Assembly: GCA_003218415.1 (NCBI GenBank)
Contig: QHNK01000076.1
Span: 1-36,505 of the forward strand
Source: Verrucomicrobiota bacterium
GTDB lineage: Bacteria > Verrucomicrobiota > Verrucomicrobiia > Chthoniobacterales > UBA10450
DNA length: 36,505 bases
Reading direction: 5' to 3'
Both the position numbers and the translations under genes were made by a program. This document shows positions 1 through 36,505 of this stretch, piece by piece (the stretch's first letter is position 1; each line of letters starts with the position of its first letter). Under the pieces are notes generated by a model that was given only the letters and a program-made list of their open reading frames with translations, was not told the DNA's origin and ran no database searches.

Positions 1-48
1 TCGTCGTTAGCCATGAAACACGATACAAACGGGCAAAAACTCGGCAAT

Positions 49-100
49 GGTAGCGTCGGCGTGCCGCGTCGACCGGACGCCGCAGCGCGGCGTCCCTACC
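49..100. repeat. REP-like palindromic element upstream of the kinase-murQ gene
   Basis: GGTAG...CTACC ends and perfect stem GGACGCCGC-AGC-GCGGCGTCC at 75-95. Confidence 0.7.
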
Positions 101-152
101 AGCCAAACCAAGACTTTCAAATTCCCGGAAAAGCGGCTAAGCATAAACAATC

Positions 153-1955
153 GTGAAACCCGGTGAGCGCATCCTCGGGGTGGAAGGCGGTGGCACAAAA
201 ACCGCTTGGGTGCTGGTGGAGACTTTAACCGGAGCAGATGCGCCCGGCTGTGAATTTCGCATTATCGACCAGGGAAAACTGCCTCCGTCGAATTTCCGGC
301 TCACCACGTCGAAGCGCCTGCGCCTAATTCTCGCTGAACTGCCAAAGCAAATCGATCTCGCGGGAGTTTTTCTTGCCGGTTGCGCCACAGAGGAAGATCG
401 CCGCTTACTCGAGCAAATCTGTCTCGAGGTCTGGCCAAACGCCAAAATTGTCACAGGCAGTGATCGCGACTCCGGGCTGGCAGCGGCGCTCGATCATGGT
501 GACGGCATCGTCGTCAACGCCGGAAGCGGTTCCTCTGTAACTGGACGCCGCGGCGACCGGATCGAGAGAGCGGGCGGGTGGGGGCACATCTTGGGCGATG
601 CCGGAGGCGGTTATTTTCTTTCCATCCAGGCGCTTCGCTTGATCCTACGCGAACACGATTTGCATCAAAGCGAGATGCAGTTCACTGCGAAAATTCTGCA
701 CGCGCTTTCATTGAACAATTTTGATGAACTGGTTCGCTGGGTGCAAACAGCGGACAAAATGGACATCGCAATGCTGGCGCCGGTGGTGTTTGAAGCCGCA
801 ACTGAGCGTGACGCGCGTCTGATGGAGATCATCGAAGAAGGCGCGCGCGTCCTCTGCGAATACACCGAGGCGGTCGCATCCCGGCTGCACCTGCTCGCGC
901 CAAAAGTCGTGTTGATGGGCGGCCTTTTCTACCGTGACTCCCTCTACACGCATACGTTCCGGCGCAGACTAAAAAAGAATCTTCCCGATGCGCGCGTGGC
1001 AACCGCGGCGCGAGCTCCTGAGCTAGGCGCCGCGTGGCTGGCAACAGAAGCGGGCGATCACGCCGCGTTTCACCCAAAGCCATCCCAAAGCGAAATCGAC
1101 AGTTTGGCGGCCGCGCTTACCGAGCAGCGCAATCCGCGCTCAGAGAACCTGGAGAAAATGAGCGCACAAGAGCTCGTCGAAGTGTTTGTGGAGGAAGAAA
1201 AACTGGTTCAGGACGCCTTGCGCAACGCGACGGCAGCTCTTGTCGGCGCGATTCAAATCGTGACTGAATCGCTGCGAAATGGTGGCCGCCTGTTTTATGT
1301 CGGTGCTGGGAGCAGCGGACGCATCGGCGTACTTGATGCGAGCGAAATCCCGCCCACTTTTGGCGCGCCGCCTGATCTTGTGCAAGGAGTGATCGCCGGC
1401 GGCGTAACGGCGCTTTACCGAAGTGCGGAAGGCGCGGAAGACGAGGAAAGTGCCGGCGCATTGGCTTTGGATGAGCGCCGAATAAAAGGCCCCGATGTTG
1501 TGGTTGGAATTACGGCCAGTGGCAGGACGCCTTTTGTACTCGGCGCGCTTGCCCGGGCAAAGTCGTTAGGGGCAAAAACGATTTTGCTCACCTGCAATCC
1601 GGATTGTAGCCACCGGCCTGTGGCCGGTCCGACTGATAGCCCACAAGGCCGTAGCTACAGCGATCTCGATCTACTAATCACGCTCGCGGTTGGGCCAGAA
1701 CTCTTGACTGGATCGACCAGATTGAAGGCCGGCACAGCGACCAAGGTTGCCCTCAATATCATCAGCACCGGTGCCATGGTCGCGCTGGGTAAAGTGCGCG
1801 GCAATCTGATGATCGATCTGCACGCTACCAGCACGAAATTGCGTGATCGCGCGGTGCGGGTTCTCGCCGAACTGGCGCAATGCGACTACGAGTCAGCCCG
1901 CAATTTGCTGGAAGCGAACGACTGGGACTTGCGCGCGGCGCTGGAGAAACTGTAG
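153..1955 (+). CDS. murQ: Fusion protein: N-terminal BadF/BadG-type N-acetylhexosamine kinase + C-terminal N-acetylmuramic acid 6-phosphate etherase (MurQ)
   Basis: N-term GVEGGGTKTAWVL (ASKHA phosphate-1 motif) and VNAGSGSSVTG; C-term FYVGAGSSGRIGVLDASEIPPTFG, ITASGRTPFV, VGPELLTGSTRLKAGTATK, all typical of MurQ; one uninterrupted 600-aa ORF. Confidence 0.9.
   Translation: MKPGERILGVEGGGTKTAWVLVETLTGADAPGCEFRIIDQGKLPPSNFRLTTSKRLRLILAELPKQIDLAGVFLAGCATEEDRRLLEQICLEVWPNAKIVTGSDRDSGLAAALDHGDGIVVNAGSGSSVTGRRGDRIERAGGWGHILGDAGGGYFLSIQALRLILREHDLHQSEMQFTAKILHALSLNNFDELVRWVQTADKMDIAMLAPVVFEAATERDARLMEIIEEGARVLCEYTEAVASRLHLLAPKVVLMGGLFYRDSLYTHTFRRRLKKNLPDARVATAARAPELGAAWLATEAGDHAAFHPKPSQSEIDSLAAALTEQRNPRSENLEKMSAQELVEVFVEEEKLVQDALRNATAALVGAIQIVTESLRNGGRLFYVGAGSSGRIGVLDASEIPPTFGAPPDLVQGVIAGGVTALYRSAEGAEDEESAGALALDERRIKGPDVVVGITASGRTPFVLGALARAKSLGAKTILLTCNPDCSHRPVAGPTDSPQGRSYSDLDLLITLAVGPELLTGSTRLKAGTATKVALNIISTGAMVALGKVRGNLMIDLHATSTKLRDRAVRVLAELAQCDYESARNLLEANDWDLRAALEKL
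1606..1658. repeat. Palindromic repeat-like segment inside the MurQ coding region
   Basis: GTAGCCACCGGCCTGTGGCCGGT...GGCCGTAGCTAC; internal perfect ACCGGCC-TGT-GGCCGGT (1612-1628). Confidence 0.6.
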
Positions 1956-2032
1956 AAATTTTTGTTCGCCATAAGCGCAACAGAAGTGGCTCGTGCGAAG
2001 CTAGGTATGACTTAACCGAAAGGAACAACCCT

Positions 2033-2182
2033 ATGCTCTGGACAATATTTGTGATTCTGCTGGTCCTATGGCTGCTTGGATTGGTCAGTTCGTACACGCT
2101 CGGCGGGTTTATTCACATCCTGCTCGTCATTGCGATTGTGGTGCTGATTATCAATTTGATCCAAGGCCGGCGGCCGTTGTAA
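2033..2182 (+). CDS. Small hydrophobic membrane protein, lmo0937-like (49 aa)
   Basis: MLWTIFVILLVLWLLGLVSSYTLGGFIHILLVIAIVVLIINLIQGRRPL; ATG at 2033 preceded by AAAGGAAC; the longer ORF call from 1880 overlaps murQ and is not needed. Confidence 0.75.
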   Translation: MLWTIFVILLVLWLLGLVSSYTLGGFIHILLVIAIVVLIINLIQGRRPL

Positions 2183-2192
2183 GCTCGCGCCA

Positions 2193-2414
2193 ATGAAACC
2201 AGCCGGCGTTGTCGGCATTATTCTCATTATTGTCGGCCTCATCGGCTTTGCCTGGGGCGGTTTGGGTTGGACGACAGAAAAGAAAGACGCCCAACTGGGC
2301 CCACTTGAAATCACTCACAAAGAGAGTCACGGAATTGCCTTTCCGCCGATCGCGAGTGGAATTTGTTTAGTCGGCGGAATCGTGCTGGTAATTATCAGCA
2401 GCCGAAAAACCTAG
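2193..2414 (+). CDS. Small membrane protein (two predicted TM segments, DUF3185-like)
   Basis: MKPAGVVGIILIIVGLIGFAWGG...; short intergenic gap after the previous gene. Confidence 0.6.
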   Translation: MKPAGVVGIILIIVGLIGFAWGGLGWTTEKKDAQLGPLEITHKESHGIAFPPIASGICLVGGIVLVIISSRKT

Positions 2415-3874
2415 CCGCCCGCTTTTAGCACAGCGAAAGTCTTGCTGCCTTTGCGGTCGAGGTACAGGAGGACGCCGCGTTTCGGGTCGGCTTTGTTCAG
2501 CGCTTCGCGGAATGATTGCACGTTTTTCACTGGTTTGCCGTCCACTTCGGTAATGACGTCTTCGCGCTGGAGGTCCTGAGCCGCAGCAATGCTGTTGTCC
2601 TCCACATCGGTGACAACCACACCTTTTTCGACGGGGAGATGAAGACGTTCGGCAACATCTTTAGTCAATTCCTGCACCTGCAATCCAAATTTGCCGACTT
2701 CCTGCCGCTCTGGCTGTGCGGGCCGGGGCGGTTCATTTGACGCTCGCGCGATCTCGTTAGGTAATTCACCGGTCTTGATGGGAACTTTTATGGTCTGGCC
2801 TTTGCGCCACACGGTCAGCTGGACATTTTGGTCGATCTTCTTTTTCAGAATCTCGTGCTGAAGTTGCGAGTCGGTTTCGATCGGCGTTCCATCCACCTGG
2901 GTAATTACGTCGAACGGGCGCAAATCACTTCTGGAAGCAGGCGCATCGGCTTCGATGGTGCGCACCACCACTCCTTTTTCCGTGCCTTTGAACAAATCCC
3001 GGATCGCCGGGTCGTCTCCCAGCGTCTCGATGCGAATGCCCAGCCAGGGGCGCACGATCTTGTGGCCGGCAACCAGCTCGGCGCCGATTTCCTTTGCCAT
3101 GTTAATTGGAATGGCGAAGCCCAGCCCGCGGTTCATGCCGTTGATCAGCGTGTTCATTCCAATCACTTTGCCGTCGATATCACAAAGGGGGCCGCCGCTG
3201 TTGCCCGGATTAATTGAAGCATCGGTCTGCAAATAATCCGAGATGGAGTACCCGCCCGTCTGAAACAATTTGCTTCGGCCTTTGCCACTAACCACGCCGT
3301 AGGTGAATGTGTAATCGAGCTTGAACGGCGCGCCGATGGCGAACGCAAACTGTCCAACCCGCACAGTATCGCTATCACCAAGCTGGACGACCGGCAAATC
3401 CTTCGCGTCGATCTTGACGACTGCGATATCGGTTTTTTCATCCGTGCCCACCACCCGTGCCGGAAAATTCCGCCCGTCTCGCAACTTCACCTCGATTTTG
3501 TCTGCGCCTTCGACCACGTGAAAGTTCGTGAAGATGTAGCCATCGGGCCGCACGATAAAACCAGAGCCTTCGCTTTGGACCGGACGCAGTGCTCCCGGGT
3601 TTCGCCGCGGGTTGTTTTCATCGGGCGGTCCTTGGAAGAACAGGTCCTCCAGCGGCGAGCTTTCGCTGATTTCGTTCTTTTTGGAAATCTCAATAATGAC
3701 AACGCTAGGCGCCACGGTTTCGAAGACTTTTGCGAAGGCGTTGTTCAATTGATGAACAACATCCTTGCCTGCCTCCGCCGCAGCAGCAGGAACACTGGAA
3801 GTTGGGACGGCCTCGGGTTGTGCCGCAAACGATGTACTGAGTGCAACGCACAGGGTCAAAATGGATAAGCGCAT
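2411..3874 (-). CDS. degP: Periplasmic serine protease Do/HtrA family, two PDZ domains
   Basis: Signal peptide (MRLSILTLCVALSTSFAAQP), catalytic TNFHVVEGAD / TDIAVVKID / GNSGGPL, two PDZ-like regions; start chosen at the internal Met of ORF 2411..3913. Confidence 0.9.
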   Translation of the reverse strand: MRLSILTLCVALSTSFAAQPEAVPTSSVPAAAAEAGKDVVHQLNNAFAKVFETVAPSVVIIEISKKNEISESSPLEDLFFQGPPDENNPRRNPGALRPVQSEGSGFIVRPDGYIFTNFHVVEGADKIEVKLRDGRNFPARVVGTDEKTDIAVVKIDAKDLPVVQLGDSDTVRVGQFAFAIGAPFKLDYTFTYGVVSGKGRSKLFQTGGYSISDYLQTDASINPGNSGGPLCDIDGKVIGMNTLINGMNRGLGFAIPINMAKEIGAELVAGHKIVRPWLGIRIETLGDDPAIRDLFKGTEKGVVVRTIEADAPASRSDLRPFDVITQVDGTPIETDSQLQHEILKKKIDQNVQLTVWRKGQTIKVPIKTGELPNEIARASNEPPRPAQPERQEVGKFGLQVQELTKDVAERLHLPVEKGVVVTDVEDNSIAAAQDLQREDVITEVDGKPVKNVQSFREALNKADPKRGVLLYLDRKGSKTFAVLKAGG

Positions 3875-4019
3875 CGGTTGGAATTTGGACAGCACTGAAG
3901 ATGCAACGTTCAACTGGATACGTCCAATCCCAGCTTACTCAAAGGCGCGCTCGCAGTTCCGCCATATTTCTACTACATTCTCTGACGAAGCTCGTATAAT
4001 TTCCGGCCCAACCCTGTTT

Positions 4020-5312
4020 ATGCACGCGTTCAAGAGGCGAGTCGTCTTTGGGGCAGGCGTCGTGCTTTTGATATTGTTTTGGGCAATCGCGGTTGGCCCC
4101 GAGCCGCCTGCGCGCATCTCCATCTCGCCGGAGGAACTGGTTCGAGCTGTCACCATTCAGCGCGATTCGCTAATCGACCTCTGCCTGATCGAGCACGTCA
4201 ATCCAAACGGGCGCGATGCGCAAGGGCGCACGCCGTTGCTAATCGCAACATCGCAACAGGATTGGAAAACGGCGCTCCGGCTCGTTGAAGCCGGTGCGGT
4301 GGTTGATCTTGCAGATAAGAACCGTTTTACGCCGCTCATGGCGGCAGCGATGCACGGTAATCTGGAAATCTTTCAGTTGCTCCTCGCACGCTCAATCAAT
4401 CTTCATGCCGAAGCCACGTGCACGGACGGGCGGGATCTCCTAGGAGTGGCGCTCGAGGGCGAAAATCCGGAGATCGTCAAGACCGTGATCGAGCGGTTAC
4501 CGACGATGCCGCACTGGAAAACCAGTACGCGACGCGCTCTGACCGCAGCGCTCCAAGCGGGGAACAAGGACCAAATCCGATCGCTCCTTCGCAAACATTC
4601 AACACCTCCGACGCCTGAGGGCAGGAACGTGCCGTTCCTTGCCTATTCGATCGCGGGAAACAACTCCTCGCTTTTTAGCACGCTTCTGGGTTGCGGAGCC
4701 GATCTCAACACCGTTCTTCCATCGCGCTGCGATAAGGATTTTCTCGCGCTGCTGCCGTCGAAGTCGCTGCGCAGTTACGTTGAAGAAGACCGCAATCTTA
4801 CCGTCGTGATGCTTGCCGCGGGGCTTGGACAGGACGATTACCTGCGCGCGCTGCTCGATGCGGGAGCCAACCGGAACCGGCTGACGAGCCGGGATAAGAT
4901 GTCTGCGTTGGATATTGCCGCAGAGACGGGTCATTGGCGGGCCGCACAAATTCTTCTTGGCGGCGGGCCATCGCCAGATCGGTTGCGCCTCGAAATTTCT
5001 CTCGCTTTGCAACGGGTCGCCCTCGTTAAGGATGGTGCGCCGGTGTATCGCACGCAATGTTCGACTGGCCGACCAGGTTATTCGACGAAAACGGGCGAAT
5101 TTGTGATCACCAATAAGGAACGATACCATCGTTCCACCATCTACCACGTGGACATGCCGTATTTCATGCGGCTGAGCTGTCTTGATTTTGGAATGCACGC
5201 CGGGTACGTGCCGAATCACCCGGCGTCACACGGTTGCATTCGGTTGCCGGAGGAAGCTGCTCGCAAATTTTTCTCCGAACTTCCGGTCGGCACGCTTGTG
5301 ACGGTGCAATAA
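4020..5312 (+). CDS. Ankyrin-repeat protein with C-terminal YkuD L,D-transpeptidase domain
   Basis: N-terminal TM anchor; repeated GRTPLLIA / RFTPLMAAAMHGNLEIFQLLLA / NLTVVMLAAGLGQDDYLRALLDAGAN / KMSALDIAAETGHWRAAQILL ankyrin units; C-term HPASHGCIRLP, the L,D-transpeptidase Cys motif. Confidence 0.85.
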   Translation: MHAFKRRVVFGAGVVLLILFWAIAVGPEPPARISISPEELVRAVTIQRDSLIDLCLIEHVNPNGRDAQGRTPLLIATSQQDWKTALRLVEAGAVVDLADKNRFTPLMAAAMHGNLEIFQLLLARSINLHAEATCTDGRDLLGVALEGENPEIVKTVIERLPTMPHWKTSTRRALTAALQAGNKDQIRSLLRKHSTPPTPEGRNVPFLAYSIAGNNSSLFSTLLGCGADLNTVLPSRCDKDFLALLPSKSLRSYVEEDRNLTVVMLAAGLGQDDYLRALLDAGANRNRLTSRDKMSALDIAAETGHWRAAQILLGGGPSPDRLRLEISLALQRVALVKDGAPVYRTQCSTGRPGYSTKTGEFVITNKERYHRSTIYHVDMPYFMRLSCLDFGMHAGYVPNHPASHGCIRLPEEAARKFFSELPVGTLVTVQ

Positions 5313-5411
5313 GGCGACAGCCGATTGCCTGCCGGAAATCCGACGTCGCGGAGAGGTATCTCTGATTTCCTCGAATCCAAACTGACTTGTGTGGCATCTC
5401 AATGGAATCCT

Positions 5412-6110
5412 ATGGAAACAAACGATATTCGAGCGGCATCCTTTGTTATGACGAACGAGCATGCGGTGGCGAGGAAGATTTCGCCGGCCACGTGGATCGG
5501 ACTCTTCCTCTCATTGTTCGCGATGGTCGTAATTCGCTATGCGTTCGTGTTCTTTGTACCCGAAATGACGTTCGCCTCGGCAATTTTAAAGGAAACGTTG
5601 ATCTGGGCGAGCGCAGCCGCTCTCCTTGTTATCATTCTGTGCGCCGAACATTTGCCCCTGCGCTCTATCGGCCTCGGCACCGCGCGCTGGTGGATGTCGA
5701 TCTTGTGGGGGCTCGTAGTTGCCGTGGTATCGGCAGCGGTCGTCGGCGGGCTGGCTTATCTTACTGGTTACGGCCACGGTCCCGGATCCGCCGCGTTCGA
5801 GAAACTGCCGCTTTGGTTAATTACGCTCATCGTTTGCCGGGCCGGAGTGGTAGAAGAATTATTTTATCGCGGTTACGCCATCGAACGTTTGCGGATGATT
5901 GGTCTCGGACGCTTCTGGTCGGTCACAATTCCGCTGGTTGTTTTTTCACTTGGCCATTGGTCCGGAGGGGCTGCAAATATTCTGATCGCGCTTGCGGCGG
6001 GTATAATCTTAACGGGATTCTATTTGTGGCGTCGTGATTTGGTCGCCAACATGATCGGCCACGGCTTGGTGGACTTTGTTGCCAATGTGGTGCCCAAATT
6101 GTTTTCCTAG
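5412..6110 (+). CDS. CPBP-family intramembrane metalloprotease (CAAX protease-like)
   Basis: VVEELFYRGYAIERL (EExxxR motif), FSLGHW, MIGHGLVDF; multiple TM segments. Confidence 0.85.
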   Translation: METNDIRAASFVMTNEHAVARKISPATWIGLFLSLFAMVVIRYAFVFFVPEMTFASAILKETLIWASAAALLVIILCAEHLPLRSIGLGTARWWMSILWGLVVAVVSAAVVGGLAYLTGYGHGPGSAAFEKLPLWLITLIVCRAGVVEELFYRGYAIERLRMIGLGRFWSVTIPLVVFSLGHWSGGAANILIALAAGIILTGFYLWRRDLVANMIGHGLVDFVANVVPKLFS

Positions 6111-6195
6111 CAATCCAACCTTTCATCTGCGGATTTTTGAAAAAGCCGCTGACTAGCGCGTAGGCTTTCGTAGCTTACGAGACGGATTGCAAGGA

Positions 6196-6804
6196 ATGAC
6201 ACCATTGCTTTTGTTTGCTGCAGGCGCAGGAGCGCCTTCGTCGCATCCCTGGATACAAGATTGGAGAAAGCGTTTGTCTCGAATCGGCATCGTCGAGACC
6301 TTCGATTACGATTACATGCGCGAAGGCCGAAAGCGACCCGATCGCTTGCCGCAGCTTATCGCCGCGCATCGAAAAGCATTAAACCGGGCGCGAGAGCGAC
6401 ATCGCGCTGAATCAACCATCCTCGTCGGCAAGAGCATGGGCGGCCGCGTTGGATGTCATTTATCGCTGGAGGAAAAAGTGGATGGATTAGTTTGTCTCGG
6501 ATACCCGCTCTGTCCGATGGGCGATCAGACGAAACCTCGCGATGAAGTTTTGCGCGCTCTTACCACACCGATTCTTTTTGTGCAAGGCGCGCGCGACTCG
6601 CTGTGTCAGTTGGATCTTCTGGAGCGCGTTCGAGCCGAAATGAAAGCGCCAAACTTTTTGCATATCGTTGAAGAAGGCGACCACTCCCTGCGGGTGCCAA
6701 AGCATCAGCTACAGGCGAGCGGCCAAACACAGGAAGCTGTCGATCAAACAATTCTCAACGCGATCGTTGGATTTGTTGAACCCTTGGTGGTGGCCACGGA
6801 TTAG
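6196..6804 (+). CDS. Alpha/beta hydrolase, KANL3/Tex30-like dienelactone-hydrolase-type
   Basis: LFAAGAGAPSSHPWI, GKSMGGR nucleophile elbow, LFVQGARDSLC, EGDHSL. Confidence 0.8.
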   Translation: MTPLLLFAAGAGAPSSHPWIQDWRKRLSRIGIVETFDYDYMREGRKRPDRLPQLIAAHRKALNRARERHRAESTILVGKSMGGRVGCHLSLEEKVDGLVCLGYPLCPMGDQTKPRDEVLRALTTPILFVQGARDSLCQLDLLERVRAEMKAPNFLHIVEEGDHSLRVPKHQLQASGQTQEAVDQTILNAIVGFVEPLVVATD

Positions 6805-6810
6805 AAGAAC

Positions 6811-7686
6811 ATGAGGAGAAGGCACAATCGCGTTTCCATACGCGCCGGTCAGGTCGAATTCGTCAAAGTCGGGACAGACGCTTGGCGGTGGCGCGATGTC
6901 TATCGTTGGCTGCTGGGCTTGAGGTGGCCGCGGTTCGCGGCGTTTGTCGCCAGTCTTTACGTCGGGCTAAACCTTCTTTTCGCCGCGCTTTACAGTCTCC
7001 AGCAAAACAGTATCGCCGGCAGCACTGGCGGGCATTGGTTTTTTGATTGCTTTTTTTTCAGCGTGCAAACGCTGGCAACAGTCGGCTACGGCCACATGTA
7101 TCCGCAAACGCTTTACGCTCACGTCGTCACCACGATTGAAATCATGACTGGGATATTTTTGCTCGCGGTGATGACCGGCCTCATCTTCGTGCGCTTCTCG
7201 CGCCCGATTGCGCGCGTCGTGTTCAGCAATTCCATCGTCATCGCGCCGTTGAATGGGAAGCCGACGCTGATGGTGCGAATCGGCAACGAAAATCAGCACA
7301 GCATGGTGGAGGCCGAGTTCCGGATCATGTTTTCACGCGATGAACCGTTGCTCGAAGGCGGAGATTTTCGCTACTTTTATGTCCTTAAACTTCAGTTTGA
7401 TCGGCTGACGGTCTTTCCCGCGGCGCTGACTTTGCGGCACACCATCGACGAGAAGAGTCCGCTTTTCGGCGCGACTGTTGAATCTCTCCAAGCCAGGCGT
7501 GCGCTGTTTTTAGTATCGGTCGTTGGAATCGATCCGGTGATCGCCGCGTCGGTCCAAACGCAAAAGGATTACACCTGGCGCGATATTCAATTCGGCCATC
7601 GCTTTGTCGAAATCTATACCGAGCATGGCGGCGGCAGACTGACGGTCGATTACGGCCGGCTTCACGACACTGAACCAGTGTTGTAG
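6811..7686 (+). CDS. Inward-rectifier potassium channel (KirBac-like)
   Basis: Selectivity filter LATVGYGHMYP between two TM helices, then IRK-type cytoplasmic domain (RVVFSNSIVIAPLNGKPTLMVRIGNENQHSMVEAEFR). Confidence 0.88.
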   Translation: MRRRHNRVSIRAGQVEFVKVGTDAWRWRDVYRWLLGLRWPRFAAFVASLYVGLNLLFAALYSLQQNSIAGSTGGHWFFDCFFFSVQTLATVGYGHMYPQTLYAHVVTTIEIMTGIFLLAVMTGLIFVRFSRPIARVVFSNSIVIAPLNGKPTLMVRIGNENQHSMVEAEFRIMFSRDEPLLEGGDFRYFYVLKLQFDRLTVFPAALTLRHTIDEKSPLFGATVESLQARRALFLVSVVGIDPVIAASVQTQKDYTWRDIQFGHRFVEIYTEHGGGRLTVDYGRLHDTEPVL

Positions 7687-7707
7687 GGACATCGCGCTGC
7701 GATGTCC
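7687..7707. repeat. REP-like perfect palindrome (9-bp stem, 3-nt loop) between convergent genes
   Basis: GGACATCGC-GCT-GCGATGTCC directly after the KirBac stop. Confidence 0.8.
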
Positions 7708-7713
7708 GCCGCT

Positions 7714-8208
7714 CTATTCAGGCGGCTGTAGAATCATGCGCGCGAACTGAAACATCGCGCCGATAAGCTGAACAACGATCCCGGTGAAGAATGGCCAGAA
7801 CGCGCCCAGCAAGGCGACGTTACATAATTGCAACAGGATCGCTCCCCACCCAAGAGTGGCGAACAAATGAAAAATGAAGTTGGCGGATGCGTCTTGTAAC
7901 TGCCGTAGATGAAGACGGCGAGAGCTGATGTTTACCGTGATCCCGAATGCCAAAAAAACTACGAAGGCGACACCACTGCACCATCTCCACACGCTCGTCA
8001 GCGCAGGCTCGACGGTCAGCAACAACAGCGCGATCATGCAAAGACCAAGCGGTAATACTGAATTGGCTAGCAAAAGCCGTAGCCGGAATTTATCGAGTGC
8101 CGACCAGTCGTGGATCGCCTCGCGGCGAAAAACGACCACTACGCCGGCAAAACCGGCAAGAGCGACAGCAATTTGGGACGCAGTGCTGAGCGCTTCCCCC
8201 GGTTCCAT
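7714..8208 (-). CDS. Hypothetical integral membrane protein (about 4 TM)
   Basis: 164-aa hydrophobic ORF (VALAGFAGVVVVFRREAI..., LLLTVEPAL..., FVVFLAFGITVNISS...). Confidence 0.65.
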   Translation of the reverse strand: MEPGEALSTASQIAVALAGFAGVVVVFRREAIHDWSALDKFRLRLLLANSVLPLGLCMIALLLLTVEPALTSVWRWCSGVAFVVFLAFGITVNISSRRLHLRQLQDASANFIFHLFATLGWGAILLQLCNVALLGAFWPFFTGIVVQLIGAMFQFARMILQPPE

Positions 8209-8345
8209 GGATTATCACTTCAACATTCGACGGCGAAGTGGGGAAGAATATTTTTCAAAGCGGATTCCAAGCTTTGTGGTTTTGCTCAGACGCAGATTTA
8301 AACTAGTCTGTTAGATCCAACTACAGGAAAGGAGTAACGCTACTT

Positions 8346-8639
8346 ATGGCTACTTATATCGGGCTGATTCAGTTTACAGACCAGGGTATTCGCAACGTTA
8401 AAGACACAGTTAAGCGCGGCGAAGCTGCGATAGCTGAGGCGGAGAAAATGGGTATGAAGATCGTGGAGGAATTCTGGACGATGGGCGCTTACGACGTTGT
8501 CGTCCTGTTCGAGGCGCCGGATGACGAAACGATGAGCGCGTTCATACTTAAAGTCGGCGCGCTCGGCAACGTCCGGGGTCAGACCTTGCGCGCCTTCCGC
8601 CGGCAGGAAATCGAACAAATCCTGTCGAAGATGAAATAG
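8346..8639 (+). CDS. GYD domain protein
   Basis: MATYIGLIQFTDQGIRNVKDT...EFWTMGAYDVVVLFEAPDDE..., a typical GYD-family pattern; GGAG-type RBS upstream (caggaaaggagtaacgc). Confidence 0.9.
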   Translation: MATYIGLIQFTDQGIRNVKDTVKRGEAAIAEAEKMGMKIVEEFWTMGAYDVVVLFEAPDDETMSAFILKVGALGNVRGQTLRAFRRQEIEQILSKMK

Positions 8640-8742
8640 CCGTTTGTTAAGATCCGAGTCGCGCTAGCTCCGCTGCGTCGGGTGTTGCAGTGAATTGCTC
8701 GGCTGCGTTTGCAATCTGAGCGCGATCCGCTTCGACGAAGTC

Positions 8743-9072
8743 ATGTTTCCGTATGTTGCGTTAAGCAAAAACAAAGCCTGGCAGCCGGGGCCATACGAAG
8801 GCGTTGAGTTGATGATTCTGCATCAGCAGGAGAGCACGGGCGGGCTCGTCGTCCTCCGCAAATTCAAGGCCGGTTACACCATCCCAGCGCACACCCATCC
8901 GGCGGCGAACGAATGGGCATACGTGCTCTCAGGTGAATGGGAGGAATCCGGTACCACTTACACCACGGGCGCGCTGTTCTTTGCGCCCAAAGGCACGCGG
9001 CATGGTCCGCACATCGCACGTACGGAAGTGATCAGCCTCACGATCTTTGACGGACCGCTGACCGTCGAGTGA
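8743..9072 (+). CDS. Cupin domain protein (ChrR-like cupin)
   Basis: YTIPAHTHPAANEWAYVLSGEWEE...ALFFAPKGTRHGPH cupin motifs. Confidence 0.85.
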   Translation: MFPYVALSKNKAWQPGPYEGVELMILHQQESTGGLVVLRKFKAGYTIPAHTHPAANEWAYVLSGEWEESGTTYTTGALFFAPKGTRHGPHIARTEVISLTIFDGPLTVE

Positions 9073-9110
9073 TGCCCCAGCAGGATGCGATATCTAACTG
9101 CGGTCCCGAC

Positions 9111-10106
9111 CTACCCAGCAATGGCGTCGATCGCTTTCCATTCTTCCGGAGTCAGCTTGAGCTTGGCGGCAGCAACATTGTCTTCCAAATGCGCGAGAGA
9201 CGACGTCCCGGGGATGGGCAGCATGACGGGCGATCGAGCCAGAAGCCAGGCCAGCGCAACTTGATAAACACTCACGCCGTGGGCCTTTGCCGCGAGATTC
9301 ACTGGGTTCTCAGGTTTCAAACCGCTGCCTCCCCCGATGGGAAACCATGGCAGAAAGCCAAGATTCTCCTTCTCGCAATAAACCAGAACGTTTTCCGATT
9401 TGCGGTCCTCGATGTTGTACCGGTTCTGCACGCTGACGATCGGAACAATCTTGCGCGCCCGCACAATTTCTTCCGGATCAACGTTGGATAATCCGATGTG
9501 CCTGATCTTCCCGGCATCTTGCATTTGCTTGAGCGCACCGAGCGACTCCTCGATGGGGACTTTGGGATCCACAGTATGCAATTGATACAAATCGATTCGT
9601 TCCAAGCGGAGCCGCTTCAAACTTCCTTCGACAGCTTGTTTGAGATGTTCGGGTCGGCAATTTGGTACCCACTCGCCGGGTCCCGGCCGTGTGAGACCGC
9701 CTTTTGTCGCGATGACGAGTCCCTTCGGATAAGGATGGAGCGCTTCGGCTATGAGCAATTCGCTCGTGTCCGGCCCATACGCATCGGCTGTGTCGATCAA
9801 ATCGACACCCAGCCCGGTTGCGCGTCTGAGAACTTTGAGCGCGTTCTCTCGATCCGGTGGCCAACCCCAAATACCTTCCCCGGTGATACGCATGGCGCCA
9901 AAGCCCAGCCGATTGACCGCCAGGTCGCCGCCCAATTTAAAAGTCGTGTTCATAGCAATTGTTGGTGTAGTTGATGACTGAGCTCCAAAGATCACATCGG
10001 ATTTCCCTGCCAAAAGCGCGGCTGCACTTGCCAGACTCATCCCAAGAAACGTTCGCCGGGTGACGCCCCGTCCTTGGCTTGGCTCAGGAAATCCATTCGT
10101 CATCAT
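9111..10106 (-). CDS. Aldo/keto reductase with twin-arginine-type signal
   Basis: TRRTFLGMSLASAAALLAG; GVDLIDTADAYGPDTSE, ATKGG, RLERIDLYQLHTVDP, IGLSNV AKR motifs. Confidence 0.9.
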   Translation of the reverse strand: MMTNGFPEPSQGRGVTRRTFLGMSLASAAALLAGKSDVIFGAQSSTTPTIAMNTTFKLGGDLAVNRLGFGAMRITGEGIWGWPPDRENALKVLRRATGLGVDLIDTADAYGPDTSELLIAEALHPYPKGLVIATKGGLTRPGPGEWVPNCRPEHLKQAVEGSLKRLRLERIDLYQLHTVDPKVPIEESLGALKQMQDAGKIRHIGLSNVDPEEIVRARKIVPIVSVQNRYNIEDRKSENVLVYCEKENLGFLPWFPIGGGSGLKPENPVNLAAKAHGVSVYQVALAWLLARSPVMLPIPGTSSLAHLEDNVAAAKLKLTPEEWKAIDAIAG

Positions 10107-10741
10107 GCAGGAGTACGTTTGTGGAAAGCGCCGTCAACGCAAGGAGATGATTCCTTTCGCTCATGAATCAGAACGGCGAATGCCTCTTCGAGATCTCCGC
10201 CGAACGTAACGACACCTCCTTCGTGACCGGCCATTACCAAAATCTTTCTGCTTTGCAGATCGCTCACCTTGAACAGACGCATAATTTCGTACGCCACTTC
10301 TGGCGTGCCATAGCCAACAGCCTTCGAGCTCGTCGGCGCTTGATTTAGAATGGCCGTCCACAAGGTTGAGTCGTGACAATGAATCACCGCACCGGCCATT
10401 GCATTGGATTTGTAAATCGCCGCATGCGTCAACGATTCCGATGAAGGAACCGTGCTCCCTTCGTATCTCACCCAGTTCCTTTCGAAATCGTAAGCCACGA
10501 CTTTGGTCCAATCCGCACGTGTCAGATCGGGCACCCCGCCGGTCGCCGAACCAGTGATATAAAAATTCCTGGTCGCGCCGTCTCTTACGCTCAGGTTACC
10601 GAAGCTGGTACCATTTGAGTCCACACCGATTAGTCGCAACTGAAGAAGTTTCCGCCTGCATGCGTTCAATTCGGCAAACCTGTCGAACGGAGTGACCTCG
10701 GCACGCGCGCGCTCGTGCGTGAACTTTACGTATTTGCTCAC
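10103..10741 (-). CDS. Class II aldolase/adducin family protein (MtnB-like dehydratase or Ald2-like aldolase)
   Basis: GNLSVRDG, PSSESLTHAAIYKS, AVIHCHDSTLW (HxH), MAGHEGGVVTFG; GTG start overlaps the mtnA stop (GTGA). Confidence 0.82.
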   Translation of the reverse strand: MSKYVKFTHERARAEVTPFDRFAELNACRRKLLQLRLIGVDSNGTSFGNLSVRDGATRNFYITGSATGGVPDLTRADWTKVVAYDFERNWVRYEGSTVPSSESLTHAAIYKSNAMAGAVIHCHDSTLWTAILNQAPTSSKAVGYGTPEVAYEIMRLFKVSDLQSRKILVMAGHEGGVVTFGGDLEEAFAVLIHERKESSPCVDGAFHKRTPA

Positions 10742-11847
10742 GTCGCGTGCTCGGGAAAAAGGGAGAAAATGCTTTTTTCGTTCGCTTCGCACACGCCGCG
10801 CTCGGTAATCAGTCCGCTCACCAAGTGCCTCGGCGTAACGTCAAACCCGTAATTTGCGGTGGGACTTCCCTCTGGCGCAATACGCACTTCGACCTGTTGC
10901 CCTTCAAACCATCCATCAGCGTGTTTTATTTCCTCCGCGCCGCGCTCCTCGATTGGGATCTCTTTCAAACCGTCCCGCATATCCCAATCAATCGAAGCCG
11001 AAGGCAGCGCGACGTAGAACGGTACGTTGTTGGCCTTGGCCGCCAGCGCCTTCAAATATGTGCCGATCTTGTTCGCGACATCTCCCGTGTACGTGGTGCG
11101 ATCCGTTCCGACAATCACCAGATCGACTTCGCCATGTTGCATCAAATGGCCTGCCGCGCTGTCCGCGATCACTCGATGCGGCACGCCGTGCTGACCCAGT
11201 TCCCAGGCTGTAAGCTTTGAACCTTGATTCCTGGGTCTGGTTTCGGCCACCCATACGTGGAGCGGCAACCCGCAATCGTGCGCGGCATAAATCGGACCGG
11301 TGGCTGAGCCGTAATCAACAAAGGCGAGCCATCCGGCGTTGCAGTGCGTTAGCACATTGACCGGCTTGCCTGTTTTCTTCCTCGCAATTTGCTGAATGAG
11401 GGCTAGTCCGTGTTGCCCGATCATCCGGCAGTGCTCCACATCTTCTTCAGCCATCGAATTGGCTGTGCGCAGAGCAAGAGCGACCTTTTCTTCTGCGGTT
11501 TTTCCATCGGCGATACTCCTTAGCTGGCGCTCGATGGCCCAGGAAAGATTCACTGCGGTCGGCCGTGTCGCCCTGAGTTGCTCCGCTGCGCGGGCCATGT
11601 GCTCATCGAACGCAGCGCGCGCCGCTGCCTCAATTGCCGCCAGATACATCCCATACCCCGCGCTCGCGCCGATCAATCCCGCCCCACGAACATGCATTTC
11701 CCGAATGGCCGTCGCCATTTGTGCAACGGTGCGGACCTCTTCGATCATGAAACGATACGGCAAAAATCGTTGATCGATCAGCTGCACGACGCCTTCATCG
11801 TCTGGCTTAACCCAAATCGTTCGAAAATATCTGCCGCCTACTTTCAT
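10738..11847 (-). CDS. mtnA: S-methyl-5-thioribose-1-phosphate isomerase
   Basis: VRGAGLIGASAGYGMYLA, VLTHCNAGWLAFVDYG, ETRPRNQGSKLTAWEL, DVANKIGTY. Confidence 0.92.
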   Translation of the reverse strand: MKVGGRYFRTIWVKPDDEGVVQLIDQRFLPYRFMIEEVRTVAQMATAIREMHVRGAGLIGASAGYGMYLAAIEAAARAAFDEHMARAAEQLRATRPTAVNLSWAIERQLRSIADGKTAEEKVALALRTANSMAEEDVEHCRMIGQHGLALIQQIARKKTGKPVNVLTHCNAGWLAFVDYGSATGPIYAAHDCGLPLHVWVAETRPRNQGSKLTAWELGQHGVPHRVIADSAAGHLMQHGEVDLVIVGTDRTTYTGDVANKIGTYLKALAAKANNVPFYVALPSASIDWDMRDGLKEIPIEERGAEEIKHADGWFEGQQVEVRIAPEGSPTANYGFDVTPRHLVSGLITERGVCEANEKSIFSLFPEHAT

Positions 11848-11869
11848 AAATTTCGATTATGATCAGCTC

Positions 11870-12295
11870 CTAAACATCAATTCCCATCGCGATCGCGCCG
11901 GGGATCGTCTCCCAGCCGCAACGTTTCCAGAATTCGGCGCCGCGCTGGTTGTCATCAGCCACCAGGATAATAGCGCGTTGCACCCCAGCCCTGCGTAAGC
12001 CATCGAGGCATTCATCCAGCAGACGCTTACCGAGTCCGCGCCGCTGATATGCGGGATCAACGGCCAAATGATAAATGTGTCCACGACGTCCGTCGTGCCC
12101 GCATAACGCGACTCCAAGAATTGCCGATCCATCGATCGCCACTCTGCTCAACCCTGGGTTCCGCGCGAGAAATCGAGCGATGCCTTCCCTGTCGTCCCCC
12201 TCGGCGATCTCAAGACCTTCGACGCGCTGCCACACCTGAAGCGCCCCGTCGTAATCGCTGATGGAAAATTCTCGCGTGTCGATGTTGCGGCTCAT
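11870..12295 (-). CDS. GNAT family N-acetyltransferase
   Basis: HIYHLAVDPAYQRRGLGKRLLDECLDGLRRAGVQRAIILVADDNQRGAEFWKRCGWE. Confidence 0.85.
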   Translation of the reverse strand: MSRNIDTREFSISDYDGALQVWQRVEGLEIAEGDDREGIARFLARNPGLSRVAIDGSAILGVALCGHDGRRGHIYHLAVDPAYQRRGLGKRLLDECLDGLRRAGVQRAIILVADDNQRGAEFWKRCGWETIPGAIAMGIDV

Positions 12296-12389
12296 GTTGT
12301 AGCCGGAAATACTAGCACGATGCGGCGTTTTTGGCTGAGGATTGCGTGAACGCGGTTGCAGATTTCTGTGAATGTCCGACTGAAACAAT

Positions 12390-12806
12390 GTGAAGCAATT
12401 TAGCCTCATCGTTCTGGCGATTCTCGCAACCTTGATCTGCGGCTGGGCTAATTTGGGCGACGGCAGCGACAAAGTTGATGACTCATACGGCAACCTGGTG
12501 CAGCGACGTTTGCGTGACGACGGAACGGTCAGCGTTCTTTACCATAAAGATCGCTACCTTTACGAGGTGATCTTTGCTAATGGCCGGAGCGTTTCGGAAA
12601 CGTATTTCAACGTGAAGGGAACCGATCTTTCCGAGAAAGAGATCACGAGATTCCTGAAGGCAAACGCCGCCGGTGGTACGTGGACACCGGACAATACGGC
12701 GAAGGAACGGCGCTTCAAACGCGGCGATGGGAAAGCTGAGGCAACGTACGGAAACGTGAATGGACGGCCGGGACTGACGGTGCGGGAACTTCGTGCGAAA
12801 CCTTAA
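12390..12806 (+). CDS. Hypothetical secreted protein
   Basis: Signal-like N-term KQFSLIVLAILATLICGWA, then hydrophilic small domain; start codon uncertain (GTG). Confidence 0.55.
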   Translation: MKQFSLIVLAILATLICGWANLGDGSDKVDDSYGNLVQRRLRDDGTVSVLYHKDRYLYEVIFANGRSVSETYFNVKGTDLSEKEITRFLKANAAGGTWTPDNTAKERRFKRGDGKAEATYGNVNGRPGLTVRELRAKP

Positions 12807-13396
12807 CGAATCGCGTCAGTCGGAGCGCGCATTGGCAAGACCAGCGCAGTAACAATGCCCACAAGAAAGAAACCGACGATCTGAATGAACATGTAGCCAG
12901 CTGTGTAAGCAGACGGAAACCCGTACCAGTTCCAGTAGGAAACGTTCGTCGTGATGGCAGCCAGAATTCCGGCAACGAGCACAAAACCGACCCGGCCGGC
13001 AAAGGTGGTGATGCGCGTTTGGGCCAAAAGGAACACGACCAGGATGGCTTCGAACAGTTCGGTGCCAAATTCGATGCCGAGCCATTTGCCAAACGTGAAC
13101 GGCCGGCCGGGCGCGTGATACATGAGAATTCCGGAAGGGTTGGCCGCCATTTTTTCCACCATGTGTTTCATCGCGTCGTTCTTTTCCTGTCGAGTTGCGT
13201 TTTTGCCAACGCCAGGGCCGGGAAAAACATAAAGGCCGCTGTGCTCGCCGATGGTGCTTTGCATCGAGCTTAGGACGGCAGACTCGTTTGGAATTTCGCC
13301 AATGCCAGCTTCGCCCAGAGGCAGCGCCATATGGGCAATCGACGTCCAGATAAACATGACGATTCCACCGAGGAGGCCGGCAACAAGAAGTTTCAT
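12803..13396 (-). CDS. Hypothetical integral membrane protein
   Basis: MKLLVAGLLGGIVMFIWTSIAHMALPLGEAGI...; several TM helices; start at internal Met. Confidence 0.65.
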   Translation of the reverse strand: MKLLVAGLLGGIVMFIWTSIAHMALPLGEAGIGEIPNESAVLSSMQSTIGEHSGLYVFPGPGVGKNATRQEKNDAMKHMVEKMAANPSGILMYHAPGRPFTFGKWLGIEFGTELFEAILVVFLLAQTRITTFAGRVGFVLVAGILAAITTNVSYWNWYGFPSAYTAGYMFIQIVGFFLVGIVTALVLPMRAPTDAIR

Positions 13397-13565
13397 TTGA
13401 AGATTATTTCGCTTACCAACAAACGCTTCGCAAGATGTTGACAAACGGCTCTTATTGCGATTGAATATTGCGCGTTAGTTTCCCCTTCTCGCTAGCCATT
13501 CTCTTGGCGAGGTGTTGTTCGGAAATTCGCACAGTTCAATCAGCAATTGCATAAAATCCGCACGT

Positions 13566-14321
13566 ATGGCGGGACATAGTAAGTGGTCGAAGGTCAAGCG
13601 GTTTAAGGGCGCGATCGACGCGAAACGCGGCAAGATCTTCAGCAAATTATCGAAGGAAATCACCATCGCGGCAAAGGCCGGCGGTGGCGATCCGAATGGC
13701 AACCCGCGTCTGCGCAGCGCGATCCAGGCTGCACGGGCGCAAAGCATGCCGAACGATAACATTGAGCGCGCGATCAAACGCGGCACGGGCGAGGGGAGAG
13801 ACGGTCAACAAATCGACGAGATCGTTTATGAGGGTTACGCGCCCGGCGGCGTGGCGATTATTGTTGAAACTGCGACCGATAACAGAAACCGCACCGGGGC
13901 GGAGATTCGCAAAATTTTCACCCAGAACAATGGCAACCTCGCCTCGAGCGGGAGCGTTTCGTACATGTTCCACCGGAAAGGCCAAATCACCGTTCCGCGG
14001 TCGAGCATTGACGAGGATCGGCTGCTCGAAATCGCCCTGGAAGCCGGCGCGGAAGAGTTGACAACCGAGGAGGATCAGTATGTTATTATCACTTCCCACG
14101 ATCAGCTATACGCGGTAGCTGAGGCGCTCAGAAACGAGGGCGTAACGACCGATGGGCAAAAGCTTACATTCATTCCCGATACGACTGTTCCGGTGCCCGA
14201 CGAGGCCGCGGCGCGTCAGGTGCTCCACTTATGTGATGCGCTTGAGGACGACGACGACGTGCAAAACGTCTATTCAAATCTAGAAATTCCCGACGAATTG
14301 CTGGCCAGGTTGCCGGCCTGA
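13566..14321 (+). CDS. yebC: YebC/PmpR family (TACO1-like) protein
   Basis: MAGHSKWSKVKRFKGAIDAKRGKIFSKLSKEITIAAKAGGGDPNGNPRLRSAI...MPNDNIERAIKRGTGE is near-diagnostic. Confidence 0.95.
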   Translation: MAGHSKWSKVKRFKGAIDAKRGKIFSKLSKEITIAAKAGGGDPNGNPRLRSAIQAARAQSMPNDNIERAIKRGTGEGRDGQQIDEIVYEGYAPGGVAIIVETATDNRNRTGAEIRKIFTQNNGNLASSGSVSYMFHRKGQITVPRSSIDEDRLLEIALEAGAEELTTEEDQYVIITSHDQLYAVAEALRNEGVTTDGQKLTFIPDTTVPVPDEAAARQVLHLCDALEDDDDVQNVYSNLEIPDELLARLPA

Positions 14322-14384
14322 AAAAGTATTGCTTACAGGAAACGTGTTAAGGCGCCGCCCCGCCGCAGCCAAGAATTTTAGCTT

Positions 14385-15752
14385 ATGAACGAAGAAAACG
14401 AAAACCAACCCGTGCCGACTGAGTCCGCCCTGCCGGAACAACGCCATCATCGCCCGCGCCGCCGTTTTCCGCGAAAACGTTATCGGGATCGGGGCGACCG
14501 GTTCAGGCGCGATGATTCCGGCGAATCGCCGAATTCTTCGTCAACCAATACCGATCCTGCCGGCGCGGTTACTGATGTCGAGACCCTTGATCGACAACCA
14601 CGCGAGGCCGCGGAGACCGTTGTGGAAAGTGGCGAACAAGTTCAAGCTGAGCCGGAATTCGGCGAAGGCATCATCGAAATCTCGGGCAAAGGCTTCGGGT
14701 TCCTGCGCGATCCGAAGCGCAACTTTGTGCAGACGCCGCAGGACATTTTTGTCACTCCTGAAATTGTGCGCCGCTTCGCTTTGCGCGACGGGATGTGGAT
14801 TTACGGTGAGACCCGACGCGGCAGCCGTGGCCCGCAATTGGTGAAGCTACTCAAGATCAATGGCGAAGAGCCGGCGAAATATCAGGGGCTCCGTCCATTT
14901 GAGGAATTGACCACGATCAATCCGGACAAAAAAATCAAGCTCGAGACCGTGCCGGACCGTTACACAACGCGGATCATGGACTTGATGACGCCGCTGGGAA
15001 TGGGCCAGCGCGGGTTGATTGTCGCGCCACCGCGCACAGGCAAGACGACGCTGCTGCATCATATCGCCGATGCGGTCACCAAAAATCATCCGGAGATGAT
15101 CCTGATCATTCTTCTGGTCGATGAACGCCCGGAGGAAGTGACCGATTTTCGTCGTTCGCATCCGACCGCGGAGCTGATGGCCAGCTCTAACGATGCCGAC
15201 ATCAAGAGTCACACGCGCATCTCGCAGTTGGCGATTGAGCGCGCCAAACGACTTGTCGAAGCAGGCAAACATGTATTTATCCTGCTCGACTCTATCACGC
15301 GCACGGCTCGCGCGTTCAACAACGCGATGGGCGGCGGCGGCCGCACCATGAGTGGCGGTATCGATGCGCGCGCCATGGAAATTCCGAGGAAAATTTTCGC
15401 AGCTGCGCGGAATACCGAGGAAGCAGGTTCGCTTACAATTGTCGCTACGGCGCTGATTGAAACCGGCAGCCGCATGGACGAATTGATCTTCCAGGAATTC
15501 AAAGGCACCGGGAACATGGAAATGGTGCTCGACCGAAAGATCAGCGACCAGCGCATTTATCCCGCAATCGACATTTTCCTTTCCGGAACGCGGCGTGAAG
15601 AATTGCTGTTGCAACCGTGGGAATTGGAGAAGGTTAATCTCATCCGGCGCGGCCTCGCCGGTCACAAACCGGAGGAAGCGATCCAGCGGCTCTTGATGTT
15701 CGTCAAAAAGTTCCCTACCAACACCGAAATGCTCAAAGGCATTCCGGGTTAG
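14385..15752 (+). CDS. rho: Transcription termination factor Rho
   Basis: GKGFGFLRDP, GQRGLIVAPPRTGKTTLL, DERPEEVTDFRR, LLDSITRTARAFN, ATALIETGSRMDELIFQEFKGTGNME; Arg-rich disordered N-terminus. Confidence 0.96.
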   Translation: MNEENENQPVPTESALPEQRHHRPRRRFPRKRYRDRGDRFRRDDSGESPNSSSTNTDPAGAVTDVETLDRQPREAAETVVESGEQVQAEPEFGEGIIEISGKGFGFLRDPKRNFVQTPQDIFVTPEIVRRFALRDGMWIYGETRRGSRGPQLVKLLKINGEEPAKYQGLRPFEELTTINPDKKIKLETVPDRYTTRIMDLMTPLGMGQRGLIVAPPRTGKTTLLHHIADAVTKNHPEMILIILLVDERPEEVTDFRRSHPTAELMASSNDADIKSHTRISQLAIERAKRLVEAGKHVFILLDSITRTARAFNNAMGGGGRTMSGGIDARAMEIPRKIFAAARNTEEAGSLTIVATALIETGSRMDELIFQEFKGTGNMEMVLDRKISDQRIYPAIDIFLSGTRREELLLQPWELEKVNLIRRGLAGHKPEEAIQRLLMFVKKFPTNTEMLKGIPG

Positions 15753-15776
15753 CGGAGTTAAGGCGTTTAGGCGAGG

Positions 15777-18566
15777 CTAATCTCCCTTCCTTGGCTCTAC
15801 GTGGTGTTCGTACAGCGCGTGAATCGCATCGCGCGCATCGAGATAATCCCGGCGAAACGTTTCGAAATCATCGTAGCCAAGGCGAACTGAAACTTTTCGC
15901 TGGTCATCCGGGTCGCGTGGAAGAGCCGAGACGGCTTTATTCTCGTAACGTCGCAATGCGGATTCGTACCGGCGCAGCAATCCGTAAGCTTGTTTGAGTT
16001 TCGCAGCTTCGGCATTGTTCAGGATTTCGCGTTCACGCAATCGATCGACTGCGCGCTCCCAGTTCGGTTCCGAGATGTTTTCGCGCATTTGCACTGCTTG
16101 CACGAGAAATTCCGCTTCGATCATGCCGCCGACCCCCGTCTTGAAATCAAGAAAATCTGATCCGCTGCCGCGTTCGCGCCGAATACGCTCAAGCATGTTG
16201 TCGATTTGCTCGAAAAGATCGGGGCGCCGGCTGGCTTTTCTCCAGTAATGTTGCGCCATCTGAATGAATCGAGCGCCCAACGGACCGGTGACCGGCCGCG
16301 CGCGAGTCAACGCGTGAATCTCCCAGAGCTGCGCCCGACTCTCATAATACGTTTGGTAAGTCTCGAGAGGACAAACCAGCGGGCCTTTTTCGCCTTCAGG
16401 GCGCAGCCGCGCATCGAGGACCCAAATGTTTCCTTCTGAAGTCGGTTGCGCCATGTTGACAACTAAATTTTGCGCGGCCCGAACCTCTTCGCCCGCCTTC
16501 ATCTCACTACTGTGCGCCCCGCCGACGAACAAAACATCGAGATCGGCGCCATAGCTGAGCTCGTGTCCGCCAAATTTTCCGAGAGCAATCACAGTCAACT
16601 GCTTTCCTGCGAGGCGGCGGATCGTAAATAGCAGGCACGCTTCCGCTAAATCAGAAACCTCAGATCCCAAGTTCTTCGAGGTTGCCGGCCTGCCAGAATC
16701 AAGGACATCGCGCAGCATCACGCGCAAGATTTGCCGCTGCCGGTACGCGCGAACGGGATCGAGGTGGAACACGCTCGCGCCTAGCGAATCGAGGCGCCGC
16801 AGGTGCTCCGCCATTGGTCTGGCGCCGGAGAAAGTTGGATCGCGCGTGATTTCTTCGAGCAGTTGCGGACGGCGAATCAACAAGTCGCCGGCGAACCGGC
16901 TGGCATCGAAAGTTTTGACCACCAACTCAAGCAATTTCGGGTTCGCAACGAGCAATTCGAAGAGCAAACTGCGCAGCCCGTAAGCTTCCACGAAGCGAAC
17001 GAATTGATTGAGAGTCGCGTCCGGGTCCGCTGCCTTCCCCAGCCAATCCAGCAAAGTCGGCTGCAGCTTCCGGGATATTTGTCGAGTCCGCGGCGCGACG
17101 TGGAAACTCCCCGGGCCACGTTCTAGATCTCCCAGTGCTTTTGCTGCGCGTTTTGGGTCATTGAAAATTTCCAGATTGATTTTGGTCAGGTCCGCAGGCG
17201 TTTCGCAGATGATCCGTTGAAAAATGGGACGGACGGAACCCATCCTCTCGTGCAGCGCCGCGGTGAAATCCTTAGCGGAGGAAAAGCGGAGACTGCGTGC
17301 GAGGCGGCCCAATGCATCCGTCTCTTCTGGAACGGTGTGGGTCTGCTGTTCGGCCTCGATTTGCAGACGATGCTCGACGCGGCGCAGAAATCGATAGGCG
17401 CCATCAAGAGCCAAAACTTCCTCGCGGGGGAGAAAATTCAATTCACGCAGCGCTCGTAACGCCTTGAGCATGCTCGGTTCCTGTAGGAACGGGTGCCGCG
17501 CTCCATTGATGAGTTGCAGTGCCTGGACGATGAATTCGATTTCGCGAATGCCGCCGACGCCAAGCTTGACGTCACGATGGAGGTTCTCCGGTCCAACTAC
17601 GTCGCGTTCGATGCGGCGCTTGATGTTGGCGATCTCCTCGAGGAGATCCGGTGTCGCGCTCTTCGGATAAATAAAAGGCTGATGTTGCCGCAGGAATTCA
17701 TATGCCAGCTCGCGACTGCCAGCGATGCCGCGCGCCTTGATTAGCGCGAGGCGCTCCCAGGTTTCGCCGAAGCCAGCATAGTAATTTTCCATGCTATCGA
17801 GCGACCGCGCGAGCGGGCCGGCCGAGCCTTCCGGGCGCAGGCGCAGATCGACCCGAAAAAGTGATCCCGCCGGATGCAGAGTCGAAAATGTCTCGAGGAT
17901 CCTTTTTGCCAGGCGGTTGAAGAACTCGTGATAGGAAATGTGCGGCGTGAGCTGGCCTTCCTCGCTGTACAGAAAAAGAAGATCGACATCCGAGCTGTGA
18001 TTCAGTTCACCGCCGCCGAGTTTTCCGAGCGCGAGAATGGCAAACTCCGCCGTGGGCGACCCGTGGCGTTGTCGCAGGTCGGTGTTCCAATGTTCGAATA
18101 CGCGACGGATGCAAATCTCCGCGATCTGTGAAAGCTCGCCGGTCGTCTCTTCAAGCGGCGCGACATTCGCAAGTTCGCGAAGCGCAACGCGCGTCATCTC
18201 GCGGCCTTTCCAGAAACGAAGCGCCGCGAAATCTTGCGTTGCCACAGAATCGCCCGCCAAAGCGTGCAACTCGCTGAGCATTTCAGCGTACCCGCGAGAG
18301 GCCAGACACACTTCAGGTTGGGAAAGCCACAGGAGCGCTTCGGGATTTTGCGTCAGTCGCGTCGCGCAAATGCTCGAGACTGCGAGAAGATGCAGCATCG
18401 CCAGTTCGCCCAGCGGGAATTGTTCGATGATACTGACCAGGGGCAACGCGTTTGCCGGCCATCGTTCGCTGAGCTGGATCAGAGTAGTTTCGACCTGCGA
18501 AGGGTTCAGCGATGCCGCCGCTTTCTCCCGAATCCAACGATTCCCGCCGTCCATCACGCAAAACAT
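15777..18566 (-). CDS. glnE: Glutamine synthetase adenylyltransferase/deadenylase
   Basis: Duplicated GS-adenylyltransferase motifs: ALGKLGGGELNHSSDVDLLFLY and ALGKFGGHELSYGADLDVLFVGG; LRPEGSAGPLA and LRPEGEKGPLV; GGIREIEF; start chosen after the DAGK stop. Confidence 0.93.
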   Translation of the reverse strand: MFCVMDGGNRWIREKAAASLNPSQVETTLIQLSERWPANALPLVSIIEQFPLGELAMLHLLAVSSICATRLTQNPEALLWLSQPEVCLASRGYAEMLSELHALAGDSVATQDFAALRFWKGREMTRVALRELANVAPLEETTGELSQIAEICIRRVFEHWNTDLRQRHGSPTAEFAILALGKLGGGELNHSSDVDLLFLYSEEGQLTPHISYHEFFNRLAKRILETFSTLHPAGSLFRVDLRLRPEGSAGPLARSLDSMENYYAGFGETWERLALIKARGIAGSRELAYEFLRQHQPFIYPKSATPDLLEEIANIKRRIERDVVGPENLHRDVKLGVGGIREIEFIVQALQLINGARHPFLQEPSMLKALRALRELNFLPREEVLALDGAYRFLRRVEHRLQIEAEQQTHTVPEETDALGRLARSLRFSSAKDFTAALHERMGSVRPIFQRIICETPADLTKINLEIFNDPKRAAKALGDLERGPGSFHVAPRTRQISRKLQPTLLDWLGKAADPDATLNQFVRFVEAYGLRSLLFELLVANPKLLELVVKTFDASRFAGDLLIRRPQLLEEITRDPTFSGARPMAEHLRRLDSLGASVFHLDPVRAYRQRQILRVMLRDVLDSGRPATSKNLGSEVSDLAEACLLFTIRRLAGKQLTVIALGKFGGHELSYGADLDVLFVGGAHSSEMKAGEEVRAAQNLVVNMAQPTSEGNIWVLDARLRPEGEKGPLVCPLETYQTYYESRAQLWEIHALTRARPVTGPLGARFIQMAQHYWRKASRRPDLFEQIDNMLERIRRERGSGSDFLDFKTGVGGMIEAEFLVQAVQMRENISEPNWERAVDRLREREILNNAEAAKLKQAYGLLRRYESALRRYENKAVSALPRDPDDQRKVSVRLGYDDFETFRRDYLDARDAIHALYEHHVEPRKGD

Positions 18567-18609
18567 CACGCGATTTTGATGCAAAGACCAGTCAACGCGC
18601 AGCGCTGGC

Positions 18610-19485
18610 CTACGACGCCGGAAGAGGCGCCAGAACGTGAAGGGCTTTTTGCTGGATCTGGAATTCAACCGGACAGTTGCCAGCGAGCTCGCCGTCAAGC
18701 TCCAAGGGGACATCCTGCTCGCTCGTTATGCGCAGTCGGCGAGTCTGAAAATATTCAATTTCAGGAGCGCGGATTTCGGAGCTGAATATAACATCCTGGA
18801 GATACTTGATTATTTCGAGATAGCCGAGCCGTTTGAACACAACGACATCGAACAAACCATCATCGATAATGGCGCGCTTGAAAAATGGGAAAGGGCCGCC
18901 GTAAAGGCGCCCGTTTCCGATGAGAACAAACGATCCTTCCCCCACGGAGCCGCTCTCCGACTCAATATAAAGTTTCGGCGGTTGCCGCGCCGCAATCTGT
19001 GCTGCCGAGATTAGATAGCTTAGCGGACCGAAACTGCGCTTTGACGCGAGGCTGGTTTCTTTGACGACTTGTGCGTCGAGCCCAACGCCAGCAAGCTGCA
19101 CAAAACATTTTCCATTCGCGCTCGGTAGATCGACCAGACGCGTATTCTCCCCCTCGATGATTTCCCAGCAAAGCTGCAGATTGTGCAACGGCAGACCAAG
19201 CTCCATCGCGAAAACGTTCACTGTGCCCATGGGCAGAAGACCCAACGTCGTATTACTGCCGGCCAGCCCATTTGCCACGTGATTGACTGTTCCATCGCCG
19301 CCCGCTGCAACGACTCGTGCGAAGCCTTCCTCGACGGCGCGCCGGGCCAGCGCTTCCGCTTCGCCCGCATGCGACGTAATGCGGATGGGGCAACCGCGGG
19401 CGATCGATTCGACGCGCTCCTGCCAATCCCGAAGACTTTCGGGACTGCCCGCGGCTGGATTGAGAATGACAACTGTATCAGTCAC
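18610..19485 (-). CDS. Diacylglycerol kinase / YegS-like lipid kinase
   Basis: VVILNPAAGS, VVAAGGDGTVNHVANGL, LGLLPMGTVNVFAMELGLP. Confidence 0.92.
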   Translation of the reverse strand: MTDTVVILNPAAGSPESLRDWQERVESIARGCPIRITSHAGEAEALARRAVEEGFARVVAAGGDGTVNHVANGLAGSNTTLGLLPMGTVNVFAMELGLPLHNLQLCWEIIEGENTRLVDLPSANGKCFVQLAGVGLDAQVVKETSLASKRSFGPLSYLISAAQIAARQPPKLYIESESGSVGEGSFVLIGNGRLYGGPFPFFKRAIIDDGLFDVVVFKRLGYLEIIKYLQDVIFSSEIRAPEIEYFQTRRLRITSEQDVPLELDGELAGNCPVEFQIQQKALHVLAPLPAS

Positions 19486-19548
19486 ACGGGGAAAGTAACG
19501 GAGGGCTTTGATCTTTTCTTCAAACTCGGGCTGCGTAACGTCTCAGGG

Positions 19549-21129
19549 GTGAAAAAATTGCGCCGGATCACGTTGATTGCTCTAGGGGTGGTGATCGGGC
19601 TTGGCGCGGTTCTCTTGATCGGCGTGAACTTGTATGTGCAATCGCAGGGCGCACAAGCAAAGATTCAACAAGAACTGAGCCGACGGCTCGGCACCCCGCT
19701 GGAAATTCGCAGCATGAGCGTGACTCCCTGGGGCGGACTAGAGCTGAGCGGCATTACAATTGCGCAGACTTCCTCAGCGGGCCCAAGGCATTTCCTCGAA
19801 GCAAAGACATTTCGGCTGCGCGTGCGTTTCCTCTCGCTTTTTTCGCGGCGACTGGTGATCAAGGAAGTCTCGCTCATCAATCCGAACGTCGTTTGGCCGC
19901 AGAACGCGGAAGGAAAATGGAGATTACCCAGCTCACAAGAAGTACAATTGCCTGTCGTTTCTGTGCAGCAGGCTGCACGTGTCTCCCAGCCGCAAGTACA
20001 AAGCGAATTTGTCCAAACAAACGCGGCTCCCGTGGTTACTGCCGCACCGGCTAATCCTCCCGCTGAATCTGAGGTCACCGTTAACAGTAAACCGCCGAGA
20101 GAGGAACCGAGACTGGCAGTGGCTCCGGAAGTTCGACGAGTCAGCATTAAGAATGGCAATTTCAGTTTTCTCGATCAGGCCGGCGCACTGCTCGCGAGCT
20201 TTCGTGGGGTGGATTTTCAGAGTCGTATTCGCAGCGCGCTGGCGCTTCGCGGCGACACTAAGGTGGGAAAAATTTCGTTGCGGGACCGCTTTTTTCTGGA
20301 ACAACTGCATTCACTGCTTCGCTACGAGCCTGACGTGTTGGAGCTTTCCAGGATTTCTGCGCGCGCCGCAAACGGCGAGATCAACGGCTATTTCGCCATG
20401 CAACCGGAAGCGGAGGATTCTCCGTTCACCACGAGCGTGAAGTTTCGCGATGTGCTGGCCGATCAGATTGTCGAAAACGCCGGCGGCCCCAAAGGAATGG
20501 TCAATGGCAAGTTGGAGGGGAGTTTTCAGGCTTCCGGGAAAACCGCCGACCCGAATGCCCTCATTGGCAGCGGCGAAATTTTCCTGCGTGATGGGCGAAT
20601 TCAACAATACAGCTTACTCGTGTTGCTCGGGCAGGTTCTCCAGATCGAAGAACTAAAGGAGCTTCATCTTGAGCAAGCGGAAGCAAAATATCATTTGAGC
20701 CCGGGCTTGGTCACGGTCGATGAACTGATTTTGCGTTCGCCAAATATTCGCCTCACTGCGTCCGGCACAGTCGCGTTTAATGGTAAATTGAAACTCGATT
20801 CTCAACTCGCGATCAACGACAGAATTCGTGGCCAGCTTTTCAAAGCGATTCGCGAGAATTTTCAGCCCATCAGTGAACCGGGCTATTCTGCCATCGACTT
20901 TCAGGTTGTCGGCACCGTTGATCGACCAAGTACAAATTTGGTGGAGCGGCTGGTCGGGCGCGATCTCAGCAGTATGCTCAACAGTTTGTTTGGCGGAAAA
21001 AGGGACCGATCAAAAAAGAAAAAGAAACAGATCGAAGAAGCCAAGCCCGCCGTACCATCGTCCGCTGCTTCGCCGGAGGAAGCGCTGCCTCAACCCACTG
21101 CGACGGCAACGCCGATCGCGTCGCCATGA
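19549..21129 (+). CDS. AsmA-like / DUF748-type inner-membrane-anchored protein
   Basis: N-terminal TM, AsmA-like LGTPLEIRSMSVTPWGGLELSGITI, C-term LTASGTVAFNGKLKLDSQLAIN; GTG start; N-terminal part of the supplied ORF overlaps DAGK antisense and was rejected. Confidence 0.78.
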   Translation: MKKLRRITLIALGVVIGLGAVLLIGVNLYVQSQGAQAKIQQELSRRLGTPLEIRSMSVTPWGGLELSGITIAQTSSAGPRHFLEAKTFRLRVRFLSLFSRRLVIKEVSLINPNVVWPQNAEGKWRLPSSQEVQLPVVSVQQAARVSQPQVQSEFVQTNAAPVVTAAPANPPAESEVTVNSKPPREEPRLAVAPEVRRVSIKNGNFSFLDQAGALLASFRGVDFQSRIRSALALRGDTKVGKISLRDRFFLEQLHSLLRYEPDVLELSRISARAANGEINGYFAMQPEAEDSPFTTSVKFRDVLADQIVENAGGPKGMVNGKLEGSFQASGKTADPNALIGSGEIFLRDGRIQQYSLLVLLGQVLQIEELKELHLEQAEAKYHLSPGLVTVDELILRSPNIRLTASGTVAFNGKLKLDSQLAINDRIRGQLFKAIRENFQPISEPGYSAIDFQVVGTVDRPSTNLVERLVGRDLSSMLNSLFGGKRDRSKKKKKQIEEAKPAVPSSAASPEEALPQPTATATPIASP

Positions 21130-21731
21130 GGGTGATCGCCGGCAGCGCCGGCGGGATCCGCCTGGCCGTTCCCAAGCGCGGTGTGCGACCGACCATGGAT
21201 CGCGTCAAAGCTGCCATCTTTTCCAGCCTGGGCGACGCGGTCGCGGGCGCGCGCGTCCTCGATCTTTTCGCGGGAAGCGGCGCTCTTGGAATTGAAGCGC
21301 TCAGTCGGGGCGCGTCTTTCGCCATGTTTGTCGAGGAAGATCGGCAATCGGCCGAGATCATCGAGCGCAATCTGGCCAAGACCAAATTAAAGGGACGCGT
21401 TCGACAGCAGGACGTTTTCGATTTTCTCCGGCACATCTCCGGGGCGGAAACATTTCAGATCATTTTTGCCGATCCCCCCTATGAGAAGACAAAGCACGGC
21501 GATAGCTATACTGAGAAGCTTGTGACAAACGAAGTGTTGCCACGATTGCTGGACTCCAGCGGCGTTTTCGTTTTGGAGAAGCGACCGGCTGAGACTCTTT
21601 CTGAAATGCAACTCTGGCGCCTGGTTCGGCAGAAGACATACGGTACCACGGAGGTCTTGTTTCTCTCCGCAATCCGCAACCGGCAACTTGTCCGCCGTAG
21701 CCTTGGCGAAGGCAGATCCACAATCAAATGA
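21126..21731 (+). CDS. rsmD: 16S rRNA (guanine(966)-N(2))-methyltransferase
   Basis: MRVIAGSAGGIRLAVP, RPTMDRVKAAIFSSL, VLDLFAGSGALGIEALSRGA, FADPPYE. Confidence 0.93.
   Translation: MRVIAGSAGGIRLAVPKRGVRPTMDRVKAAIFSSLGDAVAGARVLDLFAGSGALGIEALSRGASFAMFVEEDRQSAEIIERNLAKTKLKGRVRQQDVFDFLRHISGAETFQIIFADPPYEKTKHGDSYTEKLVTNEVLPRLLDSSGVFVLEKRPAETLSEMQLWRLVRQKTYGTTEVLFLSAIRNRQLVRRSLGEGRSTIK
21691..21720 (+). repeat. Dispersed-repeat-like segment forming the 3' end of the rsmD ORF
   Basis: TCCGCCGTAGCCTTGGCGAAGGCAGATCCA, read as VRRSLGEGRST; shares AGC(C/A)TTG(G)CGAAGGC(A/G)GAT with 23054-23071. Confidence 0.6.
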
Positions 21732-23029
21732 TCCGCTTCATCTACAATCTGCTTTGGCCCCTTGGCCTGCTGTTCTTCTTACCGGGCTATTTCACGAAGA
21801 TGCTTCGTCGTGGCGGTTACCGGGAAAAATTCGGACAACGCCTGGGAATTTACGATCGTCGACTGCGCGCGCGCCTGTCGAAGCAAAGATCGACATGGCT
21901 GCACGCAGTGAGTGTGGGAGAAGTAAACGTCGCGCTGAAATTAGCCAACGCATTGCGCACGCACGAACCGGATTTGCACTGCGCTTTGACTACAACGACC
22001 ACGACCGGATTCGCCTTGGCGCGCAAAAACGCTCCGCTTTGGATCGAAGTAATGTACACGCCGTTAGATTACTGGCCTATTATGCGACGTGCGTTTTCTT
22101 TCATTCGTCCGGTGTGCATCGTTCTGGTTGAGGCGGAGATTTGGCCCAATCTCGCCGCCGAAGCGCACGCGCGTCGGATTCCGCTTGCGCTGGTCAACGC
22201 GCGGTTGTCCGCGCGCTCTGAGCGAAGATATCGGCAATTTCGATTCTTTATCGCGCCGACGTTCCGACTTCTCGATTTGGTTTGCGTACCAGAAAAAGAA
22301 GATGCCAAGCGCTGGGCGGCGCTCGGTGTTTCGCAAGATCGAATCCGTCTGACAGGCAGCATCAAGTACGATCCTGCCGGTCTTGACCAGGTAGCGGAAA
22401 TTCAAGAGACCGCCCATCCGGTGTCCTTGAATCATCTGGAGCCAGAGAGCCCCGTGCTCTTTGGCGGTAGTACGCATCGCGGTGAAGAAGAAGTTCTAGC
22501 CAACATTTTTCTGCGCTTGCGCCAGCAATTTCCGTCCTTGCGTCTGTTCATTGCGCCGCGTCACGTCGAGCGGCTGCGCGAAATCCGCGCGCAATTGGAT
22601 GCCTTGCGGTTGCAGGTGACGTTGGCGAGTGAAGCACTCGCTCATCGCGAACTCAATGTGGACTGCCTGCTCCTCGACACGACTGGTGAACTTCAACGCT
22701 GGTACGGTATCGCCACGGTTGTGTTCATTGGGAAAAGTATAACTGCGCACGGCGGGCAAAATCCTGTGGAACCAATTTTGGCTGGCAAACCTGTCGTGTT
22801 TGGACCGCACATGGAAAATTTCGCGACCCTCGCGAAAGCGCTTGTCTCAAAAAAGGGTGCGATCCAGGTGCGCGATATCGATTCGCTTGAACTGGCGATT
22901 GCCGAGCTGCTGCGCGACAGCGATGCTCGCCAGCGGCTCGTGCAAAGCGCGCATGAAGTTTTGAGCGAGCACCAGGGCGCCACCATGCGCGCCGCTATGC
23001 TGATTCACGAACTTCATCTGGGTCTGTAG
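21728..23029 (+). CDS. waaA: 3-deoxy-D-manno-octulosonic acid (Kdo) transferase
   Basis: WLHAVSVGEVNVA, LTTTTTTGF, EAEIWPNLAAEA, VNARLSARS, GGSTHRGEEEVL, GGQNPVEPILAGKPVVFGPHMENF. Confidence 0.95.
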   Translation: MIRFIYNLLWPLGLLFFLPGYFTKMLRRGGYREKFGQRLGIYDRRLRARLSKQRSTWLHAVSVGEVNVALKLANALRTHEPDLHCALTTTTTTGFALARKNAPLWIEVMYTPLDYWPIMRRAFSFIRPVCIVLVEAEIWPNLAAEAHARRIPLALVNARLSARSERRYRQFRFFIAPTFRLLDLVCVPEKEDAKRWAALGVSQDRIRLTGSIKYDPAGLDQVAEIQETAHPVSLNHLEPESPVLFGGSTHRGEEEVLANIFLRLRQQFPSLRLFIAPRHVERLREIRAQLDALRLQVTLASEALAHRELNVDCLLLDTTGELQRWYGIATVVFIGKSITAHGGQNPVEPILAGKPVVFGPHMENFATLAKALVSKKGAIQVRDIDSLELAIAELLRDSDARQRLVQSAHEVLSEHQGATMRAAMLIHELHLGL

Positions 23030-23092
23030 CCACGGCGCTGCTCGTCACGTCGAAGCATTGCGAAGGCGGATGCGCCGTCTCAAGCGCGCTAC
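23026..23092. repeat. Imperfect palindromic intergenic repeat that includes the waaA stop codon
   Basis: GTAGC..GCTAC ends, internal ACGGCGC...GCGCCGT inverted arms. Confidence 0.55.
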
Positions 23093-23169
23093 GTCCCAAA
23101 GTTCGAAAACAGTTCGGCAATTTGCCTTGCGTCCAAGAGCAGCAATTCCGATATTGCCCGCGCTTTTGT

Positions 23170-23242
23170 GACCCTATCGTCTAGAGGCCCAGGACACCGC
23201 CCTTTCACGGCGGTAACACGGGTTCGAATCCCGTTAGGGTCG
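23170..23242 (+). tRNA. tRNA-Glu (anticodon UUC)
   Basis: GACCCTATCGTCTAGAGGCCCAGGACACCGCCCTTTCACGGCGGTAACACGGGTTCGAATCCCGTTAGGGTCG: 7-bp acceptor stem, CCGCC-CTTTCAC-GGCGG anticodon arm, GGTTCGAATCC T arm; no encoded CCA. Confidence 0.97.
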
Positions 23243-23251
23243 CACTGGTTG

Positions 23252-25336
23252 ATGCTGCTGATCACCGGCGTGTTGTTCGTGCTGGTCGTGACACTCGTGG
23301 ATCTGAAGCCGGTGGTGGATCAGAATTTTTTCTTTTCAACCAGCGATCCCGGTATCCAGCAAACCAAAAAGATCGAGCGACGTTTTCCCTCGCAGCCGGA
23401 AGTGATTCTGGCCGTGTCGTCGCGCGATATTTCTTCGCAGCGATATCTGGGTCGAATCCAAAAACTCACCCAACGCGTCCACACCATTGGCGGCGTCAGC
23501 GCGGTCAAAAGCCTGGCTGAAGGACCGAAGAGTTTTGACGACGCGCTAAAGAGCCCGTTTTGGAGCCGGTTGCTGGTGGCGCACGACCGGAAGTCAAGCA
23601 ACGTGATCATTTTCATGAAAGGCAGGCATACGGAACAGCCGATCCAGCGCCTGGAGCAGATCGTGCATGAGCTCGACGCGCCAGATTTTCGGATTCATAT
23701 CGCTGGTCCGCCGTACGTGGTGGAAATGCTTCGGCGGAGCCTCGCTCACGATTTCCGTTACTTCAGTCTCACAGCGGTTGTGTTGTTTGGTCTGACGATG
23801 GCCGCATTGTTCCGATCCGTCCGGTTGTTTATAGGAATGCTCTGCGCATGCGCGAGCGCTGTTTTATTGACTCTGCTCGTGCAATCGATGCTGGGTCACA
23901 AGATCGGAATCCTAACGGTGAACCTTGGCACGATCGTCTTCGTTATTGCGTTGTCGCACCTGGTTTATATGACGTTCAACTGGCAAACGCTCGCCGACCG
24001 CGCACACCGCATAGAAAAAGAGTCGCCGAACCTCGCGGGGGACGCGTTACGCATGACTTTCCCGGCTTCGTCTTGGTCGATGGTCTGCGCATCGTTAGGC
24101 TTCGCCAGTTTGCTCATTGTGCAGGCCAAGCCGCTGCGTGAGCTGGGATTTGGCGGCGTGCTCGGGACGGTCGTGGCGTTTGCCTGCGCCTATTTGATGT
24201 ATCCGGCGTTCCTGCGCTGGGCCGTGCCGCGCAAAAGCAAAATCGTAGAGGCGGAACCTACACACGCATTTTGGTCGCGCCGTTTTGGACTGCTCTCGTT
24301 AGGCGTCATTTTGCTTGGCGCGGTCTTGGGGCTGGGCCTGGTCAACGTGAACACCGACCCGAGCCTTATGGATTATTTCAAGCCCAATCAGGAACTGCGC
24401 GATGGATTGGAATTTGTGGATCGCACCGGCGGCTCGAATCCGCTCACGCTGGTTGTGTCCTCGTCAAACGGCGCCCTGCTGAACACGGACGCGGCTTACG
24501 AAAAGATGTGGAGGCTGCACGGCGCGCTGGAGAACCAGAAAAGCGTCGGGACTGTGACTTCGCTGCCAACTCTTCTGGCCGAAGGCGACCGCGTGCCGTT
24601 TTCGTTTCTCATCAGCTACGAAAAAATGATGGAGATCATGTCGCAACCCAAGTACGCGCGGGTCTCGAAAAGTTTTGTGACTGACGACCGCAAGGAAGCA
24701 GTGTTTATGCTGCGGATGGTCGAGGGGCGTCGTACGAAATATCGGGTGGACCTGGTAGATGATCTTCGCGCTGTCTGCCGCAAGTACGGATTCAAGGCTG
24801 ACCTCGTCGGCGGCATCTATTACTTGCAAGGGCGACTCGCCAAACTGGTCGCTGAAAGCTTGGTGACCGGTTTGTTCTGGCTGAATCTGTTGTTCATCGT
24901 GATCGCGTGGGTCGTCGCGCGGTCCGTTCGCGGCGCAGTGGCGATGATCGCGAGCGTGACTCTCGTGCCACTATCGATGCTTGGCGGCATCGGCTGGTTC
25001 CATGTGCCGGTGGACATCATTTCTGCGCCGGCCACGAACGTCTGTATCGGCATCGCGATTGATTCGATGATTCATCTCGTCTTCGGCGTTCGCCGTGCGC
25101 AACGCGACGGAAAGAAAGGCTGGGACGCATGGGTCTTCGCGCGCGAAGAACAATGGCGCGGAATCGTTTATTCGGATGTGATCATCGCCGCCGGTTTCGC
25201 CATTTTCGTGCTCTCGGATTTTCCACCGACACAACGGTTCGGTCTCGTCGTTCTCGCTGGATGCGTCATCGACATCCTGGCGAATCTATTCGTATTGCCG
25301 CTACTCGGCGGCGCGGAATTGAAAAAGCGCGTTTGA
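23252..25336 (+). CDS. RND/MMPL-family transporter (lipid exporter-like)
   Basis: Two MMPL-like halves with TM clusters (NLGTIVFVIALSHLVYM; PATNVCIGIAIDSMIHLVFG); ATG at 23252 is the first Met beyond the tRNA. Confidence 0.85.
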   Translation: MLLITGVLFVLVVTLVDLKPVVDQNFFFSTSDPGIQQTKKIERRFPSQPEVILAVSSRDISSQRYLGRIQKLTQRVHTIGGVSAVKSLAEGPKSFDDALKSPFWSRLLVAHDRKSSNVIIFMKGRHTEQPIQRLEQIVHELDAPDFRIHIAGPPYVVEMLRRSLAHDFRYFSLTAVVLFGLTMAALFRSVRLFIGMLCACASAVLLTLLVQSMLGHKIGILTVNLGTIVFVIALSHLVYMTFNWQTLADRAHRIEKESPNLAGDALRMTFPASSWSMVCASLGFASLLIVQAKPLRELGFGGVLGTVVAFACAYLMYPAFLRWAVPRKSKIVEAEPTHAFWSRRFGLLSLGVILLGAVLGLGLVNVNTDPSLMDYFKPNQELRDGLEFVDRTGGSNPLTLVVSSSNGALLNTDAAYEKMWRLHGALENQKSVGTVTSLPTLLAEGDRVPFSFLISYEKMMEIMSQPKYARVSKSFVTDDRKEAVFMLRMVEGRRTKYRVDLVDDLRAVCRKYGFKADLVGGIYYLQGRLAKLVAESLVTGLFWLNLLFIVIAWVVARSVRGAVAMIASVTLVPLSMLGGIGWFHVPVDIISAPATNVCIGIAIDSMIHLVFGVRRAQRDGKKGWDAWVFAREEQWRGIVYSDVIIAAGFAIFVLSDFPPTQRFGLVVLAGCVIDILANLFVLPLLGGAELKKRV

Positions 25337-25369
25337 GGATGCGGCTGCGATGCAATAACTTGGAGGGCG

Positions 25370-26398
25370 ATGCAGGCCGCGTTTTACCAGTCGGAATCTG
25401 ATCAGCCGCATCCGGGGCGGGCGCGAGCGGTCATTAAGGCGCATCCGGAAGTTCGCCAGTTGATGGTGCGCAATCCGTGGACTGCTTTGCTCGCGGTCTC
25501 GATCGTGATCCTGCAGACGGCGATCGCATGCTGGATGGGCACGCTTGGGTTCGGTTATTGGTGGCTGAGTCTACTTATCGCCTTTTGCATCGGCGCGTTC
25601 GCCAATCATGCCAACTACGTGATCATACATGACGCGACGCATAACCTGATTTTCCGCAGCCCAGGCTGGAACAAAATGGTCGGCATCATCGCCGATCTTC
25701 CCAACCTGGCGCCGGGCGCGATGGGGTTTCGCGTTTATCATTTGAAACATCATTCGCACCAGGGCGATTACGAATACGACGCCGATCTGGCGAACCATTG
25801 GGAGGCGCGCCTCGTGGGCAACAAGTGGTATCGCAAGGCGATCTGGCTAATGCTCTTTCCGTTCTTTCAGGTGACACGCCCGCCGCGGTTGAAGGCGGTC
25901 AAGATGTGGGACCGATGGTTCTCCACCAATCTCGCATGTGCGGTCGCGTACGACGTCGCGATCGTTTATTTCTGCGGCTGGGCCGGATTTCTCTATCTCG
26001 TGTTCGCTTTTTTCTTCTCCATTGGTTTGCATCCGGTGGGCGCACGGTGGATCCAGGAGCATTACACGTACGATTTCGACCAGGAAACTTTCAGTTATTA
26101 CGGGCCGATCAATCGGGTGGCGCTGAACATGGGCTATCACAACGAACACCATGATCTGCCATCGATCCCATGGAACAATCTGCCGAAGCTGCGCGCCATG
26201 GCACCCGAGTTCTATCAGAATTTAAAATATCACTCGTCATGGAGCCGACTGTTATTTCAGTTCGTTTTTGACAAGCGGTATAGTCTCTATTCGCGAGTCG
26301 AACGAATGAAACAAAGGGCAGGGTCCCAAGGGACTCCAGAAGCGACAAGCAGTCGGACTGGCGATCTTGATCTCAGTGCCCGGCCCATTAGTTTTTAG
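25370..26398 (+). CDS. Sphingolipid delta-4 desaturase (DEGS/DES1)-like fatty acid desaturase
   Basis: Lipid_DES-like N-term (SDQPHPGRARAVIKAHPEVRQLMVRNP), His boxes HDATH / HLKHH / HNEHH, DEGS-like QETFSYYGPINRVALNMGYHNEHHDLPSIP; RBS TTGGAGGG upstream. Confidence 0.88.
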   Translation: MQAAFYQSESDQPHPGRARAVIKAHPEVRQLMVRNPWTALLAVSIVILQTAIACWMGTLGFGYWWLSLLIAFCIGAFANHANYVIIHDATHNLIFRSPGWNKMVGIIADLPNLAPGAMGFRVYHLKHHSHQGDYEYDADLANHWEARLVGNKWYRKAIWLMLFPFFQVTRPPRLKAVKMWDRWFSTNLACAVAYDVAIVYFCGWAGFLYLVFAFFFSIGLHPVGARWIQEHYTYDFDQETFSYYGPINRVALNMGYHNEHHDLPSIPWNNLPKLRAMAPEFYQNLKYHSSWSRLLFQFVFDKRYSLYSRVERMKQRAGSQGTPEATSSRTGDLDLSARPISF

Positions 26399-26400
26399 TT

Positions 26401-27015
26401 ATGGCGGAGCGACTCTACGTCTCGAACAAGAACGAAACGGTTCGAATGTTCGAGAGCGATTTCATGGAATTGTTTTCGCGGGTGCACCCGGCAACTCCGT
26501 TGGTCCTTTACCTGCCGGTAGTCGGCTCCATGCTTTACCTCGCGCTGTGGCGACAAAAATTATCGATCCTAGCGGTCGCAGGATTTTTTCTGCTGGGTGT
26601 TCTGCTTTGGACATTGCTCGAATACCTCATCCACCGGTACATATTTCACTACGAACCCAAGACACGCCTGGGGAAACGGCTGCATTACATCATTCACGGC
26701 GTGCATCACGATTATCCAAACGATGCGCGGAGGCTCGTCATGCCGCCGAGCATCAGCGTGCCGCTTGCTTTTCTTTTTTACGGCGTGTTCCTGCTAATCT
26801 TCGCGCGCTTCGCGTCGAGCGCATTCGCGGGGCTGGTTTTTGGTTACATTTGTTACGACATGCTTCACTACGCGACCCATCATTTTCCGATGAAACGCGG
26901 CGCGTGGCTATGGCTGAAGCGGTATCACCTGCGCCATCATTACAGGGATGATCACGTGGGATACGGCATCAGCTCGCCGCTTTGGGATTACGTCTTTCGG
27001 ACCACGCGGAAGTAG
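26401..27015 (+). CDS. Fatty acid 2-hydroxylase (FA2H/SCS7)-like, sterol desaturase/fatty acid hydroxylase superfamily
   Basis: LYVSNKNETVRMFESDFMELFSRVHP; EYLIHRYIFHYEP, HYIIHGVHHDYPNDARRLVMPP, YDMLHYATHH, KRYHLRHHYRDDHVGYGISSPLWDYVF. Confidence 0.86.
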   Translation: MAERLYVSNKNETVRMFESDFMELFSRVHPATPLVLYLPVVGSMLYLALWRQKLSILAVAGFFLLGVLLWTLLEYLIHRYIFHYEPKTRLGKRLHYIIHGVHHDYPNDARRLVMPPSISVPLAFLFYGVFLLIFARFASSAFAGLVFGYICYDMLHYATHHFPMKRGAWLWLKRYHLRHHYRDDHVGYGISSPLWDYVFRTTRK

Positions 27016-27043
27016 CGCACCGATTTCGATCCACGACCTTCAC

Positions 27044-27159
27044 GTGTCATCCCGAACCGCGAAGACGGTGAGGGACCTCACCTACGAAGTATGCGGCACA
27101 CGAATTAACCCGTGTGCTCGATCAGCTTGTGCGAGGTCCTTCGCTTCGCTCAGGATGGC
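27044..27159. repeat. Intergenic imperfect inverted repeat of the 'CATCCTGAGCGAAGCGAAGGACCTC' type with internal hairpin
   Basis: Left TGTCATCCCGAACCGCGAAGACGGTGAGGGACCTC, right GCGAGGTCCTTCGCTTCGCTCAGGATGGC; internal GCACACG-aattaacc-CGTGTGC (27096-27117). Confidence 0.65.
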
Positions 27160-27365
27160 GCCTGCAAACAGCGAAGCCGTAGTTTACTAAAATCTTGTCC
27201 TGAAATCCGAACTCCGCTAGATTGGCTGCCCCGACACGGAACTCCGCGGTATGCAGATGTAGCGGACAACTTCGTAAGGAATCTAGTGAAGCACAAAAAA
27301 TCTCAATTTTGCTGGGAAACATCGTTCGCAACGACGGGAGCGAGCGAACCACAGTATATCGTTTC

Positions 27366-28622
27366 ATGAACGAGGACCCGGCAAAACTTAGTCTGAGCAA
27401 TTTTCTGGCGGGCGAAAGCGACGATCCGCTGCAAGCTCCAGCGAGCTTTACGGACTGGATACGTCTTGGTGCGTGGGCGGTTGAATTGTACGAACCTGAG
27501 CTCCTCGCCACCGCAGATGCGCGCACCGTTATTAACTATGGTGGAAAACCGCGGCCGGTTATTAATCTCTGCTCCTACAATTATCTCGGCCTTGCCAATC
27601 ATCCCGAGGTGCTGGCCGTTGCCCATGAGGCTCTGAGGACGCACGGGATGGGGGCGTGCGGTTCGCCGATGCTCTCAGGAATGACGGACCTGCATCGCGA
27701 ACTGGAGCGGCGCGTCGCGAAATTTCTCGGACGCGAGGACGCGATGCTTTTCAATAGCGGGTTCGGTGGCGCGCTGGGCACGATCTCGGGCCTACTTCGC
27801 AAGAGCGATGTGGCCATTCTGGACAACCGTTCGCACCTTAGTCTTCGCGACGGCGCCGTGTTGTCCCGGTGCAGGACAGAGAAGTTTGAGCATAACGATC
27901 CAGCCTCGCTTGATGTGGCATTGACCCGTCAAAAAAGGCGTCGGCAGCTCGTGATTGTCGAAGGCATTTATTCCATGGACGGCGACTTCGGGAACCTGAG
28001 GGAATTGCTTGCTGTCGCGGAGTCTCATGGCGCCAGTGTTTTCATTGACGAAGCGCACTCCATGCTGGCATGCGGCGAGCATGGCCGTGGAGCGGCTGAG
28101 AAGTTTGGCGTAGAAGATCGCGTCCCGCTCCTTTATGGAACGTTCTCCAAGGCGTTCGGCGCGCTGGGAGGTTTTGTTGCGGGCTCGAAAGAGACGCTGC
28201 AATACCTGCGTTTCTATGCGCATCCTTATGTTTACTCCTGTGCGCTGCCGCCGGTGGTGATTGCGGCCATTTTGAAGGCGCTCGAGCTCGGCACCAGTCA
28301 GCCGGAATTGCGCGCGCAACTTTGGGAAAACGCCGATTACTTCCACGCGCAACTTCGAAGCCTTGGACTCGATAGCGGAGCATCGACAACCTATGTGATG
28401 CCGATCGTCATCGGCGATCGAGAGCGGATGTATCGGCTTGGGCATGAACTTCGGCGGCGTGGTCTTTGGGTTGCGCCGGTGGATTATCCGGCTGTGCCGC
28501 AAAATCGAATCTGTTTCCGTGCCTGCGTAACCGCCAAGCATACGCGTGCAGACTTGGACGAAGCCCTGAATATTCTCGCGGACACGCTCGTCCCTGCGAT
28601 GCTACAAAGGCAGAGCGCCTGA
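27366..28622 (+). CDS. spt: Serine palmitoyltransferase-like alpha-oxoamine synthase (PLP-dependent)
   Basis: SYNYLGLANHPEV, GMGACGSPMLSGMTDLHRELE, FIDEAHSMLACGEHGRG, GTFSKAFGALGGF (PLP Lys), YSCALPPV; context supports SPT over BioF/Kbl. Confidence 0.82.
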   Translation: MNEDPAKLSLSNFLAGESDDPLQAPASFTDWIRLGAWAVELYEPELLATADARTVINYGGKPRPVINLCSYNYLGLANHPEVLAVAHEALRTHGMGACGSPMLSGMTDLHRELERRVAKFLGREDAMLFNSGFGGALGTISGLLRKSDVAILDNRSHLSLRDGAVLSRCRTEKFEHNDPASLDVALTRQKRRRQLVIVEGIYSMDGDFGNLRELLAVAESHGASVFIDEAHSMLACGEHGRGAAEKFGVEDRVPLLYGTFSKAFGALGGFVAGSKETLQYLRFYAHPYVYSCALPPVVIAAILKALELGTSQPELRAQLWENADYFHAQLRSLGLDSGASTTYVMPIVIGDRERMYRLGHELRRRGLWVAPVDYPAVPQNRICFRACVTAKHTRADLDEALNILADTLVPAMLQRQSA

Positions 28623-28640
28623 GTTCTTGCGCCAAGTAAA

Positions 28641-29579
28641 TTGACGTCTCAACCGACAGAGACCTCGCATTCGCGCGTCGCAGCCACCTACAAAGCGCGC
28701 GAGGTAGAAGGCGTCCTCGATCTGTATTTTTACAGGCCGTTAGGGTTCCGGCTCGCCGAGTTTTTCGCGCGACTCAAGATGACGCCGGCGGCTGTGACAT
28801 TGCTGGGCGGCGTCTGCGGCGTCGTTGCGGGACACCTTTATTACTATCGTGATTTACGCATCAATATCATGGGCATGCTGCTGCATGTTTGCGCTAATGC
28901 GCTCGACAACGCGGACGGTCAGCTCGCGCGTTTAACTCAGAGGGAAAGCCGCAAAGGCCGCATTATCGACAGCGTCGCCGACCATTTGGTGTTCGTGAGT
29001 ATTTATCTGCATCTGACTCTCCGCTGTGTGTTCGAAGGTTCGTCACCGGCGATCTGGGTTCTCGCTTTTGCCGCTGGAATCAGTCACGCGTTGCAAGGAG
29101 CGACGGCGGACTATTACCGCAGCACCTACCTTTACTTTACAGCAACCGGAGGGCGAACCGGATTGGACTCCTCCTCTGGAGTCCGATCAGAGTATCAGAA
29201 GTGGAGCTGGCATCAGAGACCATGGGACAAACTTCTCCTCGCGCTGTATTTGAATTTCACTCGCCAACAGGAAATGCTCGCGCCTCGTCTGAAAAAGCTG
29301 CGCGAGACAGTCACCGAACTTTTCCACGGCCAAATCCCGGGTTGGCTACAGCAGCGTTATCAAAACCTGGCTGGCCCGATGCTGAAGTGGTGGAGGTTAC
29401 TCATGACGAACACGCGAATGCTGGTTCTATTTGCGCTCCTGCTCATAGGCCGGCCGATTTACTTTTTCTGGTTCGAGCTCATACCCTTTAATTTGCTGTT
29501 CGTTTACCTGATTTTCCGCCAGGAAACTATAGCTGAGTCGATGCAAGAAGTTGCCCAGAAATGGAGAGACTTGGCCTGA
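28641..29579 (+). CDS. CDP-alcohol phosphatidyltransferase family protein (copy 1)
   Basis: DNADGQLARLTQRESRKGRIIDSVADHL matches DGxxARx8GxxxDxxxD; probable TTG start. Confidence 0.86.
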   Translation: MTSQPTETSHSRVAATYKAREVEGVLDLYFYRPLGFRLAEFFARLKMTPAAVTLLGGVCGVVAGHLYYYRDLRINIMGMLLHVCANALDNADGQLARLTQRESRKGRIIDSVADHLVFVSIYLHLTLRCVFEGSSPAIWVLAFAAGISHALQGATADYYRSTYLYFTATGGRTGLDSSSGVRSEYQKWSWHQRPWDKLLLALYLNFTRQQEMLAPRLKKLRETVTELFHGQIPGWLQQRYQNLAGPMLKWWRLLMTNTRMLVLFALLLIGRPIYFFWFELIPFNLLFVYLIFRQETIAESMQEVAQKWRDLA

Positions 29580-29595
29580 ATCGCCATCTAAGTTC

Positions 29596-30729
29596 GTGTC
29601 GGATATTGAAATTTCAGAAGTCAACTCGCGTCGGGAGCGCAGCGCGTTCATCAAATTTCAATGGCAAATTTATTCGAATGATCCCGCGTGGGTGCCGCCG
29701 TTGATCATCGAACGGAAAACGTTCCTCGATCGAAAGCGGCATCCCTTTTACAGGCACGGCGACGCGGCCTTATTCCTGGCGCGGAAAAATGGCGAGATCG
29801 TTGGTCGCATCATGGCCAGCGATGATCCCAATTACAATTCGCTGCACCAATCAAACGTGGGCTGTTTTGGCCTGTTCGAATCCATCGACGATCAGGATGT
29901 AGCTACTGCGCTGTTTGACGCTGCGGCCCGTTGGCTTCGCACGAAGGGGCGGACTGAGATGATGGGGCCAATCGATTATTCAACCAATTACGTCTGCGGC
30001 CTGTTGATCGATGGATTCCAGTTTCCGCCCACCATATTGACCGCGCACAATCCGCCGTACTACCGCGACCTGATCGAGAGATGCGGCTTTACAAAAGCAA
30101 AGGATTGGTACGCGTGGTGGTTCGTCGATCCATCAAAAGCCGTGGCGCATTTGCAACGATTGGCCGCACGTTTCAATGCGCGCTGTCCCGCCATTATCCG
30201 TCCGGCGAACCTTAAGGATCTTCGCGATGAAAGCAGACGGCTTCGAGAAATTTACAATCGGGCATGGGAAAAGAACTGGGGTTTCGTGCCGTTTACAGAA
30301 GCGGAGATCGAGTTCATGACGCACGAGCTCAAGCCGCTCGTTATTCCGGAGTTCGCGCTCATTGCCGAAGTTGGCGAAGAGCCAGCCGGCTTCATTCTGG
30401 GTGTGCCGGACATCAACGTCGCCCTGCGTCATATCAACGGCCGGCTTATGGCTTTTGGATTGCCAATCGGCCTCCTAAAACTTCTATATTACAAGAACCG
30501 CACGCGGACTGCGCGGCTTATCGCGCTTGGCGTGATTGAAAAATATCGCCGTAGCGGTATTGCCGAAATGCTCGTGCTGCGGATCGTCGAAGACGCAATG
30601 ATCAAACGTGGATTCGCGGGAGAACTCAGTCTCACGCTTGAAGACAATTTCATGATCAACCGTTTTCTCGAAGCAATGGGAGCGCAGCGCTACAAGACAT
30701 ATCGAATTTTTGACAGGACGCTGACTTAA
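29596..30729 (+). CDS. GNAT-superfamily acyltransferase; candidate bacterial ceramide synthase (YghO-like)
   Basis: About 380 aa; SAFIKFQWQIYSNDPAWVPPLIIERKTFLDRKRHPFY..., MMGPIDYSTNYVCGLLIDGF, ALGVIEKYRRSGIAEMLVLRIV (GNAT acyl-CoA loop), TLEDNFMINRFLEAMGAQRYKTYRIF; GTG start proposed. Confidence 0.75.
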   Translation: MSDIEISEVNSRRERSAFIKFQWQIYSNDPAWVPPLIIERKTFLDRKRHPFYRHGDAALFLARKNGEIVGRIMASDDPNYNSLHQSNVGCFGLFESIDDQDVATALFDAAARWLRTKGRTEMMGPIDYSTNYVCGLLIDGFQFPPTILTAHNPPYYRDLIERCGFTKAKDWYAWWFVDPSKAVAHLQRLAARFNARCPAIIRPANLKDLRDESRRLREIYNRAWEKNWGFVPFTEAEIEFMTHELKPLVIPEFALIAEVGEEPAGFILGVPDINVALRHINGRLMAFGLPIGLLKLLYYKNRTRTARLIALGVIEKYRRSGIAEMLVLRIVEDAMIKRGFAGELSLTLEDNFMINRFLEAMGAQRYKTYRIFDRTLT

Positions 30730-31436
30730 TGAGCAAGCCCCAAGACGGTTTCGTTTCGCGGTTTTTGAATCGGCCGATTTCGCGCCGGATAACGAGGTTT
30801 CTGCTCAAGGTTCCGATTCATCCCAACGGGTGGACGATATCGATCTTTGTTTTGCCGCTAATCGCGGGCGCATTCCTGGTGCGCGGCGATTACGCCAGCG
30901 TCGTCATTGGCGCGGCTATTTTTCAAGCGTTCAGTATTCTCGATGGTTGCGACGGCGAAATTGCGCGCGCCAAAAATTTGGAATCGACCTTCGGGGAACG
31001 TTTGGATTATTTCTGCGATTTTCTCGCAAGCCTTATCTACGTTCTCGCGCTTGGGTTAGGGCGTCATCATTCAGTCGAAGGAATCGTCTGCGCCGGCTTC
31101 ATCGCGGCTAACGAATGGCTTCTGCGAGGTGGCAAGAACGAAATGCAGATTGTTTCGGCGATGCTGCACGAGTCGTATTATGCGAGGCACCACGGAATGA
31201 TCGGGCATTCCGGTTTGCTGAATCTCGGTGAACGATTTGTGTGGTGGCTCTTTCAGCTGACCAAGCGGGACATGGCTATGCTCGTTTTTCTCATGCTCGC
31301 GTTAGTCGACTTGGCTGACTGGATCCTTCATCTTTGGACGATTGTTGCCGCAGCAAGCCTGATTCTCAGCACGATAGCCACGATCAGATCCAGCGTGGCC
31401 GATGGCGATGTTGTTACGCGCGAGCCGCGATCGTAA
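30729..31436 (+). CDS. CDP-alcohol phosphatidyltransferase family protein (copy 2)
   Basis: DGCDGEIARAKNLESTFGERLDYFCDFL matches DGxxARx8GxxxDxxxD; TAATG overlap with upstream gene. Confidence 0.87.
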   Translation: MSKPQDGFVSRFLNRPISRRITRFLLKVPIHPNGWTISIFVLPLIAGAFLVRGDYASVVIGAAIFQAFSILDGCDGEIARAKNLESTFGERLDYFCDFLASLIYVLALGLGRHHSVEGIVCAGFIAANEWLLRGGKNEMQIVSAMLHESYYARHHGMIGHSGLLNLGERFVWWLFQLTKRDMAMLVFLMLALVDLADWILHLWTIVAAASLILSTIATIRSSVADGDVVTREPRS

Positions 31437-31468
31437 TTCCCGCCTGTCGACCGGAATGATGTCCCATC

Positions 31469-32221
31469 TCATTTGACTAAGCGTGACGGGCGCTTAGCCA
31501 TCTCTTTCTCGGCATGCTGGAACATTTTCGGAGTATCGATGTCTTGCCACCAACCCTGGCCGATATCTATGGCACGGACTTTGTTATCGGCTGCCATTAA
31601 TCGAACTCCATCAGCTAGGCTGCAATCATTTCGGCGGCCGTCGGATTTCGCTCGCTTGAGATAGCCGAAGATTTCCAGCGGGCAAACAAGCAAACCGGTA
31701 TCAACCGCATCGTAATCCCGCAGATCTTTTCCGATGCCGATCACTCTGTTTCCCCGGGTTTGGACTTTCATCGCATCTTCCAAATCGAAAATGGAACCGA
31801 GTTTTCGATCCACCGCGATGTTTAGGAAATCGGAATCAAAAGAATCGAGCAGGTGATCAACGATCACATCGTCGAAAAGGTGATCGCTCATTGTCAGGAG
31901 AAATGGCCCCTCGACGTGATCGGCCGCCGCGAATAAAGAAATGCCATTCTGTTTTCGCCAATCGCAATTTTCGATGAAGAACGCGCTGACGCCAGAAGGA
32001 ACCAACCGTTTGAGCTGTGCAATCATGCGCTCGCTTTCGTAGCCGACCACGAAGTGGACGGTTTTGATCCCTGCGCGGGTCAATGCATCCAGAGTGTACG
32101 AGATTAAGGGGCGGCCGAGCACAGGGACGAGCGGTTTCAGGAAAGTCTTATCCGAACTGCGCAGGCGCGAGCCTTCCCCGGCGGTCAAAACTACTGCTTC
32201 GGAAACAGGAGCCATAAACAT
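31469..32221 (-). CDS. MobA/RmlA-like NTP transferase, probable CTP:inositol-1-phosphate cytidylyltransferase-like (IPCT)
   Basis: VVLTAGEGSRLRSSDKTFLKPLVPVLGRPLI; LTMSDHLFDD; DLEDAMKVQTRGNRVIGIGKDLRDYDAVDTGLLV; WWQDIDTPK, the pattern recalled for archaeal IPCT domains. Confidence 0.75.
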   Translation of the reverse strand: MFMAPVSEAVVLTAGEGSRLRSSDKTFLKPLVPVLGRPLISYTLDALTRAGIKTVHFVVGYESERMIAQLKRLVPSGVSAFFIENCDWRKQNGISLFAAADHVEGPFLLTMSDHLFDDVIVDHLLDSFDSDFLNIAVDRKLGSIFDLEDAMKVQTRGNRVIGIGKDLRDYDAVDTGLLVCPLEIFGYLKRAKSDGRRNDCSLADGVRLMAADNKVRAIDIGQGWWQDIDTPKMFQHAEKEMAKRPSRLVK

Positions 32222-32249
32222 GTAGGGGAAGCTGTCAGTTTCCCCTACA
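32221..32249. repeat. Long hairpin between SDR and IPCT genes
   Basis: TGTAGGGGAAGCTG-T-CAGTTTCCCCTACA: 14-bp stem with one G-T wobble. Confidence 0.75.
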
Positions 32250-32269
32250 GGTACAGGGATCAGGGTTAG

Positions 32270-33070
32270 TCATATTCCGTAGTATCTCTTCAGTCCCCAG
32301 AGGCGAACGCGCTGCGGAAGAAATCTGAAAATCATCGGTGCAATTTTGGATTCGAACACATTGCCCACCGTTTTCCGAGGCGGCGGGCGCACGGCGTTGA
32401 CTAAGCTTAGAACATGCCGGGCGACGAGGTCCGGGCCTGGTGCCTTTTTCATGTTGCGCTCGACGATTTCCCAAGTCTTGGCGATTTTTGAGTCGTAGCG
32501 CTCGGCTTTCGCGCTCTGGACCACGCTCTTGTTAAATTGCGTGGAAATGTCGCCCGGCTGAAGGTCAACAATGTGCACCGGGGAATCGGCCAACTCGAGC
32601 TGGATTGACATGGTAAAGGCTGCCAGCGCTGCTTTAGCGGAGTTGTAAGCCGCCATGAACGGCACTGGAAGCCGGGAGGCTAGCGAAGTGACGTTGATGA
32701 TCAAACCTTCGCCACGCGCCTGCATGTGGCGCAACGCGAGCTGCATCAATTGGATTTGACCGAAAACCAGAATTTGAAACTGACTGGCGATCGTTTCCAT
32801 GGGCAGGAACTCAGCGGGGTCAAAGTGACCGGCGCCGGCGTTGTTGATCAAAACGTCGAAGTAACCAGCTTCCGTGAGCGCAGCATTGAATGCATCTTCG
32901 ATCGAAAGCCGATCGGCCAGATCGAGACGGACCGCATGGCATCGCGGCATTTTGGGGATGCGTTGCAAATTGCGCGATGTACCCCACACTTCGTGACCTT
33001 CACCGACGAGTAACTTTGCAATGGCAAGACCGATGCCAGAGCTCGCACCGGTGATAAAAATGTGTTTCAT
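32270..33070 (-). CDS. Short-chain dehydrogenase/reductase; candidate 3-ketosphinganine or 3-oxoceramide reductase
   Basis: MKHIFITGASSGIGLAIAKLL, LINNAGAGHFDP, NVTSLASRLPVPFMAAYNSAKAAL (S..YxxxK); function from context. Confidence 0.85.
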   Translation of the reverse strand: MKHIFITGASSGIGLAIAKLLVGEGHEVWGTSRNLQRIPKMPRCHAVRLDLADRLSIEDAFNAALTEAGYFDVLINNAGAGHFDPAEFLPMETIASQFQILVFGQIQLMQLALRHMQARGEGLIINVTSLASRLPVPFMAAYNSAKAALAAFTMSIQLELADSPVHIVDLQPGDISTQFNKSVVQSAKAERYDSKIAKTWEIVERNMKKAPGPDLVARHVLSLVNAVRPPPRKTVGNVFESKIAPMIFRFLPQRVRLWGLKRYYGI

Positions 33071-34563
33071 GAAGAGCGACGCCGTTCGACAAGATAAAGC
33101 CGGACACGGCGATGTTGAGGAAAAATCAACATTGAGCGCCTGAATTCGGCGAGCTCTATCAAGTAACAATCTTTCTGCTTCAGGGATGGATCCTCAGTAT
33201 AAATCGCCGCCGCATTACGCAGCACTTCTTCATCCTCCTCGGAGATGGGGAGATGGTCGAGTATTTTGAATTGCGGCGCGTACCACTGGGCGGAACGGCG
33301 CGTAGTAGGCAGAATCAAGACCACGTTGCCGCGCTTCGAAGGCGGATAAAGCCTCTCCAAATAGCGCACGAGCCGGACGGGCGGTGCTTCATCACGGTGA
33401 TTTTCTATCCCTAAAGGAACGGCGATATAAAGGAGCAATGCCGGAACGCAGATCGCCGAGAAGTTCCACGGGCTTGGTAATCGTAAAAGACCGCGAAGCA
33501 TCACGACAAGAAGCAGCGGAAAGACCATGAGATAGTACCTTTGATCGCCCGGAAGAGCGATAAAAGTGATCGCAATTTGCACGAAAAGCCAGGGAGCGTG
33601 AAACTTCCAAAATCGCCGATCCGTCGCATCGTATCCGTACCGAATATAAGCAATCGCCGCACACGTTGTAAGAACGATACCGGCTCCGAGCACGCGGGGC
33701 GATTGAATAAAGCCGAACCCTTTCGAAAACCACCCGAGAATGTGGGAGGCAAACCGCACTCCCAGATAGTGAGGAGTCCAATCGCCGGCCCCGATATAAA
33801 TGGAAGGTCGATTTAGACGCCAGCGCCATTGGCCGTACACGAGCTCGGGATAAACCCGCCAGAATCCCCCACTCGGCCGGAGTTGAGACTGTATGTACCA
33901 CATTGGCAAAAGCCAGGTCAGACAACCCGCGACCAGCAGCGCATACGAAAGACACCATGTCTTCGCATCCACCGAGCCTTTCTTGAGCGGAATGCCAAGA
34001 ATCAGTGCGACTACGGGAAACAATTGCGGTCGCGTGCCGGCTGCGGCCGCCCCCATGAGAGCAGCCCAGACAATCAGGCCGCGCTTCTTCTGTTTTAAAA
34101 AGTAGACAGCGGCAAGTAACTCCGTGCTCATGAAACCGGCTGCCAACATGTCGGTCAGCGCCTTCGTAGCGGTCATCCAAATCACTGGCGTCATCAGCAA
34201 GGAAATTGCGACCCACCATGCGAGCTTCTCGGAAAACTGCGCGCGAATAATCGAGAACCAGGCCGCGATGAAAAGTCCGCCGCCAAATGCCGAAACGCAG
34301 TAAAGCGAAGATTCCGTTCCGGTGTGGAAAAGTTTCGTCCCGAGCCAGCCTAAAAAAATGAAGAGTGGATACCCGGGTGGATGCGGCTGGTGATGCCAGA
34401 GATCGAATGAGCGCACGCCCATCGCAAATTGCACAGCATCGATTTCATCGAGCGCCGGCGAATGTGTGAAAAAATAAAGCGTGAAGGCGGCTAAAAAAAG
34501 GAGCACGCCTTTAATCACGGATTGCTGGCTCGAATCGCCTTGTTCCATCTCGGTTGAGGTCAT
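33067..34563 (-). CDS. GT-C fold membrane glycosyltransferase-like protein (GT39/DUF2723-like)
   Basis: About 10 TM helices; ALDEIDAVQFAMGVRSFDLWHHQPHPPGYPLFIFLG, PALDExD-type first loop. Confidence 0.72.
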   Translation of the reverse strand: MTSTEMEQGDSSQQSVIKGVLLFLAAFTLYFFTHSPALDEIDAVQFAMGVRSFDLWHHQPHPPGYPLFIFLGWLGTKLFHTGTESSLYCVSAFGGGLFIAAWFSIIRAQFSEKLAWWVAISLLMTPVIWMTATKALTDMLAAGFMSTELLAAVYFLKQKKRGLIVWAALMGAAAAGTRPQLFPVVALILGIPLKKGSVDAKTWCLSYALLVAGCLTWLLPMWYIQSQLRPSGGFWRVYPELVYGQWRWRLNRPSIYIGAGDWTPHYLGVRFASHILGWFSKGFGFIQSPRVLGAGIVLTTCAAIAYIRYGYDATDRRFWKFHAPWLFVQIAITFIALPGDQRYYLMVFPLLLVVMLRGLLRLPSPWNFSAICVPALLLYIAVPLGIENHRDEAPPVRLVRYLERLYPPSKRGNVVLILPTTRRSAQWYAPQFKILDHLPISEEDEEVLRNAAAIYTEDPSLKQKDCYLIELAEFRRSMLIFPQHRRVRLYLVERRRSS

Positions 34564-34707
34564 AGTGACCAGCGCATTCGTTGTTGTTCGGCCACTGATT
34601 CGTATTTTAACTGTCAGGCTGCTGCAAGACAGTCTCGTGAGTGAGTGTAATTGTTATCCGTGTCATCTCGAAAAATTCTCTGATCATATGATGTCGATCT
34701 TGTCCCC

Positions 34708-35598
34708 ATGTTTCCGCTGATTTGCGCGGCCCTTGTCATTTTGGGTGTGCTCGGTCTCAAGCGTCTGCTTCCTGGTAGTAGAAAGCATCGGCGACAAGTC
34801 CGTTTCATCCGTGAAACCTTGGCAAGCAGCAAGAAATCAGGCGATCGCCGTGTGATTGTTTCGCTTTCGACGGTACCAGAGCGGATGGGCAACCTAGGGC
34901 CGACGATTCGCTCTCTGCTGAGACAGACGCGGCCACCGGATGAGATCGTCCTGGCCATCCCGGAATTTTCGATTCGGGAACAACGGCCTTATGCAGTGCC
35001 CAAACATGTTTCGCGTTGGCAGCGAATGCGCATTCTGCACTGTCGCAGGGATTGGGGACCGGCTACAAAGTTTATCCCCATCGTTCGAGAAGAATTAGCG
35101 GCGGGCCGGGGAAATACATTGATCATGGTGGTGGACGATGATCGAATGTATCCGCGAGATGCACTCGAAACGTATCTCCACTACAACAAGCAATTACCTG
35201 ACGCGGTTCTTTGTTTTCGCGGTGCCGCAATGCCGCGAAATCTGGATTGGCGACACGCCAAGATGATTCGCGCGCGTGAGCTTCGCCAACCGCAACCCGC
35301 GGCGGTGATCACAGGGTGCGGAAGCTATTTGATCCAACCGAGGTTCTTCGACGAATCGCTCTGGGATTATTCCCAAGCGCCGCAGGGAGCATTTTACATG
35401 GACGATATTTGGATCAGTGGGTGTCTCGCTCGTCGCAACGTGAAGAGATATGTTGTGCCTGCATCGGCCATGATGCGAAGTGTGTTTCGCCAACGGCGGA
35501 CCTTATCGCTGCACGATGTTCCTGACGGACGTCAATACAACAACAACGAAACGATCGCACTTTTCGGGGACGCCTGGGATGTCTTCGCTTCGTATTAA
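34708..35598 (+). CDS. GT-A-type glycosyltransferase-like protein with N-terminal membrane anchor
   Basis: VIVSLSTVPERMGNLGPTIRSLLRQTRPPDEIVLAIP, MVVDDDRMYP (DxD), ITGCGSYLI. Confidence 0.68.
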   Translation: MFPLICAALVILGVLGLKRLLPGSRKHRRQVRFIRETLASSKKSGDRRVIVSLSTVPERMGNLGPTIRSLLRQTRPPDEIVLAIPEFSIREQRPYAVPKHVSRWQRMRILHCRRDWGPATKFIPIVREELAAGRGNTLIMVVDDDRMYPRDALETYLHYNKQLPDAVLCFRGAAMPRNLDWRHAKMIRARELRQPQPAAVITGCGSYLIQPRFFDESLWDYSQAPQGAFYMDDIWISGCLARRNVKRYVVPASAMMRSVFRQRRTLSLHDVPDGRQYNNNETIALFGDAWDVFASY

Positions 35599-36505
35599 GG
35601 ACGTTTGTCCTTGCGATGGATATGGTGCTGCAACCATTGAACACCAAAGACCGCCAGGAAAGCCGCAGCGCTGACGACTTGTCCGGCAATTCCGCTCAGG
35701 AATGTGCGGCAGATGAGCGCGGGAACAAGCGCAATTCCCGCGGCGATCAGAGGTGGGCGAATGTCGCTCCATGAATCTTTCCAGTGAAAGATCCATCGCA
35801 GTGTCGTGTAACGCAGAATGCCTTGAACGACGTAGGGCAAAAGGATACCGAAGGCCGCACCCATCACACCGAAGCGCGGAATTAACCAGAGAAGCCCGGC
35901 AGCAGCAACGGTGCACGTGATCGAAGAATGCAGAAGATTCAAATGTGGCCGTTGCACCATGATTACTGTTTCGCCTAATGCCACAAACGCGTTGATAGCA
36001 CTGGCAAGAGCGACGATGCCGAGCCAAACACCGCCCTGCTGGAATGCTGGACCGTAGATGAGCAGAATCGTGCTGCCGGCGAGCGACATCACTGCTACCA
36101 GCGGCAACAGGATCCAGAGCATCCACTGAGCAAGTCGAGCGTAAGTAGCGGCAGCCACGTCGTGATCGCCCGTCGCGGTCATACCCGCTACGACTGGCGC
36201 GAAAATGGGGTTGAAAGTCTGATTAACTTTTCGCAGCCCGTTCGCGGTGCCGATGACTGCACTGTAAACACCGACGGTTACAAGCGTCACACCCGGCGCG
36301 CGTCCAACGAAGTAGCCAAGCATGATGAGATCCAACCGGGCAATGAACGCGTTAATCAGCTGATAAATGCTGATGGGAGCCGCATAGGCGATTAGCAACC
36401 GTGCTTCGGCGAGAGGGGAAACAACCTCCGTTTGTGCCGGAATATGGCGAAACAACGTTGAGGCGAGTGCGAGCGCGACAAGCCCTGATGCTGCCGTTCC
36501 GACGA
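35595..36505 (-). CDS. Polysaccharide/lipid-linked oligosaccharide flippase (Wzx/MATE-MVF-like), C-terminal part; N-terminus beyond window
   Basis: Multiple TM, LIMLGYFVGRAPGVTLVTVGVYSAVIGTANGLRKVNQTFNPIFAPVVAG; frame remains open to the window edge (VGTAASGLVALALASTLFRHIP). Confidence 0.8.
   Translation of the reverse strand, partial: VGTAASGLVALALASTLFRHIPAQTEVVSPLAEARLLIAYAAPISIYQLINAFIARLDLIMLGYFVGRAPGVTLVTVGVYSAVIGTANGLRKVNQTFNPIFAPVVAGMTATGDHDVAAATYARLAQWMLWILLPLVAVMSLAGSTILLIYGPAFQQGGVWLGIVALASAINAFVALGETVIMVQRPHLNLLHSSITCTVAAAGLLWLIPRFGVMGAAFGILLPYVVQGILRYTTLRWIFHWKDSWSDIRPPLIAAGIALVPALICRTFLSGIAGQVVSAAAFLAVFGVQWLQHHIHRKDKRP

Follow-up and report, generated by a model that had tools for sequence, protein, structure and literature searches.

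In mammals, one enzyme family carries out both delta-4 desaturation and C4 hydroxylation, two related reactions, and the sphingosine-type and phytoceramide-type lipids are usually regarded as eukaryotic. The eukaryotic sphingolipid delta-4 desaturases DEGS1, DES1 and ifc combine the domains PF08557 and PF00487. In bacteria, sphingolipid operons have been described in Caulobacter/Rhodobacteria (aasR, cerR, acpR, spt, cerS). The Caulobacter cerS gene also lies near LptF/LptG genes, and the Caulobacter DesA-family protein CC_0202 has been reported to place a hydroxyl group on the amide-linked fatty acid (PMC11324152). The open-access literature searched yielded no description of a bacterial Lipid_DES enzyme and nothing useful on bacterial DEGS, on Verrucomicrobia/Udaeobacter sphingolipids, on myxobacterial ceramides or on DES2 residues.

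The enzyme described here represents a known kind in a new variant, and its operon adds interest. Like DEGS1, DES1 and ifc, it has an N-terminal PHxxRxxxIxxxHPE-type motif, three His boxes, an SYYGPxN...GYHNEHHD block, a conserved SW, a YSR-type tail and a similar length; unlike them, it has R for H in GH[FY]I and W for G after [VI]P, is encoded in a bacterial operon, and falls outside the clade formed by the eukaryotic and Myxococcota proteins (100/99). Within its cluster, we read the gene product as a membrane di-iron Lipid_DES-family enzyme that probably acts at C4 of the sphingoid base of (dihydro)ceramide, with a probability of about 0.72.

A Lipid_DES-family membrane enzyme in a soil bacterium

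The window, that is, the whole stretch of 36,505 nucleotides that was analyzed, derives from a Candidatus Udaeobacter-like soil bacterium of the Chthoniobacterales (Verrucomicrobiota), whose assembly comprises 2.05 Mb and is 87% complete. An initial annotation had proposed a desaturase with a Lipid_DES-like N-terminus at 25370–26398 (+), and the open reading frame is present exactly as claimed: it starts with ATG, encodes 342 amino acids, and carries a ribosome-binding-like GGAGG a few bases 5' of the start. Pfam searches, for which the curated gathering scores served as cut-offs, bore out the N-terminal domain: Lipid_DES (PF08557) matched residues 5–37 (25382–25480, +) at 32.8 bits (cut-off 23; E 4.7e-8) and, in the search of the genome, at E 7.9e-9 as the sole match, and FA_desaturase (PF00487) matched at 92.8 bits against a cut-off of 29.7 (E 3.8e-26). 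Profile searches detected no Lipid_DES domain in the other two FA_desaturase proteins of the same genome and none in 14 control genomes, though five of these have FA_desaturase proteins. The score above the curated cut-off, together with these two null results, excludes a chance match.

All three proposed histidine boxes are there and intact, namely HDATH (residues 87–91), HLKHH (124–128) and HNEHH (257–261), and their histidines are invariant or nearly so in an alignment of 39 homologues. The DEGS-like C-terminal block is also present and reads FSYYGPINRVALNMGYHNEHHDLPSIP, its first residue being F and not the Y originally given. An AlphaFold2 model of the protein was confident (pLDDT 87.4), and a fold search with this model returned the general desaturase/AlkB fold only, with AlkB and stearoyl-CoA desaturase among the best solved relatives at low similarity; the PDB yielded no solved structure of a DEGS enzyme. 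The modelled fold fits an O2-dependent di-iron membrane enzyme, and because the match is to the general fold only, it cannot tell a desaturase from a hydroxylase.

The desaturase gene lies in a sphingolipid gene cluster

Judged from its predicted products, the neighbourhood of the desaturase is plainly a complete-looking sphingolipid gene cluster, which the initial annotation had not mentioned. Upstream, in a position kept in relatives, lies a predicted MMPL/RND-type transporter, perhaps for lipid (23168–25336, +; PF03176, E 6e-23, with a weak HpnN-like match). As listed, the transporter frame sets in where a tRNA-Glu gene (23170–23243) has its 5' end; translation probably begins at the Met near 23252, directly behind the tRNA.

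Two bases after the desaturase begins a predicted Scs7/FA2H-type fatty acid (ceramide acyl) 2-hydroxylase (26401–27015, +; PF04116, E 2.2e-19). Its best solved relative is yeast Scs7 (PDB 4zr0, E 6e-33, residues 21–201), with which it aligns across the catalytic domain, the FA_hydroxylase domain being matched end to end; unlike yeast Scs7/FA2H, the bacterial protein has no cytochrome b5 domain. This neighbour bears on the idea that the desaturase-family enzyme is itself a ceramide N-acyl hydroxylase like Caulobacter CC_0202, which provides a bacterial precedent for a DesA-type enzyme with that activity (PMC11324152). A dedicated acyl hydroxylase of the Scs7/FA2H type, however, already adjoins the desaturase, and searches of the Caulobacter vibrioides control genome gave FA_desaturase matches but 0 for Lipid_DES, so CC_0202 seems to lie outside the family of the window enzyme. 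We consider N-acyl hydroxylation unlikely and prefer attack at C4 of the sphingoid base.

Further downstream, an alpha-oxoamine synthase (27222–28622, +) has the serine palmitoyltransferase (SPT) of S. multivorum as its best PDB match (3a2b, E 2.2e-75), and the catalytic His, the Asp/His pair, the PLP lysine in GTFSK and the Arg are all kept. On this protein, the BioF, Kbl and SPT models of NCBIfam reach similar scores, all below cut-off; going by the best structure match, it is probably an SPT. A GNAT-family acyltransferase (29551–30729, +; PF00583, E 2.3e-13) is flanked by two genes for CDP-alcohol phosphatidyltransferases and is a candidate bacterial ceramide synthase, with homologues beside SPT-like genes at four distant loci (L053, L073, L129 and L133). 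In the alphaproteobacterial locus L055, two LptF/LptG genes are found close to a GNAT homologue, a neighbourhood like that of Caulobacter cerS, which by analogy supports, without proving, a ceramide synthase function.

The remaining genes point to a head group and a reductase. The first CDP-alcohol phosphatidyltransferase (28641–29579, +; PF01066, E 5.3e-11) may serve the head group or an inositol phospholipid. The second (30729–31436, +; PF01066, E 2.2e-11; NF041135, E 6e-20 across its C-terminal half) is followed on the opposite strand by a nucleotidyltransferase (31469–32221, −; NF041135, E 1e-34) resembling CTP:inositol-1-phosphate cytidylyltransferase, its best solved relative being an enzyme of that type (PDB 2xme, E 1e-17). 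These last two proteins each match one half of an archaeal bifunctional inositol-phosphate cytidylyltransferase/CDP-inositol transferase, and look like that enzyme split into two genes. Since both halves are encoded here and the genome also has an inositol-1-phosphate synthase, our best guess is an inositol phosphate head group attached via CDP-inositol. An SDR reductase (32270–33169, −) is a candidate 3-ketosphinganine reductase: the NCBIfam KdsR model NF049977 matches it at 159.7 bits, below the cut-off of 400, and is third best among the SDR models.

Compared with the Caulobacter/Rhodobacteria operons, the cluster likewise groups a probable SPT gene, a candidate N-acyltransferase gene and a putative lipid-transport gene. 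It differs in its Scs7-like hydroxylase, inositol-type head-group genes and KdsR-like SDR, and neither acpR nor aasR was seen in it; the Caulobacter control genome, for its part, has no Lipid_DES desaturase.

Linkage with sphingolipid genes is conserved

Of 45 Chthoniobacterales loci, 43 have the hydroxylase gene after the desaturase and two lie on contigs that break off within the desaturase; an SPT-like gene is present in 37 of the 45. For distant bacteria, linkage was counted over 46 desaturase loci of at least 9 kb each, which are not independent and represent about four lineages besides Verrucomicrobiota. An SPT-like gene lies within about 10 kb of the desaturase in 12 of these 46 loci, a GNAT homologue occurs in 10 and a hydroxylase in 8. 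If a 3.8-Mb genome is roughly taken to contain about two such synthases, chance alone would place one in some 1% of 20-kb stretches. The synthases near distant desaturases carry an SPT-like GT[FLM]SKS motif. Two loci of Pseudomonadota (L129, L133) and two of Bacteriovoracaceae (L053, L073) combine desaturase, SPT-like, GNAT and hydroxylase genes.

Some homologues stand alone, and many of the distant ones have no sphingolipid gene within 10 kb. Such cases would suit an ordinary fatty acyl or phospholipid desaturase that happens to sit beside sphingolipid genes, as would a fold common to membrane desaturases and hydroxylases in general (AlkB, stearoyl-CoA desaturase). The Lipid_DES domain is nevertheless kept throughout, and the gene is repeatedly linked to SPT-like, GNAT and Scs7-like genes in different phyla; we therefore judge an ordinary desaturase quite unlikely and retain a sphingoid base or ceramide as the probable substrate.

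The gene set shared by the Bacteriovoracaceae is relevant to the nature of the product. The known phosphonosphingolipid of Bacteriovorax stolpii reportedly has a 2-hydroxyacyl chain and a 3,4-dihydroxy base, and such a lipid would fit the combined activities of an Scs7-type enzyme and a C4-hydroxylase. By this comparison, the window enzyme could, as mammalian DEGS2 does through its hydroxylase activity, yield mainly 4-hydroxysphinganine (phytoceramide) and not a double bond. Both reactions belong to the same family in mammals, so the sequence cannot separate a delta-4 desaturase from a C4-hydroxylase. Against predominant hydroxylation, the third box, HNEHH, is as in DEGS1 (in a DEGS1 sequence entered by hand and not copied from a database), and the base structure of the Bacteriovorax lipid was not confirmed in the literature consulted. 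A mainly hydroxylating enzyme is a serious alternative, though below even odds.

The window enzyme belongs to a bacterial sister group of eukaryotic DEGS

A maximum-likelihood tree of 52 ingroup proteins was read as an unrooted split; rooting with an outgroup was rejected because the outgroup branches, at 6–10 changes per column, were unreliable. The eukaryotic rows were human DEGS1, Arabidopsis DES1 and Drosophila ifc, all three entered by hand and not copied from a database; the human and fly sequences (323 and 321 aa) match what we take to be their published lengths, and the Arabidopsis sequence is two residues short. The tree divided into two groups at 100/99. The first comprised the three eukaryotic proteins and the Myxococcota proteins of L116, L119 and L122/L123: eukaryotic and Myxococcota proteins joined at 100/97, followed by two more Myxococcota proteins at 100/99. 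The second comprised the window desaturase and 44 more bacterial proteins. Beyond Verrucomicrobiota and two MAGs titled Bacteroidota, the nearest relatives of the window enzyme were those of L129 and L133, the nine rows grouping at 100/98. Joining the window clade to eukaryotic DEGS was rejected by the AU test (p-AU 6.4e-5), in which the constrained group was one named after the first tree had been seen.

The split and the AU rejection together indicate an under-described bacterial sister group and not a recent transfer from eukaryotes: the enzyme would belong to a diverse set of bacterial proteins forming a sister group to the eukaryotic DEGS clade and not a part of it. Of the two origins first suggested for the gene, the under-described bacterial clade is thus supported, and inter-domain transfer as a recent event is not. 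The initial annotation had also named placement outside the DEGS clade as grounds for refuting its assignment, and in the strict sense the tree, with its hand-entered eukaryotic rows, places the enzyme there. Patchy occurrence in the phylum (4 of 291 genomes) is what a eukaryotic DEGS gene recently acquired by soil Verrucomicrobiota might leave, but the window enzyme sits deep among exclusively bacterial proteins in the tree, and with the AU result we regard such an acquisition as very improbable.

Two sequence markers of the eukaryotic clade are replaced in the window clade: GH[FY]I[AS]EHY by [AG]R.[IVF]QEH (ARWIQEHY in the window), and [VI]PG mostly by [VI]PW (IPW in the window). Because both markers are missing from the window clade, its regiochemistry or substrate may differ. 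The Myxococcota proteins of L116–L119 are likewise bacterial members of the Lipid_DES family, but they carry the eukaryotic-type markers and are only about 40% identical to the window enzyme. They derive from genomes G546, G557, G579 and G609, score up to 58 bits against Lipid_DES and group with eukaryotic DEGS, and each of the four genomes has a second Lipid_DES-matching copy. Being unrooted, the tree does not show whether the gene passed from eukaryotes to Myxococcota or the other way.

In the Myxococcota genome G470, a single 756-aa frame (L123:8658–10925) combines a GT21 glycosyltransferase with a Lipid_DES desaturase of the eukaryotic-type group. GT21 is the ceramide glucosyltransferase family, and this apparent fusion would link the desaturase to ceramide. 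Long open reading frames in L142 and L143 were rejected as desaturase fusions, their upstream parts being arginine-rich frames typical of noncoding high-GC DNA.

Lipid_DES proteins are scattered across bacterial phyla

The nearest relatives of the window desaturase, mostly at 77–91% identity, come from MAGs labelled Verrucomicrobia, Spartobacteria and Candidatus Udaeobacter. Homologues with Lipid_DES were found in at least five phyla, from which it follows that the domain is not confined to eukaryotes. Within Verrucomicrobiota, the four positive genomes represent the family of the window and one other. In other phyla, the tally of genomes with the domain was 27 of 143 for that of L053 (a Bacteriovorax), 20 of 146 for that of L054 (regarded as Myxococcota), 5 of 399 for the Pseudomonadota (phylum of L058) and 4 of 149 for the Acidobacteriota (phylum of L080). 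The patchy presence in Verrucomicrobiota appears better explained by transfer from bacterium to bacterium than by a eukaryotic source. Two MAGs titled Bacteroidota (L038 and L041) encode desaturases 73–74% identical to that of the window, with the rest of the cluster not on the contig, which may reflect transfer or misbinning. No eukaryote-like (algal virus) DEGS was detected in the scanned viral contigs, and a plasmid search gave remote desaturases only, at 25–27%.

Proposed function and implications

The predicted attack at C4 of the sphingoid base or ceramide follows from the enzyme family and the operon, and we count as support the gene cluster, its conserved linkage, the tree, the Lipid_DES and FA_desaturase scores above cut-off and the apparent GT21 fusion of L123. 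The product would most likely be a 4,5-trans-unsaturated ceramide, with a 4-hydroxy (phyto) ceramide or a mixture only slightly less likely.

In the proposed pathway, the SPT-like enzyme and the KdsR-like reductase would produce sphinganine, which the GNAT acyltransferase would N-acylate. The integral-membrane, O2-dependent desaturase would then modify C4 of dihydroceramide, or of a 3-keto or free-base intermediate, and the Scs7/FA2H-like enzyme would 2-hydroxylate the acyl chain. The cytidylyltransferase and the CDP-alcohol transferases would attach a phosphate-linked head group, possibly inositol, and the RND transporter would carry the lipid outward.

If members of the window clade do act at C4, sphingosine-type and phytoceramide-type lipids would be produced in several bacterial phyla, among them by a very common soil lineage. 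Soil lipidomes would then have to be reinterpreted, and where the eukaryotic ceramide desaturase originated would become a question that phylogeny can test. A broader proposal, speculative and rather doubtful as a whole, is that abundant soil Verrucomicrobiota make eukaryotic-type ceramides (with a C4-unsaturated or C4-hydroxylated base and a 2-hydroxy acyl chain) bearing an inositol-type phosphate head group via CDP-inositol, from one operon, and that the bacterial Lipid_DES pool was the source of the eukaryotic ceramide desaturase via a Myxococcota-like gene. For biochemistry, the operon is a compact bacterial source of both desaturase and hydroxylase.

Other genes in the window

Three further genes of the window were recorded. 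The protein encoded at 153–1955 joins a BadF-type kinase domain to a GKRP/MurQ-like SIS domain and has a UBA-like C-terminus, and that at 3765–5312 combines ankyrin repeats with a following L,D-transpeptidase (YkuD) domain. About 6 kb from the desaturase, a lipid kinase of the YegS/DAG-kinase family is encoded on the reverse strand (18610–19485, −).
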